Positions 1-64,000 of a stretch of 64,000 nt of DNA are shown here, piece after piece. Below the pieces are notes generated by a model. That model made no database searches. It had not been told where the DNA came from and worked only from the letters and a program-made list of their open reading frames with translations. Numbering within the stretch: the stretch's first letter is position 1; every line of letters starts with the position of its first letter. The DNA comes from Photobacterium sp. TY1-4 (GTDB lineage Bacteria; Pseudomonadota; Gammaproteobacteria; Enterobacterales; Vibrionaceae). The stretch lies in NCBI RefSeq assembly GCF_025398175.1, contig NZ_CP099735.1, positions 1,550,001 through 1,614,000 on the forward strand. Direction: 5' to 3'. A program made the position numbers and the translations under genes.

Positions 1-1
1 G

Positions 2-1096
2 ATGATTGGGGTGATCCTGTTTCTGGTGTTGCCGTTGGTCCTGCTGACGGTGAAAATTGTCAACAACGTGCGCGAGCGGGTTGAGCAGTTTACCGCGCAG
101 TTGGATCGCATGGCGTCGAATAACGACTTGAGTATCCGTCTGGATGACGGTCGGCGGGATGAATTTGGCCGGATCGCCAGTCATGTCGATCACCTGGCGA
201 GTAGTTTGAGTGAGACGTTAGACAAGACATTGCGCTTCGCCAGCCAGACGGAGAAAGAGATGGCGGCAATGGTTGATTTGGTGGCTAAAGCGAAAGACTC
301 CAGCCAACAGACTCACCTGCGCTGCGATAATATCGCCACGGCGATGACGGAAATGGCCCAGACCAGTGAGGAGGTGGCCGGGATCACCGTGGATGCGCAG
401 CACAGTACGGATCAGGTGAAAGAAAACGCCGAAGCCTGTTTTGAACACAGTGATCGTTCATTCCAGTCAGCCACGGAGCTGCTCGAAAATGTCGACCAGA
501 CGTTCGCCTGTATTGAGGCGCTGGAGAAGCAGATGGGCAGCGTGACGGAAATCCTGGATACGATTAATGCGATCTCGGAACAGACCAACCTGTTGGCACT
601 GAACGCTGCCATTGAAGCAGCCCGTGCGGGTGAGCAGGGACGGGGCTTTGCTGTGGTGGCGGATGAGGTCCGGACGTTGGCACAACGCAGCAAGCAATCG
701 ACGGAAGACATCCGCCAGCTGCTGGAGGGGATTGGCCAGAATGCCAAAGACTCCTTTGACAATATGCAGCAAAGCCGTGAAGCCAGTTACGAAGCCCAGG
801 AAGTGGTGTCGGATACCAAGTCTTTGGTGGAAAAACTAATCTTGGCGGTGAATGAAATTGCCCAGTTCAACGTTAGCATTGCCACGGCTTCCACCCAGCA
901 ATCGCAAACGGCGAAAAGTGTCGATACGGATGTGGATGAATTGTTGGATCTGGCGGATCATACCAAAAAGACCATTGCCGATATTCATCAGGAAATGGAA
1001 CTGGTGCAAGGCCGGATGGCTGAGTTGATGGAAGAAGTCAGTCACTTTACGATTGCGCAGTCCGGCGAAGCGCCGATGCGAATGACGGCCCGATAG
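2..1096 (+). CDS. Methyl-accepting chemotaxis protein, 5' end missing
   Basis: This is the cytoplasmic part of a chemoreceptor that signals through CheA/CheW to the flagellar motor. The visible 364 residues begin in a membrane segment (about residues 1-17), followed by a HAMP domain (about 20-75) and a long helical signalling domain. The strongly conserved hairpin tip is present at about 190-225, containing [19 protein letters not shown] and [15 protein letters not shown]. The sensory domain and first membrane helix lie left of the window, so base 2 is not the true start and the ligand cannot be inferred. The gene ends in TAG just before a bidirectional terminator. Family assignment is secure. 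Confidence 0.93.
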
Positions 1097-1123
1097 CGGG
1101 GCTGCAATCGAGATCATCAAATG

Positions 1124-1153
1124 AAAATACCGGGCTCAGTGCCCGGTATTTTT
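1124..1153. terminator. Bidirectional intrinsic terminator
   Basis: The stem ATACCGGGC/GCCCGGTAT with loop TCAGT is flanked by A's on the left and T's on the right. It can stop the chemoreceptor gene (+) and the convergent ammonia-lyase gene (-). Confidence 0.85.
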
Positions 1154-1191
1154 ATGCCAGTTGCGGCAGCGCTCTGATATCCGGCAGAGGC

Positions 1192-2739
1192 TCAGTCATA
1201 CATTTTCCAGTTCTGCTCGCGGATCTGACTGATAAAGAGGCGCAGCTCGCCTTCGAGCGGCCGATCTTCACGCACCATTTCAAAATCTTTCTGAACGGAA
1301 GCCAGCATGGCTTGCAGTGCCGGGCTGAGGTGGCTGGTTTGCAACTCGCCCTGGGCTTCGCGAAGCAGCAGGGCCTGCGTTGAGGCGAGCAGCGAGGCGG
1401 AAGCAACTTGTTCCGTCAGCTCAAGCACTCGGAGGCAGTCACGGGAGGCGATGGTCCCCATGCTGACTTTGTCCTGGTTATGACACTCGGTTGAGCGTGA
1501 GAAGACACTGGCCGGCATGGTGTGCTTGAGTGCTTCCGCAGTCCAGGCTGAGATCCCGATCTGCACGGCTTTGAAGCCATGGTTGATGGGTTTGCGCGCA
1601 CCAGTCGCGCCGGTCAGGTTAAACGGCAGGCCGTTGTTGAACTTGTAATCCATCAACTGGGCCATCTGACGGTCCAGCAGATCGGCCAGGTTGGCAACCG
1701 CCACTTTCAGGGTGTCCATCGCCATCGCAATATGACCGCCGTAGAAATGACCGCCATGCAGGACGCGTTCATTGTCACCGTCAATAATTGGGTTGTCGTT
1801 GGCACTGTTGAGTTCATTTTCAATCAGCTGGCGCAACCAGGGCAGGCTGTCCTGCAGCACGCCGATCACATGCGGTGCACAACGCAGAGAGTAGCGATCC
1901 TGCAAGCGGTCGCTGTTCCGTGGCGGCAGGGAAGATTGTAGGTCGCTGCGCAACCAGCCGGCGATTTGCTGTTGTCCTTGATGCGGCTTCACGGCAAATA
2001 AGGCTTCATCGAAGTGGAAGTCATTACCTTGCATGCCGACAGAGACCATCGCGGTGATCCGGGTCGCGAGCTGGGCCAGATACTCAGCGCGTTTATACGC
2101 CAGGCAGGCCAGCGCGGTCATCACGGAGGTGCCGTTCATCAGCGCCAGGCCTTCTTTCGGCTTGAGCGTGATTGGATGCAAACTCAGTTCGGTATAGACG
2201 TCGGCAGCTGCACGGACCTCACCTTGATACACCACGTCACGCTCGCCGATCAGGGCGGCGGCCAGATAAGAGAGTGGCGTCAGATCGCCGCTGGCTCCTA
2301 CAGAGCCTTCCTGAGGGATCCGCGGGGTGATGTCGTGATTGATCAGGGTGACGATTTGATTCAGCAGCTCATGGCTGACCCCGGAAACGCCCTGCGTTAG
2401 TGAGCACAGACGTGTCGCCAGCACCGCACGGGCCTGCTGGTGATCAAGATGCTCACCGAGCCCGCAGCCATGAAAGCGGGTCAGGTGCAACGGCAGCTCA
2501 TCGACCAGCTCCGGCGGGATCGCCACGGTACAGGAATCCCCGTAACCGGTTGTCACGCCGTAGATCACGCCTTCTTCTTTCAGCAGGCTTTCAAGGAACG
2601 CAACACCGCGGTCAATTTTTGCGGTAAATGCAGGGGAATTATTGATTTTGGCCTGGGCACCGTTGGCAATATCAACCACGTCTTCAATGGTCAGGCGATC
2701 GGCGCCAAACAGAATGGCATCTTGATTATCAGAGTTCAT
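1192..2739 (-). CDS. MIO-dependent aromatic amino acid ammonia-lyase (HAL/PAL/TAL family)
   Basis: This enzyme should eliminate ammonia from an aromatic or imidazole amino acid, using the autocatalytic MIO cofactor. It has 515 residues from the second ATG, which has a weak GGA 7 bases upstream; an ATG 12 bases earlier has no ribosome site. The MIO motif GSVGASGDLTPLSY is intact (Ala-Ser-Gly about 149-151), as are the catalytic-loop Tyr (VIYGVTTGYGDS, about 60) and ENELNSANDNP. The specificity pair reads Phe-His in TRFHGCG. That is not the Ser-His typical of histidine lyases, nor the His-Leu or Phe-Leu of tyrosine and phenylalanine lyases. No hut genes are adjacent. Lyases of this type occur in aryl polyene clusters, and two such genes lie at 5.4-6.5 kb. 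Family is sure; substrate is open. Confidence 0.85.
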   Translation of the reverse strand: MNSDNQDAILFGADRLTIEDVVDIANGAQAKINNSPAFTAKIDRGVAFLESLLKEEGVIYGVTTGYGDSCTVAIPPELVDELPLHLTRFHGCGLGEHLDHQQARAVLATRLCSLTQGVSGVSHELLNQIVTLINHDITPRIPQEGSVGASGDLTPLSYLAAALIGERDVVYQGEVRAAADVYTELSLHPITLKPKEGLALMNGTSVMTALACLAYKRAEYLAQLATRITAMVSVGMQGNDFHFDEALFAVKPHQGQQQIAGWLRSDLQSSLPPRNSDRLQDRYSLRCAPHVIGVLQDSLPWLRQLIENELNSANDNPIIDGDNERVLHGGHFYGGHIAMAMDTLKVAVANLADLLDRQMAQLMDYKFNNGLPFNLTGATGARKPINHGFKAVQIGISAWTAEALKHTMPASVFSRSTECHNQDKVSMGTIASRDCLRVLELTEQVASASLLASTQALLLREAQGELQTSHLSPALQAMLASVQKDFEMVREDRPLEGELRLFISQIREQNWKMYD

Positions 2740-2894
2740 GAGAAAATCCATTAATTATCAGCAGATTAGAGGCTTGCCCTCTTATTGACGATCTCATCCT
2801 ATACAATATACATCATGTAGCATAATGCGGAAGGACGGTTTTTCGAGGTTTGTCACGACATGGGAAGTGGCTTGGTAGAGACAAGGGGCATCTC

Positions 2895-2920
2895 ATGGCT
2901 GGCATCGTGCCAGCCATTTT
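2895..2920 (+). terminator. Stem-loop with T run between lyase and ArsR genes
   Basis: The 9-bp stem ATGGCTGGC/GCCAGCCAT (loop ATCGT) is followed by TTTT on the plus strand only. No plus-strand gene precedes it. A possible promoter (TTGACG near 2785, TATACAATATACAT just after) would make a transcript of about 100 nt ending here, so it may terminate a small RNA. The rest of the 2740-2994 gap holds the lyase promoter region on the minus strand. Confidence 0.4.
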
Positions 2921-2994
2921 GGAGCTTGTGTATGCCTGCTTTGAAGATTGTTTCGAATGAAAGCGCTAACGATTCAAGATCACGATGATGGGTG

Positions 2995-3303
2995 TTACTT
3001 GTTCTGGAGCATGCGCAGTAAACCCGGAAACTTTGATTCTATTTCAGCATGACGGAGCTTGGCCAAAGAGCGGTTCCCGTGATCTACATGCTCGATCAGC
3101 CCTGATTCTTTCAGGATCTTAAAGTGATGAGAACGTGTGGCTTTTGAGATGGAAAGGTCGAAAGAAGTACAGTGTCTTTCTGCGTTTGGCTCATCGTTGA
3201 TCAGGTCAATGATGATTTTGAGCCGAACTGGGTGCGCAAGGGCTTTCAACATCTCCAGTGTTTCCTCGCGCGGTTGATTTGCGAGCGTCTCATGTTCTGA
3301 CAT
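2995..3303 (-). CDS. ArsR-type winged-helix transcriptional regulator
   Basis: This 102-residue protein is a small homodimeric repressor type. It opens with the typical helix LEMLKALAHPVRLKIIIDL. The recognition region SISKATRSHHFKILKESGLI is followed by a wing (VDHGNRSLAKL). There is no cysteine cluster of the metal-sensing ArsR type; the only Cys is in RHCTSF, so an organic or redox signal is as likely as a metal. It is divergent from the MFS exporter at 3573, and a GTTCGA/TCGAAC palindrome lies between them, which suggests that it represses itself and the exporter. Confidence in family is high; the ligand is unknown. Confidence 0.88.
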   Translation of the reverse strand: MSEHETLANQPREETLEMLKALAHPVRLKIIIDLINDEPNAERHCTSFDLSISKATRSHHFKILKESGLIEHVDHGNRSLAKLRHAEIESKFPGLLRMLQNK

Positions 3304-3362
3304 GTCGTTTTCCTATTTTATCGTTATGAAACAGATTGACACGGATGTTCCGCACCTATAAG

Positions 3363-3380
3363 GTTCGAAATATATCGAAC
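3363..3380. promoter_or_regulatory. Candidate ArsR operator
   Basis: The perfect inverted repeat GTTCGA-aatata-TCGAAC sits in the ArsR/MFS divergent region, 60 bases upstream of arsR. Its symmetry and spacing suit a winged-helix dimer. Binding is inferred. Confidence 0.5.
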
Positions 3381-3572
3381 GTTCGTGTTTTTCGTTACGT
3401 ATTGGCGTTGCCATACGTGTAATATTTTTCAAACCATTGTAGTGACAAAGACTGCGTCTGTCATGGACGAGATGAGTATCGAACACGCGCCGCTCGCGAG
3501 GTGCTGCAACGGGCTCGTACTGAGATGATGGATTCGTTCGAGGTAACTACAGAGAATGATGAAAGGCTAACT

Positions 3573-5117
3573 ATGGGTGGAATACATCGAACAAACCGCA
3601 CGTTCATGCTGTTTGCTGTCTTAATGGCTGTCTTTGTCGTGCCGAGCTCTATTTCTGGTACGGCAATTGCCTTGCCGTTTATCAGCGTAGAGTTGCAATC
3701 GGACCCGGCTAGTTTGCAGTGGGTGGTGAATGCTTTTAATTTGACGTTTGCCTGTTTTACGCTGATTTGGGGTAAATTTGCCGATGTGTTCGGCCGAAAG
3801 CGTTCGTTTATCGCAGGCGCATTGATTTATACACTGGCATCCATTGGTTCCGGGCTTGCGCCGAATATATTGTGGCTTGATATATTTCGGGCGCTTGCCG
3901 GTATCGGTGGCGCGGCTATTTTTTCCTGCGGCAGCGCGCTCTTTACTCAGACTTTTGAGGGGGAGCAAAGAACAAGAGTATTCGCTTTGTTTGGGGTGAC
4001 CGCAGGTTTAGGGATTACGTTCGGCCCCACGGTTTCCGGAATTTTACTGGAATTGTGGAGCTGGCAAGCCATTTTTGCCATGCACGCTGTGGTGCTTACC
4101 GCCGTACTTGTGATGAGCTCTAACATTCCAAGCGATGCTGACGAAGTAGGATCCGTGTCCCAGGTTGATTTCCCCGGAGCAGCTTTATTTATTGCCGGCA
4201 TGTTCTTGTTGATGCTGGCGGTGTCCAGGGGGTACGAATGGGGATGGTTGAGTTTGAAGACTGCTCTTGCCGTGTTATTGGGCGGGGTCATGTTCATTCT
4301 ATTTATCGTACGGGTAAAAAGAGCAGTACATCCGGTGCTGAATCTGGGGTTGCTCAGAAACCATGGTTTCCTTGGCCTGATCTTAGTACCTGTGGTTGCC
4401 AGCTTTACCTTTGTGACATTGCTGACGTACTTTCCCACTTATTTGACCGGAATGATGCAACAGTCCGCAGCAACTGCGGGTCTTATGATGCTGTTTTTGA
4501 CTTTGCCCGTGTTGGTGTTGCCGCTGATTGCCGGGAACTTAGTCTCGCGAGGGGTGAGAACAACGCGACTGATTTTCTTCAGCATCGTGTGCATGTTGCT
4601 TGGGATTGGCTTACTGGGTCTGTTGGTTGAGTTGTCGGTCTCCCTTTCATGGTTGGCGGCTGCCCTGTTGTTGATTGGAATAGGGATGGGAATCTCTGCG
4701 GGTTTAGTGGATGGAGAAGCACTTAGCAGCGTCAACGCTGATGAAACCGGCATGGCTGCCGGGGTACTCAATACTTTCCGGTTAGGGAGTGAAGCCGTTG
4801 CCGTTGCCCTGTATGGCGCGTTCATAAGCGCTTCGTTGACTCGACTTGTGCCTGAACATCTGAGTCAGTTGAAAGGGGGGAATGACGAGGCGTGGATTGC
4901 GGGCATGGCGTCAGGAAACTTTACCGAACTCCTCGAGCAGGTGAATGCTCGTGAGCAAGCAGTGCTAAGCCATGAAATGATCGCAGTGTATAAAATGGCG
5001 TTTACAACGACGAATGCGCTCTTAGGAAGTATTGCTGTGATTGTGAGCCTATTGGCCATGTACTGTTTACGAAAAGGGAACCGTTTAGTTCACTGTCGCG
5101 AGGCGTTGAGGCGTTGA
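3573..5117 (+). CDS. MFS drug-efflux transporter, DHA2-like
   Basis: This is an inner-membrane proton-coupled exporter of the major facilitator superfamily, about 514 residues. The start chosen is the ATG at 3573 because GAAAGG lies 6 bases upstream; open frame extends back to a GTG at 3501 without a ribosome site. It has roughly 14 hydrophobic segments. The loop 2-3 motif GKFADVFGRKRSF and the WVVNAFNLTFA segment (about 45-55) are typical of DHA2 multidrug pumps. It pairs with the divergent ArsR regulator. The stop codon falls inside an 8-bp tandem repeat that begins in the last codons. The substrate is unknown. Confidence 0.85.
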   Translation: MGGIHRTNRTFMLFAVLMAVFVVPSSISGTAIALPFISVELQSDPASLQWVVNAFNLTFACFTLIWGKFADVFGRKRSFIAGALIYTLASIGSGLAPNILWLDIFRALAGIGGAAIFSCGSALFTQTFEGEQRTRVFALFGVTAGLGITFGPTVSGILLELWSWQAIFAMHAVVLTAVLVMSSNIPSDADEVGSVSQVDFPGAALFIAGMFLLMLAVSRGYEWGWLSLKTALAVLLGGVMFILFIVRVKRAVHPVLNLGLLRNHGFLGLILVPVVASFTFVTLLTYFPTYLTGMMQQSAATAGLMMLFLTLPVLVLPLIAGNLVSRGVRTTRLIFFSIVCMLLGIGLLGLLVELSVSLSWLAAALLLIGIGMGISAGLVDGEALSSVNADETGMAAGVLNTFRLGSEAVAVALYGAFISASLTRLVPEHLSQLKGGNDEAWIAGMASGNFTELLEQVNAREQAVLSHEMIAVYKMAFTTTNALLGSIAVIVSLLAMYCLRKGNRLVHCREALRR

Positions 5118-5163
5118 GGCGTTGAGGCGTTGAGGCGTTGAGGCGTTGAGGCGTTGAGGCGTT
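5101..5163. repeat. Octanucleotide tandem repeat (AGGCGTTG, about 8 copies)
   Basis: There are seven full copies of AGGCGTTG plus a seven-base partial copy, all identical. The array starts in the last codons of the MFS gene, whose TGA stop lies within the second copy, so copy-number change would not alter the encoded protein. The 3' untranslated region would change length. Confidence 0.95.
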
Positions 5164-5249
5164 AGCCAACGGTGTAATGTGGTGTGCGCTGGGAGCGGTT
5201 TGCTTGATTCACCTCGCCTTACTAGACAGCACATATTGCATGATAGACA

Positions 5250-5284
5250 ACCGCCCCCGCTGTATAGCGCGGGGGCAGTTTTTC
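5250..5284 (+). terminator. Terminator after the MFS gene
   Basis: GC-rich stem (CCGCCCCCGC / GCGCGGGGGCAG) with a short TGTATA loop, followed by GTTTTTCTTT on the plus strand. Confidence 0.75.
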
Positions 5285-5357
5285 TTTCCTGAAACAGCGC
5301 TTTCACGAAGCTGCTTTTACGCGAAACTCGTCTTGCTGGCAGAAGCTCAATTCAGGC

Positions 5358-5618
5358 TCAGGCTGCCTTCACAGACGAGATATAATCGGCGAGGCTAGCG
5401 ACGGAAGCAAAGTGCTGGCGGGCGTCATTGTCATCGCTGTCCAGTGAGATCTGATATTTTTTCTTCAGCGCCAGTCCTAGTTCCAGCGCGTCAATTGAAT
5501 CCAGCCCCAGTCCGTCATTAAATAACGGCTCATCCGTCCCGATATCGTCAACGCTGATATCTTCAAGGTTGAGTGACTCAATGATCAGCTTTTTCAGTTC
5601 AAGATGAAGTTGTTCCAT
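5358..5618 (-). CDS. Acyl carrier protein, aryl polyene type
   Basis: This 86-residue carrier protein holds a growing acyl chain on phosphopantetheine. The attachment site is Ser in GLGLDSIDALEL (about residue 37). The start is the ATG at 5618, preceded by AAAGGA eight bases upstream; the open frame runs 36 codons further back without support. From memory, the ending HFASVASLADYISS and the acidic N-terminus resemble the dedicated carrier proteins of aryl polyene pigment clusters more than housekeeping AcpP. It is transcribed 160 bases after the chain-length-factor-like gene. No ketosynthase, dehydratase or ligase of such a cluster is visible in the window, so it looks like an orphan piece. 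Confidence 0.85.
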   Translation of the reverse strand: MEQLHLELKKLIIESLNLEDISVDDIGTDEPLFNDGLGLDSIDALELGLALKKKYQISLDSDDNDARQHFASVASLADYISSVKAA

Positions 5619-5778
5619 ACGTAACGTCCTTTCTGCGTCGGTTAGACTCGTTGTTAATATGCTCATTGTGACATATGTGTTGAGGTGGTTCATGACTGAG
5701 AAGCGGAAATTGGATCGAATTAACACTGTAATGTTTGTGCCCCGTATTCCGGCTTTTCAGGGTGTTCGATTCGGCTCG

Positions 5779-6522
5779 TCAGAGCTCATGATGGCGTTGC
5801 CAGGACCAGCAATGGCGATCGGTTGTTAATTGCCACTGGTGCTGGTTGCTCAACAAGTGTTTGATAAATTTGAGAGTTATCGGGCCTTCCTCTGGCTCAG
5901 GGGCGGTCGGGGTATCCCAGTGAACCCGATAGTGTTCGCCGCCGGTCAACAGCATCGCCAGAGCATAACTCTGGTAGTTTCCGGCATCGAATGACTGAAA
6001 CTGTGACGGCAGCGGGGCGTCATAGTCAACCAGCAAGACCCGGTGATCGGGATGCTCTGCCAGATACGCGGCAGCATCCACGAATGCGTTGTGCAGGGTG
6101 TCCTGTCCGGCCGCGATGGCTGTGACGGGCACCGGGCGGTTGGCGGCGATGGTAAACAGGCCGGCTGCCGTGTTGTGCACGGTTTGGGCAAAATTGGTTG
6201 GTGACGCTTCTTCTCCTTGCTGGATGCTTTCGATCAGGGCGATGGTGCGTGCCAGTTCACCGTGCCGACTGGCAAAGACGATATAGTCTACCGGTTGATC
6301 CTGAGTCAGGGTGAGTGCAGCCTGTAGGGCCAGTTTACTTAACTGACTGGTGCGTCGACGCATCATCGGCGGGATCAGATTGGCCGGGACGGGGGCCGGG
6401 TCTTCGGGCCAGCGCATATCTTGCTGCGCCCATTCTTGCCACTGGCGGGTGTCGGTTAATCCGGGAGACAGGGCCAGCCAGTCGAGTAGCGTGAAGGAAA
6501 ATGTGTTCATATTCATAGCCAT
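5779..6522 (-). CDS. Beta-ketoacyl synthase-like chain-length factor (aryl polyene type)
   Basis: This protein of about 247 residues resembles the truncated ketosynthase-like N-terminal domain (Ketoacyl-synt_2 type) used as chain-length factor beside a catalytic ketosynthase. It has RRRTSQLSKLALQAAL (about 52-67), VFASRHGELART, SPTNFAQTVHNTAAGLF and a C-terminal ALAMLLTG segment. The catalytic Cys of a true ketosynthase is not seen at the usual place (AAGQDTLHNAF instead), which agrees with a non-catalytic partner. The start at 6522 is the first of three close ATGs; the ATG at 6510 is equally possible. It precedes the acyl carrier protein on the same strand. The catalytic partner subunit is absent here. 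Confidence 0.8.
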   Translation of the reverse strand: MAMNMNTFSFTLLDWLALSPGLTDTRQWQEWAQQDMRWPEDPAPVPANLIPPMMRRRTSQLSKLALQAALTLTQDQPVDYIVFASRHGELARTIALIESIQQGEEASPTNFAQTVHNTAAGLFTIAANRPVPVTAIAAGQDTLHNAFVDAAAYLAEHPDHRVLLVDYDAPLPSQFQSFDAGNYQSYALAMLLTGGEHYRVHWDTPTAPEPEEGPITLKFIKHLLSNQHQWQLTTDRHCWSWQRHHEL

Positions 6523-6689
6523 CGTGATTACTTTATGGCTATGGTTGCATATATTAAAAATACGCCCCAGCAGAACCGGAATGATTATTGAGGCACTTCA
6601 CTTTTTTTGCGTCGTGCGGCCTGGAGGGGGGCGAGGAAAGCCCGCCACCCGGCAGAGATTAGATGGCGAGGATCAGGGGGAAAACAGCG

Positions 6690-7661
6690 TTACTGATGAC
6701 GCGTGTCCCACCATTGCTGAGCCTGCTCGAGTGCGGCAGCCTGATCCGGACACACCTGCATCATCTTCAGCACAATCGCCATGGTTGAGACGACCGCATG
6801 GGCGCCGTAATTGTTGTCGACTTCCCCGTCCCAGACTTGCCGCAGGTACTCGCCGCTGATCTCCCCGTGCTTACCGGAGGCACCTTCCAGGAACGTTGGC
6901 CACTCTTCTTCATAGAGCTCCCCGCGCGATACCCCGGCTAGGCGGCATGCGGTGCGGGGGCTGCGCTCACTTTCGCCGCCCTCTCCCTTGAAGGCGACCA
7001 TGTTCAGATCGCCGACCCGTTGCGCCGCTTCTGCGTGCAATTTTTCATAGCCTTGGTGGAAAATCCCATGGATGGCAAAGGGAGCACGCGCCGGATTGAG
7101 CGCGCGGGCGACGGTGTTGAGCGGGGTTCGCAGGCCGACCTGGTTGCGCAGGGCGAGCAAATCAACCAGAGGCTCGCAATAGGCAGACAGCGGGATGTAG
7201 CAGATGTCGTCGTGGGCGAGAATGATTTTGGCTTCTTCGGGGGTTGCGGCCTGCCGGATCCCGAGTGCCGGGCAGGCCGACTCAATCTGGAATTTCACCG
7301 CATCGACCGCGGCGTGGCCGTGCAGCAGGATCCGTACACCATTTTTGGCTAACAGTTTGGCTGCCAGCAGCAGCCAGGGCGGTTGGCGCCGCTTGCCGGC
7401 GAAGCAGGGCCAGTCGAGGTCAATAGCAAGCTCCTGCCAGTCCGGAGCGATCCGCTCGCGCAGCGCCTGAATATATCCGGCGGCCTCTTCACCGGTTTCG
7501 CAGCGGACCCGTTGCAGCATCAGCAGCACTGCCAACTGGAGCAACTCGGCTTTGCCGTCTAGGTACATGGTCAGTGCTTCCCGGGCTTCTTCCTGGGTCA
7601 GTGGCCGACGGCCTTTCTCGCCTCGGCCGACATGTTTAATAAATTCTGTAAATGCTGGCAT
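6690..7661 (-). CDS. ybiB: YbiB-like protein (TrpD2 family, phosphoribosyltransferase fold)
   Basis: This 323-residue protein is homologous to anthranilate phosphoribosyltransferase. The E. coli member YbiB is known as a nucleic-acid-binding protein rather than a Trp enzyme. The start at 7661 has AGGGAA four bases upstream and matches the family N-terminus, with GRGEKGRRPLTQEEAREAL; an ATG six codons earlier is possible. TrpD-like pieces remain: the helical N-domain LQLAVLLMLQRVRCETGEE and LRTPLNTVARALNPA (about 180). The family's usual GxGGD glycine-rich motif is replaced by DWPCFAGKRRQPPW. It is divergent from the dienelactone-hydrolase-like gene. Confidence 0.8.
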   Translation of the reverse strand: MPAFTEFIKHVGRGEKGRRPLTQEEAREALTMYLDGKAELLQLAVLLMLQRVRCETGEEAAGYIQALRERIAPDWQELAIDLDWPCFAGKRRQPPWLLLAAKLLAKNGVRILLHGHAAVDAVKFQIESACPALGIRQAATPEEAKIILAHDDICYIPLSAYCEPLVDLLALRNQVGLRTPLNTVARALNPARAPFAIHGIFHQGYEKLHAEAAQRVGDLNMVAFKGEGGESERSPRTACRLAGVSRGELYEEEWPTFLEGASGKHGEISGEYLRQVWDGEVDNNYGAHAVVSTMAIVLKMMQVCPDQAAALEQAQQWWDTRHQ

Positions 7662-7794
7662 TGCTTTCCCTAGTTCCATTTTTCACACTGATTATAACTA
7701 TACCCCATTGAAACGGAATGCGAATGTCTCGGTTTTTAACAAATCACCTACACTGTTAGAACTGTTGACGCGATGTAGATGCTTTGGAGGGAGA

Positions 7795-8550
7795 ATGAAA
7801 ATCGGACGTTTGGCAGCCACGTTATCCTTGTTGGTTGCTTGTACCGCGTTTGGTGAAGGGCAGATGGTCAGCTACCAGATCAATGGCGAGGCGTATGAAG
7901 GGTATTACACCACCCCGGCGGAAAGCGGCAAATCCGCTCCTTTGGTGTTGCTGGTTCATGATTGGGACGGGCTGACCGATTACGAAGTCAAACGGGCAGA
8001 GATGCTGGCTGAAGCCGGCTATGCCGTCTTTGCTGCAGATTTATTTGGTGCCGGAGTCCGCCCAACCAAAAATGAAGACAAGCGCCAGCATACCGGTGAG
8101 TTGTACAAAGATCGCCAGAAAATGCGTGACTTGCTTCAGGGCGCCATGACCAAGGCCCAATCCTTGGGAGCGAATACCCAGCAGGCGGTGGCGATGGGGT
8201 ACTGTTTCGGCGGCGCAGCAGTGCTGGAGATGGCCCGATCCGGGAGCGAGATGAAAGGGTTCGTGACCTTTCACGGCGGATTGAGCACCCCCGCAGGGCA
8301 GGATTATTCGCAAACCAAAGGCAGCGTACTGATTCTGCATGGCGGGGCCGATCAGGCGATTTCCATGAACGACTTCGCCGCCCTGTCGCAGGCACTGGAG
8401 CAAGCCAAAGTTAATAGTGAAATGATCGTTTACAGCGGCGCGCCCCATGCCTTTACCGTGTATGGATCGCCGAACTACCGTCAGGATGCGGATGTGAAAT
8501 CGTGGCAACGCTTTCTGACTTATCTGAAATCTGTGCTCCCTGCCGGATAA
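7795..8550 (+). CDS. Dienelactone hydrolase family protein, probable lipoprotein
   Basis: This is a 251-residue alpha/beta hydrolase. The nucleophile is Cys in GYCFGGAA, with Asp in HGGADQAIS and His in SGAPHAFTVYG, which makes the Cys-Asp-His triad of the family. The start at 7795 follows GGAGGGAG; longer reading frames upstream lack support. The N-terminus KIGRLAATLSLLVAC is a short signal peptide ending in a lipobox-like Leu-Val-Ala-Cys, so it may be anchored to a periplasmic membrane face. The substrate is probably an ester or lactone but cannot be named. It stands alone upstream of the oxidoreductase gene. Confidence 0.85.
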   Translation: MKIGRLAATLSLLVACTAFGEGQMVSYQINGEAYEGYYTTPAESGKSAPLVLLVHDWDGLTDYEVKRAEMLAEAGYAVFAADLFGAGVRPTKNEDKRQHTGELYKDRQKMRDLLQGAMTKAQSLGANTQQAVAMGYCFGGAAVLEMARSGSEMKGFVTFHGGLSTPAGQDYSQTKGSVLILHGGADQAISMNDFAALSQALEQAKVNSEMIVYSGAPHAFTVYGSPNYRQDADVKSWQRFLTYLKSVLPAG

Positions 8551-8638
8551 TCAGAGGCTGGTGCGGCACATTGCATCATCATGATTTGTTTGATTTTTAT
8601 TGCGGCCTTGGTCATGCTGAGGGCAGGAGGGACTTATC

Positions 8639-9631
8639 ATGAAGCAGTGTCCGGAAAAACCGATCCGTTGGGGGATCATCGGTTGTGGCAACGTCACGGA
8701 AGTGAAAAGCGGCCCGGCCTATCAGATGGCGGAAGGGTTTGAGCTGGTGGCTGTCATGCGCCGGGATGAGGCCAAAGCCCGCGATTATGCCAAGCGCCAT
8801 GGTGTCGCCCGGTATTACACCGATGCTGATCAGCTTATTGCCGATCCTGAGGTGGATGCGGTGTATATCGCCACGCCGCCGGATAGTCACAAAACCTATG
8901 CGTTAAAAGTCGCCGAGGCCGGCAAGCCGTGTTGTATCGAAAAGCCCCTGGCACCTGACTATGCCGACAGTGCGTTGATCACTGCGGCTTTTCGTAAGCG
9001 CTCACTGCCGTTGTTTGTCGCTTATTATCGGCGCTCACTGCCACGGTTTCGTCAGGTTCAATCCTGGCTGGCCGACGGAAAAATCGGTGAGGTTCGCCAT
9101 GTCAGCTGGCAGCTCTCTAAACCGGCCAATGCGCTTGATTTGTCCGGTCAATATAACTGGCGCACCGATGCGGCGATTGCACCGGGCGGTTATTTCGATG
9201 ATTTGGCTAGCCATGGGTTAGATTTGCTGATGTTCCTGCTGGGCGATATTTCCCGGGCTATGGGAATCTGCCTCAATCAGCAAGGGCTTTACAGCGCCGG
9301 AGATGCGGTGACCGGCTGTTGGCAGCATGAATCCGGCGTCACCGGGTGCGGCAGCTGGCATTTTGGTGCCGCCAAGCGTGAAGATCGGGTGGAAATTATC
9401 GGCAGCCGGGGCAAGCTGGTGTTTTCCGTCTTTGATGAAGCGCCGGTGATTTTAATTAACGGCACCGGCGAGCAAAGCCGTCTAATTGAAAATCCACCGC
9501 ACATCCAGCAGTTCCATGTCGCAGCGATTGCAGAACACTTAATGGGTGGCGAACCGCATCCTTCTACAGGGGAAACGGCGACCCGAACTGCCTGGGTCAT
9601 GTCCCAAATCCTGGGCCAGCCTAACTCATAA
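8639..9631 (+). CDS. Gfo/Idh/MocA family NAD(P)-dependent oxidoreductase
   Basis: This 330-residue cytoplasmic dehydrogenase of sugar-like substrates has the Rossmann motif RWGIIGCGNVTEVK at the N-terminus. The family motif EKPLA follows at about 100, and the C-terminal substrate region carries GGYFDDLASHGLDLL (about 182-196), with a His at the expected catalytic place. The ATG at 8639 follows GGAGGGA. The gene is followed 23 bases later by the YbjQ-like gene, so the two may be co-transcribed. The substrate is unknown. Confidence 0.88.
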   Translation: MKQCPEKPIRWGIIGCGNVTEVKSGPAYQMAEGFELVAVMRRDEAKARDYAKRHGVARYYTDADQLIADPEVDAVYIATPPDSHKTYALKVAEAGKPCCIEKPLAPDYADSALITAAFRKRSLPLFVAYYRRSLPRFRQVQSWLADGKIGEVRHVSWQLSKPANALDLSGQYNWRTDAAIAPGGYFDDLASHGLDLLMFLLGDISRAMGICLNQQGLYSAGDAVTGCWQHESGVTGCGSWHFGAAKREDRVEIIGSRGKLVFSVFDEAPVILINGTGEQSRLIENPPHIQQFHVAAIAEHLMGGEPHPSTGETATRTAWVMSQILGQPNS

Positions 9632-9654
9632 CCATCTTATTAAGGGGAAGAGCT

Positions 9655-9969
9655 ATGTTGTGTGTGACAACATCTGAAATCGCTCACCGGACCATTACCG
9701 AAACACTGGGGACAGTCTGTGGGAACGTGGTGCAATCGAAACATGTTGGTCGCGATATTATGGCCGGCTTTAAAACCATTTTTGGTGGCGAGATCCGCGG
9801 CTATACCGAAATGCTGGTGGAAGCGCGGGAAAAAGCCATGAGCCGGGCGATCGCCGAGGCCGAAGCTATGGGGGCCGATGCAATCGTCAACGTGCGTTTT
9901 ACCACCAGTGCGATCATGCAGGGCGCCTCCGAAATTCTGGTTTATGGTACGGCGGTGAAGCTGAGATAG
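9655..9969 (+). CDS. ybjQ: YbjQ/UPF0145 family protein
   Basis: This 104-residue protein belongs to the small pentamer-forming YbjQ family, of unknown function and once labelled heavy-metal-binding. It has the family marks TLGTVCGNVVQSKHVGRDI, IFGGEIRGYTEML (about 41-53) and AMGADAIVNVRFTTS (about 79-93). Length and start match relatives; AAGGGGAAG lies just upstream of the ATG. It probably shares a transcript with the oxidoreductase gene. Confidence 0.9.
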   Translation: MLCVTTSEIAHRTITETLGTVCGNVVQSKHVGRDIMAGFKTIFGGEIRGYTEMLVEAREKAMSRAIAEAEAMGADAIVNVRFTTSAIMQGASEILVYGTAVKLR

Positions 9970-10015
9970 ACACTGTAATCAAGAGTGAATAACGTATTTC
10001 GGGTATTTGAGAAAA

Positions 10016-10042
10016 TAGAAGCTCGCAATTTGCGAACTTCTA
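10016..10042. terminator. Inverted repeat between convergent genes
   Basis: TAGAAGCTCGCAA faces TTGCGAACTTCTA with two mismatches. It lies between the convergent ybjQ and unknown secreted-protein genes. The T run is poor on both strands, so termination strength is uncertain. Confidence 0.5.
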
Positions 10043-10057
10043 TTGATTGATAAGCAA

Positions 10058-11161
10058 TTAATATTTTGATGAACGACATTCTTTCAAATACGTTTTATAG
10101 TCAAACCCGTCTAAAGATGCATACTGTCCCCCCAAATAGATCACGAGTCGTCCGTCGTTCGTGACTCTAAATCCAGTCGCGCCATCGGCTCCTTCGTCGG
10201 TAACACTGACGGAATAACCCACGCTGGTTGAAGCTGCCGGGGTGGGGCTGGTTGCGACGCTGAATGTGCCGTCTTCGTTAAAGTAAGCAGGGTAAGCTTT
10301 GACTTGGTTCGTCCCCATATTTGCGCCACATATGGTGTCTGTATAGGCGTGAACGATATACCAGTTCCCCGTACTATCTTCGACTAATTGAGCATTTTGA
10401 CCGAGGCTCTTGTTACAGCCGGTGTTGGACGGTGAGGTATAGCTGTTGACATAGGAGAAGGCGCGAATGTTCATTTCACCTTCGTTATCCGTGCCATATT
10501 GAAATAAATCTGCCACCGATGCCTTGTACGCCGCGCCTTGTGCATTGTCCATGTCGTGTAAAATTAACCAATAGTCATCTTCATGGCGGTTAATCCAAAC
10601 ATCTGTGATTTCTTCTATTTTATGATCCGTTTGAGTCAATGTCGCCACCTGTCCTTGGTCGCCGTCGATGGTGAATTTACGAAAGCGAACCGTTTTTTCA
10701 TATTGAGAGGCGACAAGTAAATAACCCTGATCCTTTGCGCTGTTCGTGGGTGCAGGTAACCAGGCAATACCAGATGGGTGTTGCTCACTAATATAAATCT
10801 TATCTTCAAGAGGCATGGTTTCGTTGCCGGAAATAAGGTCGTGGTTTGGGTCAAACATACTTTCTGTGACTCGAAAGGCGAGAATTTGTCCCTCATCACC
10901 TGAGCCTGTTTCGGAGTGGGAAATGAACGCAGTATGGGTACCATTACTCCACTGGTGCGACAGTGCAAAAGATTGATGGTGGTCACTGATCTCAAAGCTT
11001 TGATCAACTTCCGTATCGGCGACAAACGCTTGGCAGCTCTCTGCCAGGCCGGACAACACTTGCTCCATGGAAAGATTTAACCGGGGCTGCTGATAAGCAT
11101 CAGAGGTTGCATAGACTGAGCTACTTAAACCCAAGATAACCGTTGGTATTATATGTTTCAT
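10058..11161 (-). CDS. Secreted protein of unknown function
   Basis: I do not recognise this family. It has 367 residues with a Sec signal peptide (KHIIPTVILGLSSSVYA, cleavage near 18). The mature part has many short Gly/Asp-turn strands, as in LLVASQYEKTVRFRKFTI and YWLILHDMDN, which suggests a beta-propeller or other all-beta fold. Four Cys (SCQAF, GCNKS, TICGA, KECRS) could form two disulfides in the periplasm or outside. It is isolated: the ABC transporter genes on the same strand begin 128 bases upstream and are probably a separate unit. No enzyme motif is visible. Confidence 0.7.
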   Translation of the reverse strand: MKHIIPTVILGLSSSVYATSDAYQQPRLNLSMEQVLSGLAESCQAFVADTEVDQSFEISDHHQSFALSHQWSNGTHTAFISHSETGSGDEGQILAFRVTESMFDPNHDLISGNETMPLEDKIYISEQHPSGIAWLPAPTNSAKDQGYLLVASQYEKTVRFRKFTIDGDQGQVATLTQTDHKIEEITDVWINRHEDDYWLILHDMDNAQGAAYKASVADLFQYGTDNEGEMNIRAFSYVNSYTSPSNTGCNKSLGQNAQLVEDSTGNWYIVHAYTDTICGANMGTNQVKAYPAYFNEDGTFSVATSPTPAASTSVGYSVSVTDEGADGATGFRVTNDGRLVIYLGGQYASLDGFDYKTYLKECRSSKY

Positions 11162-11289
11162 ATTGAAAGTTCCATCTTTAATATTCAGATTAATTACAGG
11201 TGTTTAAATGGTGAGACGTTGAATTCTTACCGGGAAAATAATAGTCATGTTTAATGTTCAGATTTCATCATGCTGTTTTCTGTTCATAA

Positions 11290-12153
11290 TTAACGCCCAA
11301 TTTTTGACAGCATCTCTGGAGATATAAATCGGCTGATCACAAACATAAACAGAATCGATGGGACGAGTAATATCAGCGCCGTAATCGATGCGATTTGATA
11401 ATTGCCTTCCATGCTTGCCGTATATAACAGGAGCGGTAAGGTGCTTATCTCTGGTGCACCGACAAAGAAAGTTCCGGTGAACTCATCAAGAGATTCAAGG
11501 AACACGAAGATACCACTGGCCACAATACCCGGTGTCGCTTGAGGCAAAGTGATATGGAAGAAGGTATAGACAGGGCCTGCGCCCAAATTTCTGGATGCCC
11601 GGACCATCAAAGGGTCTATACCGGAAAAAGCGGCGACGCTAATCCAGACCGAAAACATCAGACCATGGACACTGTGTACCAGGACGACCCCGAGAAAAGT
11701 CCCGTTGAGTCCGAAGTCGTAGAATATTCTCGCGATGTTCATGTACACCGTTAGGTTAGGAAACGCCTGAGGGATCAGAAACAAAAGCATCCAGAATATT
11801 CTGAAAGGCATCTTCTGCTTTGCAAGCGCATAACCCGCAGGTATAGAGACGGAGAGACAGACCACAACCGTGGTTAAAGCGATCAAGATACTGGTTGTTA
11901 GTGAGCCGGAAACATCACTATAAGGGCTGAACACCTGATCCCAGTATTTGAGCCCCCATTGGGAGGGTAAAGCGTAAGGAAAATACCAAACCTCGGCCAC
12001 TGTCCAGATGAGCAAATTGATGATCGGGCCGAACATGATCAATGCCAGACAGATGACAAAGACAAACTGTGGAAAGGCATCCAGACGAATTAAGTTTGAA
12101 AATCGGGATGTACTTGCTCTGGTCAAAGAGCGCATTGTTAGTTCTTGACTCAC
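11290..12153 (-). CDS. ABC transporter permease 2 (polyamine/iron/phosphonate type)
   Basis: This 287-residue inner-membrane subunit is the second permease of the importer. It has about six membrane helices and the EAA-type loop that docks the ATPase (VRASRNLGAGPVYTFFHITLPQ, about 185-205). The GTG start at 12153 shares its G with the preceding permease's TAG stop, so the two are translationally coupled. It is the last gene of the unit ATPase, binding protein, permease 1, permease 2. The family includes Fe(III), spermidine and 2-aminoethylphosphonate systems, so sequence alone does not give the substrate. Confidence 0.88.
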   Translation of the reverse strand: MSQELTMRSLTRASTSRFSNLIRLDAFPQFVFVICLALIMFGPIINLLIWTVAEVWYFPYALPSQWGLKYWDQVFSPYSDVSGSLTTSILIALTTVVVCLSVSIPAGYALAKQKMPFRIFWMLLFLIPQAFPNLTVYMNIARIFYDFGLNGTFLGVVLVHSVHGLMFSVWISVAAFSGIDPLMVRASRNLGAGPVYTFFHITLPQATPGIVASGIFVFLESLDEFTGTFFVGAPEISTLPLLLYTASMEGNYQIASITALILLVPSILFMFVISRFISPEMLSKIGR

Positions 12154-12986
12154 TATACACCAGCCTTATCTTTAAGATTCTGACGAAGATAGAACCAGGC
12201 AAACGCAGCACAAATACAGTAAGAAATCAGGCCCAGTGCATTTGCGGTATGGTAATCACCGTAAGAGTTGATTCGAAATGCCATGTCGGCGGTCATCATG
12301 GTGGGTGTGCCGGTGCCAATCATCAGCGGTACAGATAATGCTGACATCATCGTCACAACAGACAGGACCATGGCGACACCGATTGTTGGGATAATCTGAG
12401 GCAGGATAATCTGAAACAGGATCCGAGTTCTTGAGCCCCCTAAGTTTCTCGCGGCACGGACCTGGGATTCATCGATGGCTGACATCGCCCCGGAAATAAG
12501 CAGCGTCGAAAAAGCGAGTTGTTTCCAGACAAAAGTAATGATGATGCCACTCCAGCCGAGGAATGAAATGGTTTCCAGAGGGGTAAATAATCCGGCCTCA
12601 ATGAGCGCGTTATTCATCAACCCATTTTTAGCTAAAAAGGTTCTCATCATCTGAGCTGTCACGATGAGCGGGATGAACAGAGGCAGTCGATAAAGTACCC
12701 CTAAAACCCGAACGAGCGATGTAAAGGGAGAGAGGCGTAATGTTGCTGCAATGAATATCGACAGCACACATAAAATGACCATTGAACTCAGCACGATAAT
12801 TATCGTAAACAGAATATCGTTGGAGTACAGTTCGACCGCATTCTCCAGATGCGCTGTCGTCAACGCACCAGTATCGGTGAACAGCGCGGAAAAAAGAGAA
12901 AAGGCTAATGGGTAGAGGAAAAACAGACCCACCATGAATGCCGCCGGCAGTACCATCGAGATGTTTTTGATTGGGTTGTAATGCAT
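12153..12986 (-). CDS. ABC transporter permease 1
   Basis: This subunit has about 277 residues from the ATG at 12986 (GGAAA upstream); a GTG eight codons earlier is an alternative. There are six membrane helices and an EAA loop VRAARNLGGSRTRILFQIILPQ (about 175-195). It forms the channel with permease 2 and binds the ATPase of the same operon. It lies 68 bases after the binding-protein gene. Both permeases belong to the BPD_transp_1 superfamily of ion and small-organic importers. Confidence 0.88.
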   Translation of the reverse strand: MHYNPIKNISMVLPAAFMVGLFFLYPLAFSLFSALFTDTGALTTAHLENAVELYSNDILFTIIIVLSSMVILCVLSIFIAATLRLSPFTSLVRVLGVLYRLPLFIPLIVTAQMMRTFLAKNGLMNNALIEAGLFTPLETISFLGWSGIIITFVWKQLAFSTLLISGAMSAIDESQVRAARNLGGSRTRILFQIILPQIIPTIGVAMVLSVVTMMSALSVPLMIGTGTPTMMTADMAFRINSYGDYHTANALGLISYCICAAFAWFYLRQNLKDKAGV

Positions 12987-13054
12987 AATATTTCCAGTGA
13001 AATCAGCCACGATGTAAAGCTCAAGAGGTGTGTAACCTCTTGAGCATACAGCGA

Positions 13055-14203
13055 TTAATTTGCAACCTTACGCTCGTAACCTTCTTTGATATCATCAAAA
13101 TAGGGTGCGATCGGGAAACTCTTACCGTACTGAGAGAGATCCTCCGGCGTAATTTCCGCGAATAACTTCTGCCAGCTCTGCTTATCCAGGTGCTTTTTAA
13201 CGTACGTTGCATCAATGCCCGGATACCAGTTGAAGCGTTTCACGATGCCCTCCGCTTGGATGTCAGGGCTGGTCGCCAGCTCGATAAATTCGCGAGCGAG
13301 CTCTGGATTGGCCGCTTTTTCCGGCACCACGTAGTACATTGGTTGTCCTGGCATGCCCGGCGCAAGCAGAGAGAGTTTCAGTGAAGGCGGGATCTTGCCC
13401 TGTTCTTTCCAGCTATAGAACATATCGACCCAGACCGGTCCCATGAAGATCTCGCCCCGGTTGAGCATGTCCAGCGTCCCGGCGTTACCCGGCGTGAACG
13501 TGATGTTCTTATTAAACGCTTTCAGTTGTTCGAACGCGGCATCCCACTGAGACAGAACACCTTTTTGATATGGTTTGCTGGACAGCTTGTCTGCATCCGA
13601 GCCATATGCATAAACCCAACCGGTCACAAAGCTCACACCGGACATCCCGTTCTTGATGCCGTTGTAGCCGAATGCTTTGGGATTTTTTTCAACCCATTGA
13701 ACAAGCTCATCATATGATTTCGGGGGGATCGGGATCAGGTCGCTGTTATACGCAATAGCGGTCTGGCTGTGGAACATTGGCATGACATAACCATCAACAT
13801 TGGTACCCAGCGCATTTCTGGCACTGTCACGGGTGACCATCGCGCCTGTATTGATATCGTCCCGGTAGCTAGCCAATAGCCCTTGCTGAACCATCTCCCC
13901 ACCAATTTTTTGATGGACAACCGCGACATCGATATCCCACGCTTTCAGGCCACTTTTATTTTGAGCAGAGAGCTTTTCCAGAATTTTATGAGAGCCCGCA
14001 TCGCCAGGGCCGGTACCGACAACATTAATCTTGACGCCTGGATGCGCGGCTTCAAACTTTGGCGCTAAGTAGGTTTTTACGTAGTCGACCATGTTTTGGC
14101 TTCCTGCAGATGCGACATTCAGTGTTGTTTCCGCTTGGCTTGCGCCGGAAACAAGAATGGCACCCATAGCTGTCAGTAAAGTCATCTTGGTTTTTACAAA
14201 CAT
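13055..14203 (-). CDS. ABC transporter periplasmic substrate-binding protein
   Basis: This 382-residue protein has a Sec signal (KTKMTLLTAMGAILVSGASQA, cleavage near 24). It belongs to the extracellular solute-binding superfamily that includes iron, polyamine and aminoethylphosphonate binders. Features are VASAGSQNMVDYVKTYLAPKFEAAHPGVKINVV near the N-terminus, a glycine-rich GTGPGDAGSH loop (about 62-71) that could hold a phosphate or sulfonate, and aromatic MYYVVP. The partner genes (phosphodiesterase-like and phosphatase-like proteins across the divergent promoter) favour an organophosphate ligand; that is inference. Confidence 0.87.
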   Translation of the reverse strand: MFVKTKMTLLTAMGAILVSGASQAETTLNVASAGSQNMVDYVKTYLAPKFEAAHPGVKINVVGTGPGDAGSHKILEKLSAQNKSGLKAWDIDVAVVHQKIGGEMVQQGLLASYRDDINTGAMVTRDSARNALGTNVDGYVMPMFHSQTAIAYNSDLIPIPPKSYDELVQWVEKNPKAFGYNGIKNGMSGVSFVTGWVYAYGSDADKLSSKPYQKGVLSQWDAAFEQLKAFNKNITFTPGNAGTLDMLNRGEIFMGPVWVDMFYSWKEQGKIPPSLKLSLLAPGMPGQPMYYVVPEKAANPELAREFIELATSPDIQAEGIVKRFNWYPGIDATYVKKHLDKQSWQKLFAEITPEDLSQYGKSFPIAPYFDDIKEGYERKVAN

Positions 14204-14247
14204 CGCTAATCCTTAATTGAGGTAGTTACTCGTGGGTGAGTGAATCG

Positions 14248-15255
14248 TTAGTGTTGCCCGTGATACATATGGAGCGAATGGTGTGGCACGCGTAATAAAA
14301 CGTTTAACTCGGGTTCAAGGGGAGTCGGGTGAACCGCTTGAATCAGCTGACCCTCACACTCGACGCTGACACGATAGTTGTGGCCAAAGAACGCACTTTG
14401 CAGAACCCTCCCGGAAAGCTGCAGCCCGTCTTCTTCAGACAGGGAGCGACAAGGCGTTTCGCAATGCTGCTCCACCAATTGCGCTTTCTCGCTTCGGAAG
14501 TAAATTTGCAGCTCTTTGCTGTTTTCAGGCCAGATAATCCGATTGTCCGCCCCCATAAAGTCGGCGACAAAAGGCGTTTTTGGTTGGTGGTAAACCTCCT
14601 CAGATGTCCCCAGTTGCTCGATTTTCCCCTGATTCAGAACAGCAATGCGGTCTGCCATGACCAGGGCTTCTTCCTGATCATGGGTCACGATCAGGGATGT
14701 AAAACCGAATTGCTTTTGCAAAGATTTAATTTCATGACGGACCTGAAGCCTGACTTTTGCATCCAGATTCGACAAAGGCTCATCGAGAACCAAAATATCT
14801 GGCCGAATTGCCAAAGCTCTTGCCAAAGCCACGCGTTGGCGTTGGCCGCCGGACAAATCCGTCACTTTCTGATCTTTGAGCCCTGCTAGATTGACGATCG
14901 CCAAAAACTCATCGATTCTTTGAGCAATTTGTTGCGCGGGAACCTTTCTCACTTTCAGGCCATAGCCGATGTTCTGTGCAACAGTCATATGCGGCCAGAG
15001 CGCATAACTTTGGAAAACCATGGTGATATTTCGTTTCTCTGCCGGTAGGTTGGTCATGTTTCTGTCACCAAACCGGATCTCGCCTTCAGAAACAGGAAGA
15101 AAGCCACAAAGCGCATTCAGTAGCGTCGTTTTACCGCAGCCGGAAGGGCCAAGCAGAGCAATCATCTCGCCTTGATGAACGGTCAGATTTATATCTGAGA
15201 GTATCTGCTTATCTCCGTAACCGGCACATAAGCCCTGAATGTTTAAACTCGTCAT
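14248..15255 (-). CDS. ABC transporter ATP-binding protein
   Basis: This is the ATPase of the importer, 335 residues from the ATG at 15255, which has GAGGTAAC directly upstream. The open frame extends 33 codons earlier across the promoter region and was not used. Motifs in order: Walker A GPSGCGKTTLLNAL, Q-loop VFQSYALWPHM, signature LSGGQRQRVALARAL, Walker B ILVLDEPLSNLD and switch IVTHDQEEAL. A C-terminal TOBE-like region (about 240-335) follows. It is the first gene of the minus-strand operon, divergent from the hydrolase-regulator unit. Confidence 0.92.
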   Translation of the reverse strand: MTSLNIQGLCAGYGDKQILSDINLTVHQGEMIALLGPSGCGKTTLLNALCGFLPVSEGEIRFGDRNMTNLPAEKRNITMVFQSYALWPHMTVAQNIGYGLKVRKVPAQQIAQRIDEFLAIVNLAGLKDQKVTDLSGGQRQRVALARALAIRPDILVLDEPLSNLDAKVRLQVRHEIKSLQKQFGFTSLIVTHDQEEALVMADRIAVLNQGKIEQLGTSEEVYHQPKTPFVADFMGADNRIIWPENSKELQIYFRSEKAQLVEQHCETPCRSLSEEDGLQLSGRVLQSAFFGHNYRVSVECEGQLIQAVHPTPLEPELNVLLRVPHHSLHMYHGQH

Positions 15256-15318
15256 TGTTACCTCAAAAATCAGAAAGATATAAAGTTCACTTCTGATGCT
15301 TAGATTTTTTTGCCTCGA

Positions 15319-15332
15319 TGAACACGTGTTCA
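15319..15332. promoter_or_regulatory. Candidate LacI-family operator
   Basis: The perfect 14-bp palindrome TGAACACGTGTTCA has a central CpG, as LacI/PurR operators do. It lies 64 bases upstream of the ATPase start, in the divergent region shared with the hydrolase-LacI-phosphatase unit. The LacI regulator at 16183 is the natural candidate. Confidence 0.6.
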
Positions 15333-15437
15333 CTGGCGTGTAAAAAAAATGCAAAACTTAACAGACATCATATGAGCGTACTTTGAGCTTGCTTTATGAC
15401 AAATTAATTAATGAAAGAAGAAAGTTTGGTTTAAACA

Positions 15438-16178
15438 ATGAAAATTGAAGTTATTGGATGTGGCAGTGCTTTCTCAACAATCAGCAATACATCGGCGTTA
15501 CTTGTAACAGACAATACAGGGAACCAGCTATTGATAGATTGCGGTCCGACTATTCCCCGGGCGTTATTTAGTCGTGCTGCAAGCGTCAACGAAATAGGCG
15601 CTATATATTTTACGCACATTCATCCGGATCATTGCACGGGGCTCACGGCATTATTTAATTACTGGAAAAGCCATCACCGTACTGAGCCTGTGACTATTTT
15701 TTGTCAGGAAGAGAATAAAGCCCCGTTGCAGTTTCTCGCCTTATTTGCCAACTGGCCAGCCAAAGAACTGTGCTTCGAAGTTCACTGGCAAATGATCACG
15801 GATCATTTCGTATGGAATCACTGGCAGTTGGACACGGCTGAAACACAGCATGAGCTGACGAATAGGGCAGTACGAATTTCAGCTGATGGCCAGCGGTTGT
15901 TTTATAGCGGGGACGGCAGGCCGACTCAGGCGACGATTGATTTAATGCAACATACCGATTTGGCATTCCAGGAGTGTGCTTCATTTGACGCCCTGGATGA
16001 AACTTCATCCCACGGCGACTTCTATGCCTGTAAAGCTTTGTTAGAAAAATTCAATATAAAACGGCTCGGCCTTTATCATTGCTGGGATGAAGCCATTGCG
16101 GAAATAAAACAGAGCGCAGCAACAATCGAACATCTGTTTGTGAGTCATGATGGTTTAACCATCGATTTATCAGAATGA
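15438..16178 (+). CDS. Metallo-beta-lactamase-fold hydrolase (RNase Z/PhnP-like phosphodiesterase)
   Basis: This 246-residue metallohydrolase has the zinc-binding signature FTHIHPDHCTG (about 57-67), a second-shell Asp in FYSGDGRPT (about 155) and His in LYHCWDE. GCGSAFSTISNTSALLV at the start is shared with RNase Z and with PhnP, a cyclic-phosphate phosphodiesterase. It is too short and lacks the exosite of true RNase Z. It heads the plus-strand unit and is followed 4 bases later by the LacI gene. A role in opening a phosphodiester or cyclic phosphate brought in by the adjacent ABC importer is inferred. Confidence 0.83.
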   Translation: MKIEVIGCGSAFSTISNTSALLVTDNTGNQLLIDCGPTIPRALFSRAASVNEIGAIYFTHIHPDHCTGLTALFNYWKSHHRTEPVTIFCQEENKAPLQFLALFANWPAKELCFEVHWQMITDHFVWNHWQLDTAETQHELTNRAVRISADGQRLFYSGDGRPTQATIDLMQHTDLAFQECASFDALDETSSHGDFYACKALLEKFNIKRLGLYHCWDEAIAEIKQSAATIEHLFVSHDGLTIDLSE

Positions 16179-16182
16179 CAAA

Positions 16183-17235
16183 ATGGTGGATACCAAGTTG
16201 AGTACCAAAAATAAACCCAATGTCGTGACCGCGCAGGATGTGGCGAATTTAGCCGGCGTATCACGATCAGTTGTTTCGAGGACGTTTACTGAAAACGGCA
16301 GTCTCTCGGAAGCGACGAAGCAAAAAGTACTGAAAGCCGCTGAACAACTCGGTTACCAGGTGAACTTTCTGGCACAAGGGTTAAACCGGCGCCGCAGCCA
16401 GCTGATAGGGGTGGTTGTCGCGCATATCAATGACCCTTTCAGAAGCCATTTGCTGGAAGCCCTGCTAAAAGAGATCCAGGCGCGAGGCTACCAGGCCATG
16501 GTGACTGAGGTTCGCCCGGGAGATGAACTTGATGAAACCATGCGCCGATTTACGCAATACCGAGTATCCGGCGTCATCGTCACTTCCGGTCAGCCGCCGG
16601 AGGCGTTGGTTAAAGAGTGTCTTCAATACAGTATTCCGATTGTCGGTATTAACCGAGAAATAGATCTGCCCAAAGTCGACGTCGTTTGCTCCGATAACAA
16701 CGCTGGCGCCAAATTGGCAGCCGATCAGCTGATCGCTGTCGGATGCCGTTCAATCGGTTGGCTGAATTACAAACACTCGACCTGGTCGGGTTTAGATCGG
16801 GAAAAGGGCTTTCAAAGTTCACTCAAGGGCTGGTTAGAAAACAAGGACTATGAATATATTGAGATTCAATCGGAAAGAAATGGATATGAAGGTGGATTTC
16901 TTGCTGCTGAGCAGTTGATAGCCTCTGGTCAACGACTCGATGGTATTTTCTGTGCCACAGCGCTCATGGCCTGCGGTTTTCTCGATGGCATGCGAAAAAA
17001 TGGGCTGGATTCGCCCAAAGACTTTCACATCATTGGCTTCGATAACACGCCTTTAACGGCTCAATATAGCTACCGGCTGACCACGATAGAGCACGATGTC
17101 GTTGAAACGGCCAAGCGCGCCTTATGGTGTCTGGAAAGCAGAGCGCGTCATGAGGACATGGAACAGAGAGTTGAGCTGATTCCGGTCAAACTCATCACAA
17201 GAAACACCTCACCCATCCACACGCAGGATTCATAG
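16183..17235 (+). CDS. LacI-family transcriptional regulator
   Basis: This 350-residue repressor type has an N-terminal helix-turn-helix TAQDVANLAGVSRSVVSRTF (about 16-35) and the hinge helix LAQGLNRRRSQLIGVVV. The periplasmic-binding-like sensor domain ends in DFHIIGFDNTPLTAQYSYRLTTIEHD. The hinge carries Leu-Ala-Gln-Gly-Leu in place of the usual Ala-Arg-Ser-Leu. It lies between the hydrolase and phosphatase genes with tight spacing. The palindrome at 15319 is the likely target; the inducer is probably the imported substrate or its hydrolysis product. Confidence 0.92.
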   Translation: MVDTKLSTKNKPNVVTAQDVANLAGVSRSVVSRTFTENGSLSEATKQKVLKAAEQLGYQVNFLAQGLNRRRSQLIGVVVAHINDPFRSHLLEALLKEIQARGYQAMVTEVRPGDELDETMRRFTQYRVSGVIVTSGQPPEALVKECLQYSIPIVGINREIDLPKVDVVCSDNNAGAKLAADQLIAVGCRSIGWLNYKHSTWSGLDREKGFQSSLKGWLENKDYEYIEIQSERNGYEGGFLAAEQLIASGQRLDGIFCATALMACGFLDGMRKNGLDSPKDFHIIGFDNTPLTAQYSYRLTTIEHDVVETAKRALWCLESRARHEDMEQRVELIPVKLITRNTSPIHTQDS

Positions 17236-17243
17236 GTACGAAA

Positions 17244-18014
17244 ATGAAAGCAGCAGAGAAACTGGAAGCGCTGGAAAAGGCAATTAGAATCGCAGGAGAC
17301 AAAGCGCTGTCTTTTCGCGAACAAGGTTTAACGATCGAAGTCAAAGGTAAGAATGATTTTGTGACTCAGGTCGACAGGGAAGTTGAAACAGAGATTAAAA
17401 GCGTCATCAGTCATCTGTTCCCTGAGGATGGTTTTTTGGGTGAAGAGAGCGGCATTAGCGCAGGAGAAGAAGGGATTTGGGTGATCGACCCAATTGATGG
17501 CACGACCAACTATATACAAGGGATGGATTATTGGTGTATCTCCGTTGCCTATGTAAATAATGATCAAATTGAACTGGGTTATATTTATGCGCCGGAAAGG
17601 AATGAATTCTTTGCGGCTCGAAAGGGGCAGGGCGCTTGGTTGAACGGACGTTGTTTAAAGATGGAAAATGAAGCGGAAGGCCAGTCTATCATTGGCATTG
17701 GCCACTCTAACCGCAGACCCCTGTCAGACGTGATCAACCTATTGGCCATTTTAGATGAAAACAACGTTGATCATCGCCGTTTTGGCGCTGGTGCGCTGAT
17801 GCTTGCTCATGTTGCTTCAGGACTCGTTCATGGATATTTTGAAGCGCACCTCAACAGCTGGGATGCGCTTGCGGGGTTACTTCTGGTCGAGGAAGCTGGC
17901 GGATGTGTTCCCGACTTTCTGGCCAATGATGGATTAATCAATGGGAATCCCGTTTGGGTCAGTACTCAGCGTCTGTGGCCTGTCCTCAACACCTATATGG
18001 AACAATTCTCATGA
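17244..18014 (+). CDS. Inositol-monophosphatase family phosphatase
   Basis: This 256-residue Mg2+-dependent phosphatase has the three family signatures: FLGEESG (about 65-71), WVIDPIDGTTNYIQG (about 83-97) and SWDALAGLLLVEEAGG (about 211-226). These hold the metal ligands Glu, Asp, Asp and Asp. Substrates in the family include inositol phosphates, histidinol phosphate, 3'-phosphoadenosine phosphates and fructose bisphosphate, so the substrate is not fixed. It is placed after the LacI gene and overlaps the SemiSWEET gene by four bases. In this context it would remove the last phosphate from the imported compound (inference). Confidence 0.88.
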   Translation: MKAAEKLEALEKAIRIAGDKALSFREQGLTIEVKGKNDFVTQVDREVETEIKSVISHLFPEDGFLGEESGISAGEEGIWVIDPIDGTTNYIQGMDYWCISVAYVNNDQIELGYIYAPERNEFFAARKGQGAWLNGRCLKMENEAEGQSIIGIGHSNRRPLSDVINLLAILDENNVDHRRFGAGALMLAHVASGLVHGYFEAHLNSWDALAGLLLVEEAGGCVPDFLANDGLINGNPVWVSTQRLWPVLNTYMEQFS

Positions 18015-18289
18015 TGGCTATCGACATCTCCCTTATTGGCTATAGTGCTGCCCTCTGTACAACCTGCTCGTTTATTCCTCAGGTTTGGCAAGTCATTCAG
18101 TCAAGAAATACCGAGTCCATTTCAATCCTGATGTACTGTATTTTTGTCTTTGGTGTCTTTCTCTGGTGTGTCTACGGTGTGGTCGTCAAAGATTTACCAT
18201 TAATCATGGCCAATCTCGTGACGCTCATTCTGGCGGCTATCATACTGGCAATGAAGCTTCGAGATACTATCAGTAAGGCAGAACATTAG
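18011..18289 (+). CDS. SemiSWEET (PQ-loop) small sugar transporter
   Basis: This 92-residue protein has three membrane helices, the half-size bacterial form of SWEET sugar uniporters that works as a dimer. The PQ motif sits in CSFIPQVWQVIQSRNTESIS (about 20-39), followed by two hydrophobic segments. The ATG at 18011 overlaps the phosphatase TGA (ATGA), so the two are translationally coupled. The longer frame upstream is inside the phosphatase gene. It may carry the dephosphorylated sugar or polyol across the membrane; direction is unknown. Confidence 0.85.
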   Translation: MMAIDISLIGYSAALCTTCSFIPQVWQVIQSRNTESISILMYCIFVFGVFLWCVYGVVVKDLPLIMANLVTLILAAIILAMKLRDTISKAEH

Positions 18290-18341
18290 TTCATTGATGG
18301 TTGCATTGAATGATGCTGATGGGTGATGTTGATTTGTATTG

Positions 18342-18386
18342 CACGTATCACTGATGATACGTGTACCCTCCGGTCTGTCCGGAGGG
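18342..18386 (+). terminator. Two tandem perfect stem-loops after the SemiSWEET gene
   Basis: CACGTATCA/TGATACGTG (loop CTGA) is followed two bases later by CCCTCCGG/CCGGAGGG (loop TCTGT). Neither has a good T run, so this could be a transcript-stabilising or Rho-assisted end between the convergent SemiSWEET and epoxide-hydrolase-like genes. Confidence 0.5.
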
Positions 18387-18414
18387 GCTGTGTGATTGAG
18401 ACACGCGTTCGGGG

Positions 18415-19359
18415 CTAGGCGGTAGGGAGCTGTGCCAGCCAGTTTAAAATGATTTCATTGGTTTCTTCCGGTTTTTCTTGCTGGATCCAATGGCCGCAAT
18501 CCAGATTGGCGACTGTCACATTCGGCACGAACGCTTGGAGTTTTTCAGACTTCGGGATCGCATCCCGCTCGCCATAAATCATCAGTGTCGGCTGGCGGAT
18601 GATCGGGCTCACTTCCGCCAGGATGTACCAGTTGCGATCAAGATTTCGGTACCAGTTGATGCTGCCGGTGAATCCTGTTGCTTCAAAGGCTGAGACGAAA
18701 ACGGCCAGTTCGCTGTCATTCATGATGGGATCACCGTGTGGTGTTTCCGCCCTGGCGAGGTTGATCATCGCCATGCCTGGCTCCGGCTCTCTTAGTGGCT
18801 CGTTCTTCCTGAACAGGTTGCGAAGGAATCGGGACGTATTCTCTTCCAATACCGCATCTGCGACACCGGTTTGTCGATTGAAGTGAACAAAATAGTAGTC
18901 ACTGCCAAGGCATTGTTCCATGAACTCGATCCACGGCATTGCTCCGCGTTCTTGATAAGGCAAGCTTAGATTGATCACTTGTTTGACACGGTTTGGATGC
19001 AGTAAGGCCAGGCCCCAAACGACCATTGCCCCCCAGTCATGACCGACAAAGGTCGCATCTTCATAACCGTAATGATCGAGCAGCGCAACGAGATCCCCCG
19101 CCAAATGATCAATGTCATAGGCAGTGACTTCCGTCGGGCAGGATGAGTGACCATAACCCCGCTGGTTTGGGACGATGACATGGTAGCCCGCTGCAGCAAG
19201 GGCAGGGATTTGATAACGCCAGGAAAAGGCATGCTCTGGCCAGCCATGACAGAGCACAATCGGATTTCCGGCATGTTGCCGGCCCGCTTCGAAGACTTCG
19301 AGTGTCACGCCATTGACTGAAATTAGGCTGGGCGTGGGAAAATCAGTTGGATTAAACAT
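18415..19359 (-). CDS. Epoxide-hydrolase-like alpha/beta hydrolase
   Basis: This 314-residue hydrolase starts at the ATG at 19359, which has AAGGA nine bases upstream. The oxyanion motif HGWPEHAFSWRYQ (about 38-50), nucleophile Asp in VGHDWGAMVVWG (about 106), acid Asp in YGERDAIPKS and His in DCGHWIQQEKPEE are those of epoxide hydrolases and haloalkane-dehalogenase relatives. The HGxP motif favours an epoxide hydrolase. It is divergent from the WYL regulator at 19547 with a palindromic site between them, so that regulator probably controls it. Confidence 0.85.
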   Translation of the reverse strand: MFNPTDFPTPSLISVNGVTLEVFEAGRQHAGNPIVLCHGWPEHAFSWRYQIPALAAAGYHVIVPNQRGYGHSSCPTEVTAYDIDHLAGDLVALLDHYGYEDATFVGHDWGAMVVWGLALLHPNRVKQVINLSLPYQERGAMPWIEFMEQCLGSDYYFVHFNRQTGVADAVLEENTSRFLRNLFRKNEPLREPEPGMAMINLARAETPHGDPIMNDSELAVFVSAFEATGFTGSINWYRNLDRNWYILAEVSPIIRQPTLMIYGERDAIPKSEKLQAFVPNVTVANLDCGHWIQQEKPEETNEIILNWLAQLPTA

Positions 19360-19503
19360 TGCTATGTATCCTTGAATATTTGGAAGGATCACACGACACC
19401 TCCTGTTTGGGTTGGCGTGCTTTCCAGTCTCAGGAATCTACGGATGTACGTGACCACTTCGACATTTCCATGCGGATGTGTGGACAAACAATGTATATAA
19501 CGT

Positions 19504-19528
19504 AATGGTGACAAATACTGGCACCATT
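19504..19528. promoter_or_regulatory. Candidate WYL-regulator operator
   Basis: AATGGTG and CACCATT form a perfect 7-bp inverted repeat with an 11-base spacer. The inner part GGTGACA-aatac-TGGCACC extends the symmetry with one mismatch. It lies in the divergent region upstream of the regulator start. Confidence 0.55.
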
Positions 19529-19546
19529 GAAGGATACTCTGAGGAT

Positions 19547-20266
19547 ATGAATGTTCGCCTACGACAAGACGCCATCGTGCGAAGCCTGCGCCGCAACGGG
19601 ACTTCGACAGTCGCTGACTTAGCGAAGGAAGTTGGCGCATCCAGGCGTACCGTGTTACGTGATATCAGCGCACTGCGCGATGAGGGTTTTGTCATCCATT
19701 CAGAACCCGGGCGCGGGGGTGGCCTGCAACTTGATCCGCAATCGGTTCAGACCACAGCGCGACTTTCGGTTGCCGAGGTTTTTGCGTTGCTCATCAGTGT
19801 AGAATCGATGCGTGCAGCCGGATGTCTGCCTTTCTCGGAACTTGCAGGCGTTGGGCTTGCCAAAATCGAGAAAGCCTTGCCTTCTGATAAGGTGCGCGAC
19901 CTGCGCCGTTTCCTCGATTGTTTGTATGTCGGGCAACTTGCGCCGCAAGTGGACATCTCAGATATGGGCGCGATGGACCCCGCGTTGCTGCCCGTCTTCG
20001 AGACCGCTTTTCTGCAACGGCGGCACCTGCGCTTTCAATACCGCGACGCAAAAGGGATCATCACCAACCGGGAGGTTGAACCGCAAGCAATGCTGATCCT
20101 GCCGCCGCTTTGGTATTTGGTGGCCTGGGATCCGGGGCGCGCAGACTTCCGTCATTTTCGAATGGATCGGATCCGTGCGCCTGAACTCGTCGAAGGGATA
20201 ACTTTCCGGCGACGAGTTGTGCCGTTTGCGGAGAACGTCTCGCCATATCGTAATTTAGCGCGCTGA
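19547..20266 (+). CDS. HTH/WYL-domain transcriptional regulator (YafY-like)
   Basis: This protein has about 239 residues. The N-terminal helix-turn-helix region is RQDAIVRSLRRNGTSTVADLAKEVGASRRTVLRDI, followed by a WYL ligand-sensing domain with LPPLWYLVAWDPGRADFRHFRMDRI (about 185-210). The start at 19547 was preferred because earlier in-frame starts would place the operator-like repeat at 19504-19528 within the gene; ribosome site support is modest, so 19505 or 19478 remain possible. WYL proteins often control adjacent enzymes, here the epoxide-hydrolase-like gene. Confidence 0.85.
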   Translation: MNVRLRQDAIVRSLRRNGTSTVADLAKEVGASRRTVLRDISALRDEGFVIHSEPGRGGGLQLDPQSVQTTARLSVAEVFALLISVESMRAAGCLPFSELAGVGLAKIEKALPSDKVRDLRRFLDCLYVGQLAPQVDISDMGAMDPALLPVFETAFLQRRHLRFQYRDAKGIITNREVEPQAMLILPPLWYLVAWDPGRADFRHFRMDRIRAPELVEGITFRRRVVPFAENVSPYRNLAR

Positions 20267-20436
20267 GGTTCACTACTGAACGAGGGCTGCCAATTGAAGC
20301 GAACGAACGCTGCAATTTCAGAGACAACCGATTGAGCGTATCATTGCAGGTTGATGCTTTATTGCACGTAGCCAAAGACATGCGGCAACCGGGTCTCCCA
20401 GGCAGTCTGTCCGTATTCAGCTGAAAGGAATCACGC

Positions 20437-20958
20437 TTGAAGATTATCCCTGAAATTGAAGTCACTGGTCGGGAGCATGATGCGATCACCCAACTTCGCA
20501 ATGCTTCCTTTCCTGACCACCAAGTTGAACGTTCATATTATAAGCGACTGCCCCACATGCGCGCGCTCCAATACGGCCATGGCAAGCTCATCGGCTATAT
20601 GGGGCTGGATTATCGCGTGGTTTGTGTGGGCGGCACTCCGTTGAAGGTGTTGGGAGTGATCGACATTTGTATCGACAAATCCTATCAGGGCCAAGGCATT
20701 GGCTCTGCCATGCTCACCGAGCTGAGCGATTATGCTGCTGCCGGGGATGTGGATTTCATTATTTTGATGTTGGAGCTGGATGCTTTTTATACGTCCAATG
20801 GTTTCAACAAAGTCTGCGGATCGAGTTCCTGGTTGCGATTGCACGAGCATCAGAACTACGGGGTTGCCTTTGACCAGCTCGACGGCATATTTGTAAAACC
20901 CATGAGCGGCAAAGCCTGGGCACCCGGCCAACTGGACTGGCTGGGTTATTTGTATTAA
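20437..20958 (+). CDS. GNAT family N-acetyltransferase
   Basis: This 173-residue acetyltransferase starts at TTG 20437, with AAAGGAA six bases upstream. The acetyl-CoA loop is DKSYQGQGIGSAMLTELSDYA (about 86-106), and ELDAFYTSNGFNKV gives the later strand. The C-terminal tail PMSGKAWAPGQLDWLGYLY is unusual and aromatic. The acceptor substrate is unknown. It is followed 43 bases later by a nucleotidyltransferase-like gene, perhaps in the same transcript. Confidence 0.82.
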   Translation: MKIIPEIEVTGREHDAITQLRNASFPDHQVERSYYKRLPHMRALQYGHGKLIGYMGLDYRVVCVGGTPLKVLGVIDICIDKSYQGQGIGSAMLTELSDYAAAGDVDFIILMLELDAFYTSNGFNKVCGSSSWLRLHEHQNYGVAFDQLDGIFVKPMSGKAWAPGQLDWLGYLY

Positions 20959-21001
20959 CCCAGCCTGGTCAGGCGAGAGCGCGTTTAACAAGGAAGTACA
21001 C

Positions 21002-21475
21002 ATGAGCGAACAAGTAAAGACAGCTTTAAGATGGATCAAAGCGATTCTAGAGCAGGAAAACATCCCCTATCAGATCGTTGGCGGTCTGGCGGCCAATATT
21101 CATGGCGGCTCGCGAGAAGTGGCTGATATCGATCTCTACATACCCAAGTCCCAGGTGAATAACCTCTTGCCTCACGCAGGGGCTTATATCTCAAAGCCGC
21201 TCGCGCATTATGTCGAGGAATGCTGGGATCTCGAGTATTTTCAGCTGATTTATCACAATCAAAAAATTGAAATTGGCCTGCTCCCCGGCACCAAAATACG
21301 TGCTGCCGAGGGTGATACGTGGTTTGAGGTGGAAGCCAACTTCGAGCAATCTGTCCCCGGGAGTTACGACGGAGTCGTAGTACCGGTCATGCCAGTGGTT
21401 GAGTTGGTGGCCTATAAAAAGGTGCTTGGTCGGGAAGTCGATCTGATTGATATTGCAGAGTTATCGGGTAAATAA
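21002..21475 (+). CDS. Nucleotidyltransferase-like protein
   Basis: This 157-residue protein has the fold marks of MNT/AbiEii-type nucleotidyltransferases: QIVGGLAANIHGGSREVADIDLYI (about 25-48) with GG and a DxD pair. LIYHNQKIEIGLLP may supply the third acidic residue. The start follows AAGGAAG. Such proteins include antibiotic-modifying enzymes and toxin-antitoxin partners, but no HEPN partner is adjacent, so it is not called a toxin system. Function is unknown. Confidence 0.65.
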   Translation: MSEQVKTALRWIKAILEQENIPYQIVGGLAANIHGGSREVADIDLYIPKSQVNNLLPHAGAYISKPLAHYVEECWDLEYFQLIYHNQKIEIGLLPGTKIRAAEGDTWFEVEANFEQSVPGSYDGVVVPVMPVVELVAYKKVLGREVDLIDIAELSGK

Positions 21476-21804
21476 GCATGACACTTGTCATTCGTTTTTT
21501 TGATTCATGGTGGTCAGTCTCGATAGTGTGATTCTCCAAGACGCAGACTTTTTCTTTCAATGCTTACTCGTATCGAACAGTTTTAACCCTTCTTGATCAT
21601 CTTTACGGCCATGATCAGCTTGTCGAATATTGAGCTGGTTTCCGGCCGGTATTTAGGTAAATCATTCTTTTTCTTATTGACTAGACAAAAGTGATACGCC
21701 CAGCACATATTGCGCATTTTTTGAGTGCTTATGTTGCATATTGGTTGTTGCTATGCAAATTTTGTATATACATATGTAAACCATCAATAAGAAAGGAACT
21801 CGAT
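21476..21804. other. Intergenic region upstream of the BCCT gene
   Basis: This AT-rich 329 bases holds no gene I can support. The near-palindrome TTGTATATACATATGTAA at 21762-21779, 26 bases before the transporter start, may be an operator or the core promoter region of the BCCT-lyase operon. No regulator gene adjoins it. Confidence 0.4.
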
Positions 21805-23394
21805 ATGCCACTTCAGGGAAAGGGTATTAAAGCTAGTGTGTTTATTCCCTCATTCGTCATCGTGTTAGTTGCCGTGACGGTGGGGATTGTTGATAACGAA
21901 TTGCTTGTTGCATCCGCCAAAGCGGTTTTTTACTTCTCATTGTCAGATTTTGCATGGCTGTACCAACTATTGTCAGTGACTGCGCTGATTGTGATTGCTT
22001 ACATCTTTTTCTCGGATGCAGGCAACATTCGACTGGGCGGAAAGGATGCCAAACCAAGATTCTCACTGCTTTCAACGTTTGCGATGGCTTTAACCGGTGG
22101 TATTGCGACGGGGGTCGTGACTTATTCGGTGAATGAACCGGTAATTTACTTTGGCAATATTTATGGAGAAATCGCCAAGCAGGATTTTGCGCCGTTCTCT
22201 GATGAAGCGGCGATCTTTTCTCTGGCGAGAAGCTTTCACAACTGGAGTTTTATTCCCTATGCCATCTACTCCATCGTAGGTTTGATGATTGGCTATATGC
22301 ACTTTAATCGGAAGAAAGCTTTCTCTATTTCATCGACACTGTCGCCAATTCTGGGAAAACATGGTCAACACAGCAGTGTTCAAACCATCATTGAGGTGAT
22401 CTCTGTTCTGGCGATTGCTTTGGGACTTGCTTCCTCTTTGGGGGCTGGCCTGGCTTTGATTAGTTCAGGATTAACAGCGCAGTACGGCATTGAATCCAGC
22501 CCATTGGTATGGCTTGTTCTGACTTGTATTATTGCGGCAATCTTTATTACTTCAGCGCTGTCGGGACTTCAGAAAGGTATTAAATACCTGTCGAGCGTGA
22601 ATGCTTATATCTTTTACTTTTTGGTTGCGGTGCTGATTGTCATCGGGCCAATCAGCTATATCTCCAATCTGTCCGTGACGAGCTTAGGGTATTGGCTGGA
22701 TAACTTTTTCTTGTGGGCCTTTGATACCAAAGAGTCTGGTGGGGAAGCGCTTGTGACCTGGTGGACCATGTATGACTGGTCAATCTGGATTGCCTATGCT
22801 CCTCTCATGGGTCTGTTTCTGGCTCAAATTTCCTACGGACGAACGCTTCGCGAGTTTTTGCTGATCAACTGGGTGCTCCCCTCCGTCTTCGGCATTCTGT
22901 GGTTTGCGCTATGGGGTGGGATGGCTATCAAGTGGCAAATTGATGGTGCATTGGATCTGGTCCAAGTCGTCAAAGATTCGGGCGCGGTGTCAGGCTTGTG
23001 GGGCTTCCTTCAAAATATGCCGCTTTCCGGATTTTTTGTCCCTGTGGTCATTCTGACCCTGATCATTTCCTTCTCAACGGCTGCTGACTCGATGTCATCA
23101 ACGATTGCAGCGATCTGTACGAAAAACATGTCCGCGACGGAAGATTCACCGAAAAAACTCAAGTTGATCTGGGGCCTGCTGATCAGTGCGATCGCCTATA
23201 TCATGGTGGCGTTCGGCGGCGGGGCACAAGGGGTCGATGGCATTAAATATCTCGCGGCGGCTGGCGGGTTCTCCGTCCTGTTTCTTTTCATGTTGATTGT
23301 CATCGCTTCGGTCAGAGTCTTTTTACTGAAATCAAACACCAAAGAAAGCGCAGTCGCTGAAGCTGAAGCGAGAGAGGTTGTTCATGAAAACTGA
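21805..23394 (+). CDS. BCCT family betaine transporter
   Basis: This 529-residue sodium- or proton-coupled transporter of quaternary ammonium compounds (betaine, choline, carnitine type) starts at the ATG at 21805, with GAAAGGAA upstream. Open frame extends back 38 codons without support. It has twelve predicted helices. The family signature around helix 8 is present as TWWTMYDWSIWIAYAPLMG (about 314-332) with FLAQISYGRTLREF, and LTGGIATGVVTYSVNEP carries the unwound helix region. It overlaps the lyase gene by 11 bases, so the two are one operon. A zwitterionic trimethylammonium amino acid such as ergothioneine is the predicted cargo (inference from the lyase). Confidence 0.9.
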   Translation: MPLQGKGIKASVFIPSFVIVLVAVTVGIVDNELLVASAKAVFYFSLSDFAWLYQLLSVTALIVIAYIFFSDAGNIRLGGKDAKPRFSLLSTFAMALTGGIATGVVTYSVNEPVIYFGNIYGEIAKQDFAPFSDEAAIFSLARSFHNWSFIPYAIYSIVGLMIGYMHFNRKKAFSISSTLSPILGKHGQHSSVQTIIEVISVLAIALGLASSLGAGLALISSGLTAQYGIESSPLVWLVLTCIIAAIFITSALSGLQKGIKYLSSVNAYIFYFLVAVLIVIGPISYISNLSVTSLGYWLDNFFLWAFDTKESGGEALVTWWTMYDWSIWIAYAPLMGLFLAQISYGRTLREFLLINWVLPSVFGILWFALWGGMAIKWQIDGALDLVQVVKDSGAVSGLWGFLQNMPLSGFFVPVVILTLIISFSTAADSMSSTIAAICTKNMSATEDSPKKLKLIWGLLISAIAYIMVAFGGGAQGVDGIKYLAAAGGFSVLFLFMLIVIASVRVFLLKSNTKESAVAEAEAREVVHEN

Positions 23395-24910
23395 TGCCAT
23401 GACGATGACCGTTGATGATGCGCCACTTCGCTGGCAGGACATTGTTGATGTCGCTCGAAATTACAACCAGCTGGTGTTGTCAGCAGAACGCTGGCAAGGT
23501 ATTGACGAGGCTCGGGAAGCCGTTGAAACCATGGCGGACTCCGGCAAAGCTTACTATGGCATTAATACCGGGCTGGGGGCGCTGTGCCATGTTGTACTGA
23601 ATCCGACGCAACTTGAGCTGCTTTCCTGGCATACCTTGATGAGCCATGCCTGCGGGATCGGGCAGCCGTTAAGTGATGAACAGGTCAGAGCCATTATGTG
23701 TTGCGCGGTGGTTAATTACAGCCAGGGGTGCTCCGGGATCAGCCCATGGATTGTGAAAGCGTTGGTGCATTTCTTAAACCATGAAGTGACGCCGATTGTG
23801 CCTGGCCAGGGCTCTGTGGGATACCTCAGTCATATGGCACATATTGGGCTGGCGCTGATTGGAGAAGGTGAGGTTTCGTATCAGGGGAAAGTACAGCCAT
23901 GTGCGGAAGTCTTTCAACAGATACAGTATCGCCCCGGCCGATTAGGGGCCAAAGATGGCTTGTCGCTGGTCAATGGCACACCGGCAATGACCGGGTTAGC
24001 GTGTCTGGCTCTTGCTGATAGTGGTTTGTTGGCCCAGTGGGCCGATGTGGTTGGTGCTATGAGCTTTGAAGCTTTATTCGGACAACTTGATGCCTTCGAC
24101 CCGGCGATTTTAGCGCGGAAGAATGATCCGGAGGTGATTGAAGTCGGCAAGAGGTTGAGATCTATGCTGGCAGGCAGTGCGTTGCTTGCATCAAAGCAAG
24201 GCCATCATTTACAAGATGCGCTGAGCCTGAGGTCGATCCCCCAGGTGCACGGCACATGTTGGCGACAATGGCACCATGCGGTAGAGCAAATCGAAAATGA
24301 GCTCAATGCTGCGACGGATAACCCACTGGTGATCAAGGAAGCGGGTACTTACCGCGTTGTTTCGCAGGCGAATCCCCATGGGGAGTCTGTCGCTCAGGCT
24401 TGTGATTTTCTGGCAATCGCTGTCAGTGAGTGGAGCGCAATTTCAGAAAGGCGGAGTTATCGGTTGGTGACCCCGCAAGCAAATGAACTTCCAGCCTTTC
24501 TGAGTCCGGAGAGCGGAGTTAAGTCGGGGATGATGATTGCGCAATATTCTGCTGCTTCGTTGGCGGCGGACAATAAGCGTCTGGCTCAACCCTGTGTCAT
24601 CGACAATTATCTCACCTCAGGACTACAAGAAGATCACCTCAGTTTCGGTGATAGCGCAGCACTCAAGCTGACCGCAGCGCTGGATAATGCCTTCTATATC
24701 CTGGCGATAGAATATTTGTTGGCGGCGCAAGCGTTTGATCTCATTGAGTGTGAAGGATTTGGTTTCGGTACAGCGCGTGCCTGGCAGCAATTGCGGGAGC
24801 AGGTTGCTTTCTATGATGAAACACATTCGCTCCACGTAGACATCAAACGCACGTATCAGATCATGCGTGAACCGGGCTCAATCAAGAGAATTCTGGGAGG
24901 GGCAAGCTGA
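23384..24910 (+). CDS. Ammonia-lyase homologue lacking the MIO triad; probable ergothionase-type lyase
   Basis: This 508-residue protein (ATG at 23384, GAGAGAGG upstream) is a full-length homologue of histidine ammonia-lyase. At the cofactor site it reads GSVGYLSHMAH (about 143-153): Tyr-Leu-Ser replaces Ala-Ser-Gly, so the MIO group cannot form. Other motifs persist: YYGINTGLGALC, ENELNAATDNPL and the Ser-His specificity pair in LMSHACGIG (87-88), typical of imidazole substrates. Ergothionases, which split trimethylamine from ergothioneine to give thiourocanate, are MIO-less relatives of this family. The overlapping BCCT transporter suits a betaine substrate. Hercynine or another histidine betaine is an alternative. 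Family is sure; substrate is inferred. Confidence 0.78.
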   Translation: MKTDAMTMTVDDAPLRWQDIVDVARNYNQLVLSAERWQGIDEAREAVETMADSGKAYYGINTGLGALCHVVLNPTQLELLSWHTLMSHACGIGQPLSDEQVRAIMCCAVVNYSQGCSGISPWIVKALVHFLNHEVTPIVPGQGSVGYLSHMAHIGLALIGEGEVSYQGKVQPCAEVFQQIQYRPGRLGAKDGLSLVNGTPAMTGLACLALADSGLLAQWADVVGAMSFEALFGQLDAFDPAILARKNDPEVIEVGKRLRSMLAGSALLASKQGHHLQDALSLRSIPQVHGTCWRQWHHAVEQIENELNAATDNPLVIKEAGTYRVVSQANPHGESVAQACDFLAIAVSEWSAISERRSYRLVTPQANELPAFLSPESGVKSGMMIAQYSAASLAADNKRLAQPCVIDNYLTSGLQEDHLSFGDSAALKLTAALDNAFYILAIEYLLAAQAFDLIECEGFGFGTARAWQQLREQVAFYDETHSLHVDIKRTYQIMREPGSIKRILGGAS

Positions 24911-25057
24911 GCGTGCATTGTCATCGATTCGTGAGTGACCCGAGTGAATGAGTTCAAAGTCGCCGGAGATCGGGGCTTTGATCTCGCACTAGGAATTGCG
25001 GTCAACTATGAGTAAGGTGTTGACTGCATTTCTCCTTTCATCAAGCAGTGAGCCAAC

Positions 25058-25492
25058 ATGAAACAATCGATCATCCACATTGCACTGGTCGTCCGGGATT
25101 ATGACGAAGCCTTAGACTTCTATCTCAATAAACTGAAATTTGAGCTGGTGGAAGATACCTATCAGCCCGAGCAGGATAAACGCTGGGTTGTGGTGTCCCC
25201 ACCGGGCTCGAACGGCGTGACCTTGCTGCTGGCCAAAGCCTCAAAGCCGGAACAGCTGGAGTTTATCGGTAATCAGTCTGGCGGTCGGGTGTTTTTGTTT
25301 TTAAGTACCGATGATTTCTGGCGTGATTACCACCGGATGGTGGCCGACGGTATCAAATTTGTACGGCCGCCGAAAGAGCAAGATTACGGCACCGTCGCGG
25401 TGTTTGAAGATCTCTACGGTAATTTATGGGATTTACTGCAACTAAACGCGGATCATCCAATTTCGAGACGCTTGGCTGATCAGGCGGGGTAA
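25058..25492 (+). CDS. VOC (glyoxalase/bleomycin-resistance fold) protein
   Basis: This 144-residue protein has the paired beta-alpha-beta-beta-beta units of the vicinal oxygen chelate family. IIHIALVVRDYDEALDFYLNKLKFELVEDT gives the first metal His at about 7. AVFEDLYGNLWDLLQL gives the usual Glu/Asp and the DxxGN(L)WxL ending (about 114-129). The metal-centred enzyme function is not specified. It is a stand-alone gene 147 bases after the lyase and shows native base composition. Confidence 0.88.
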   Translation: MKQSIIHIALVVRDYDEALDFYLNKLKFELVEDTYQPEQDKRWVVVSPPGSNGVTLLLAKASKPEQLEFIGNQSGGRVFLFLSTDDFWRDYHRMVADGIKFVRPPKEQDYGTVAVFEDLYGNLWDLLQLNADHPISRRLADQAG

Positions 25493-25586
25493 GGGGAGTC
25501 GTCGGTATTTACGAGGCAGGCATTGCTCGCGTTGCACAACACGAAAGTAATTATATATTTGATAATAAGTGGATTTTTATTAGGCT

Positions 25587-25883
25587 GTTAGGTGTTTTAA
25601 TTAATGAGTAACTTGTTCATGAAAGATAAAATTGAAGAAGTGTTTGCCGAAAATTTAGGCGAGGGCTTTCGAATAGTCCAAAGTAATGGCGAATATTTAC
25701 CGGTGATTGAATAGGTCGATTGGGTTCAACTTTGTGAAGGTGAAAACGATATTCGTGTTGAAGTAACATTTGCAGACGGTAGTAGCCAAGCCTTTGATAA
25801 AGGTGTGGCACTCCAGCAAATCTGGCATGAAGACGTAGATTAATTTTCCTTGGCTAGAGTGATTGTGGTATTCAACACCTAAC
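25587..25883 (+). other. Integron-cassette-like unit A
   Basis: GTTAGGTG at 25587-25594 and CACCTAAC at 25876-25883 are exact reverse complements bounding one small gene and little else. In integron cassettes the TTRRRY at the cassette start pairs with RYYYAA at the start of its own attC, which is what is seen. No integrase is visible in the window, and the rest of the attC appears replaced by an IS110-like remnant. Confidence 0.55.
25604..25843 (+). pseudogene. Small acidic protein gene with in-frame TAG
   Basis: The frame starts MSNLFMKDKIEEVFAENLG and ends QQIWHEDVD with one TAG at 25712-25714 after YLPVIE. It would code for 79 residues if read through. Both halves are acidic and similar in composition, so they read as one gene rather than two. 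I do not recognise the family. The codon could derive from CAG (Gln). It fills cassette-like unit A with almost no spare sequence. A short 36-residue product could still be made. Confidence 0.6.
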
Positions 25884-26300
25884 ACATATTAATTACTGCG
25901 CTCTCACCGCTGCCTGCCGACATGATGTAGCACGGCCACTGGAATTGAGCCCGTTAACTCAGATAGGCGCGATTTAAAGACGTGGTATTTTGATACCGTG
26001 ATCTTTGGCGTATGGCCGAGCTTAGTCAGCTCTCGGGTCTAGTAATGAGAAGTGCCACAGGCTTCCATACCGATGATAGCAGGCGGGGTATTGGCAAACG
26101 TCTAGAGAACGTTTTATCATGATATTGTTTTTTATATCAACCACCTGCCTTGTCAATCTTCACCGTGGATACTGAAGCGCTATTTGGATAAATCAATCCA
26201 TCAACAGATTGCGATAGGGTAGCCTCCGGCGATTTCGTAATTGGACATACCAAGTGTGGCAAAGCCTGATGAGAGGGAGTCCATGTCATTGGTGACGCAG
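25884..26300 (-). mobile_element. Decayed IS110/IS1111-family element, copy 1
   Basis: On the minus strand, fragments of an IS110-type transposase N-terminus are readable near 26090-25980, including PAIIGMEACGTSHY and RELTKLGHTPKI, broken by stops and frameshifts. The family motif is GMEACG-x-x-H-x-x-R-x-L. The plus-strand right end GTCCATGTCATT matches the other three copies. Nothing functional remains. It separates cassette-like unit A from the RRM gene. Confidence 0.7.
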
Positions 26301-26310
26301 TTCTTGGGCG

Positions 26311-26337
26311 ATAAAAAACCAGCTTTTCAGCTGGTTT
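26311..26337 (-). terminator. Terminator of the RRM-protein gene
   Basis: AAACCAGC/GCTGGTTT with a six-base loop. On the minus strand the stem is followed by GGTTTTTTAT, placing an intrinsic terminator 12 bases after the stop codon. Confidence 0.8.
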
Positions 26338-26348
26338 AAGAATTTACT

Positions 26349-26585
26349 TTATTGAGCTGCTTTGACTCGAATTTTGCTTTTGGCAACGCTTGTCATATTG
26401 AGTGCTGCAATCGCAGATTTTGCTTCTGAAACATCCGGCATTTCGACGAAAGCAAAGCCTTTCGATAAACCTGTTTCTTGATCTAAAACGAGAGTGCATT
26501 CGGTGACAGAGCCGTGTTCAGAAAACAGTTTACGAATGTCATGCTCAGTTGTGGTGCGAGAAAGGTTGCGAACTAAGAGTTTCAT
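26349..26585 (-). CDS. Small RRM-type RNA-binding protein
   Basis: This 78-residue protein is a single RNA-recognition motif. RNP2 is MKLLVRNL at the N-terminus and RNP1 is KGFAFVEM (about 41-48). From memory, close relatives in marine gammaproteobacteria often accumulate in the cold. The start at 26585 opens directly on the RNP2 strand; 14 upstream codons are open but unsupported. It has its own terminator. It is transcribed against the neighbouring cassette-like genes, so it is probably not part of a cassette. Confidence 0.9.
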   Translation of the reverse strand: MKLLVRNLSRTTTEHDIRKLFSEHGSVTECTLVLDQETGLSKGFAFVEMPDVSEAKSAIAALNMTSVAKSKIRVKAAQ

Positions 26586-26728
26586 AGTTGTCCGTTGATA
26601 TAGAAATAGCGGTGAGGATTGTCTCAATAAAGACAGTGGCTACCAAGCGATAGTTTGGTTTTACCTTAAAATTGTTGCACTCGAGCAACCAACTGCATCA
26701 CAAATGACTTTGGTGTCATTCACTAAAT

Positions 26729-27190
26729 TCATGTTGTTTTTTCTTCCCAGCTGACGCCATCGCGCAGTATCGCATTGAGGATGGCAATCATCTTCCTGGT
26801 GCAGGCGGTGAGGCTTTTTATTTCGGTTTTCCTTCAGTCAGAAGCCGTTACATCCGTCTCATAAGGGCCACGCCGACCACCGCAGCTGCTTGTTTGCTGG
26901 TGAAATCGCCGTGTTCAGGAAGAATTATGCCTGTGCCCAGCCATGGAAAGCGCCGCAGACTTCCATCCCAACGATAGATGGTGGGGAATTTGGCAAACGT
27001 CGAGAGAACGTTTGATCGTGATATTGTTTTGTTGATCATCATCTTGCCACGGTGATCCTCACCGTAGATACTGAGACACTGTTTGGCTGAACAAATGCCA
27101 CAAACCGATGGTGATAGGGTGGCCTCCGATAATTTCGTGCTCAGACTTACCCAGTGCCGCAAAGCCTGATGAGGGGAGTCCATGTCATTC
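26729..27190 (-). mobile_element. Decayed IS110/IS1111-family element, copy 2, with internal deletions
   Basis: This is the most readable copy, on the minus strand. The N-terminus FAKQCLSIYGEDHRGK, then SRSNVLSTFAKFPT and GMEVCGAFHGWAQ, is joined to a mid-protein piece (SKQAAAVVGVA), then RLLTEGKPK, and the typical IS110 C-terminus SLTACTRKMIAILNAILRDG ending in a stop at 26729. Most of the catalytic middle is gone and there are frame breaks. Its plus-strand right end runs into the cassette core-like GTTAGAT at 27191. It is not active. Confidence 0.8.
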
Positions 27191-27642
27191 GTTAGATTTC
27201 CGGAGTACCGGCAAGGAGCTGAAAATTGAGCAATATGTTAGATCAAGGGAAAGAGATTCTGTCACAACAGTCTTTCAGTTTGCTTTTGGGAACTAAGTTG
27301 GAAGTTTTTGAGGCCGGAACCGCTGAATTGAGTCTTGAGATTAGAGATGATCTCAAGCAAAACAATGGTTTTGCGCATGGTGGAGTCGTTAGCTATTTGG
27401 CTGATAACTGTATTACCTTTGCTGGAGCCTCAATACTAGGAAGCTGTGTCACTTCAGAATATAAAGTGAACTATGTTCGGCCAGCAATCGGAGATAAATT
27501 AATCGCTAGGTCAACCGTTTTATACTCAGGAAAACGTCAAGCTACATGTGAGTGCAAGGTATATGCACAAACAGATGACGAAGAAAAACTGGTTGCGGTT
27601 TCTCTTGGAACAATCAGCAAGATTGATGCATGTTAATCTAAC
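27191..27642 (+). other. Integron-cassette-like unit B
   Basis: GTTAGAT (27191-27197) and ATCTAAC (27636-27642) are exact reverse complements of GTTRRRY/RYYYAAC form enclosing only the thioesterase gene, whose stop codon overlaps the second site. This is the geometry of a single-gene integron cassette. The following attC body is missing or replaced by IS110-like sequence. Confidence 0.55.
27226..27636 (+). CDS. PaaI-type hotdog-fold thioesterase
   Basis: This 136-residue protein starts at TTG 27226, seven bases after AAGGAG; the ATG at 27235 is farther from it. The hotdog helix holds the family motif NNGFAHGGVVSYLADNCITFA (about 46-66) with the catalytic-region His-Gly-Gly and Asp. It would hydrolyse an acyl-CoA thioester in the cytoplasm; the acyl group is unknown. 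It is the only gene in cassette-like unit B. Confidence 0.87.
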   Translation: MSNMLDQGKEILSQQSFSLLLGTKLEVFEAGTAELSLEIRDDLKQNNGFAHGGVVSYLADNCITFAGASILGSCVTSEYKVNYVRPAIGDKLIARSTVLYSGKRQATCECKVYAQTDDEEKLVAVSLGTISKIDAC

Positions 27643-27671
27643 CCGATAATCGCAGGCGGGGTTTTCCTGCC
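27643..27671 (-). repeat. Short fragment of the IS110-like repeat
   Basis: CCGATAATCGCAGGCGGGGTTTTCC after unit B matches copy 1 (CCGATGATAGCAGGCGGGGTATTGG) and aligned parts of copies 2 and 3. It is a truncated fifth piece of the same element. Confidence 0.5.
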
Positions 27672-27771
27672 TTTGACCTGCTGAACAGCAAGTCCGCAAT
27701 TTTGTTCTATTCTTGCGTTGTCTGCCTTCCTATACTGGCTTTAACGATTAACGCGAGAGAAAAACATCATC

Positions 27772-28596
27772 ATGGAAGAGCAGTTTCAGTATCTCCCCAG
27801 CCGGCATACCCATGGTTTGAGTGCCTTCTCTGCCCGAATGAAGGTGTTCAGCTACGACAAGCATGCGCATGAAGAATACAGCATCGGTGTGACTCGCAAA
27901 GGCCGTCAGGACTTTTTCAGTGGCGGTGCGTTTCATAAGAGCAATGCGGGCAATATTATTTTCTTTAACCCGGAACAGGTACACGATGGCTGTGCCGGGG
28001 CGCGCTCGGCGTTGGAATACTAGATGCTTTATATTCCTGAAACCACGCTGCTGGAGATGATGCAATCGCTCGGGAAGATCTCAACAGATCAGGCGCGTCT
28101 TAAACAGTCGCTCTTTCACGATGAGCCGTTGCGTGCTCAGGTGCTTCACCTCAGCCAGGTGATGCGTCAACTCGCGTTGTCGGCATTGGAAGAAGAAGCA
28201 GCCTTGCTGTCGATTGCGCAGTCGGTAATTCGCCTGGGCGGCGGCACCCTCAATTCCGGTCAATATCACGGCCGTAAAGATGCGCTGCTGCTGCGCGCCA
28301 AAGAGTACATTATCAGCAATCTGCACCAAAAACTGAGTGTGGATGAGATATGCCAGGCGGCCAATCTATCCAAGTACCATTTTATTCGCTTGTTTAACGA
28401 ACAATTCGGAATGACGCCGCATCAATACGTGCTGAATTGCCGGATCAACCGTGCCAAGCAGGCACTCGAAATGGGACATAAATCCTCTGATGTGGCGATT
28501 AATTTCGGGTTTTCAGATGTCAGCCATCTGAATCGCAAATTTAAACGCGTGTTCGGCGTCACGCCGCACCAGTATCCGCGACAATTGATCGCCTGA
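27772..28596 (+). pseudogene. AraC-family regulator interrupted by an in-frame TAG
   Basis: One frame of 274 codons is broken only by TAG at 28021-28023. The first part (residues 1-83) is a cupin sensor domain: HAHEEYSIGVTRKGRQDFFSGG and NIIFFNPEQVHDG. The second part carries the two helix-turn-helix motifs: LSVDEICQAANLSKYHFIRLFNEQFG and SSDVAINFGFSDVSHLNRKFKRVFGVTP. The stop sits in ALEY*MLYIP, between two intact strands, where a Gln codon would fit. An ATG follows directly, so a DNA-binding half alone could be made. It is followed by LysE and DUF2000 genes, a common trio that it would regulate. Confidence 0.8.
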
Positions 28597-28628
28597 CTTT
28601 CAATATCTAACGACTTTCAGAGCCATCC

Positions 28629-29225
28629 ATGACAGACATTATTTTGTATGCCTTCGGCGTGATGTACACGCCCGGGCCGGTGAATGCGATTGGCCTCAAT
28701 CATGGCATTCAGAAACAAACCCGTATTTTCGGATTCTTTGCCGGTGTCGCTGTGGCCATGTTCATTCTGTTTTTCTCCGTGGCATTGATCGGAGAGCAGA
28801 TGATGAATGATTCCCTGATGAAAAGCGCTTCGGTGCTCGGTAGCCTTTATATTTTCTGGTTGGCGTACAAAATTTACAGCGCACAAGTGGATGAGCAATC
28901 CCGTGGTGAGGCTCGTACATTGACGTTTCAAGACGGATTATTCATGCAATTGCTCAATCCTAAAGGGATCACCGTTGCTTTGCCGGTGGCCACGGTTCAG
29001 TTTCCGTCTGAAGGCATCGCCGGGGTGAGCCTGTTCGCCTGGTGTCTGGGCCTGGCAGTATTCGCCTTCGGTGCGCCCTGGTCTTACTTTGTGTGTGGTC
29101 GCCTGCTGGGCAGCAAGATTCAGCAGGCCCGTTATGTGAATGCCATCAATAAACTGTTGGCGCTGCTCCTCTTTGTTGTAGCAGCCAATATGGGCATAGC
29201 GCCATTGATGGCATGGTTTTCCTAA
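28629..29225 (+). CDS. LysE/RhtB family amino-acid exporter
   Basis: This 198-residue inner-membrane exporter has six hydrophobic segments. The family start is seen as FGVMYTPGPVNAIGLNHGIQ (about 9-28), then GFFAGVAVAMFILF and QLLNPKGITVALPVA. It begins 33 bases after the AraC-type gene, which probably controls it. Export of an amino acid or related metabolite is expected; the substrate is not shown. Confidence 0.9.
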   Translation: MTDIILYAFGVMYTPGPVNAIGLNHGIQKQTRIFGFFAGVAVAMFILFFSVALIGEQMMNDSLMKSASVLGSLYIFWLAYKIYSAQVDEQSRGEARTLTFQDGLFMQLLNPKGITVALPVATVQFPSEGIAGVSLFAWCLGLAVFAFGAPWSYFVCGRLLGSKIQQARYVNAINKLLALLLFVVAANMGIAPLMAWFS

Positions 29226-29249
29226 ACAATCGAATAGAAAGGGAATGTG

Positions 29250-29660
29250 ATGCCGTTTGATAATAAGTTTGCCATCGTTGTGGCCGATGATCTGCCAACC
29301 TGGCAGAAACTGAATGTGGTTAGTTTTCTTTCCGGCGGCGTCACCCGTAGCCCGCGGGTGAATACCGGGGAGCGTTATCGCGACGCCTCGGGCAGTGAAT
29401 ATTTATCGCTATGCGTGCAACCGATTATTGTCCTCAAAGCCAACCGGGATAAGCTGTCGACGTTTGTTCAGCGCGCGAATCGTGCGCAGGCGGAGATGGC
29501 GATCTTCATTGAGGACATGTTTGCTTCGGGCCATGATGAAGCCAATCGGCTCACGGTCAGTCAGTACGCGACCGAGCATCTGCCGCTGGTTGGGCTGGCG
29601 ATGTTCGGGGATAAAAAGCGGGTCGATAAGGTGTTTAAAGGCGCAAAATTGCACGATTAA
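29250..29660 (+). CDS. DUF2000 family protein
   Basis: This 136-residue protein belongs to the DUF2000 family of unknown function. It has FAIVVADDLPTWQKLNVVSFLSGG at the N-terminus, and ERYRDASGSEYLSLCVQPI, then HLPLVGLAMFGDKKRVDKVFKGAKLH at the end. ATG at 29250 with AAAGGGAA upstream. It follows the LysE-type exporter by 24 bases, and AraC, LysE and DUF2000 probably form one operon-like group. Confidence 0.85.
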   Translation: MPFDNKFAIVVADDLPTWQKLNVVSFLSGGVTRSPRVNTGERYRDASGSEYLSLCVQPIIVLKANRDKLSTFVQRANRAQAEMAIFIEDMFASGHDEANRLTVSQYATEHLPLVGLAMFGDKKRVDKVFKGAKLHD

Positions 29661-29694
29661 TGTGCGATAGCGGGGCTGGTTTCACTGCATTGAA

Positions 29695-29960
29695 TTGGTT
29701 CTTAGCCTGGGTCGTGAGTCGTGCTACAGGCTGATATCCCAGTGATATCGGGCGGGTTATGGGCAGATATCGAGAGAATTTTCGATCGCGTTATTGTTTT
29801 GTAGATCAATATCTTGCCTGGTTATCCATTCGGTTGGATACTGGAACAGAGCCTGGCTGAATCAATGCCATAAACAGATTGCTATAGGGCGGCTTCCTGC
29901 TATTTCTGTATCAGACGGACCCAGTGTGGTGAAGACCGATGAAGGGAGTCCATGTTATTC
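29695..29960 (-). mobile_element. Decayed IS110/IS1111-family element, copy 3
   Basis: Minus-strand remnants of the transposase N-terminus include SIQPNG and the frame-shifted ITRSKILSI that aligns with SRSNVLSTF of copy 2. The plus-strand right end GAGTCCATGTTATTC matches the other copies and stops at GTTATGC (29961), after which sequence is unique. No coding capacity is left. Confidence 0.65.
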
Positions 29961-29992
29961 GTTATGCAATTGGAATTTGAAAAGGAATTGTG

Positions 29993-30553
29993 ATGTTCAA
30001 AAAAATTTTAATAGTTTTCACTCTTGCTATGGTAGGAGGCTGCGCAACTCCTGAACCTGAATATGTATCCCCAAGTGATGGCCCTGTTTCTGAAATAATT
30101 GTTGATACGGATGTTCCAATTGCTGTTAATAAACCGGTCTACTTTCATTACAATAACTTGTGTGAATTTTCTGATGTTAAACTGGCAGGGTATGTTTCCA
30201 AATCTAATGGGCCATTATATTATGCCGATGACGTGGTGAAGGTGACAGTAAAGGCTGATGAAGTAGTCTATCTCTCGTTACCTTTAGACCATTTTCATGA
30301 TGCAGAATTTAAAGGAACTACCACAACTGTAACGATGCTGTATACACAGCCAATATTATCTTTTATTCCAAAGGCGGATACATCATACCGAGTAAAGTTC
30401 AACCCATATAATGTTAGTCTTTATATTATTCAAAAAAATGGACAGGAAATAAATCGTTCCGATTTAATGTCTCTTGTAGGTGAATGTGAAATTTCCAGTG
30501 ATGATAAGGGAGAAAGTGGGAAAGCTTTTTACCTAAAGTCAGCAACTAGATAG
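29993..30553 (+). CDS. Small lipoprotein of unknown function
   Basis: This 186-residue protein has a lipoprotein signal: KKILIVFTLAMVGGC with lipobox Val-Gly-Gly-Cys near residue 17, so it is membrane-anchored in the envelope. The mature part is beta-rich and AT-rich in codon use, unlike its native neighbours. ATG at 29993 with AAAGGA upstream. It starts 26 bases after core-like GTTATGC (29961) and is followed at 30561 by GTATAAC, one mismatch from the expected GCATAAC, so it may be a third cassette. I do not recognise the family. Confidence 0.75.
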   Translation: MFKKILIVFTLAMVGGCATPEPEYVSPSDGPVSEIIVDTDVPIAVNKPVYFHYNNLCEFSDVKLAGYVSKSNGPLYYADDVVKVTVKADEVVYLSLPLDHFHDAEFKGTTTTVTMLYTQPILSFIPKADTSYRVKFNPYNVSLYIIQKNGQEINRSDLMSLVGECEISSDDKGESGKAFYLKSATR

Positions 30554-30608
30554 ATCAGTTGTATAACACAGATGAACCTTCTCGGTGTAAAATGGTAATT
30601 TGAATCCG

Positions 30609-30630
30609 TTGGCTGCATAGCAGCCAATTT
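30609..30630 (+). terminator. Short stem-loop after the lipoprotein gene
   Basis: TTGGCTGC/GCAGCCAA with loop ATA is followed by TTTAT. It lies 55 bases after the lipoprotein stop and is a plausible terminator. Confidence 0.5.
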
Positions 30631-30675
30631 ATCCGAATAAAATCGTTTTGTTATATTCACCATTGCAAGCGAAAA

Positions 30676-30994
30676 ACACATATTACGGGCCTCTGACGAC
30701 AGGCTCTCCGCTGTCTGTTTTCCGGTCGTGCTGCGGGACATAGTTCCGTTAACTCAGACAAAAAGCGCAGGCTTCTTCTCCGGAGGTTGTCGCCAGAATA
30801 CGGGCAAAAGCAGTGAGAATTTTCGATCGCGTTATTGTTTTGTGGATCAATATCTTGCCTTGGTAATCCATTCGGTTGGATACTGAAACGGTATCTGGCT
30901 AAATCAATGCCACAGACAGATGGTGGCCTTCGGTTTGTATGGAATCAGATATACCAAGTGTGGCAAATCGGGTGAGAGGGATTCCATGTTCTTC
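30676..30994 (-). mobile_element. Decayed IS110/IS1111-family element, copy 4
   Basis: It shares AACACATATTA at its left with copy 1 and TCTGAGTTAACGG (minus strand) inside. On the minus strand IDLARYRFSIQPNG is readable, the typical IS110 start (Asp-Leu-Ala), then frames break. Copies 3 and 4 share GAGAATTTTCGATCGCGTTATTGTTTTG-like sequence. The right end TTCCATGTTCTTC stops at GTTATGT (30995). Inactive. Confidence 0.68.
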
Positions 30995-31034
30995 GTTATG
31001 TTCACAAATCATTAGATTCTGAAAGGATATATAA

Positions 31035-31574
31035 ATGAAAAGAAATTCTACTCTTAAAATTAAATATGCAATAATTGCAGCGCTAGTGATTTCATCATTA
31101 CCACTTATGGCTGATGAACATAATGAGTCAAATCATATTAAAGCATGTGAGTTTTTTTTGGAAAGTGGAAAAATAGGTGAATTTTTGAAATCGCAGTTAA
31201 TCGAAACGGGTTGTAATGGACAATCTGACGAATCTACTATTAGATTTTGTGCTGACTTAAAATATGTGAGTGGCACTGAAATTAATGAAATACTGCTTCC
31301 TTATTATGTTAAGAGGGTAAGTAAAGAGCACTGTACTCAGGCTGGTGAATATTATTCAAGTGTTAAAGGGAAGGAATTTCTAAAGTTTGCTTTTGATTAT
31401 GCAGCTAATCCAGATAGTGCTTATGTAAGTGATGATGTGATTCTAGCCCAGGAACAGTTTCAGAAAACGGAGGCATCTGACTCGATCAATAGACTTGCAT
31501 CAAGCACCGCGTTGATTAGGTTAGTTGTAAAAAAGTTGCATGAGCATATTAGTGAGCATAGCAACATGCACTGA
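31035..31574 (+). CDS. Secreted small protein of unknown function
   Basis: This 179-residue protein has a Sec signal peptide (KIKYAIIAALVISSLPLMA, cleavage near 26). The mature part is helical and contains four Cys (KACEF, TGCNG, RFCADL, EHCTQ), which suggests two disulfides in the periplasm. It is strongly AT-rich. It follows core-like GTTATGT at 30995, but no matching ACATAAC was found downstream, so a cassette end may be lost. AAAGGATAT lies upstream of the ATG. Family is not recognised. Confidence 0.72.
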   Translation: MKRNSTLKIKYAIIAALVISSLPLMADEHNESNHIKACEFFLESGKIGEFLKSQLIETGCNGQSDESTIRFCADLKYVSGTEINEILLPYYVKRVSKEHCTQAGEYYSSVKGKEFLKFAFDYAANPDSAYVSDDVILAQEQFQKTEASDSINRLASSTALIRLVVKKLHEHISEHSNMH

Positions 31575-31883
31575 GGTTGACGCTTAAAACCGCCGTAATT
31601 TTTCAAAAAAGTTTCGTATGAGAGCAGATATAGATGATCTACTCTCCTAATTTTGTAAGCGCGGAAAAGAGAGGGGCGTCGTTGAGGGTGTTCATAGCTC
31701 AGTGTAAGTCACAGATCCACATATTGATCGACTCTGTCCGGGAAGTGGATGCTCAGCAGGGATAGCGTCAAATTCCTGTTCTGTCCCGCATCTTCTGCCC
31801 TTCAGGGTTCAGTTCCGTTTCTGGCTAGTTTTGATGCCGAAAAGCTTTAGACTTAGCGATAGAAACTCAGAAAGAGAAACGTC
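31575..31883. other. Intergenic region upstream of the Ada-AlkA gene
   Basis: About 310 bases without a gene I can support. It marks the return from AT-rich accessory DNA to native base composition and should hold the promoter of the alkylation-repair operon. No clear operator was seen. Confidence 0.4.
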
Positions 31884-33260
31884 ATGGAACTGACTCCAAG
31901 CCAATGCCAGCAAGCCAGGCTCGCCAGAGATACCCGCTACGATGGCCTGTTTTTTACTGCCGTGAAGACCACCGGAATTTATTGCCGCTCCATTTGTCCG
32001 GCCCCCGCGCCGAAAGAAGTGAATGTTGAGTATTTCCCGACGGCTGTGGCGGCGGCCAAGGCCGGCTATCGCCCGTGTCTGCGCTGTCGTCCCGACAGTG
32101 CGCCTGGCTCTCCCGCCTGGCTGGGGAAAAACGCCACCCTGAACCGGGCGCTGCGTTTGATTCATGAAGGGGCGCTGGCAGAGCAATCGCTCACGCAACT
32201 GGCGGAGCGGCTGGGGATCACCGAACGTTACCTGCGTCGTCTGTTCAGTGAAGAAATTGGTTTGTCGCCGAAAGCCTACAGCCTGTACCGTCAGTGCCTG
32301 CTGGCCAAGCAGCTGCTGCATGAATCGAGCATGCCGGTCACTGAAATTGCTCTGGCATGTGGTTTTCACAGTATTCGCCGTTTCAATGACTGCTTCAAAC
32401 AGCAATTTTCACTTACGCCGTCCCAGGTCCGTAAGCAGGAAGGTCGTCACCGAGATAGTGGACAGGCCATCGAGATGCTACTGTCGTACCGGCCGCCTTA
32501 TGACTGGGAAGGGCTGCACCAGTTCTATGCATCGCGCCTGATCCCGGGCCTGGAGTGGCTGGACGCGCAAAGCTATGGCCGGACGTTTAATGACGGGACC
32601 TGTAAGGGACGGTTTACCGCCACGCATCTGGCGGAGAAGTCCGCGTTTCGGGTCTCAATCCATCTGTCCGATCTGACGTATCTGCCGCGGGTGATTCAGA
32701 ATATTCGCCGCTGTCTGGATTTGGATGCTGATACGCGGCTGATAGAGTCGCAGTTGTGTCAGGCGATGGGCACGGCATCGCTGAGCAAAACCGGACTGCG
32801 ATTGCCGGGGATCTGGAGCCCGTTCGAGGCCGGAATCCGGGCGATTCTGGGTCAGCAGGTTTCGGTCAAAGCGGCGAGAAATCTGGTCAGCCAGTTGGTT
32901 GCGCTGAACCCGGAAAACGACGAAACACGACGTTACTTTCCGTCTCCGCAGCAGCTTTGCCAATTGGATCTGACTCAGCTCGGCATGCCGCAGCGCCGTC
33001 GGGAAACACTCCGGTATTTTGCAGATCACGCCAATGCTCATCCGCTGGATGAAAGTGAGTCATTACTGGCATTACCGGGGATTGGCCCATGGACGGTGAA
33101 CTACCTGAGGATGCGCGGGTTGAGTGACCCTGATATTTACCTGAGCAGCGATCTGGGGATCAAAAAAGCCATCGCCAAACTGCCGCAGTCGATTGACGAC
33201 GCGTTGGCGGCCCCGTGGCGCAGTTATTTAACCTTATACTTATGGAGCACCTTGTCATGA
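31884..33260 (+). CDS. Ada-AlkA fusion: methyl-sensing regulator and 3-methyladenine DNA glycosylase
   Basis: This 458-residue DNA-alkylation repair protein has three parts. The N-terminal Ada zinc domain (about 1-80) has Cys ligands in GIYCRSICPAP and RPCLRCRPDS, where a methyl group from phosphotriesters would be taken up. An AraC-type helix-turn-helix pair follows (about 85-190, with ALACGFHSIRRFNDCFKQQF). Then comes an AlkA glycosylase (about 200-458) with helix-hairpin-helix LLALPGIGPWTVNYLRMRGL and the catalytic Asp in YLSSDLGIKKA. The suicide methyltransferase is supplied by the overlapping ogt gene. It is therefore both sensor and repair enzyme. Confidence 0.92.
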   Translation: MELTPSQCQQARLARDTRYDGLFFTAVKTTGIYCRSICPAPAPKEVNVEYFPTAVAAAKAGYRPCLRCRPDSAPGSPAWLGKNATLNRALRLIHEGALAEQSLTQLAERLGITERYLRRLFSEEIGLSPKAYSLYRQCLLAKQLLHESSMPVTEIALACGFHSIRRFNDCFKQQFSLTPSQVRKQEGRHRDSGQAIEMLLSYRPPYDWEGLHQFYASRLIPGLEWLDAQSYGRTFNDGTCKGRFTATHLAEKSAFRVSIHLSDLTYLPRVIQNIRRCLDLDADTRLIESQLCQAMGTASLSKTGLRLPGIWSPFEAGIRAILGQQVSVKAARNLVSQLVALNPENDETRRYFPSPQQLCQLDLTQLGMPQRRRETLRYFADHANAHPLDESESLLALPGIGPWTVNYLRMRGLSDPDIYLSSDLGIKKAIAKLPQSIDDALAAPWRSYLTLYLWSTLS

Positions 33261-33715
33261 ACAATCAACACCTGGACACTCCCATCGGCAGGCTGAACAT
33301 TGTCGCAAACGATGAAGCCGTGACGGCGATTGAGTTTGACGCTGATCCGTCTGTGCAGCAGGTTCCGAATGCCATCACCCGGCTGTGCTGCGAACAATTG
33401 AGCGACTATTTTGCCGGCAACAGAACAGACTTTGATGTCCCGCTGGACGCCCACGGGACAAGATTCCAGCATCAAGTCTGGCAGGCGTTGATTGCGATCC
33501 CTTACGGTGAGACGTGCTCTTATAGCGCGATTGCACATCAGATCAACAATCCCAAAGCCGTGCGCGCGGTCGGCGCGGCAAATGGCCGCAATCCAATCCC
33601 GGTGATAGTGCCGTGCCACCGAGTGATTGGCAGTTCAGGTCAGCTCACTGGCTATGCCGGAGGGCTGGACATCAAAATCTGGCTTATTGAGCATGAAAGA
33701 AGAATATCGAGCTGA
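33257..33715 (+). CDS. ogt: Methylated-DNA-protein cysteine methyltransferase
   Basis: This 152-residue protein removes methyl groups from O6-methylguanine by irreversible transfer to Cys. The active site PVIVPCHRVIGSSG (about 113-126) is intact, as are FQHQVWQALIAIPYGET and the Asn-hinge region VGAANGRNPIP. The ATG at 33257 overlaps the Ada-AlkA stop (ATGA), so the two are translationally coupled and together replace a classical Ada protein. Confidence 0.93.
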   Translation: MNNQHLDTPIGRLNIVANDEAVTAIEFDADPSVQQVPNAITRLCCEQLSDYFAGNRTDFDVPLDAHGTRFQHQVWQALIAIPYGETCSYSAIAHQINNPKAVRAVGAANGRNPIPVIVPCHRVIGSSGQLTGYAGGLDIKIWLIEHERRISS

Positions 33716-34027
33716 ATCAGTGAGATGTATATATATGCAAATTGTTGTTACTTTTGGGTTGCATTCAGTTACTATGCAAGCGCGATAAATCCAACAAATG
33801 TCACAAATTTAACATTTTAACCCAAACTGAATATGAGTTATTTTTTGGGTTATAGTTTTGTTTTTGTTGTTAATTTTGGTTTTTATTTTTGATTATTTAT
33901 TAAATCACGGTTTTTATATCTATATGTTAACGATTTTATCAAATTTATTATCTTGTTGTTTTGTATGAATTAAAACCCTGTTGTGTTTAGTATTGGCGAC
34001 ACATTATGCCAATCCAATAGGTTTTAC
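33716..34027. other. AT-rich leader upstream of the serine-type transporter gene
   Basis: About 310 bases, very rich in T runs (TTTTTTGGGTTATAG, TTGTTTTTGTTG). It likely carries the transporter promoter and possibly sites for H-NS or a nutrient regulator. No gene or clear stem-loop was found. Confidence 0.45.
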
Positions 34028-35272
34028 GTGAATAATACATTATTACAAACAAACAAAACGGAAGATCAAAAAGTCACGCTGTCCAAGCGTGATATCCACT
34101 GGATGCTAAGTCTGTTCGGGACTGCGATTGGTGCAGGGATCCTGTTCCTGCCAATCAACCTGGGGCTTGGCGGCATTTGGCCCCTGGTCCTGATGGCGGT
34201 GCTGGCGTTTCCGATGACGTACCTGGCGCACCGTGGTCTGGCGCGCTTTGTGCTCTCTTCCTCTAACCCGAAAGCTGATTTTACCGATGTGGTGGATGAG
34301 CACTTTGGTAAAAACGCCGGTCGAATGATCTCTTTGCTGTATTTCCTTTCTATCTATCCAATTTTGCTCATTTACGGCGTGGGTCTGACCAATACAGTCG
34401 ACAGCTTTTTGGTGAACCAGTTGGGGCTGGCGTCACCACCACGCGTGTTGCTGTCTGGTGGTCTGGTGTTCGGTATGATCGCGATCATGATGGCGGGCGA
34501 AAAAGTCATGCTGAAAAGCTTCGAAGTCATGGTGTACCCGTTGGCGGGGATCCTGGGGATTCTGTCTGTGTACCTGATCCCGAACTGGCAGATGCCTGAT
34601 CTGTCGATGCCGTCGATGGGCGACTTTTCGATGACAGTCTGGCTGGCTGTGCCGGTGGTGGTGTTCTCGTTCAGCCACGCAGCGGCGGTTTCCAGCTTTG
34701 CCAATATTCAGCGCCGTCATTACGGTGAAAATGCGGTGAAGAAAACCGATCTGATCCTGAATCGCACCGCGATCATGTTGGTGACGTTTGTGCTGATGTT
34801 TGTCTTCTCTTGTGTACTGACGCTGTCTCCGGAGCAACTGATCCAAGCCAAAGCGGATAACATCTCGGTGTTGTCATTCCTGGCGAACGTGATGGATAAC
34901 CCGATCATTGCCACGCTGGGTCCACTGGTTGCATTTATCGCGATCACTTCTTCTTTCCTGGGCCATTTCTTGGGTGCGCGTGAAAGCCTGAACGGCTTGC
35001 TGGCGAAGAACACGAAGATGGGTGCGAAATCGGCGGATCGTCTGGGTATTGCGGTGATGTTCGTCACCATCTGGATCGCTGCAGTTGTGAACCCAAGTAT
35101 CCTGGGGATGATGGAAGCCTTGTCGGGTCCGGTGATTGCAATGATCCTGTTCATCCTGCCAACGTACGCCATCTATAAGGTGAAAGGAATGGCGCAATAC
35201 CGCAGCTGGACCAACATTTTCGTGTTGGTCACCGGGGTATTGGCCATCTCGGCACTGCTGGTGAACTTGTAA
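34028..35272 (+). CDS. sdaC: Serine-type amino acid permease (HAAAP family, SdaC/TdcC-like)
   Basis: This inner-membrane amino acid/proton symporter has about 414 residues from the GTG at 34028 (weak TAGG upstream; a GTG at 33983 is possible). Eleven hydrophobic segments are present. The family start is DIHWMLSLFGTAIGAGILFLPINLG (about 23-47), with FSFSHAAAVSSFANIQRRHY and FLGHFLGARESLNGLL further on. These match SdaC/TdcC-type serine-threonine permeases. The gene stands alone with its own strong terminator. Serine as substrate is the best guess. Confidence 0.85.
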   Translation: MNNTLLQTNKTEDQKVTLSKRDIHWMLSLFGTAIGAGILFLPINLGLGGIWPLVLMAVLAFPMTYLAHRGLARFVLSSSNPKADFTDVVDEHFGKNAGRMISLLYFLSIYPILLIYGVGLTNTVDSFLVNQLGLASPPRVLLSGGLVFGMIAIMMAGEKVMLKSFEVMVYPLAGILGILSVYLIPNWQMPDLSMPSMGDFSMTVWLAVPVVVFSFSHAAAVSSFANIQRRHYGENAVKKTDLILNRTAIMLVTFVLMFVFSCVLTLSPEQLIQAKADNISVLSFLANVMDNPIIATLGPLVAFIAITSSFLGHFLGARESLNGLLAKNTKMGAKSADRLGIAVMFVTIWIAAVVNPSILGMMEALSGPVIAMILFILPTYAIYKVKGMAQYRSWTNIFVLVTGVLAISALLVNL

Positions 35273-35301
35273 CCACGAGTATCTTATCCTGCACAGATTG
35301 A

Positions 35302-35330
35302 AAACAGGCGCTTCGGCGCCTGTTTTTGTT
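35302..35330 (+). terminator. Terminator of the permease gene
   Basis: AAACAGGCGC-TTCG-GCGCCTGTTT followed by TTGTTT. A classic intrinsic terminator with a stable UUCG tetraloop. Confidence 0.92.
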
Positions 35331-35483
35331 TGTCCGGCAGGGCAAGCCAAGACGTGGCAGGGGTGGCGGGTAGGGCTTTCGCGGCCGGGAAATGTTTGGC
35401 TGAAAAGAATCGAACAAGGTTCTGTCTGTTACGATGTGGTGGTAATCTAGTACTTCATATTCATATGCAGAAGAGGAAATAGT

Positions 35484-35822
35484 GTGCGAGTGCTTACTGG
35501 AACGGTCCTGATGTTCTGGCTCTTCTCTGCGGCGGCGCAAACCGAGCAGCATGAGCCGGGCAGCGTTTTTATCAATGAACTGAAATCCAAAGACAGGATG
35601 GAATTTGTCGGCGGCGGCAGTCGGCCGGTCGATAACCATATGGTCGATAAAAACAGTGTCTATCAGGATGTGAACCGAACGGACCCGACGGAATTCGGGG
35701 CCGGGATGAAGTTTAATGCGACCGATGATTTCAGCATTTCGATCCAGGCCGGGGGCGAGCTGATCGAGCAGCAGAATGTGGAAGTCGACAGCGGGGCATT
35801 GGTTTTCGAATTCAGCTACTAA
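35484..35822 (+). CDS. Small periplasmic protein of unknown function
   Basis: This 112-residue protein starts at GTG 35484 (AGAGGAAAT upstream). It has a Sec signal (RVLTGTVLMFWLFSAAAQT, cleavage near 19). The mature part is acidic and beta-like, ending GALVFEFSY with a C-terminal aromatic residue, reminiscent of outer-membrane or exported beta proteins but too short for a barrel. No family is recognised. It is not linked to an operon. Confidence 0.65.
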   Translation: MRVLTGTVLMFWLFSAAAQTEQHEPGSVFINELKSKDRMEFVGGGSRPVDNHMVDKNSVYQDVNRTDPTEFGAGMKFNATDDFSISIQAGGELIEQQNVEVDSGALVFEFSY

Positions 35823-36125
35823 AGCTCCTGCCGTGTTCTGATGTCTTGCGGTGCACGGGAGCTGTCTCTCTGTACCTGATCGGCCCTTTCGTACATGGCT
35901 GTCTCCCTCTCTGGAGCGTTCTCCCGAACAAGGCTGCCTTTCTGCTCAGGACTGTCCCGCCCGACGTTTCTATTCGTCGTCTTTCTGGATTTACAATGTA
36001 AAGTGTCGTTGATAGCTGATTTGGCTGTTTCGAATCCCTTCGACAGTGAAGTTGTGCCAATAAGTTCATATAAGGTAGTATATGCTCCTTTCATATAAAT
36101 CACGCTTACATTGATAGGGATGATA
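35823..36125. other. Intergenic region upstream of the M3 peptidase
   Basis: About 300 bases. I see no supported gene. The right part is AT-rich (AAGGTAGTATATGCTCC) and should hold the peptidase promoter. Confidence 0.4.
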
Positions 36126-37973
36126 ATGACAGCGACCGCATACCTGAATTCACTCAACCAGGACTACCTGGCCATCCACCGCACCAAGGAAGACTTTTTC
36201 TGGGAAACTTACATGGGCATGAGTGATGACCATGAAGGTTCTGCCAAGGCAGAAACGGCCTGGAACCAGTATCTGAGTGATCCGGCCAACATTGCAGAGG
36301 TTCGCCATCAAATTGAATCAGCGCAGGCGCTGCCGGAATCTGAGCAAAAAACGCAAACCTTGCTCGGGCTGAACGGCTGGCTGGCGATGTTCAAAGCGCA
36401 TGCGCTGGAATCGGCGCAGGCCCGCGAACTCAAGGCTGCATTGATTAAGTTTGAAGCCGCGCTGTTCGAGAAAAAGCAGAACCATGTGATGACCTATGTC
36501 GATGAGCAGGGACAAACGGCAGAAGGGTCGCTCCCGGTTCTGGCGGCGAACATTCGCACCAGCGATCAGGAAGCGGTACGCCGCAGCGCGCATCAGGCCC
36601 TGCTGGATCTGGAGCAATGGTTATTGCAAAACGGGTTTCTGGAGCTGGTCAAGCTGCGGAATGCCTTCGCCCGCTCGCTGGGGTATGACAACTTCTTTGA
36701 TTACTCTGTGGTCAAAACCGAGCAGATGACTGCTGACGAGCTGTTTGCGATTCTGGATGATTTTGAAGCCCGTACCCGGGACAGCCATCTGCGTAGCCTG
36801 CATCAGCTGGCGCAGGATAAGGGTGACGAAGCGCTATTGGGGCACAATTTCATCTATTCGTACTCCGGGGATGCGATGCGCGACCTGGATCCGTATGTCC
36901 CGTTTTCACAGTCGCTGCGTCGTTGGGTTGAATCCTTCGGCCGGCTGAATATCGATTACTCCGGTGCCGAGCTGACGCTGGACTTGCTGGATCGCAAAGG
37001 CAAGTACCAGAATGGCTTCTGCCATGGCCCAATCCCGTCCTTTTATGATCAGGACAACTGGGTGGCTGCCAAGGTCAACTTTACCAGCAACGCCAAGCCG
37101 GATCAGGTCGGCAGCGGCTTTGACGGCATCAACACCTTGTTCCACGAAGGCGGCCATGCAGCGCACTTTGCCAACGTGAAAATGAACTCGCCGTGTTTCT
37201 CGATGGAGTTCGCACCGACGTCCATGGCCTATGCCGAAACGCAGTCGATGTTTTGTGACAGCCTGCTGACTGATGCCGACTGGCTCAAACAGTATGCGCT
37301 GGACGCGGCAGGTAATCCGGTGCCGGATCACCTGATTAAGGCAATGATCGACAGCAAGCAGCCGTTCAAGGCCTACGAAGAGCGCAATATTTTGGTGGTG
37401 CCGTATTTTGAGCGGGCGCTGTACCAGTTGAGCGAAGAAGAACTGACACCGGAAAACGTGACCCGCCTGGCCCGCGAGAAGGAAATGCAAATTCTGGGAC
37501 TGGCCTGCAGCCCGCGTCCGCTGATGGCGATCCCGCACCTGCTGTCTGATGAAGCAGCTTGTTCGTACCAGGGGTATCTGCTGGCGCATATGGCGGTGTA
37601 CCAGACCCGTGCCTATTTCCTGGAGAAATTTGGGTACCTGACGGACAACCCGGAAATTGGTCCATTGCTGGCGAAACACTATTGGCATACCGGGAACAGC
37701 GTCAACCATAATGGCACTATTGAGAGCCTGACCGGTGAAGGCTTCAATGCCAAATACCTGGCCGATGCCTGTAACCTGACGGCCGAGCAGGCTTGGGAAG
37801 CGGCTCAGGCGAAGATGGCGTCGCTGCAATCGCGTCCGCGCGCAGAGCCGGCATCACTGAATGCAACGATTCAGGTTGTCGACGGGGCGAAAACACTGGC
37901 CAGCAATCAGATCTCTGATGAAGCCATGTGTACTGCCTTCGAAGACTATATCGTGAGTCACTACGGCCGATAA
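36126..37973 (+). CDS. M3-family zinc metallopeptidase
   Basis: This 615-residue cytoplasmic peptidase related to oligoendopeptidases has the zinc motif TLFHEGGHAAHF (about 337-348: His-Glu-Gly-Gly-His) and the third ligand Glu in MAYAETQSMFCDS. It lacks a signal peptide, so it would trim peptides in the cell. The start at 36126 follows TAGGGA; upstream TTG and ATG codons in frame are less well placed. The long helical N-domain (about 1-200) is typical of the family. It has its own terminator. Confidence 0.88.
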   Translation: MTATAYLNSLNQDYLAIHRTKEDFFWETYMGMSDDHEGSAKAETAWNQYLSDPANIAEVRHQIESAQALPESEQKTQTLLGLNGWLAMFKAHALESAQARELKAALIKFEAALFEKKQNHVMTYVDEQGQTAEGSLPVLAANIRTSDQEAVRRSAHQALLDLEQWLLQNGFLELVKLRNAFARSLGYDNFFDYSVVKTEQMTADELFAILDDFEARTRDSHLRSLHQLAQDKGDEALLGHNFIYSYSGDAMRDLDPYVPFSQSLRRWVESFGRLNIDYSGAELTLDLLDRKGKYQNGFCHGPIPSFYDQDNWVAAKVNFTSNAKPDQVGSGFDGINTLFHEGGHAAHFANVKMNSPCFSMEFAPTSMAYAETQSMFCDSLLTDADWLKQYALDAAGNPVPDHLIKAMIDSKQPFKAYEERNILVVPYFERALYQLSEEELTPENVTRLAREKEMQILGLACSPRPLMAIPHLLSDEAACSYQGYLLAHMAVYQTRAYFLEKFGYLTDNPEIGPLLAKHYWHTGNSVNHNGTIESLTGEGFNAKYLADACNLTAEQAWEAAQAKMASLQSRPRAEPASLNATIQVVDGAKTLASNQISDEAMCTAFEDYIVSHYGR

Positions 37974-38010
37974 TCACCACCTGATCACAAGGCGCAAGCC
38001 CTGAAACAAC

Positions 38011-38046
38011 AAAACGCCGATGAAGAGGATTCATCGGCGTTTTTTG
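38011..38046. terminator. Strong bidirectional terminator
   Basis: The 14-bp stem AAAACGCCGATGAA/TTCATCGGCGTTTT has loop GAGGA and more T's on the right. It separates the convergent peptidase and flavin-reductase genes. Confidence 0.93.
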
Positions 38047-38075
38047 TTTGAGCAGCCATGTAACGGCGCTGCGGG

Positions 38076-38609
38076 TTATTTCAGATGGTTGAGGTGGCTG
38101 ACGGCGTCTTTGAGTTGCTCGTTAAGCTCCGGGTGGGTCAGCACCTGTTTGTCGGTGTCGAAGTTATCGTAGAAGCTCGGAATCGACAGGCTGGCTTTAA
38201 CGACACCGTTGAAGTACGGCGCTGAATTCACTGCCGCAGCCAGGACACTCGCGCCGCCCATGGAGCCGGGAGAGGTTGACAGCAGCACCATCGATTTATT
38301 CTGAAACACTTTCGGCTCAATGCGCGAACACCAGTCGAACAGGTTTTTATACCCGACCGTGTATGAGCCGTTATGCTCGGCAAATGAAATCATGATGCCG
38401 CAGCTGTCAGTGATCTTGGCCAGAAAATCTTTGGCTTTCTGCGGGTGGCCCAGTTCAAGCTCCTTATCCTGGCTGTAGAGCGGCAGCTCGTAGTCGTTCA
38501 AATCCAATAGCTCGACTTCGACTTTATCCAGCAGGTTGGCAGCATACGTAACCAGTTGTTTGTTGATCGACTTGGAATGGGTGCTGGCTGCAAAAGCAAT
38601 CACCTTCAT
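38076..38609 (-). CDS. NADPH-dependent FMN reductase
   Basis: This 177-residue flavodoxin-fold reductase binds FMN through AASTHSKSINKQLV at the N-terminus (phosphate loop) and SFAEHNGSYTVGYKNLFDW (about 74-92). LLSTSPGSMGGASVL forms the second flavin loop. It would reduce FMN, quinones or azo/chromate-type substrates with NADPH. Start and length match the family. A DoxX gene lies upstream on the same strand; the two may act in redox stress, but the 127-base gap leaves co-transcription open. Confidence 0.9.
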   Translation of the reverse strand: MKVIAFAASTHSKSINKQLVTYAANLLDKVEVELLDLNDYELPLYSQDKELELGHPQKAKDFLAKITDSCGIMISFAEHNGSYTVGYKNLFDWCSRIEPKVFQNKSMVLLSTSPGSMGGASVLAAAVNSAPYFNGVVKASLSIPSFYDNFDTDKQVLTHPELNEQLKDAVSHLNHLK

Positions 38610-38736
38610 AACGTGCTCCTTGTAGTGAAAGGTTGTGACTAGGGCAGGTTGCCCGTCTGAAATGCATCACACTTCAGACGGATACGTTGAATATCCTGTT
38701 GAGAGTATCTCAGACCTTGCCCCCGGAGAACACTCT

Positions 38737-39186
38737 TTAGCGTGACAACTGACGCACCAGCCAGTTATCGGTGGACACAGATCCGGCTCCGGAGAGCATC
38801 AGCGAGACGGATGCCGCCAGCAGTGCCAGACCGAACTCATAGCCGTTGTTCGCCAGAAAGAGGCCGTTTTCCAGGTGGACGCTGACAATCGCGACGACCA
38901 TGGTCACGGCTAGGATCAGCGCGGTCGGGCGGGTGAGCAGGCCGAGTACCAGAAGCAGCCCCCCGAAGAACTCGGCACTGCCGGCCATTAAGGCCATCAA
39001 CACACCGGGTTCCAGACCAATCGAAGCCATCCACTGGCCGGTACCTTCCAGGCCGTAGCCGCCAAACCAGCCAAACAGTTTTTGGGAACCATGGGCCATG
39101 AAAATGATCCCGGCCGGAATACGCAGGCTCAGGGCACCCATGCCGGCTTTGCTGTGCAGAATCGTCGTCAGTGTTTGCTTGTTCAT
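38737..39186 (-). CDS. DoxX family membrane protein
   Basis: This 149-residue protein has four membrane helices. DoxX marks are SLRIPAGIIFMAHGSQKLFGWFGGYG (about 18-43) and AGSAEFFGGLLLVLGLLTRPTA. The start at 39186 has GAGGTAA upstream. Relatives are linked to redox and thiol homeostasis; the exact role is unknown. The inverted repeat GTTCGAATTTTTTGAAC at about 39314-39330 lies in the promoter region and may be a regulator site. Confidence 0.88.
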   Translation of the reverse strand: MNKQTLTTILHSKAGMGALSLRIPAGIIFMAHGSQKLFGWFGGYGLEGTGQWMASIGLEPGVLMALMAGSAEFFGGLLLVLGLLTRPTALILAVTMVVAIVSVHLENGLFLANNGYEFGLALLAASVSLMLSGAGSVSTDNWLVRQLSR

Positions 39187-39463
39187 CAGAGTTACCTCAA
39201 AAAATTCGAATGTCTGTTTTCTCGTGAGACAAGTTCGCATGCCTTCTCTCATCGCTTGGTTGTTAGTGTAGGTGAGCTAAAGCGCGGTGATAAGCCGTCA
39301 GATTTGAATAGATAGTTCGAATTTTTTGAACGACCAAAGGTAAGGCCCTGATACGCGTGAGATGCAGATCATGACCGTCAAAATCACGCCCCGGCGACCT
39401 GCAATTGGAAGGCCTGTTTTCACGGAACGCTCGTTTTCAGGCCATCAGCGGAGCATCGCAGGA

Positions 39464-42304
39464 TTATGTCCGGCGCAGGCGTGTTTGCAGCGTCGGATGC
39501 GAGGTCACCAAATCATGAAAAGCTGATTTTTCGAGCACCAGTAACTCGCAATAGTCGGTCGCGACGACATCGGCATTGCGCGGGTTGTCGGTGAGCAGCG
39601 CCTGCTCCCCGAAAAAATCCCCCCGGCCAAGCGATATTGCGGGCTCACCGTGTCCGGCCCGGACTTCAACCGTGCCGGCAGCGATTAGATACAGGGCATC
39701 ACCGACTTCCCCCCGGATCACGAGGGGTTCCCCGGGGGCAGCAACGCGGGTTTGCAGGCGACGGACAATCGCCTGGAGCTCATCGGGGTGGAGGGCACTG
39801 AATAAAGGCACCTGAGCGATAAGCTGGCCCGGGCTCAGCCGTTGCTCGGCAGCGTGGGTGATCTGAGCCCGTAGTTCCGGATGGTCTGCGGTGAGCTGCT
39901 GGAAATCTGTCAGTTTCAGCATCAGTAACTGGCAGTAGCTGATGGCCGTGACATGGGCATTGCGCGGAGCCTGGGTCAGCAGCGCCAGTTCGCCGAAAAA
40001 GTCCCCGCTGCCGAGCCGGACCGGTTTGGGGAGCACTTCGGCTTCAACTGCGCCGCTGGAGATAAAATACATCGCATTGCCGGGCTCGCCCTGGGTGATA
40101 ATGCGCTCACCCGGCACCACCAGCAGCGGTGTCAGCTTGGTCGCGATTTGCTGCCGTTGGGCTGCTTGCAGCGGGGCGAAGAACGGCACCTTGGCGACCA
40201 GGGTTTCCGGCTCCAGGCCGAGATCCAGCTTCGGCTGGCGATCCATGATCCGGCTGCGTTTATCCAGCTCCCGGGTTAAATCCGCGAACACTTCCTGGCT
40301 GATCATATTTTCACTGAGCATCTGGCGATAATTGGTTTCTTCGAGTCGCAACGCCACCCGCACTAAATGGCGCTTCTGTAGGGTCTCGGCATAGTCAGGA
40401 TATTGCAGACGCAGGGCGTCCAGTGCCTGGCGGGTGAGTTTCAGCCGGGTTTGCAACAGCGGGGCCAGGCGGTCGGCAACAGGCTCACCAAACAGCGGCG
40501 GGATCTTGTCCCGGTTGTAGTCCAGCAGCGACGTCACGACGGTTTCGACGACCGTCAGCACTTCAAACCGGTTGGCGAGCTGGATCGCCAGCGGTCGGAT
40601 CAAGTGGCCATATTGCTGGAGCCATAAGGCGCATTTGAACGTCACCCCGTAACCCAATGTTTGCCGGTAGGCGTGATTGTAGCCTTCGACTTCGTTCATT
40701 TTCAGGCTGTCTTGCAGGGCATCGGCATGAAACAGCAGGGTTCGGCTGATTTTGGCGGAGTCCAGCCCGTCGGCAAAGCGCTGCAGGTACAGGTGCCGCT
40801 CATGATTGGTCAGGGTGGTCAGGCCGACACTGAGCGTGACAGTATCGGGCTGTGCGGTGTCAGTCGACATCGAGCGTTTGACCCGGCTCAGCCGCTGCTC
40901 GTAGATATCGGCAACCCCGGTCGCAATGGCAGGCGCGATGCGATCGGTGCGGGCGGCATGATCCAGCCCTTTGCGGATCCGTTTGATCGACAGGGCCATG
41001 ACCCGGTTGCGGATCATCTGCTCCGCCGGCGGGAGGCGATCCAACCCAAAAAAGCGCATCATCATCCCCATGGTGGGTGCATTCACGAACAGGGTAATGA
41101 GCACAAAGCCGGTTACCAGCGCAGCGATGAAGGCTTTGATGTCCTGATCAATGCCCGGCGTTTCGAGGATCACCAGCGCCAGCGCGAGGGAAACGGCGCC
41201 CCGCAGACCTCCCCATAACATCACGGTGCGGAAGGTCAAGCTGATTTTCTGGCCCAGCCCGACCTTGTTGAGCAGGGGCAGGATCAGGTACAACACCACG
41301 CTTCGGGCGGCAAAGGCGGTGATGGTCAATACTGTCAGCGCCAGCAGCTGTGCCCCGGTAAAGGTGATCAGGACTTTGGGCACCAGTAACCCGACCAGGA
41401 AGAAGATCAGCGAGTTGGCCCAAAACGCCAGCTCTTCCCAGGTTTCGGTGAGGGCGTGCCAGGTTTTGGGGGAGATCTGGGTCCGGCCGTAGGAATTCAT
41501 CAGGAGTCCGGCCGTGACCACGGCCATCACACCGGAGACATGAAGATAATGCTCGGCAAAGAGAAAACTGAGATAGGCCAGACAAATTGTCAGGGTGATT
41601 TCGACCAGCGGCATATTGCGCAGTTTGCCGATCAGGGCGGCGACCAGCACGGATGCGATCAGGCCGACGAGGATCCCGCCGCAGAAGACTTTGAGAAATT
41701 GCCCGGTGGCCGAGAGGAGTCCGGCCTGGGCCTCGCCGAGTAAGATAGCCACTAAAATCGTAAACAGCACGATGGCCGTCGCGTCGTTGAGCAGGCTTTC
41801 CCCTTCCACCAGAATGGTCAGCCGCTTCGGCGCGCCGAGGTTTTTAAAAATCGCCACAATCGCGACCGGGTCGGTGGCGGAAACAATCGCCCCCAGCAAC
41901 AGGCAGGCGACCAGACTGATGTCGGAAACACCCCAGACCAGCACCCCGACCAGAACACAGGAAATCAACAGGCCGAGGACCGCCAGCAGCAGGATCGGGC
42001 CGATATCCCTCATCAGGTGGCGGGCATTGATATTCAGGGCCGACTCAAAGATCAATGCTGGCAGGAACACAAAGAACACCGCTTCCGAGGTAATGTTGAG
42101 GGCTTCAAGCGAGGCCAGAAAATCACCGAACAGGCCCGGCGGGTGTTCACCCCCTGCGGTCAGAACTAGGATCCCCAGCAAGCTCCCTGCGACAGCCAGC
42201 AGGACGGTATAGGGAAAATTGATCCGGTTGGCGATGGGCAGGAGCAGACTGGCAATGGTCAGCAGGCCGATCAGGCCCAGCACTAACAGAAAAGTGTCAT
42301 GCAT
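39464..42304 (-). CDS. CPA1 cation/proton antiporter with two cyclic-nucleotide-binding domains
   Basis: This 946-residue protein has an NhaP/CPA1 membrane domain (about 5-420), with ion-site motif ATDPVAIVAIF (143-153) and the neighbouring VEGESLLNDATAIVLF. A long helical linker (about 430-680) follows, then two tandem cNMP-binding domains. These read GEPGNAMYFISSGAVEAEV with GELALLTQAPRNAHV, and GEVGDALYLIAAGTVEVRA with GEQALLTDNPRNADV. Both retain the phosphate-cassette Gly-Glu and Arg. It would exchange Na+ or K+ for H+ under cAMP or cGMP control. It is divergent from a membrane adenylyl cyclase 204 bases away, the obvious source of that signal. Confidence 0.9.
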   Translation of the reverse strand: MHDTFLLVLGLIGLLTIASLLLPIANRINFPYTVLLAVAGSLLGILVLTAGGEHPPGLFGDFLASLEALNITSEAVFFVFLPALIFESALNINARHLMRDIGPILLLAVLGLLISCVLVGVLVWGVSDISLVACLLLGAIVSATDPVAIVAIFKNLGAPKRLTILVEGESLLNDATAIVLFTILVAILLGEAQAGLLSATGQFLKVFCGGILVGLIASVLVAALIGKLRNMPLVEITLTICLAYLSFLFAEHYLHVSGVMAVVTAGLLMNSYGRTQISPKTWHALTETWEELAFWANSLIFFLVGLLVPKVLITFTGAQLLALTVLTITAFAARSVVLYLILPLLNKVGLGQKISLTFRTVMLWGGLRGAVSLALALVILETPGIDQDIKAFIAALVTGFVLITLFVNAPTMGMMMRFFGLDRLPPAEQMIRNRVMALSIKRIRKGLDHAARTDRIAPAIATGVADIYEQRLSRVKRSMSTDTAQPDTVTLSVGLTTLTNHERHLYLQRFADGLDSAKISRTLLFHADALQDSLKMNEVEGYNHAYRQTLGYGVTFKCALWLQQYGHLIRPLAIQLANRFEVLTVVETVVTSLLDYNRDKIPPLFGEPVADRLAPLLQTRLKLTRQALDALRLQYPDYAETLQKRHLVRVALRLEETNYRQMLSENMISQEVFADLTRELDKRSRIMDRQPKLDLGLEPETLVAKVPFFAPLQAAQRQQIATKLTPLLVVPGERIITQGEPGNAMYFISSGAVEAEVLPKPVRLGSGDFFGELALLTQAPRNAHVTAISYCQLLMLKLTDFQQLTADHPELRAQITHAAEQRLSPGQLIAQVPLFSALHPDELQAIVRRLQTRVAAPGEPLVIRGEVGDALYLIAAGTVEVRAGHGEPAISLGRGDFFGEQALLTDNPRNADVVATDYCELLVLEKSAFHDLVTSHPTLQTRLRRT

Positions 42305-42508
42305 GCGCGTTCTCCGAGCGTCGCTGCCTGCCGTGGCGGTGAGTTTTCTCTCCCCCCGGATATCCGTTCGATGTTCAGTTGTGGGTTCTTATCAGATTAG
42401 TTCATTTTGGCTCGGTGATCGGCTGGCAGCCAGCGCTAAAACATGCGCAAAAGAGTGACGGCAGGCCGACTATACTGATTTTGAATACTGCTCAAAACAG
42501 GGGGTGTG

Positions 42509-44299
42509 ATGGGGCTTTTGCAAAAGAGTCTGAAAGCACGGATGACGGCTTACTTTCTGCTGGTTTCCGTGCTGGTGGTGGTGGCGCTGGCGTTGGTGAC
42601 CTATCAGCTGGCCGCAGCGACGCATCAGGAGATGGCCATCGCCCAGTTTGATGTGACTGCAGAGCATAAAGCTTCAGAAATTCAACGCTATATCGATGAC
42701 CAGGTGGCGATTGTCACCGGTATGGCCCGGCTGGGAGAATTGCAACGGGCGGTCAGTGACTTAGTGGGGGAAACGCCGGACTCGACTCAGTACCAGACTG
42801 CCTACTTCAAGCTGGTTGAAATGCTTTATTTCTCGACGTTTCTCGATAGCCGGGTGGCACGGGTTTCCGACCTGACCGAAATATTTATGATGACCAAAGT
42901 CGGCGGCCATGTTTTTTTTTCCACCCAGCCGGTGCATGAGGGGGAGTACCGGCATAGCGATCAGTCTTTCATTGAGGGGCTGAAAGGCACCTTTGTGCAA
43001 AAAGTCTATCCGTCACCGGAAACTGCGGCGCCGACCTTGACCGTGTCGACCCCGCTGTACTCCCCGGTTGGTGAGTTGATCGGGGTTCTGGCCGCGCATA
43101 TCCGGCTGTCCGTACTGGTGGAAATTGCCGGTCGGCAAAGTGCCCGAGCCGAGCCGGTGGCGTCGTATCTGGTTGATTCGCTCAACCGGGTGATTTCCGC
43201 CGATCGATTCGGGAGTGAAGCGTATCCCCGCGGGGTTCATAGCGAAGGGATTGATGCGGCTTTGCGTGGCGAGCGCGGCGCCGGGTTGTATGACAACTAT
43301 GCCGGAGAGGCGGTGATTGGCAGTTATCGCTGGTTACCGACGCTGGGAGTTGCCCTAATCTCCGAGATCCCGGCCAGTATCGCGCTGGCCCCGGCGAACC
43401 GGTTCGGCGGGATGATCCTGGCCGTCGGCCTGCTGGCGGTTGGGGTACTCAGCGTGGGGATCTACCTGATCGCCGCCCGGATCACCCAGCCCATTACGGC
43501 CGTGACGGACACCACCCAGAAAATTACCGCTGGCGATTTGTCGCAGGTTGCGCCGGTCCTGACCGAGGATGAAACCGGGTTGCTGGCTCAGAACTTTAAC
43601 CAGATGATCGGGCGGTTGAAGCATACCCTGGATGATTTGGCGGAAGCGCAGGAAAAATCAGAGCACCTGCTGCTGAATGTCCTCCCAGCGCCCATTGCGG
43701 CCCGGCTCAAGCAAGGGGAAGAAACGATCGCGGACAGCTATGCCGATGTGACTATTTTGTTTGCTGACATCGTCAACTTCACGCCCTTGTCCGCTGAGTT
43801 GGCGGCGGCGGATTTGGTCGGATTGCTCAATGAGATCTTTTGTGAGTTTGACCGCCTGAGTGAAGCCCGGGGCCTGGAGAAAATCAAAACCATGGGCGAT
43901 GCCTATATGGTCGGGGCGGGATTGCCGATCCCGCAGGCTGATCATGCCGAGGTCATCGCTGAAATGGCATTGGATATGCTTGATGTGATTGCCTGCTTTA
44001 ATCGCAAGCACCAACGGGACCTGAGCATTCGTATCGGCATCAACACCGGCCCGGTGGTGGCCGGCGTTATCGGGACCAAAAAGTTCATCTACGATATCTG
44101 GGGCGATGCGGTCAATACTGCCTCAAGAATGGAATCGCAGGGGTTGAAAGGGGGGATTCAGATCACAGAAGCGACCTACCGGCATCTTCGTGATCGCTAT
44201 CTCTTTGAAGACCGTGGAATGATCGAGATTAAAGGCAAGGGCAAAATGCATACTTACATCCTCACCGGACGTAAGGACAACGCGGCGCAACAAGTCTAG
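42509..44299 (+). CDS. Membrane class III adenylyl cyclase with Cache-like sensor and HAMP
   Basis: This cyclase has about 596 residues from the ATG at 42509 (AGGGGG upstream). The order is: N-terminal helix (about 10-30), periplasmic Cache-like sensor (about 35-295, with VSTPLYSPVGELIGVLAAHI), second helix, HAMP (about 325-375), coiled linker, then the cyclase domain (about 400-590). Metal Asp residues are in ILFADIVNF and KTMGDAYM. The base-selecting pair is Lys (EKIKTMGD) and Asp (YDIWGD), which favours ATP, so cAMP. The transition-state Asn and Arg are in DAVNTASRMES. It forms an operon with the orphan binding lipoprotein and is divergent from the cNMP-gated antiporter. Confidence 0.92.
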   Translation: MGLLQKSLKARMTAYFLLVSVLVVVALALVTYQLAAATHQEMAIAQFDVTAEHKASEIQRYIDDQVAIVTGMARLGELQRAVSDLVGETPDSTQYQTAYFKLVEMLYFSTFLDSRVARVSDLTEIFMMTKVGGHVFFSTQPVHEGEYRHSDQSFIEGLKGTFVQKVYPSPETAAPTLTVSTPLYSPVGELIGVLAAHIRLSVLVEIAGRQSARAEPVASYLVDSLNRVISADRFGSEAYPRGVHSEGIDAALRGERGAGLYDNYAGEAVIGSYRWLPTLGVALISEIPASIALAPANRFGGMILAVGLLAVGVLSVGIYLIAARITQPITAVTDTTQKITAGDLSQVAPVLTEDETGLLAQNFNQMIGRLKHTLDDLAEAQEKSEHLLLNVLPAPIAARLKQGEETIADSYADVTILFADIVNFTPLSAELAAADLVGLLNEIFCEFDRLSEARGLEKIKTMGDAYMVGAGLPIPQADHAEVIAEMALDMLDVIACFNRKHQRDLSIRIGINTGPVVAGVIGTKKFIYDIWGDAVNTASRMESQGLKGGIQITEATYRHLRDRYLFEDRGMIEIKGKGKMHTYILTGRKDNAAQQV

Positions 44300-44311
44300 A
44301 AGGGGAGATCG

Positions 44312-45460
44312 ATGAAGGGATTGGTAGCCTTGATCATGTTAGCCAGCTTGATGTTGAGCGGCTGTGAAGAGCGATCTGAGCAGCAGCCGGAATTTCGGGT
44401 CGGGCTGATTGCGCCGGTGAGCGGCCAGATCCCGGAAGTTGGCCGGGCAACGGTGGAAGCGGCCGAACTGGCGGTGGCAACTGTGAACCAGCAGGGCGGG
44501 TTGATCATCAACAACCAACAATACCGGGTGGTGCTGCTGACCGAGGATAACCAGGATAATGCGGAGCATACCATCAGTGCGGCCCTGCGGTTGATTAACC
44601 AGAAAAATGTCAGTGCTATTATTGGCCCGCAGGCCAGCCGGAATGCGATTCCGGCTGCCAGATATGCTGAATATGCCAAAATTCCGCTGCTGAGCCCCTG
44701 GTCGACCAATCCCAGAACCACCCTGAACAAAGACTGGGTATTCCGGGTCGCGTATGTCGATACCTTCCAGGGACAACTGATGGCGAAGTTTGCCTATGAC
44801 GAGCTGGGCGCGCGGACCGCTGCGGTGCTGTATGACGTATCCAGCGATTACAATCGCAAGCTGGCCGAAGTGTTCAGTACCGAGTTTCAGGCCATGGGCG
44901 GGATAATGGCTGCCTTTGAGCTCTATACCCGGGATGCCCCGAACCTTGAAGAGCAATTCCGGCAAATCAAATCGGCCAATCCGGATATTCTGTTCTTACC
45001 TAATTATTACAACGAGGTGCCGGAGCAGGCACGCCAGGCCCGAGCCGCAGGGATCACTACCCAGCTGTTGGGGAGTGACAGTTGGGCACAAATCCCCGAA
45101 TCTGATCGGGATATTCTTGAAGGCGCATATTTCAGTGCCCACTATGCCGTTGATAAGGCGAGTGGTCAGGCGCTCAATTTTCGGGCTCGGTATCGCGAAG
45201 CCTACCAGCGGGATCCTGATGATGTCGCTGCCCTGACCTATGATGCGTTTGGTTTGTTATTTGAAGCGGCGAAGCGCAGCGGGAGTACCGAGCCGCAAGA
45301 GTTGCGTGATGCGCTGAGAACCATGCCTGAATACGAAGGGATCACCGGTCAGATTGAATTTCGTAATTCCGGCGATCCGACGAAGAGCGCAGTTTTAATG
45401 ACGGTCAAAGACGGTCAGTTTATTTTCAGCCGATGGATTGCACCGCCTATGCTTCCCTGA
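44312..45460 (+). CDS. Orphan periplasmic binding lipoprotein (LivK-like)
   Basis: This 382-residue protein has a lipobox (LASLMLSGC, Cys near 18) and a type I periplasmic-binding fold. Its family marks are RVGLIAPVSGQIPEVGRATVEAAELAV, VSAIIGPQASRNAIPAARYAE and a C-terminal AALTYDAFGLLFEAAKRSG. LivK relatives bind branched-chain amino acids, amides or small aromatics. No ABC permease is near; the gene starts 12 bases after the cyclase stop. It may therefore present a ligand to the cyclase sensor instead of feeding a transporter. That role is inference. Confidence 0.88.
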   Translation: MKGLVALIMLASLMLSGCEERSEQQPEFRVGLIAPVSGQIPEVGRATVEAAELAVATVNQQGGLIINNQQYRVVLLTEDNQDNAEHTISAALRLINQKNVSAIIGPQASRNAIPAARYAEYAKIPLLSPWSTNPRTTLNKDWVFRVAYVDTFQGQLMAKFAYDELGARTAAVLYDVSSDYNRKLAEVFSTEFQAMGGIMAAFELYTRDAPNLEEQFRQIKSANPDILFLPNYYNEVPEQARQARAAGITTQLLGSDSWAQIPESDRDILEGAYFSAHYAVDKASGQALNFRARYREAYQRDPDDVAALTYDAFGLLFEAAKRSGSTEPQELRDALRTMPEYEGITGQIEFRNSGDPTKSAVLMTVKDGQFIFSRWIAPPMLP

Positions 45461-45650
45461 CAGGGAAAAAGTCGTTTTCAAACAGTGGTTTCAGGTGCGC
45501 ACTAGAGTGCTGTCGTCACGCGCGGCGATTACTGATGTGACGGGATACAAACGATTAAGTTGTGATCTGACACTCAGAAATGTTTCTGTAATACCCATAA
45601 AGTATCATATGGTTACAGGTGTTTATTTTTCGTTAGGGAATGGTACTGCT

Positions 45651-45902
45651 ATGGGTAGAATGTTAATTGGCCGCGATACCATACTCGATTTAGAATCCGT
45701 GGAATATAAGTGGATTGAAGCCCTGTCTCACGACGGGGTGAAGCATGAAGAGATCAATGCCAGTATTCAGCGTTGTCTGGGCGGAGATGATGAAAGCGCT
45801 GATTTATTGCGGCGGGTGGCGATGCGGCAGTGCCCGCCGAATATGTTGATCGAACACCTGGATGCCATGGAGAAAGGGGTTGCAATGAAAGGGGAGCGCT
45901 AG
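45651..45902 (+). CDS. Small protein of unknown function
   Basis: This 83-residue acidic protein starts at ATG 45651 (AGGGAA about 10 bases upstream); ATG 45660 is an alternative. The open frame runs back into the binding-protein gene without support. It is helical, with ESVEYKWIEALSHDGVKHEEINASIQRCL and the tail CPPNMLIEHLDAMEKG. No family is recognised. It faces the broken response regulator gene. Confidence 0.55.
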   Translation: MGRMLIGRDTILDLESVEYKWIEALSHDGVKHEEINASIQRCLGGDDESADLLRRVAMRQCPPNMLIEHLDAMEKGVAMKGER

Positions 45903-46025
45903 TCCGGCTCGATATGTTGCAAAACACAATATCCTGCGCACGTAATACCTTGCATATACAATACCTCGCAAAAGGACGCTGGCTGCGTCAACATCGCGGT
46001 CAGCTTTCAGCACAATTTCGGGACG

Positions 46026-46582
46026 CTACCGCCAATCATCCCAGCCATGCAGGGCCTGCTGGAGTTTCTCCTTACTCAGCACCCGACCCGCCTGAGTGGC
46101 CAGGGTTGCCAGAATTTTGAATTCGTTTTTGGTCAGTTTGATCGGCTCGCCCTGGTATTGCACCTCGTTGTTCACCAGCGAAAGGGTGAGGGCGCCGACT
46201 TCCAGGGTGGTCTCGGTCTGGCCGGATCGGCGGCGGAGCAGCACCCGGAGCCGGGCGAGCAGTTCCTCAAGGGCAAACGGCTTGACCAGATAGTCATCGG
46301 CCCCGCCATCCAGCCCTTTGACCCGATCGTTAATTTCATCCCGGGCGGTGAGGATCATCACCGGTAGTTGATGACCTGCCCTGCGAATCCGCCGGAGTAC
46401 CTCCAGGCCATCGGTATCGGGCAGGGTGAGGTCGAGAATGATCGCCATAAACTCTTCGGTGTTCAGCGCCAGTTCAACCCCATTGCCTTGTTGTAACCAG
46501 TCGACGGTGTAGCCACGGCGGCTGAGAGAAGCCACCATGGATTCGCCGAGCATGGCATCATCTTCACCAGTAAAATGCGCAT
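46026..46582 (-). pseudogene. OmpR-type response regulator, frameshifted and truncated
   Basis: The receiver domain is mostly present (phosphoacceptor Asp in IILDLTLPDTDG, Lys in YLVKPFA), but the gene is broken at both ends. The expected start MRILLV at 46582 is out of frame by one base with EDDAMLGES, the deletion falling near 46565. The winged-helix domain stops at LHGWDDWR, before the recognition helix and wing. The first in-frame ATG is at 46553, giving a 175-residue product that lacks the N-terminal strand and acidic pair and cannot bind DNA. The expected partner histidine kinase is absent downstream. It starts two bases after the preceding helical-repeat protein gene. Confidence 0.8.
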
Positions 46583-46584
46583 GA

Positions 46585-47127
46585 CTATTGCAGTTCCTTC
46601 AGCTTAGTTGCAATTTCTTGTTGTCTGCCGCGATCCGCCAGCGGACGTCCCGGGCGCGGTGTGGCGCGTTGCGCTTTTTTCAGCATTTGCTCTGCTTTTT
46701 CATCATCGCCGAACCCGATCGGCCATCCGGGCACCTGGTAGTATAGTGAACCTAAGCTGGTATAAGCGGATCCTTCTAACACTTTTGGATTCTTATCAAT
46801 CACTTCCTCGAGAAGGGATTTGGCCTCTTTGACCAGCGACAGCGCACCGAGGCCGCCGTCGACACCGGCCAGAGTGCTTTTGTTGATGGCCAGCCAGACT
46901 TTCAGTTCATTGTTGACCGGGGCATGTCTGAGTGCTTGCTGGTTTTCCTGGATCAGGGTTTCGAGGCAGCGAATTTTGTTATCTTCATTAAACACATCAT
47001 ATTTGCAGCGGGCCCACTGGTGCTGAATCGCTTCCAGGGTCATGGTCTCCGCGGCTTGGGTGTGATAGGTAAACAGCAGCGCGCCAGTGGCAATCATGGT
47101 GGCAATGAGCGGGTTACGTACTTTCAT
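46585..47127 (-). CDS. Exported TPR-like helical-repeat protein
   Basis: This 180-residue protein has a Sec signal (KVRNPLIATMIATGALLFTYHTQA, cleavage near 25), then helical repeats: IQHQWARCKYDVFNEDNKIRCLETLI, SLVKEAKSLLEEVIDKNP and GSAYTSLGSLYYQVPGWPIGF. The C-terminal part joins GDDEKAEQMLKKA directly to ATPRPGRPLADRGRQQEI; relatives usually have another repeat there, so an internal deletion of roughly one repeat is possible. It lies in the hemolysin-SDR operon. Function is unknown. Confidence 0.65.
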   Translation of the reverse strand: MKVRNPLIATMIATGALLFTYHTQAAETMTLEAIQHQWARCKYDVFNEDNKIRCLETLIQENQQALRHAPVNNELKVWLAINKSTLAGVDGGLGALSLVKEAKSLLEEVIDKNPKVLEGSAYTSLGSLYYQVPGWPIGFGDDEKAEQMLKKAQRATPRPGRPLADRGRQQEIATKLKELQ

Positions 47128-47150
47128 GGGGATGTCCTCTCAAGCTGAAA

Positions 47151-47954
47151 TTACAGTGTCTTGCTGACAAATTCGGTGATTCGGGCATGTTGTTTGCGGA
47201 TCGAGCTGCTCACGAGGCCCGGTAGCAGCTGGTTCAGCCGGACAAACAGTTTTTCCGGCCAACCTAACCAGGTGCAGGTTGATTCTTTTCGGAGCGCGGT
47301 GATAATCGCTGCAGCTACAGTTTCGGGTTGGTTAGTGTGGTTGCCCAGCGCGTCATTGAGCGCGGTCACCTGGTCGTCGTTCAGTCGGGTGGCCGTTGCC
47401 CGGGGGGCCAGATACAACATCTGGATTCCGGCCCCTTGCAGCTCGCGTTGCATGGCTTCACTGAAGCGGTGCAGGGCGGCTTTGGCCGCGCAGTAGGTGC
47501 TGAAGCCCGGATAGCCAATAACACCGAAGGTCGAACCGACATTGAGGATGATCCCCGGACGGTTGATCCAGCCCAACGCTTTCTGACTCAGTAGTACCGG
47601 CGCGATCAGGTTGAGTTGAAATTCCTGCTCAATCGAGGCGCCCAACCGCTGGGACAGATAGGCAAACTGATTGGTCCCGGCATTGTTGATCACCACATCA
47701 ATCCGGATCCCCTGCTCGCGCCAGGTTCGGCAGGTGCTGTCGAGCGTGCTCAGCCCGTCCGGCTGACTGAGATCGGCAGTGATGGCCAGGTGCTGTCCTG
47801 GATTGGCCAGCTACGCTTTCAGGGCATCAAGTTTGTCCTGCTGACGCCCGACCAATACCAGGTGCGCACCGGCTTCGGCCAGTTTGATTGCCGTTGCGCT
47901 GCCGATCCCACCCGTTGCTCCGGTGAGCAAAATTCGTTTCTGATCAAGATTCAT
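47151..47954 (-). pseudogene. Short-chain dehydrogenase/reductase interrupted by an in-frame TAG
   Basis: One frame from the ATG at 47954 (AAGGA upstream) to 47151 is broken only by TAG at 47813-47811, codon 48. The Rossmann start KRILLTGATGGIGSATAIKL is in the first part. VINNAGTNQ, catalytic Ser in VGSTFGVIGYPGFS and Tyr-x-x-x-Lys in YCAAKAALH are in the second. The break is in LKA*LANPGQH, where Gln would fit. A 181-residue fragment from 47696 would lack the cofactor loop. It follows the redox-enzyme gene in the same operon. Confidence 0.82.
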
Positions 47955-47980
47955 GGTCATCGTTCCTTGGAGTCATGCGT

Positions 47981-48610
47981 TCAGGCGACCTGCATCTTGC
48001 CTTGGAGAGGCAGGTGGTGCAGCATTTGGCCATACAGACGGAAGACCATGTTGGCCCCGTCAATGATGGCTTGCTGATCGACCGGGTTGGTGATCTGGTT
48101 CATCAGGCCTTCGAGCAGCCGGATGTGTTCCTGATCCAGGCTGCTGTGAGATTTGAGGTAGCTCATCGCGGTATCCGGCAGCTGCAACGCTTGCTGAATA
48201 GCCTCGGCCACCTGACCGCCGACACTGACACTGGTGCCTTCCAGTACCCAGACCATGCCGAAAAATGCCATCGGATTTCGGCGATCAATCTGGTGATAGA
48301 GATAAGCCACCATCAGCTCGATGTCCGGTCCGACGGCGCCCAGACCCTGGCTGGCGCGTACGCAGTCTGAGGCGGCCCCACAGGCGACCAGATCATTGAG
48401 GATCCACTCGTGATGGCCTTTTTCTTCCTCGATGTATTCCCCGAGCGCCTGGCGCAGCCATTCGTAATGCTCCGGCAGGCGGGCGCCGCAGGCCATCAGC
48501 AAAGGCACGGTATGTTTGACGTGGTGGTAGGCCTGCGTCAGAAAGGCAATGTAAGTCTCGGGCTGGATGTCACCGCGGGCGCAGGCCGCAAAGACGGGGG
48601 CGCTGGCCAT
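47981..48610 (-). pseudogene. Heme-oxygenase-fold iron redox enzyme, N-terminus lost
   Basis: The readable 209 residues belong to the iron-containing redox enzyme (TenA/PqqC-like) family. Metal ligands are visible in QAYHHVKHTVPLL, EEEKGHHEWIL and SSLDQEHIRLLEGL. The frame begins abruptly at MASAPVFAACARGDI; relatives have about 20-30 further residues. The sequence just upstream is the start of an AMP-ligase gene in another frame, so a deletion removed most of that ligase and the beginning of this gene. A product from the 48610 ATG could still fold, but no ribosome site belongs to it. Confidence 0.7.
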
Positions 48611-49316
48611 GTGCCCGGCCTATCAGTGCAGGGTGGGCGGGTGTGGTGGTGGCGAAATGGGCCAGAGCCCCTAAAACAGTATCCATGTTTATGATTCTCC
48701 TGAGACCACGCGACGGTTGGATAATCTGGAAAAAACGCTGGCTGAGTTGCTGCAGGCCTTCGGCCAGATTCCCGACGGAGACCCGGGGCTGGTGGTGATA
48801 ATAAGTGCCCCAGGTTTGTGCCGCATCCGGGATCACATCCGGACTGGCGGCGGACAGAATCGTCATCTTCAGCCCCAGCAGGGTCAGCATGGCGTACAGC
48901 GGATCGGTCGCGGTGAAAATCGCCCATTCGTATCCGGCATCGACCAAATACTGGGCCATCATCCAGAAATGGCGCGGAGACATACCCGGGGAGAAAGAGG
49001 CCAGTTGACCGAATTCAACCAGCTTTTCTCGCTGTACCCTAATACCACAGCAGGAAAGAATTGCGGCCTCCGCAGGCTGGCTCAGGTATTGCTCCAGAAA
49101 GAGCGGCCCTTGATCTGCGATCCGAAAACCGCAGGCAGCATGTAACTGTTGCGATTGGTCGTAAACGGCCATGAACGCGGGCATAAATTGACTTAGGTTG
49201 GCATGAAAGGCTGCACGATACCGGGTTGCAATATAGCGCTCGACTTCTTGCCGCGACGGGTGGTTGTTATGAATTATTTGCAGCGAATAAGTGCTGTTTT
49301 GATCCGCATTGCGCAT
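48570..49316 (-). CDS. Thermostable-hemolysin family protein, C-terminally fused by deletion
   Basis: This protein matches the T_hemolysin family (delta-VPH-like, GNAT-type fold) of Vibrionaceae. Its marks are SRQEVERYIATRYRAAFHANLSQFMP, AACGFRIADQGPLFLEQYLS and EFGQLASFSPGMSPRHFWMM. The body ends near residue 205 (FFQIIQPSRG). The frame then runs on through MDTVLGALAHFATTTPAHPA, which looks like the N-terminus of the AMP-binding ligase usually next in this operon, and ends in out-of-frame redox-gene sequence (HGQRPRLCGLRPR). The start codon lies in a heptanucleotide repeat. Probably still made, with a foreign tail of about 40 residues. Confidence 0.75.
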   Translation of the reverse strand: MRNADQNSTYSLQIIHNNHPSRQEVERYIATRYRAAFHANLSQFMPAFMAVYDQSQQLHAACGFRIADQGPLFLEQYLSQPAEAAILSCCGIRVQREKLVEFGQLASFSPGMSPRHFWMMAQYLVDAGYEWAIFTATDPLYAMLTLLGLKMTILSAASPDVIPDAAQTWGTYYHHQPRVSVGNLAEGLQQLSQRFFQIIQPSRGLRRIINMDTVLGALAHFATTTPAHPALIGRAHGQRPRLCGLRPR

Positions 49317-49330
49317 TGCGCATTGCGCAT
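49306..49330. repeat. Heptanucleotide repeat (ATGCGCA) carrying the hemolysin start codon
   Basis: On the minus strand, ATGCGCA occurs three times in tandem from 49330, followed by ATGCGG. This gives four ATGs at 49330, 49323, 49316 and 49309, spaced by 7 and hence in rotating frames. Only the ATG at 49316 is in frame with the hemolysin gene. AGGGGCAAGG lies just upstream of the first ATG. Confidence 0.9.
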
Positions 49331-49388
49331 AGCCTTGCCCCTATATGTCTGGTGTATGACTCAACATTAGGGGGAAAGACTTAAGAAT

Positions 49389-49420
49389 CCCTTAAGAAAC
49401 AAAAAAGCCATTCTTAAGGG
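49389..49420. terminator. Inverted repeat downstream of the TetR gene
   Basis: CCCTTAAGAA and TTCTTAAGGG form a perfect 10-bp stem with a 12-base A-rich loop. It lies between the TetR gene's 3' end and the hemolysin gene's 5' end. On the minus strand no long T run follows, so it may be a weak terminator or an operator. Confidence 0.45.
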
Positions 49421-49499
49421 TGAGGCGGCGGGATTTTTTTGATGCCCGTGAGTGTTCAGCGCCCGGAAGGCTTTGATGCCTCAGGCAGTTGTCGGCGGA

Positions 49500-50048
49500 T
49501 TAAACCATGTTTTGAGGCAGTTGCAGACAGGCCAGCCGGGCGCGAAGGTTTTCCAGCAGGGTTTCCGTGGTGGCATCAGGCGTTTGCAGCCCGGTGATTA
49601 AGGTCATGAAATAGAGTTCCATCATCACCTGAGCCATCATCGGATCGTAGGTGCTTTGGTGCGAAAACAACCGCTGTTGAAATGCAATAATCTGCGGGTT
49701 GAGTTGGGGTTGCTGCCAGATCAGCTCCTTAAATAACTCCATGCTGAATTCCCGTTGCTGCAGGTAGTAATCAAACAGGTACCGGGCATAGTGGAGCAGT
49801 CGCTCCGCTGGAGTGTAGGCGGTATCGTTGGCTGCTGCGGCTTGGAGGACACGTTCGACTTGTTGCTCAACCCCGGCCTTGAGCAAATCGATTTTGGCCG
49901 GAAAGTGCGAGAACACCGTGCCGGTCGCAACACCGGCAGCGGTGGCGATTTGTCGGGTCGTCGTTTCGGCATAGCTTTGCTGGTGGAACAGGTGCCAGGC
50001 ACTGCTCAGGATGGTCTCGCGTGTCTGCTGTTTCTTGGTGCTGGTCAT
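49500..50048 (-). CDS. TetR-family transcriptional regulator
   Basis: This 182-residue repressor type starts at the ATG at 50048, with GAGGGAAT upstream. The N-terminal helix-turn-helix is TRETILSSAWHLFHQQSYAETTTRQIATAAGVATGTVFSHFPAKIDLL (about 9-56). The C-terminal sensor domain has no recognisable ligand motif. Two identical palindromes 94-129 bases upstream, between it and the small membrane protein gene, are likely its sites. It would control itself and that gene. Confidence 0.92.
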   Translation of the reverse strand: MTSTKKQQTRETILSSAWHLFHQQSYAETTTRQIATAAGVATGTVFSHFPAKIDLLKAGVEQQVERVLQAAAANDTAYTPAERLLHYARYLFDYYLQQREFSMELFKELIWQQPQLNPQIIAFQQRLFSHQSTYDPMMAQVMMELYFMTLITGLQTPDATTETLLENLRARLACLQLPQNMV

Positions 50049-50141
50049 GGTGATTCCCTCTGGTGCAGTCCCCATTGTATCTGATTTTTCAGGGTTTCGT
50101 CGCCCGGATGCCAGGATTGCAGAAAGTCGGCTGTTGAAAAA

Positions 50142-50177
50142 TGAGCGCGCTCAAATTATATTAAATGAGCGCGCTCA
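50142..50177. promoter_or_regulatory. Twin TetR operators
   Basis: Two identical perfect palindromes TGAGCGCGCTCA stand at 50142-50153 and 50166-50177, centres 24 bases apart, separated by an AT-rich stretch that likely contains the promoter. They lie 22 bases upstream of the small membrane protein gene. Confidence 0.8.
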
Positions 50178-50198
50178 TTTTTAGTTTGGAGAAAAGTT

Positions 50199-50396
50199 AT
50201 GAAAGATCTGATCCTGAAGTGTTTTGCTTATACCTGCTATTTGCCGTTTCAAATGATGTTCAGCTACGTGGTGGGCCCGATCCTTGGGGCGATTTTGCTG
50301 GTTGGTGGATTGGGAGTGCTGATGCTGATCCTTGGCTATGAAGACGGCGTGAAGGCGTTTCGTAAAGAGTGGCGGGAGTCGGCAGCATTTATCTGA
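50199..50396 (+). CDS. Small membrane protein under TetR control
   Basis: This 65-residue protein has a central hydrophobic helix pair (YLPFQMMFSYVVGPILGAIL and LVGGLGVLMLILGY) and a charged C-terminus EDGVKAFRKEWRESAAF. GGAGAAAAG precedes the ATG. It is divergent from the TetR gene with twin operators between them, so it is probably the main target of that regulator. Family not recognised; an accessory envelope or stress role is possible but not shown. Confidence 0.7.
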   Translation: MKDLILKCFAYTCYLPFQMMFSYVVGPILGAILLVGGLGVLMLILGYEDGVKAFRKEWRESAAFI

Positions 50397-50620
50397 GGTA
50401 TTGAGCTGAGGTAGTGTCCGAAGCGTTGATGTGCCAGGGCAGGTGCCGGCAGCGGTCTGCTCAACGCGGCTCAGGGGACGCATTATCAGGCCCAAGTGCC
50501 GGTGTTTCCTCACTTGTTTGAATGAAGGCGACCGGTCTCGGAATGAGGTTTGGTTCTTGTGTTTTATGCGCAGCAGTCAGTTCAGGCGTGAGGATTACTC
50601 AGAGCATATTCCGGTCAAGG

Positions 50621-51127
50621 TCAATGAGTTGATGATGATTTTGGGTACATCGCTCCGGGAGGACGGATCATATAGACAAAGTGATTGTCTTCCCTGACCG
50701 GGACAAAACCAAAGCGCCGGTACAGGCTGCTGACTCGGTTGCCCTGTAGGTAGCATAAATGGACAGGGAGACCCTGCTCATCAGCGGGTTGCAATAGCTG
50801 GCTCAGGATCTGACTGCCGATGCCGAGACCATGAAATGAAGGCAGTAGGAAGAAGCGGCCGAGATACCAATACTCGCCATGATGTTGAAATAAGATGCTG
50901 CCGGCAGGTTCCTGGTTGACTTCAATGAGAGTCGGTCGTGCTTCATCCCATTCTTGCTGGTGGATGGCTCTTTGGGTCGCCTCATGCCAACCAAATACAG
51001 CGTCCACAGCTTCGTATTCCGCCTTTTTCTTCAGCTGATACAGAAACTCAAAATCCGCAGGAGTGGCATTCCGGGTGGTTAAGGTGAAGGTTTGCAGGGG
51101 TGAAGCGGCCCGGCTTAAATTTTCCAT
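50621..51127 (-). CDS. GNAT family N-acetyltransferase
   Basis: This 168-residue acetyltransferase starts at the ATG at 51127, which overlaps the end of the preceding GNAT gene by 13 bases and suggests coupled translation. The acetyl-CoA motif is LGRFFLLPSFHGLGIGSQILSQLL (about 90-113), and the late strand is LCYLQGNRVSSLYRRFGFVPV. The substrate is unknown. The order 51744, 51115, 50621 on the minus strand makes a run of three GNAT genes. Confidence 0.85.
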   Translation of the reverse strand: MENLSRAASPLQTFTLTTRNATPADFEFLYQLKKKAEYEAVDAVFGWHEATQRAIHQQEWDEARPTLIEVNQEPAGSILFQHHGEYWYLGRFFLLPSFHGLGIGSQILSQLLQPADEQGLPVHLCYLQGNRVSSLYRRFGFVPVREDNHFVYMIRPPGAMYPKSSSTH

Positions 51128-51726
51128 GGTTTCAGTGCCAGATGGTAGATGTTGAGTTTTTGCGCCGCATCGTGAACATCCATTTGATGATCGACGGATT
51201 TGATCCATTTGGCTCCGGCTCGTGTGGCGACCCGGATACTGGCCTGATTGTGCTCCAGGCAGCGAAATTCAACAATGTCGGCGTTGGTCTCCTGCGCCAG
51301 GGCCGGAATGAGCGCGGTAAGGACTTGGGGGATCACTCTTTTGCCCTGAACCTCGCTACTGAGCCAGTAGCCGACTTCGGCGATGTGCGAGCGGGGTGCG
51401 ATCGATTTAATCCCGAACACGCCGCAGAATGTTTGTTGGTGGAAAATTGCATACCATCGGGCACCGGGAGACGGTGCGTCGATTCGGTCCCGGATATATT
51501 GCCGCGCGCCGGATACATTAATGACTTGTTCCACCCAGCCGAGGAACGTGGCCAACTGGGGGCGGCTGCGTTCGACCGCATCCAGCAGTCCTTCGGCATG
51601 GCCGAGGGCTAAATGGCGCAGCGTGATGGCATCGGTGATCGGGATGTGTTCGCAATCAAGCCGCGGTGATCGGTGGTGGTTCAGGAGCGTTGAGAGCACA
51701 ATGATTTCCTTATGCGTGGTATCCAT
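51115..51726 (-). CDS. RimJ/RimL-like GNAT acetyltransferase
   Basis: This protein of about 203 residues is a GNAT of the ribosomal-protein acetyltransferase type. It has the N-terminal TDAITLRHLALGHAEGLLDAV, AEVGYWLSSEVQGKRVIPQVL (acetyl-CoA loop, about 116-136) and VEFRCLEHNQASIRVATRAG (about 152-171). The acetyl-CoA loop lacks the usual second Gly (QGKRVIPQ in place of QGKGIATE), so activity is not certain. It ends inside the start of the next GNAT gene. Acceptor unknown. Confidence 0.83.
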   Translation of the reverse strand: MDTTHKEIIVLSTLLNHHRSPRLDCEHIPITDAITLRHLALGHAEGLLDAVERSRPQLATFLGWVEQVINVSGARQYIRDRIDAPSPGARWYAIFHQQTFCGVFGIKSIAPRSHIAEVGYWLSSEVQGKRVIPQVLTALIPALAQETNADIVEFRCLEHNQASIRVATRAGAKWIKSVDHQMDVHDAAQKLNIYHLALKPWKI

Positions 51727-51743
51727 TCGGCATCATGCCGTGT

Positions 51744-52178
51744 TTAGGCATTGTGATTGCCGGAGCTGTTGAACGAATACATCCGGATCTCATCACGGGG
51801 AAACCAGCCTAATTTTTCGTAGAATCCCTGCGCGTTGATGTTGTCTTGATACACGAACAAATGGGTCTTTGAAATGCCAAGCGATGCCAGTGCATCAACG
51901 GATTTGGCAACCAGCTGATGGCCGATGTTCTGGCCTCTGTACTCAATGCTTACGGCCAGATGCTGCAAATAGCCGCGGCGGCCATCTGTACCGACTAATA
52001 CCGCACCGATGATTTCATCACCCATGAGTGCGACAAAACTCAGGCCCGGGTTTCTTTGTAAATAGGCTCCGATGCTTGCTTTCGAATCGGTATCGCGCAG
52101 CGACAAATTTTCCGTTTGCCGCCAGAGTTCAATGACCGGCTCGTAGTCAGCGATATCCATTTCCCGAATGATGACCAT
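51744..52178 (-). CDS. GNAT family N-acetyltransferase (YpeA-like)
   Basis: This 144-residue acetyltransferase (ATG at 52178, AGGAGA upstream) has IIREMDIADYEPVIELW at the start, HLAVSIEYRGQNIGHQLVAKSVDAL as acetyl-CoA loop (about 73-97) and LFVYQDNINAQGFYEKLGWFPRD near the end. It resembles the small YpeA-type GNATs. It is first of three GNAT genes on this strand. Confidence 0.87.
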   Translation of the reverse strand: MVIIREMDIADYEPVIELWRQTENLSLRDTDSKASIGAYLQRNPGLSFVALMGDEIIGAVLVGTDGRRGYLQHLAVSIEYRGQNIGHQLVAKSVDALASLGISKTHLFVYQDNINAQGFYEKLGWFPRDEIRMYSFNSSGNHNA

Positions 52179-52374
52179 CACAGTCTCCTTTGCTTGCTCA
52201 AATGAGCGGTCATTCCAAATCGCGCGATGTCAGACATCAACCGACATCATGCCTGACGCGCTATTATTCCTTGATTTTATGGCGTTATATTCCCTTCTTT
52301 TCGCGGAGATGGCAACTGGCCATGTGATCGATCTGTAGCCATAAGTGAGGCGGGCAAGCTTGTGTGACAAGCAT

Positions 52375-52644
52375 TCAGGTTAAGAGATGTGCATATGCTT
52401 CAGCAGCCATGACAGGCGTAAATTCGGTAATCGAATAAGACACTGCCCCGCTTTGGATAAATGGGTCGGCGTCTAATACCGCCCTGAGCGCTTGTTCACA
52501 CTCATGCTGTGAAATGAGAATGCCACCAGTGCGAGGAACCCTTCTTCCGCCAAAGCGCAGGTTGTTCGATTGATATTCCTTGGTTAAATAGCCTGTGGCT
52601 AAAGCAGCGATTAGCTGGATGACTTGCTCATTCGTTTTCGCCAC
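52375..52644 (-). CDS. YciI-like protein, possibly frameshifted at its N-terminus
   Basis: The 89-residue frame (GTG start at 52644) contains the YciI-family core RRVPRTGGILISQHECEQAL and ADPFIQSGAVSYSITEFTPV. YciI proteins normally begin with a beta strand like MFWLKVSSPGGENE, which is found from the ATG at 52672 in another frame; one extra T in GAATGAGCAAG (near 52633) would explain the break. Either the GTG product is used or the gene is a fresh pseudogene. It overlaps the end of the upstream small gene. Function of the family is unclear. Confidence 0.5.
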   Translation of the reverse strand: MAKTNEQVIQLIAALATGYLTKEYQSNNLRFGGRRVPRTGGILISQHECEQALRAVLDADPFIQSGAVSYSITEFTPVMAAEAYAHLLT

Positions 52645-52898
52645 CAGGTGAGGACACCTTCAACCAGAACATAAATGACCGATGAGCGGCCATAGTCTTC
52701 GAGTGGCCGTTGAAGATCACTTTGATATTTCTCAACGGCGGCCTGTGCGCTGACTGCATCAATCGGGGGGCCGTCAAGTTCAAAGTTCTGTGCCAGCAGG
52801 GCCAGTTTATCTTCTGAAAAGGTCGCGGTATCCATGTTCAGATAGGTAAAGTCGGTCTTTTGATTGTGCGGAAAGGTGAAAAATTGATATCGAGGCAT
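52611..52898 (-). CDS. Small protein of unknown function
   Basis: This 95-residue protein starts MPRYQFFTFPHNQKTDFTYL (GGAATTCACC before the ATG, weak). It has no signal peptide or membrane segment. The central ALLAQNFELDGPPIDAVSAQAAVEKYQ is helical. It overlaps the YciI-like frame by 34 bases. I do not recognise it. Confidence 0.5.
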   Translation of the reverse strand: MPRYQFFTFPHNQKTDFTYLNMDTATFSEDKLALLAQNFELDGPPIDAVSAQAAVEKYQSDLQRPLEDYGRSSVIYVLVEGVLTWWRKRMSKSSS

Positions 52899-52966
52899 GG
52901 TGAATTCCTACTCTGTTTGGTTCGAGAAATGTTGTGCGCATCTGCTCTGAGACTGACGAGTGACCG

Positions 52967-53815
52967 TTAATCGCGCTCAGTTTTATTCGCAGTTCCTTGG
53001 ATTAGTCGCTCAATCGATGTTGGGTCTAACAAGGGGTGGGGCTGAACCCCGCAGACCAGCACAATATCCACGGCGGGCAGCGCCGGCATGTGGTCGAGGA
53101 TGCGCAGATCATCCGTGACGCTGAGCCGTCCCATCGCCCCGATCGCCATGCCTTCCCGGACGAGGGCGCGTTGGGCGGAAGCCGTATTGCAACAGGCCAG
53201 CAGCCGATACGGCGTGCCACGTTTGGTCAAGCCGTTGATGGCTGCCGCATGATATTTGCAATCGGACTGAAACAAGGCCAAGGGCACGGGCTGGGTGTCG
53301 TCGAGCGTGAATGTCTCACTGGCAATCCAGACGCCCTGATCGCTGGCGAGCCAATGGCCTTCTTCGCTATCGGGTGCCCGGGTGAGGATTGCGGCGTCAA
53401 TTTTGCCCTCATCCAGCCAGGCTCTGAGGGTGATACTGGGCTCGTTGAACACCTGGATCGAGCAGGTTGGATCGGCCTGGCTGAGCTCCCGGATGACTCG
53501 CGGCAGAATGATGTCGTTGTAATCTTCCGGACAGCCGAGTCGCAGCGGGCGCTTACCTTCATAGCGTTTGACCTGCCTGAGGGCGTGATTGTGCATCGCG
53601 ACGAGCTGCTCGGCATGGGTGCGTAGCGCCAGCCCGGCCTCACTGAGGACCAGGTTGCGGCCCTCTTTCTCAAACAGATTGACGCACAGCTCGGCCTCCA
53701 GTTTGCGCATCTGGGCACTGAATGCTGATTGGGTCCGGTTGATTTGTTTCGCGGCGCGGGTGAAGCTGCCGGTCTCGGCAAACGCGAGAAAGCTTCTCAG
53801 GGCATCAATATCCAT
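52967..53815 (-). CDS. LysR-family transcriptional regulator
   Basis: This 282-residue regulator starts at the ATG at 53815, opening directly on the helix-turn-helix: MDIDALRSFLAFAETGSFTRAAKQINRTQSAFSAQMRKLE. The C-terminal sensor domain has PLRLGCPEDYNDIILPRVI (about 92-110) and a late hydrophobic strand AVDIVLVCG. The longer frame upstream is unsupported. It is divergent from the glutathione S-transferase gene at 53933, its likely target. Confidence 0.92.
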   Translation of the reverse strand: MDIDALRSFLAFAETGSFTRAAKQINRTQSAFSAQMRKLEAELCVNLFEKEGRNLVLSEAGLALRTHAEQLVAMHNHALRQVKRYEGKRPLRLGCPEDYNDIILPRVIRELSQADPTCSIQVFNEPSITLRAWLDEGKIDAAILTRAPDSEEGHWLASDQGVWIASETFTLDDTQPVPLALFQSDCKYHAAAINGLTKRGTPYRLLACCNTASAQRALVREGMAIGAMGRLSVTDDLRILDHMPALPAVDIVLVCGVQPHPLLDPTSIERLIQGTANKTERD

Positions 53816-53932
53816 GGCGGGACTGTCTATCCATCGTTCTGATTCATAGGTTCCATCAAAATTATCCGTTCGTCCCCGGTAAAACAATCCCTTAAGCTAC
53901 AAACTCATGACACAGAGACCAACGAGGGACCG

Positions 53933-54580
53933 ATGAAACTCTATATTGCCAACCAAAATTATTCCACCTGGTCGTTACGCGCCTGGTTGTTGTTTGCCCA
54001 GTACGAGCTGGATGTTGAGGTCGTAAAGCTGAAGCTGTTTACGGAAGATTTTTACCAAACGCTGGAATCTGTAACCCCGACCGCCAAAGTGCCTGCGCTG
54101 GTCGACGGTGATGTGACGGTGTGGGAATCGCTCGCGATCCTTGAATACGTGAATGAGGCTTATCTTGATGGTCGGGCCTGGCCGGATTCACTCCAGGAGC
54201 GGGCCAGGGCGCGGGCGCTGGCGGCAGAAATGCACGGCGGATTTTCGTCCTTGCGTAATGAGCTGCCGATGAACTGCCGGGCGCAAAGGAAAGTCGAATT
54301 GAGTGAAGGGGCGCTGAAAGATATCGCACGGATCGATGCCATTTGGTCTCAGCAAATGGCGCGTTATGCCGGTGGCTGGCTGTTCGGGGATTGGTCGATA
54401 GCCGATGCGATGTTTGCCCCGGTGGCACTGCGGTTCAAAACATACGGGTTGCCGTTGTCGGATCAGGCCAGCGCGTATCAGCAAAAAGTGTTGAACAGTC
54501 CGGCGATACAACGCTGGCTCGCTGAAGCCGGTGAAGAAACGGATATTGTCGTCGAAGACGAGGCCGGGGAGCCGGAGTAA
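53933..54580 (+). CDS. Glutathione S-transferase family protein
   Basis: This 215-residue protein has a thioredoxin-like N-domain starting MKLYIANQNYSTWSLRAWLL, with an active-site Ser/Tyr near 11, TAKVPALVDGDVTVWESLAILEYV (about 50-73), and the helical C-domain with FGDWSIADAMFAPVALRF. It would conjugate or reduce electrophiles with glutathione in the cytoplasm. It is divergent from a LysR regulator 117 bases away. Confidence 0.92.
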   Translation: MKLYIANQNYSTWSLRAWLLFAQYELDVEVVKLKLFTEDFYQTLESVTPTAKVPALVDGDVTVWESLAILEYVNEAYLDGRAWPDSLQERARARALAAEMHGGFSSLRNELPMNCRAQRKVELSEGALKDIARIDAIWSQQMARYAGGWLFGDWSIADAMFAPVALRFKTYGLPLSDQASAYQQKVLNSPAIQRWLAEAGEETDIVVEDEAGEPE

Positions 54581-54607
54581 AACGCGCGGTACCTGCGAAA
54601 AATTGCT

Positions 54608-55321
54608 TTAAACAACCGCCATGATCATCTTGATCGCCAGCAGGCTCAGTGCCAGCTTGATCAGCATGATCAGGTGCGGGTTGCCGACGAACTGGCGCAG
54701 TCGGGTACCGAGCCAGGATCCGATGATGGCGCCGGTGACCAGGTAGAGTAATGTCTCCAGATGTTCTGCAAAGGAAAAGCCCAAATAGCCGAACACCAGG
54801 ATCTTGGCGATATGGCTGATGGCCATCAGCAGGGCGCTGGTGGCAATGATTTGATTTTGGTTGTTGAGCCGTTTGGTCAGCACGCTGAGGGCCAGCGGAC
54901 CGGTAGCGCCAACCATCAAGCCTAAGCCGGTTTGCAGTCCTCCGATCAGATAAAAGTTCTCATACCGCTTGATCCATTGTGAAAACCGCTCACTCCACAG
55001 GCTCAGCAGGATATAGAGACCGATGGCGACTGGGATCAGGTTGGTCGGCAGATTCGCCAACAGGAAACCAAACAGCACAATGCCGACGGCGGAGCCGATG
55101 AGAAAGGGCGGCAGCAGCGACCACTGGACATCTTTAAGGGAAAACAACATCCGCGAAGCATTGCTCGTCAGTTGGGTAATACCGTGGAGCGGAATGACGG
55201 TCGCCGGATGGAGAAATACCGGCAGGATGGCGATCAGCAGCATCCCGCCGCCGAACCCGAGAATCCCGGCAACGGCGGAGGTGAGCAGGGCTATCGCCCC
55301 CAAGAGCAGCTCTGTCGGCAA
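54608..55321 (-). CDS. TauE/SafE family sulfite/sulfonate exporter-like protein
   Basis: This 237-residue inner-membrane protein has seven to eight hydrophobic segments. The repeat-type motifs AGILGFGGGMLLIAILPVFL (about 18-37) and GLQTGLGLMVGATGPLAL (about 128-145) mark the family. The TTG start at 55321 has GGAGG four bases upstream. It is convergent with the glutathione S-transferase gene. The anion or sulfonate substrate is not shown. Confidence 0.87.
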   Translation of the reverse strand: MPTELLLGAIALLTSAVAGILGFGGGMLLIAILPVFLHPATVIPLHGITQLTSNASRMLFSLKDVQWSLLPPFLIGSAVGIVLFGFLLANLPTNLIPVAIGLYILLSLWSERFSQWIKRYENFYLIGGLQTGLGLMVGATGPLALSVLTKRLNNQNQIIATSALLMAISHIAKILVFGYLGFSFAEHLETLLYLVTGAIIGSWLGTRLRQFVGNPHLIMLIKLALSLLAIKMIMAVV

Positions 55322-55418
55322 AGAACCTCCCTGTTCTTTTAAGTTTTAACTTATTTGACGTTATCCAGCATGGCGCCTTGTGCCTGACGGACTGGCTCAG
55401 GTGCTGAGACCGATGGCT

Positions 55419-56138
55419 TTATTGGGATTTGGGGTTGTCCAACGCTTTCATCTTCTGGCCCAGGGTATCGATATCCATGCCTTGTTGTGCTAGAAGTTGT
55501 TCAAATGCCGGCAGCAACGCGCCGAGGTTTTCTTCCAGCGTATCACGCACGGTATCAACGACTACTTGGGTGCCGCGCTCAATTTCAACATTGATGTGAT
55601 CACCGACCGCCTTCTGTTCAAACACCGTCATCCGCCGGGTTTCCGGGATCAGCCAGACTTCAAACCAGCCTTCTTGTTTGTTGACCGCGGAGAGGGTCAG
55701 GCTGGCACCGTTGAGGGCGATATACCCTTTGGGAAAGACATAGCGTTTCCAGGTATCGGTGAGTTTCAGGCGCAGGCAGTAATTATCTTCAATTTGCTGA
55801 ACAGCCAGGATTGGGGTTTTAAAATCAACATGGCCGGAAAGCGGGTGGCCGCCGATCTCGGCACCGTCTCTGGCTGCCCGCTCGACATTCACTGTTGTGC
55901 CGGGTTCATACTCGCTGAGGGTGGTGATGAGCAGGCTTTGCAGCATGACATCAAACTTGACCTGAACCTCGGAGATGAGCTCGGTGACGGTGAGGCAGAC
56001 GCCGTCAACGGCGACACTGGCGCCGATTTCCAGGCCGTCACAAAAGCCGGGCTGAAAATCGATGACAAAGGTGCGAATGCCGCCCTGATCACTGATACGG
56101 TTGAGGGTTGCGATGGATTGAACGATTCCGGTAAACAT
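55419..56138 (-). CDS. ribE: Riboflavin synthase family protein (alpha-subunit type)
   Basis: This 239-residue protein has two lumazine-binding repeats. The first has MFTGIVQSIATLNRI, VDGVCLTVTEL and IGGHPLSGHVDFKTPI. The second has GYIALNGASLTLSAVN and LIPETRRMTVFEQKAVGDHINVEIERG. Family function is dismutation of 6,7-dimethyl-8-ribityllumazine into riboflavin. It is about 25 residues longer than E. coli RibC, with an acidic C-terminal tail. HVD-Phe replaces the more usual HVDG, and VEIERG replaces the usual VEID. A second synthase copy or a lumazine-binding paralogue is possible. No rib genes and no FMN riboswitch are adjacent. Confidence 0.85.
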   Translation of the reverse strand: MFTGIVQSIATLNRISDQGGIRTFVIDFQPGFCDGLEIGASVAVDGVCLTVTELISEVQVKFDVMLQSLLITTLSEYEPGTTVNVERAARDGAEIGGHPLSGHVDFKTPILAVQQIEDNYCLRLKLTDTWKRYVFPKGYIALNGASLTLSAVNKQEGWFEVWLIPETRRMTVFEQKAVGDHINVEIERGTQVVVDTVRDTLEENLGALLPAFEQLLAQQGMDIDTLGQKMKALDNPKSQ

Positions 56139-56253
56139 AAGACGTCCTGTTTTGTCTGTGGCAACCGATGGTTGCCGTCAGTTGCATGAATCGGGGAAAA
56201 GTGCACAAGTGACGGGTGGTGACGGCCAGTCTTGGTTTCTTGGCACACTTCGG

Positions 56254-56775
56254 TTACTTAGCCGTAAATACCCGTGTCGCGTGCAGGTGGATATTCGGAT
56301 GCATCGACAGGGTAAAGTTGTGATGCTCAATGATTTTGTCGGCGGTTAAATGCGGCTTGTCATGGGTGGTGTGGGCATCTGCCGGCAGGTGAACGCGATA
56401 GCCTTTGGAAGCGGCCTCGAATGCGGTCCGGTCGATACAGAAATCGGAAGAGTAACCGCACAGGGTGAGGGTTTGAATGTCATGCTGATCGAGCAGGGCT
56501 TCAAGCTCTGTTTCGAAGAAAGCATTTGGGGCGGTTTTACTGATCCGGATGTCTTCGTCACCGACCATGAGTTCTGCGAAGAGCTGCCAGGGCTGGCTAC
56601 CATACTCGACCATGCCCGGCATCTGATGTTGGACAAAAATCACGGTGTCACCCGCCGCTTTGGCGTGGGTGATGAGTTTATTGATATTGCTGACGACCAC
56701 GGTGCTGTTGTACGGCTGTCTTTCGGCGGCAAAAATACCGTTTTGCACGTCAATGACCAGAACTGCTGACTTCAT
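56254..56775 (-). CDS. Isochorismatase-family cysteine hydrolase
   Basis: This 173-residue hydrolase carries the triad Asp in AVLVIDVQNGIFAAE (about 9), Lys in ISKTAPNAFF (about 80) and Cys in GYSSDFCIDRTAFEAASKGY (about 113). Family members hydrolyse small amides such as nicotinamide or N-carbamoyl compounds; which one is unknown. The start and length fit. It is followed on the same strand by the riboflavin-synthase-like gene 115 bases away. Confidence 0.9.
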   Translation of the reverse strand: MKSAVLVIDVQNGIFAAERQPYNSTVVVSNINKLITHAKAAGDTVIFVQHQMPGMVEYGSQPWQLFAELMVGDEDIRISKTAPNAFFETELEALLDQHDIQTLTLCGYSSDFCIDRTAFEAASKGYRVHLPADAHTTHDKPHLTADKIIEHHNFTLSMHPNIHLHATRVFTAK

Positions 56776-56788
56776 GCGCTTTCCTTGT

Positions 56789-57277
56789 TCATGCTTCTGT
56801 TATGTTGTTGAGTCGCGGCTGCGTTTTGTCCATGATTTCGGTGGGGATGTGGCCCCAGAGGGTTTGCTCTCGTGTCTGCCAGCCAAGGCGGCGATAGAGC
56901 GCTTGCTGATCCGGGGTATGCAGATACAGCCGGGGGTATCCTAGATTCCAGGCGTGGTTTTCTGCAACACGGCACAGGCGTGATGCAATTCCCTGACCCC
57001 GATGCGCCGGTAACACAAACACGCCGGCAAGCCAGGGCGTGAGGTCTTCACGGTCATTCAGATCGCAGACGCGCAGGGCACTGGTGCCCAGGGGGCGGCC
57101 CTGTTCATGAGCAACCCAAGCAATCGGCAGGCGATCTTTCTGACTGTGGCTCATCAGCTTTCGGTAGCGCTCCTCATAGGTCTCTTCCGGCAGCCGTGTC
57201 TGCCAGTGAGCGGAGATCGCCCTTGCCAGTTCCGGGGCATACTCGGGTACATCAGCCAAATAATCGATGTGGATCAT
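56789..57277 (-). CDS. GNAT family N-acetyltransferase
   Basis: This 162-residue acetyltransferase has WLAGVFVLPAHRGQGIASRLCRVAENHAWNLG (about 83-114), with an intact acetyl-CoA loop Arg-Gly-Gln-Gly-Ile, and LYLHTPDQQALYRRLGWQTRE. It ends 13 bases before the cysteine hydrolase start, so both are likely co-transcribed. Acceptor unknown. Confidence 0.88.
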   Translation of the reverse strand: MIHIDYLADVPEYAPELARAISAHWQTRLPEETYEERYRKLMSHSQKDRLPIAWVAHEQGRPLGTSALRVCDLNDREDLTPWLAGVFVLPAHRGQGIASRLCRVAENHAWNLGYPRLYLHTPDQQALYRRLGWQTREQTLWGHIPTEIMDKTQPRLNNITEA

Positions 57278-57354
57278 CTTGGATTATCTCTTGCGTGCGT
57301 TGAAGTGAACGGTGTTGATTCGGTTGCCGGGCAATCACCTGAAACATCGGCAGA

Positions 57355-57453
57355 TTAGCTGCCGAACAAGGCCGGATTGAGCAGTTTTGCGGCCACATAA
57401 CAAACCAGCAGGCAAACACCGGCCCAGCCCAGAAACGGGGCGATTGATAAAGG
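57355..57453 (-). pseudogene. Gene remnant: C-terminal membrane-helix fragment
   Basis: A 32-codon frame without start reads SIAPFLGWAGVCLLVCYVAAK and ends LLNPALFGS with TAA at 57355. An upstream TGA blocks extension. It looks like the last membrane helix of a lost transporter or membrane protein between two GNAT genes. Too short to assign. Confidence 0.4.
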
Positions 57454-57489
57454 TCATGCCCCTGAAGGGAGAAGCGTGTCTGGCCGCGA

Positions 57490-57960
57490 TTAGAGTTCAA
57501 GCGTGAGCAAGGTATCGCCGTCGTCTAGAGTACCGATTTCACGGAACCCGAATGTCTGATAGACTCGGGACGCCTGGCGGTTGGCAGGTTTGTGCATGGT
57601 TCTCAGGTGCTTGCCACCCAACGTTCTGACTTCCTCAACCAAGAGCGCCAATACCCGGCTGCCGTAGCCTTGATTCTGATGTCGCGCATCAATCATGAAG
57701 CGGAACAGCCAGAAGAGCTCAAAATCTTCCGGCTCGTCTTCATGGCAAAAGGCGAGCATCCCAATCACTTTTTGATTGAGGCAGATCGCTTTGAGCCGAT
57801 AGTGGGGCTCGAACTTCGACTGCGCAATCGTGATGGCATTGGATGCCAGGTTTTCTTGTTGCTCGGGCAGTAAAGACAGCCGAATGCAGTCCAGGTAGTT
57901 GTGTTGGTCGACGTCTTTCAGGGTAATCTTGTTGGATTGAGGTTCGGTGTTTTGAAGCAT
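57490..57960 (-). CDS. GNAT family N-acetyltransferase
   Basis: This 156-residue acetyltransferase (ATG at 57960, AGGAAGAG upstream; the earlier frame is unsupported) has LFRFMIDARHQNQGYGSRVLALLVEEV (about 84-110) as acetyl-CoA loop and NRQASRVYQTFGFREIG near the end. The sequence resembles diamine (spermidine) acetyltransferase-like GNATs (LSLLPEQQENLASNA, PHYRLKAICLNQKVIGML), but the substrate is not proven. Confidence 0.87.
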   Translation of the reverse strand: MLQNTEPQSNKITLKDVDQHNYLDCIRLSLLPEQQENLASNAITIAQSKFEPHYRLKAICLNQKVIGMLAFCHEDEPEDFELFWLFRFMIDARHQNQGYGSRVLALLVEEVRTLGGKHLRTMHKPANRQASRVYQTFGFREIGTLDDGDTLLTLEL

Positions 57961-58069
57961 CGTCTCTTCCTTTTCTGTGAGCGACTTATCGTCTACTGCC
58001 CGCTGCGTTGGTCGATGTCCAGGCTTGCCCAATATTTATATGTGCCTAGTGTTTATACGTGTAGAGTGT

Positions 58070-58606
58070 TCATGCGTGCCAGTGTTCGGCCAGCAGGCCA
58101 TACAGGGCAGAGTCGGATACATGGCCGCTGATAATCCATCGTTGTGGTAAATAGCCTTCCTGGCGAAAGCCCAGTTTCTCCAGTACCCGGGCTGAGCCAC
58201 GGTTGTCCGGGTCAATCTCAGCTTCTATCCGGTTCAGATTCAGGGTGCGAAAACCGTACTGAAGCAGCGCGGCGGCGGCTTCACCGATCAGTCCTTGTCC
58301 CCAGCAGGATTTGGCTAACCCAAAGCCCAGCTCAGCCCGTCTGGATTCCGGGTGGCTGTTAAACAACATACATTTTCCCACCAGCGTCTGGGTCTCTTTC
58401 AGAAAAACACCCAGCACCACATGGGTAGGATGGTTCGGATCAAACGCTGCGTTTTCAATAAACTGTGTGGCTTGCGCAAGTGATGACCAGGGTGTGCCAT
58501 CCCAGTATTTCATCACCTCCGGATCGGAGAAAATGGCCAGCAGCGGCGCAGCATCGGTCAGCGACAGCGGGCGGAGCACTAAACGTTCGGTTTGCAGTTC
58601 AAGCAT
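58070..58606 (-). CDS. RimJ/RimL-type GNAT acetyltransferase
   Basis: This 178-residue protein has the type's N-terminus LQTERLVLRPLSLTDAAPLLAIFSDPEVMKYW. The acetyl-CoA loop is ELGFGLAKSCWGQGLIGEAAAALLQYGF (about 93-120), followed by IEAEIDPDNRGSARVLEKLGFRQEG. These motifs are complete, unlike the RimJ-like gene at 51115. Protein N-terminal or small-molecule acetylation is possible. Confidence 0.9.
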   Translation of the reverse strand: MLELQTERLVLRPLSLTDAAPLLAIFSDPEVMKYWDGTPWSSLAQATQFIENAAFDPNHPTHVVLGVFLKETQTLVGKCMLFNSHPESRRAELGFGLAKSCWGQGLIGEAAAALLQYGFRTLNLNRIEAEIDPDNRGSARVLEKLGFRQEGYLPQRWIISGHVSDSALYGLLAEHWHA

Positions 58607-58980
58607 TTCAAAGTCTCACTGAAGGAAAAAAGTGGGCGCAGGTAGTCCATGAAAATGTGTGAGACGACCCGCGGAAAAATTTATAGAGCATTCATTCATA
58701 GAGCGCTAATCCATCGAGTACTTTGAGGGACTGCGTATTCCACCACGCTACCGCCAACACGTCGGCAATGCGACGCGCATAAAAAACAATATGCTATCAT
58801 GTGCTTATTGGTGGTGCATCCTGTCGGGTGAAAAAAGTGTTACAAGACAGAACGCTGTTTGCGACCAAAGCAGTTCTCAGGCAAAGCGGTATTGAGGGGG
58901 CGCAGGGATGTGTGGGGTTTGCGGAAAAAAGCCGCCGGGTCACGGCGTGGCGACACAGGCGGCAAACAGTACGACAGGGT
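58607..58980. other. Intergenic region without supported genes
   Basis: About 370 bases. A 60-codon open frame at 58801-58983 has no ribosome site, motif or coding bias, so it is not called. The sequence adjoins the MITE-like repeat on the right. Confidence 0.4.
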
Positions 58981-59144
58981 TAATACCAATCGTAGAAAAT
59001 CACTGGTCATCCTAGCTAGTTAAAACGCTCGATAACTGCGTTAGAATTTTTAATTGTAGAATCACTACTTATCAAAAAATTCAGCCTTGTTCTCAAGCAT
59101 TTTTCCTGCGCTATTTCTGACCACTGACTTACTGTGATTGGTAT
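58981..59144. repeat. MITE-like repeat with TAATACCAATC ends
   Basis: TACCAATC (58984-58991) and GATTGGTA (59136-59143) are perfect inverted ends, and ACTGGTCA near 59002-59009 faces TGACCA near 59118-59123 inside. It is about 160 bp, non-coding. Repeats with CAATCACAGTAAGTCAGTGGTC-type ends are, from memory, common in Vibrionaceae. Only one copy is in this window. Confidence 0.7.
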
Positions 59145-59196
59145 GAGAAAACGTGAGGTGCTCCCTCAGCCCGATGGCGCGGACCGAGGGCGGGGA

Positions 59197-60513
59197 TCAG
59201 GCCGGGATATCTTTGGCCACGGCCCCCAGGGTATCGATAATGATGTCGATATGTTCTTTCTCGATGATCAGCGGGGGTGACAGGGCGATGGTGTTGCCCA
59301 TGCTGCGTACCATCACGCCTTGATCGTAACAGCGCTTGAGAATATCAAAGCCAATCGGTTTACCGTCGGCCGGTGCGGCGAACTGTACGGCACCAATCAG
59401 GCCGTAGTTGCGGATATCAACGATCGACGGAATATCTTTGAGCGAGTGCAGCCCCTGCTCGAAATACAGGCCAATGTCGCCGCGACCGCGCTCCAGCAGG
59501 CCCTCGCGCTGGTAAATATCCAGGGTCGCCAGACCGGCTGCACAAGCGACCGGGTGGGCGGAGTAGGTATAGCCATGGAAGAGCTCGACCGCCCCTTCCG
59601 GTGCACTGTTGACCACAGTTTGGTAGATCTCGTCTTTGGCAAATACCGCCCCCAGAGGGACAACGCCGCTGGTGATCCCTTTGGCAGAGGTGATGAGATC
59701 CGGGGTGACATCAAACTCAATCGAGGCAAACGGTGAACCCAGACGGCCCCAGCCGGTGATCACTTCATCAAAAATCAGCACCACATCGTGTCGGGTACAG
59801 ATTTCTCGGATCCGCTGGAGGTAGCCTTTCGGCGGCAGGATCACCCCGCCCGCCCCGGCAATCGGCTCGATGATGACAGCGGCGACACTGTCGGCGCCGT
59901 GGAACTGGATCAACTGCTCCAGTTGCTCGGCTTTGTCGACGCCATATTCCGGCAGCCCCTTGCTGAACGCGTTGTTGGCAATATCCAGCGTGTGCGAGAG
60001 GTGATCGGTCGGCAACAACGGGCCGAACCCTTTGCGGTTTGGGGTCAGACCGCCGACGGAAATGCCGCCGAAGTTCACGCCGTGATAGCCCAGCTCTCGG
60101 CCGATTAGTTTGTATTTGCCGGCGTTGCCTTTGGCTTGCTGGTACGCCAGCGCAATTTTCAGGGCGCTCTCGACCGCTTCGGAGCCGGAGCAGGTAAAGA
60201 AGACTTTATCGAGTCCGGCCGGGGTGAATTCAACCAGTCGCTCGGCAAATTCGAAGCCGATGTCGTGGCCGAAATTAAACGGCGAGCTGTAGTCCAGCTC
60301 GGCGACTTGCCGGGCCATCGCATCCCCGATCTCTTTGCGGCCGTGACCTGCATTGACACACCAGAGCCCGGCGGTTGCGTCGAGCAATTGTCGGTCCTGA
60401 TCGGAATAACAATACATGCCCTCGGCGCGGTTGATGATCCGCGGGTTGGCTTTGAAATCTCGGTTTGCGGTGAACGGCATCCAGAATGCATCGTAGCTGA
60501 CTTTTTTCTCCAT
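59197..60513 (-). CDS. Class III omega-aminotransferase (beta-alanine/GABA/5-aminovalerate-pyruvate type)
   Basis: This 438-residue PLP enzyme starts VSYDAFWMPFTANRDFKANPR, typical of beta-alanine:pyruvate-type omega-aminotransferases. The PLP-phosphate motif is CSGSEAVESALKIALAY (about 107-123), the PLP-binding Asp is in LIFDEVITGWGRLG, and the PLP Lys is in ITSAKGITSGVVPLGA (about 284). It is on the other side of a LysR gene from the glutarate genes. It could supply glutarate semialdehyde from 5-aminovalerate (lysine breakdown) or act on beta-alanine. No succinate- or glutarate-semialdehyde dehydrogenase is visible here. Confidence 0.9.
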   Translation of the reverse strand: MEKKVSYDAFWMPFTANRDFKANPRIINRAEGMYCYSDQDRQLLDATAGLWCVNAGHGRKEIGDAMARQVAELDYSSPFNFGHDIGFEFAERLVEFTPAGLDKVFFTCSGSEAVESALKIALAYQQAKGNAGKYKLIGRELGYHGVNFGGISVGGLTPNRKGFGPLLPTDHLSHTLDIANNAFSKGLPEYGVDKAEQLEQLIQFHGADSVAAVIIEPIAGAGGVILPPKGYLQRIREICTRHDVVLIFDEVITGWGRLGSPFASIEFDVTPDLITSAKGITSGVVPLGAVFAKDEIYQTVVNSAPEGAVELFHGYTYSAHPVACAAGLATLDIYQREGLLERGRGDIGLYFEQGLHSLKDIPSIVDIRNYGLIGAVQFAAPADGKPIGFDILKRCYDQGVMVRSMGNTIALSPPLIIEKEHIDIIIDTLGAVAKDIPA

Positions 60514-60613
60514 GGGCTGGCCTTTTCGCTCGGGTTATGAATATAGAATTCAAGGTTAGCGAGGCGCTCATACGCAGAAAATCACCGCGGTTAAAAATAA
60601 AGGTTGAGTGGCT

Positions 60614-61498
60614 TCAAACATTCTCTCGGGCAAGCCGGGCCTGGAGGAAATCGACAAAGGCCCGTGATGCGCTGGACAGGTAGTGGCTGGACTTCCAGCC
60701 GAGACCGAGATGGAGCGGGATCGGCGGGTCAAACGGCACGGTGACGAGATCCGGCTCCTCGCGCAGGATCATCGGCAGGCAGGTACAGATGCCTATTTCT
60801 TTGCGAACCAGGGATTTGAGCAACTCGATCAGGTTGGTTTCAAAGCGGATATCCGGGGTGATTTTGTGTTGCTGGCAGTAGCGGCTGACCGATTCCCGCA
60901 GGAAATATCCTTCCCGGAACAGCACCAGCGGTTGCTGGCAAAATTGCTCGAGGGTGATTGCCGGTTGGTTGGCAAACGGGTGATCATGGGGGACACAGGC
61001 GACGATCTGCTCTTTGAGCAGGGTGGTGTGGCGCAGCTGCTCGTGGGGGCGATCACAGCGGATTAATGCCAAATCCAGCTGGCCGGCCAGCAGCATTTTT
61101 TCCAGCGTGGCGGTTCCTGCCTCATGAATGTTGATCTGAATCCCGGGGTAGGTTTGTTTGAACAGCGCCAGAGTGTCGGGGAGGAAATAGGAGCCGAGCA
61201 TGGCCGAGACCCCGAAGTTGATCACCCCGCGGGAGAGTCCTTTGAGCTCCTGCAGCTCTTTCTGGGCCTGCTCGACATCTTCCAGAATTTGCCGGGCGTG
61301 GCGTAGCAGCACCTGGCCGTCGGCGGTCAGGCTCATCTGCCGCTCAGTACGATTGATCAGTTTGAGTGCCAACTGTTGTTCCAGTTTCTGAATACTGATA
61401 CTCAGGGCCGACTGGGCGATCCCCAATTGGTCGGCGGCCTTGGTGAAGTTGCCGGTTGCTGCCAATACCGTGAAATAGCGCAGGCGTTTGAGATCCAT
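60614..61498 (-). CDS. LysR-family transcriptional regulator
   Basis: This 294-residue regulator starts at ATG 61498 (GGAG six bases upstream); a GTG eight codons earlier is possible. The helix-turn-helix is MDLKRLRYFTVLAATGNFTKAADQLGIAQSALSISIQKLEQQL. The sensor domain has GVINFGVSAMLGSYFLPDTL and PIPLHLGLGWK. It is divergent from the glutarate hydroxylase gene, with an inverted repeat between them, and is likely its regulator. E. coli uses an FCD-type repressor (CsiR/GlaR) instead. Confidence 0.9.
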   Translation of the reverse strand: MDLKRLRYFTVLAATGNFTKAADQLGIAQSALSISIQKLEQQLALKLINRTERQMSLTADGQVLLRHARQILEDVEQAQKELQELKGLSRGVINFGVSAMLGSYFLPDTLALFKQTYPGIQINIHEAGTATLEKMLLAGQLDLALIRCDRPHEQLRHTTLLKEQIVACVPHDHPFANQPAITLEQFCQQPLVLFREGYFLRESVSRYCQQHKITPDIRFETNLIELLKSLVRKEIGICTCLPMILREEPDLVTVPFDPPIPLHLGLGWKSSHYLSSASRAFVDFLQARLARENV

Positions 61499-61536
61499 CC
61501 GAGTCTCCGGTTTGTTCGACACTTACTATCTATAAA

Positions 61537-61564
61537 ATATATGGAAAGTATATTTACCATATAT
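61537..61564. promoter_or_regulatory. Candidate LysR binding site
   Basis: The perfect inverted repeat ATATATGG-N12-CCATATAT lies between the LysR and glutarate-hydroxylase genes, 39 bases upstream of the LysR start. LysR-type sites often have this T-N11-A-like symmetry. Confidence 0.5.
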
Positions 61565-61716
61565 TGTTAATATCTCCAGCGTGTCGTTATGATTTTGTTA
61601 ACTCGACGGCGTGCGACACAAAACAAGAACAACACGGATGCCGGCGGGACATTTAATAACATCAAAGTCAACTTCATTAGGCCGGAGTGCCTGAACGAAA
61701 CATAAGGAAGCAAGCC

Positions 61717-62676
61717 ATGAATATTGCCCCAGCGCTGAACGATAACCTGACGCGTTATACCGGTTTTTGTGTTTCCCCATTCGCAGCCAACCCACGCCTG
61801 CAGGTCGTGACGCTGGATAACGACACCTTGGCCCGGTTTGCCGATTTAACCGCCAACTGGAGCCTGCAGTCGATCGAATACAAGCCGTTTTTGCGCTTTG
61901 CCACTGCGGATGCGCTGGATAAAGCCTGTAACTATGAGTTGGGTAAGCTGCTGGTTGGGATCATGGAAAACCGTGACACCGGGGCATTTCTGCTCCAGGC
62001 CGATGAACAGGCCCAGGCCGGGTTTGAAGACAGTGACGCGCAGCGCGAATTCTTCGTCAAGCTTTCCACTGCGGCTTCTCACCTGATTGGTTTGCCGAAC
62101 TTTGATGCCATGTACGGCAAGTACTATGCCCGCTTTACGGTGCGCAATGAAGACAGCAGTGACAGCTACCTGCGCCAGGCCCATCGCCGGATGGAGCTGC
62201 ACAATGACGGCACCTACGTCAATGAGCGAACCGATTTTGTCCTGATGATGAAGATGGATGAGCAGAACATGGAGATGGGCGATTCCCTGCTGCTGCATGT
62301 GGATGACTGGCAGGATCTGGAGCGTTTTTATCATCACCCGATGGCCAAGCAGAATATTGTCTGGAGCGCGCCGCCGAGCAAAAATGTCGGTTACGCCATT
62401 GAGCACCCGGTGTTCTTTGAAGAAGACAAAAACGGCAAGCCGCATATGCTGTTTATCGACCAGTTCGCGCAGCCGCAAAACATGCAGCAGGGGCTGTACC
62501 TGCACCAGATGGGTGAGTCGTTGGAAAGTGACACCAACTGCTTCAATGTCCGGGTCAAAACCGGTGCCATGCTGGTGGTACAGAACCACTGCTGGCTCCA
62601 TGGCCGAGACAAGTTTGTCGCCCATCCGGGGCTGAAGCGTGAACTGCTGCGTCAGCGCGGTCACTTCACGCGCTAA
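61717..62676 (+). CDS. glaH: Glutarate 2-hydroxylase (CsiD/GlaH, Fe(II)/2-oxoglutarate dioxygenase)
   Basis: This 319-residue enzyme hydroxylates glutarate to L-2-hydroxyglutarate, using 2-oxoglutarate and O2 with iron. Metal ligands are His and Asp in MELHNDGTYVNERTDF (about 158-173) and the distal His in QNHCWLHGRDKF (about 290-301). The Arg for 2-oxoglutarate is in HGRD or GLKRELLRQRG. ATG at 61717 with AAGGAAG upstream. It begins the glutarate operon and is followed by lhgO. Length and motifs match CsiD closely. Confidence 0.95.
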   Translation: MNIAPALNDNLTRYTGFCVSPFAANPRLQVVTLDNDTLARFADLTANWSLQSIEYKPFLRFATADALDKACNYELGKLLVGIMENRDTGAFLLQADEQAQAGFEDSDAQREFFVKLSTAASHLIGLPNFDAMYGKYYARFTVRNEDSSDSYLRQAHRRMELHNDGTYVNERTDFVLMMKMDEQNMEMGDSLLLHVDDWQDLERFYHHPMAKQNIVWSAPPSKNVGYAIEHPVFFEEDKNGKPHMLFIDQFAQPQNMQQGLYLHQMGESLESDTNCFNVRVKTGAMLVVQNHCWLHGRDKFVAHPGLKRELLRQRGHFTR

Positions 62677-62702
62677 GTCAGTTATATCGACATGATTGAA
62701 CC

Positions 62703-62740
62703 ATGCGCTCGCCGCAGTGATTGCGGCGGGCGCATTTTTG
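62703..62740 (+). terminator. Stem-loop with T run between glaH and lhgO
   Basis: ATGCGCTCGCCGCA faces TGCGGCGGGCGCAT (loop GTGAT), followed by TTTTTG. A strong intrinsic terminator inside the expected operon, which should reduce lhgO expression relative to glaH. Confidence 0.8.
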
Positions 62741-62750
62741 CCTGTGATCA

Positions 62751-62767
62751 GATCGCAAAGTGCGATC
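62751..62767. promoter_or_regulatory. Palindrome upstream of lhgO
   Basis: GATCGCA-AAG-TGCGATC lies in the context GTGATCA...GATCAC, 33 bases before the lhgO start. It could be a regulator site or RNA hairpin. Confidence 0.4.
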
Positions 62768-62800
62768 ACGTGCGGTGACAGGCCAAGGGAGTGAAACACA

Positions 62801-64000
62801 GTGGATCAGATTTACGATTACCTCATTATCGGCGGCGGCATTGTCGGGGTGTCAACCGCCTGGCAGTTGCAGCAGCGCTATCCGGATAAAACTATTGCTT
62901 TGATTGAAAAAGAAGCCGGGTTATCCCGTCATCAGACCGGCCATAACAGCGGCGTGATCCATGCCGGGGTTTACTATGCACCGGGCAGTCTGAAGGCTGA
63001 ATTTTGTAAGGCCGGGGTGGCTGCCACCACTGAGTTTTGCCGGCAGCACAACATTCCGGTGGAAAACTGCGGCAAGTTGCTGGTGGCGACCAACCCGCTC
63101 GAGCTGGAGCGGATGCAGGCGCTGTATCAGCGCTGCGCTGACAACGGGCTCGATGTTGAGTTGCTGGATCAGGCGGCTTTGCAGCAAAAAGAGCCGAACA
63201 TTGAAGGGCTGGGGGCAATTTTCGTCAGTACCACCAGTATCGTCAACTATCGCCAGGTGACGGAAAAAATGGCCCAAGAGTTTACTGCGCTGGGCGGACA
63301 GGTTTTGTTGGAAACCGCGGTGACCGGGCTGGTTGAAACGGATGCCGAGGTGACGGTTCAAGCCAGCCGCCGCGGGGAGCCGGTGGCACTGGCGGGCCGC
63401 TTTCTGGTGGTCTGCTCCGGTCTGATGGCGGATCGGATGACCCGGATGCTGGGAATTGAGACCGGCTTTCAGATCATTCCCTACCGCGGCGAATATTATC
63501 AGCTGCCGGAAAAATATAACGCGATCGTCAATCATTTGATTTATCCGATCCCGGATCCGGATCTGCCGTTTCTCGGGGTGCACCTGACTCGGATGATTGA
63601 CGGCTCGGTGACGGTCGGGCCGAATGCGGTGCAGGGTTGGAAGCGGGAAGGCTACGGTAAAATTAACCTCAGCCTGCGCGATATGCTCGATATGTTCACC
63701 TTTAGTGGGTTCTGGAAGGTGACGCGCAAACACCTCAAAACCGGGTTGGTTGAAACCAAGAACTCCTGGTGGAAACCCGGTTATCTTAAGTTGGTGAACA
63801 AGTATTGTCCGAAGATTCAGCTCACGGATCTCAAACCGTATCCCGCCGGGATCCGTGCCCAGGCGGTGCTCAAAGATGGCACCTTGGTGCATGATTTTCT
63901 GTTTGCCGAAAGTCCGCGTAGTTTGCATGTCTGTAACGCACCGTCGCCGGCTGCCACTTCAGCGATCCCGATCGGCAATTATATCTGCGACAAAGTGGCG
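62801..64000 (+). CDS. lhgO: L-2-hydroxyglutarate oxidase (LhgO), 3' end beyond the window
   Basis: This FAD-dependent membrane-associated dehydrogenase oxidises L-2-hydroxyglutarate to 2-oxoglutarate and passes electrons to the quinone pool. The frame is open for 400 codons to the window end; family length is about 420, so only the tail is missing. The FAD site is YLIIGGGIVGVSTAWQLQQRYP (about 6-27). LSRHQTGHNSGVIHAGVYYAPGSLKA follows, typical of LhgO. The start is GTG 62801 (AAGGGAG upstream). Together with GlaH it completes the glutarate to 2-oxoglutarate route. Confidence 0.93.
   Translation, partial: MDQIYDYLIIGGGIVGVSTAWQLQQRYPDKTIALIEKEAGLSRHQTGHNSGVIHAGVYYAPGSLKAEFCKAGVAATTEFCRQHNIPVENCGKLLVATNPLELERMQALYQRCADNGLDVELLDQAALQQKEPNIEGLGAIFVSTTSIVNYRQVTEKMAQEFTALGGQVLLETAVTGLVETDAEVTVQASRRGEPVALAGRFLVVCSGLMADRMTRMLGIETGFQIIPYRGEYYQLPEKYNAIVNHLIYPIPDPDLPFLGVHLTRMIDGSVTVGPNAVQGWKREGYGKINLSLRDMLDMFTFSGFWKVTRKHLKTGLVETKNSWWKPGYLKLVNKYCPKIQLTDLKPYPAGIRAQAVLKDGTLVHDFLFAESPRSLHVCNAPSPAATSAIPIGNYICDKVA

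Follow-up and report, generated by a model that had tools for sequence, protein, structure and literature searches.

Two overlapping genes lie on the plus strand of the window, by which is meant the whole 64 kb stretch of DNA that was analysed. They encode a BCCT-family transporter and a lyase related to histidine ammonia-lyase (HAL), and a putative HutC operator precedes them. The features are as follows.

21763..21772, strand not assigned: putative HutC operator TGTATATACA, a perfect TGTA-N2-TACA palindrome
21805..23394, plus strand: BCCT-family transporter of a distinct subclade (PF02028, 376 bits, 2e-112)
23384..24910, plus strand: MIO-less HAL-fold lyase, 508 aa (PF00221, 510 bits, 7e-153)
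23810..23833, plus strand: GSVGYLSH, three-residue deletion site in the lyase, lacking the Ser-Gly that forms MIO and the Asp that follows it
24221..24223, plus strand: Leu codon at the HAL Tyr280 position of the lyase

Both reading frames are intact. The transporter gene runs from ATG 21805 to its stop at 23394 (start in the ORF list, upstream GTG 21691) and the lyase gene from ATG 23384 to 24910 (start in the ORF list, upstream TTG 23378); with the ATG start of the lyase, the two share 11 bases, 23384-23394. The initial annotation had described a BCCT gene overlapping a HAL-family lyase by 11 bases, a transporter of a quaternary-ammonium family and a preserved HAL framework, all of which are borne out by the intact frames and the Pfam matches listed above.

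Besides the MIO-less lyase, the genome has two lyase-family genes, one for a canonical HutH on contig 1 and one in the window (1192-2751, minus strand) for an ASG-containing lyase. The latter has an intact ASG triad and Phe-His where Ser-His is expected; its best NCBIfam match is a tyrosine ammonia-lyase model, far below cut-off. The transporter-lyase pair and the hut operon are on different contigs. A Glyoxalase/VOC-family gene (25058-25492) follows the lyase on the same strand after 147 bp; as a counterpart was found at none of the other loci compared (support 0), it probably lies outside the module.

Active site of the lyase

In HutH, the amino group is made into a leaving group by MIO, and both MIO and Tyr280 are central in HAL catalysis. 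In the alignment with HutH of the same genome (36% identity), the MIO region of the lyase reads GSVG-Y---LSH against GSVGASGDLAPL in HutH. Ala142 is replaced by Tyr, and Ser143, Gly144 and Asp145 are deleted, so MIO cannot form; residue numbers are those we take to apply to Pseudomonas HAL, anchored on the ASG triad. The protein had been called MIO-less at the outset, and rightly; the proposed replacement of Ala-Ser-Gly by Tyr-Leu-Ser is, however, a deletion of three residues. A second change is Tyr280 to Leu. At this position the 88 lyases with the same deletion (GYL clade) have Leu in 87 cases and Met in one, and the ASG-containing lyases have Tyr in 46 of 48, two not being scored. The lyase further differs from HutH in Val386, which is Tyr, and in Phe329, usually Pro, and it falls under both curated NCBIfam HutH cut-offs (476 of 539 bits and 497 of 524 bits), which HutH of the same genome exceeds (708 and 773 bits).

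The remainder of the pocket is that of HutH, the nearest group in the tree, with which the lyase shares the imidazole/carboxylate pocket, the hut linkage and a HutC-type operator. Residues Y53, S82, H83, N195, Q277, R283, M382, Q413 and E414 are HutH-identical in all 30 clade rows aligned, and the Ser-His imidazole pair noted initially is kept (S87-H88 in lyase numbering). According to the accessible text of a study of Geobacillus HAL, Tyr52 and Glu414 are crucial to catalysis, a role in substrate positioning is assumed for Asn194, Gln274 and Arg280, and a methionine is conserved across bacterial HALs (PMC11432326). On the simplest reading of these residues, the pocket of the lyase would be suited to an unmodified imidazole. 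The AlphaFold model has the HAL fold (mean pLDDT 88.5) and is confident save in a few stretches, the weakest being residues 408-416.

Distribution and phylogeny

Of the 143 distinct lyase ORFs gathered, 88 have the same three-residue deletion; this GYL set is defined by motif search. A scan of genome contigs found 341 stretches with relatives, of which the best 80 were taken; every one of these 80 named loci has a GYL-motif lyase, and they belong mainly to Pseudomonas, Pantoea, Serratia, Erwinia, Raoultella, Halomonas and their kin. The lyase is rare in its own taxonomic family (2/296 genomes at E 1e-120 or better, its own included). The same deletion is also seen in more remote relatives carried by plasmids of Burkholderia, Rhizobium, Aminobacter, Sinorhizobium and Priestia.

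A tree of 50 lyases was calculated with the MIO columns excluded. It holds 30 of the 88 clade lyases, 12 of the 48 ASG-containing lyases (11 labelled HutH, and L002) and nine 'other' rows, which include L002 and the Treponema denticola ergothionase (PDB 6s7j). All 30 GYL-type rows form one group (support 98/91); the deletion thus marks a single group though the tree left out the MIO columns. Its neighbours are the 11 HutH rows together with L002, an ASG lyase, and 'sister of HutH' depends on the root, which was placed by choice on the thiourocanate-hydratase-linked rows L137, L138 and L140. The ergothionase-type rows are separated from the GYL and HutH rows by a 100/100 branch system. A constraint that put 6s7j and the Serratia lyase in one group with the GYL rows was rejected (p-AU 5e-10), in a test whose groups were named only after the tree was seen and in which the ergothionase rows are long branches. 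The length of these branches and the weak support for their own pairing (87/37) keep the tree from fixing the exact number of MIO losses. That the GYL and ergothionase deletions differ is plain from the alignment: three residues are missing in the lyase (GY---L) versus one in 6s7j (GE-GD).

Comparison with ergothionase

Ergothionase has been definitively identified in only few microorganisms according to the accessible text of a 2026 study, in which BLAST with the Burkholderia enzyme gave only HAL, PAL and TAL similarity (PMC13405746). The sequence comparison made here rests on the T. denticola enzyme. Like the lyase, 6s7j has the HAL fold, no MIO triad and Leu at HAL position 280; elimination of trimethylamine from a histidine betaine, known for the T. 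denticola and Burkholderia sp. HME13 enzymes, would be shared by the lyase. Such an elimination by a MIO-less HAL relative is already known, from ergothionase. In a phmmer comparison with PDB sequences, however, HALs scored 321 and 274 bits and 6s7j 210 bits. Ser195, Gly382, Lys386 and Ile/Leu413 (HAL numbering) are common to three ergothionase-type sequences, namely 6s7j, the Serratia lyase L142 and L137, a lyase from another thiourocanate-hydratase locus; at these positions the clade carries Asn, Met, Tyr and Gln, respectively.

Ergothionase-type lyases were sought via thiourocanate hydratase (NCBIfam NF058530), the enzyme that acts after ergothionase. The model is over cut-off in 5/398 genomes of the phylum and in 1/28 searched genomes with a MIO-less lyase, that of Serratia grimesii (L036). 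There, the lyase near the hydratase has ergothionase as its best PDB match (267 bits versus 160 for the best HAL), and the GYL-type lyase sits apart from it, within the hut operon. In the genome studied here nothing is over cut-off, the best protein, at 700 of 930 bits, being HutU. The GYL motif is absent from the lyase-family ORFs in 5/6 thiourocanate-hydratase stretches, no lyase-family ORF being found in the sixth (L141), and a TGTANNTACA box is absent from the stretches around all six hydratases.

Membership of the ergothionases, as initially proposed for the lyase, is not supported: the tree, the constraint test, the pocket residues and the lower phmmer score speak against it. An active-site alignment had been suggested as a check, and a phylogeny as grounds for refutation: the four ergothionase-type residues are missing, 6s7j scores below ordinary HALs, and the clade groups with HutH, apart from the Treponema enzyme. 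Ergothionase is best regarded as the closest functional analogue, the lyase forming by its sequence a separate, HutC-linked lineage with a HutH-like pocket and hut linkage, against a pocket type of its own and thiourocanate hydratase linkage in ergothionase. In a literature search largely confined to open papers, no title or abstract opening dealt with a hut-linked MIO-less lyase or a hercynine lyase, and an assay of a clade member, which would have borne on the hercynine reading set out below, was not among the results.

Transporter

Quaternary ammonium compounds are the main substrates of the BCCT and OpuAC families. The BCCT of the operon, one of nine in its genome, has a full-length PF02028 match over cut-off, shared with its nearest solved relatives by sequence, a trimethylamine transporter (8zw8) and BetP; it does not reach the cut-offs of the named NCBIfam BCCT models (best 317 of 650 bits; TIGR00842, 295 of 407.55). 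In a quick tree, the 12 lyase-linked BCCTs form one subclade (SH-aLRT 99), which sets the operon BCCT apart from the eight others of its genome. The subclade has GIATG at the GMGIG position (GMGIG in 4/8 of those others) and WWTMYDW in what we take, from BetP, to be the TM8 substrate box, with an Asp present in none of the eight.

Elsewhere the lyase follows an SBP3-type or OpuAC-type ABC transporter. The OpuAC-type system, directly before the lyase in several Pseudomonas and Serratia relatives, presumably resembles the hut-linked HutXWV type of Pseudomonas and rhizobia, a different transporter family in the place of the BCCT. The SBP3 amino-acid-type system, present at 43/83 loci, is alone no pointer to a betaine and counts against such a substrate.

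hut neighbourhood and putative HutC operator

At least one of hutI, hutG, hutC, hutF and hutU is in the fetched flank at 62/82 related loci; at the other 20 none of the five is, which counts against the hercynine reading set out below. Of 11 related loci with a BCCT, nine have hut genes (L100, L020-L025, L027, L031), five of them in the order hutI-hutG-hutU-BCCT-lyase (L022-L025, L027); L032 has only a hutD-like gene and L026 none. These gene tallies are lower bounds, since genes at some GC-rich loci were wrongly placed by our ORF caller (7/88 loci showed no clade lyase, yet every one of the 80 named loci has one); they and the HutC-box counts leave out five plasmid loci (L013-L017), in which there is no exact box. 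Canonical HutH is in the fetched stretch at seven of the 11 (L020-L024, L027 and the L100 genome, the last in a wider stretch, L144), and 29/80 named loci have an ASG-type lyase together with the MIO-less one in a single stretch. All 38 urocanase ORFs at the 88 loci are nearer HutU, none nearer thiourocanate hydratase.

In the genome studied here, HutC, HutI, HutG, HutU and HutH are all over NCBIfam cut-offs. The 28 genomes with a MIO-less lyase that were searched stand for 26 of the 80 named loci and two genomes of the own family; in 26 of the 28, an ASG (HutH) type lyase is the best match to the lyase family. The GYL type is best in the L047 MAG, and in Corticimicrobacter (L025; L145), a draft assembly, the MIO-less lyase of the hut operon is the sole PF00221 match; the hut operon there may therefore serve a betaine alone. 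Pseudomonas hut clusters hold a second hutH (hutH1 of P. fluorescens; PA5093), and gene order in L039, L049 and L060 suggests that this gene may belong to the GYL clade. In the accessible text of one paper, PA5093 is called hutG (PMC12772324). Another MIO-less type was seen in Salinicola (L143 15083-16618, L033 genome; GSLGA-AD, Arg at 83, Leu280, Lys386), with a second HutU-like gene and several HutC boxes nearby; a relative of it is in Brenneria (L034 15638-17185).

Pseudomonas HutC binds TGTA-N2-TACA and is treated as a repressor of histidine and urocanate use in the accessible text of PMC12977541. The TGTATATACA box is separated from the BCCT start codon by 32 bp and is the only exact match in the window; genome-wide there are seven exact sites in 5.6 Mb and three of a reversed-pattern control. 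One copy is 25 bp before hutI of the hut operon and another (L147 1523-1532, contig 1) lies 26 bp upstream of the ATG of a gene for a Gate-family permease, which is 75% identical to a hut-linked one of Oceanimonas; four further sites are at or in other ORFs. The permease gene lies within the hut cluster in relatives.

Within -120 to +250 bp of the start of the transporter or of hutI, hutU, hutF or hutC, an exact box was found at 58/83 loci (reversed pattern, 0) and TGTANNTACA at 69 (reversed pattern, 4); 25/83 loci have no exact box in that span. The exact box is directly before the transporter at 38/74 loci with a transporter: BCCT 3/12, this window among them; SBP3 34/43; OpuAC 1/19. Where an exact box is found elsewhere, it precedes hut genes. 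The loci without a box before the transporter or in the span count against the hercynine reading, as does the place of the pair on another contig than the hut operon. The predicted box before the BCCT-lyase operon is a putative link to the HutC regulon.

Discussion

From the two ORFs, the MIO triad loss, the clade, the pocket, the hut linkage, the operator sequence and the complete Hut pathway, all of which are computed, we infer the substrate, transport, chemistry and induction of the operon. It probably imports hercynine (N,N,N-trimethyl-L-histidine; histidine betaine), an ergothioneine precursor that occurs in fungi and bacteria, from which the lyase would eliminate trimethylamine to leave urocanate for degradation by HutU. 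The BCCT would be the importer and the lyase a hercynine trimethylamine-lyase, in which a base would take the beta proton. As the trimethylammonium group is already a leaving group, such a base would suffice, and since trimethylamine is a good neutral leaving group, the MIO electrophile would have become dispensable and been deleted. The route from urocanate to glutamate would be provided by HutU, HutI and HutG, whose genes lie elsewhere in the genome; urocanate would also free the operator in front of the transporter gene from repression by HutC, inducing the operon. A full-length FMO-like monooxygenase was sought without success, so export is the probable fate of the trimethylamine. This reading draws on the hut linkage, the HutU-like urocanases, the HutC boxes and the HutH-like pocket, on histidine being already served by an ASG-type HutH in 26/28 genomes, on the sole thiourocanate hydratase among these genomes adjoining a different, ergothionase-like lyase, and on a transporter of a quaternary-ammonium family. 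The initial view, in which the two genes form a module that probably serves a trimethylated histidine, stands, with the histidine betaine of its heading as the best fit.

Some other alpha-N-modified histidine (dimethylhistidine or another N-alkylated form), again giving urocanate, is a possible substrate of the lyase that counts against hercynine; the hut, HutC and pocket evidence would fit it equally, and the variety of transporters (BCCT, SBP3-type ABC, OpuAC-type ABC) could mean varied substrates. It is nevertheless unlikely, as BCCT and OpuAC systems mainly handle quaternary ammonium compounds and a lyase without MIO requires a good leaving group. Quite unlikely is the initial proposal of ergothioneine uptake, with an ergothionase releasing trimethylamine and thiourocanate: against it are the phmmer scores, the rejected constraint, the four absent pocket residues, the genome without a thiourocanate hydratase over cut-off, the lack of TGTANNTACA boxes around all six hydratases, and an operator that belongs to the urocanate pathway.

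A second histidine ammonia-lyase that uses plain histidine without MIO would agree with the HutH-like pocket and with the Corticimicrobacter hut operon, whose lyase is the only PF00221 match of its assembly. We consider it very improbable, given the part of MIO and Tyr280 in HAL catalysis, the ASG-type lyases in nearly all genomes searched and, at 29/80 named loci, in the same stretch, and a betaine-type transporter that would be left unexplained. Loss of MIO and the close HutH linkage at some loci would also suit a paralogue that has lost its catalytic activity and is retained for regulation or for assembly with HutH, but Tyr53, Arg283 and Glu414 are kept in 30/30 rows and a dedicated transporter travels with the lyase, also away from hutH, as in the window; of the four alternatives this has the least to be said for it.

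Taken together, the evidence leans towards a widespread, unrecognised branch of HutH that deleted MIO and became a hercynine trimethylamine-lyase under HutC control. If so, loss of the cofactor would have gone hand in hand with a better leaving group, in a lineage distinct from that of the ergothionases and separately from their own loss of MIO. Many genes now named hutH would not encode histidine ammonia-lyases, and the presence of additional 'hutH' genes in the hut clusters of Pseudomonas and enterobacteria would be explained. Hercynine would gain a catabolic route, and the histidine-utilisation pathway a second entrance, a betaine branch that releases trimethylamine.
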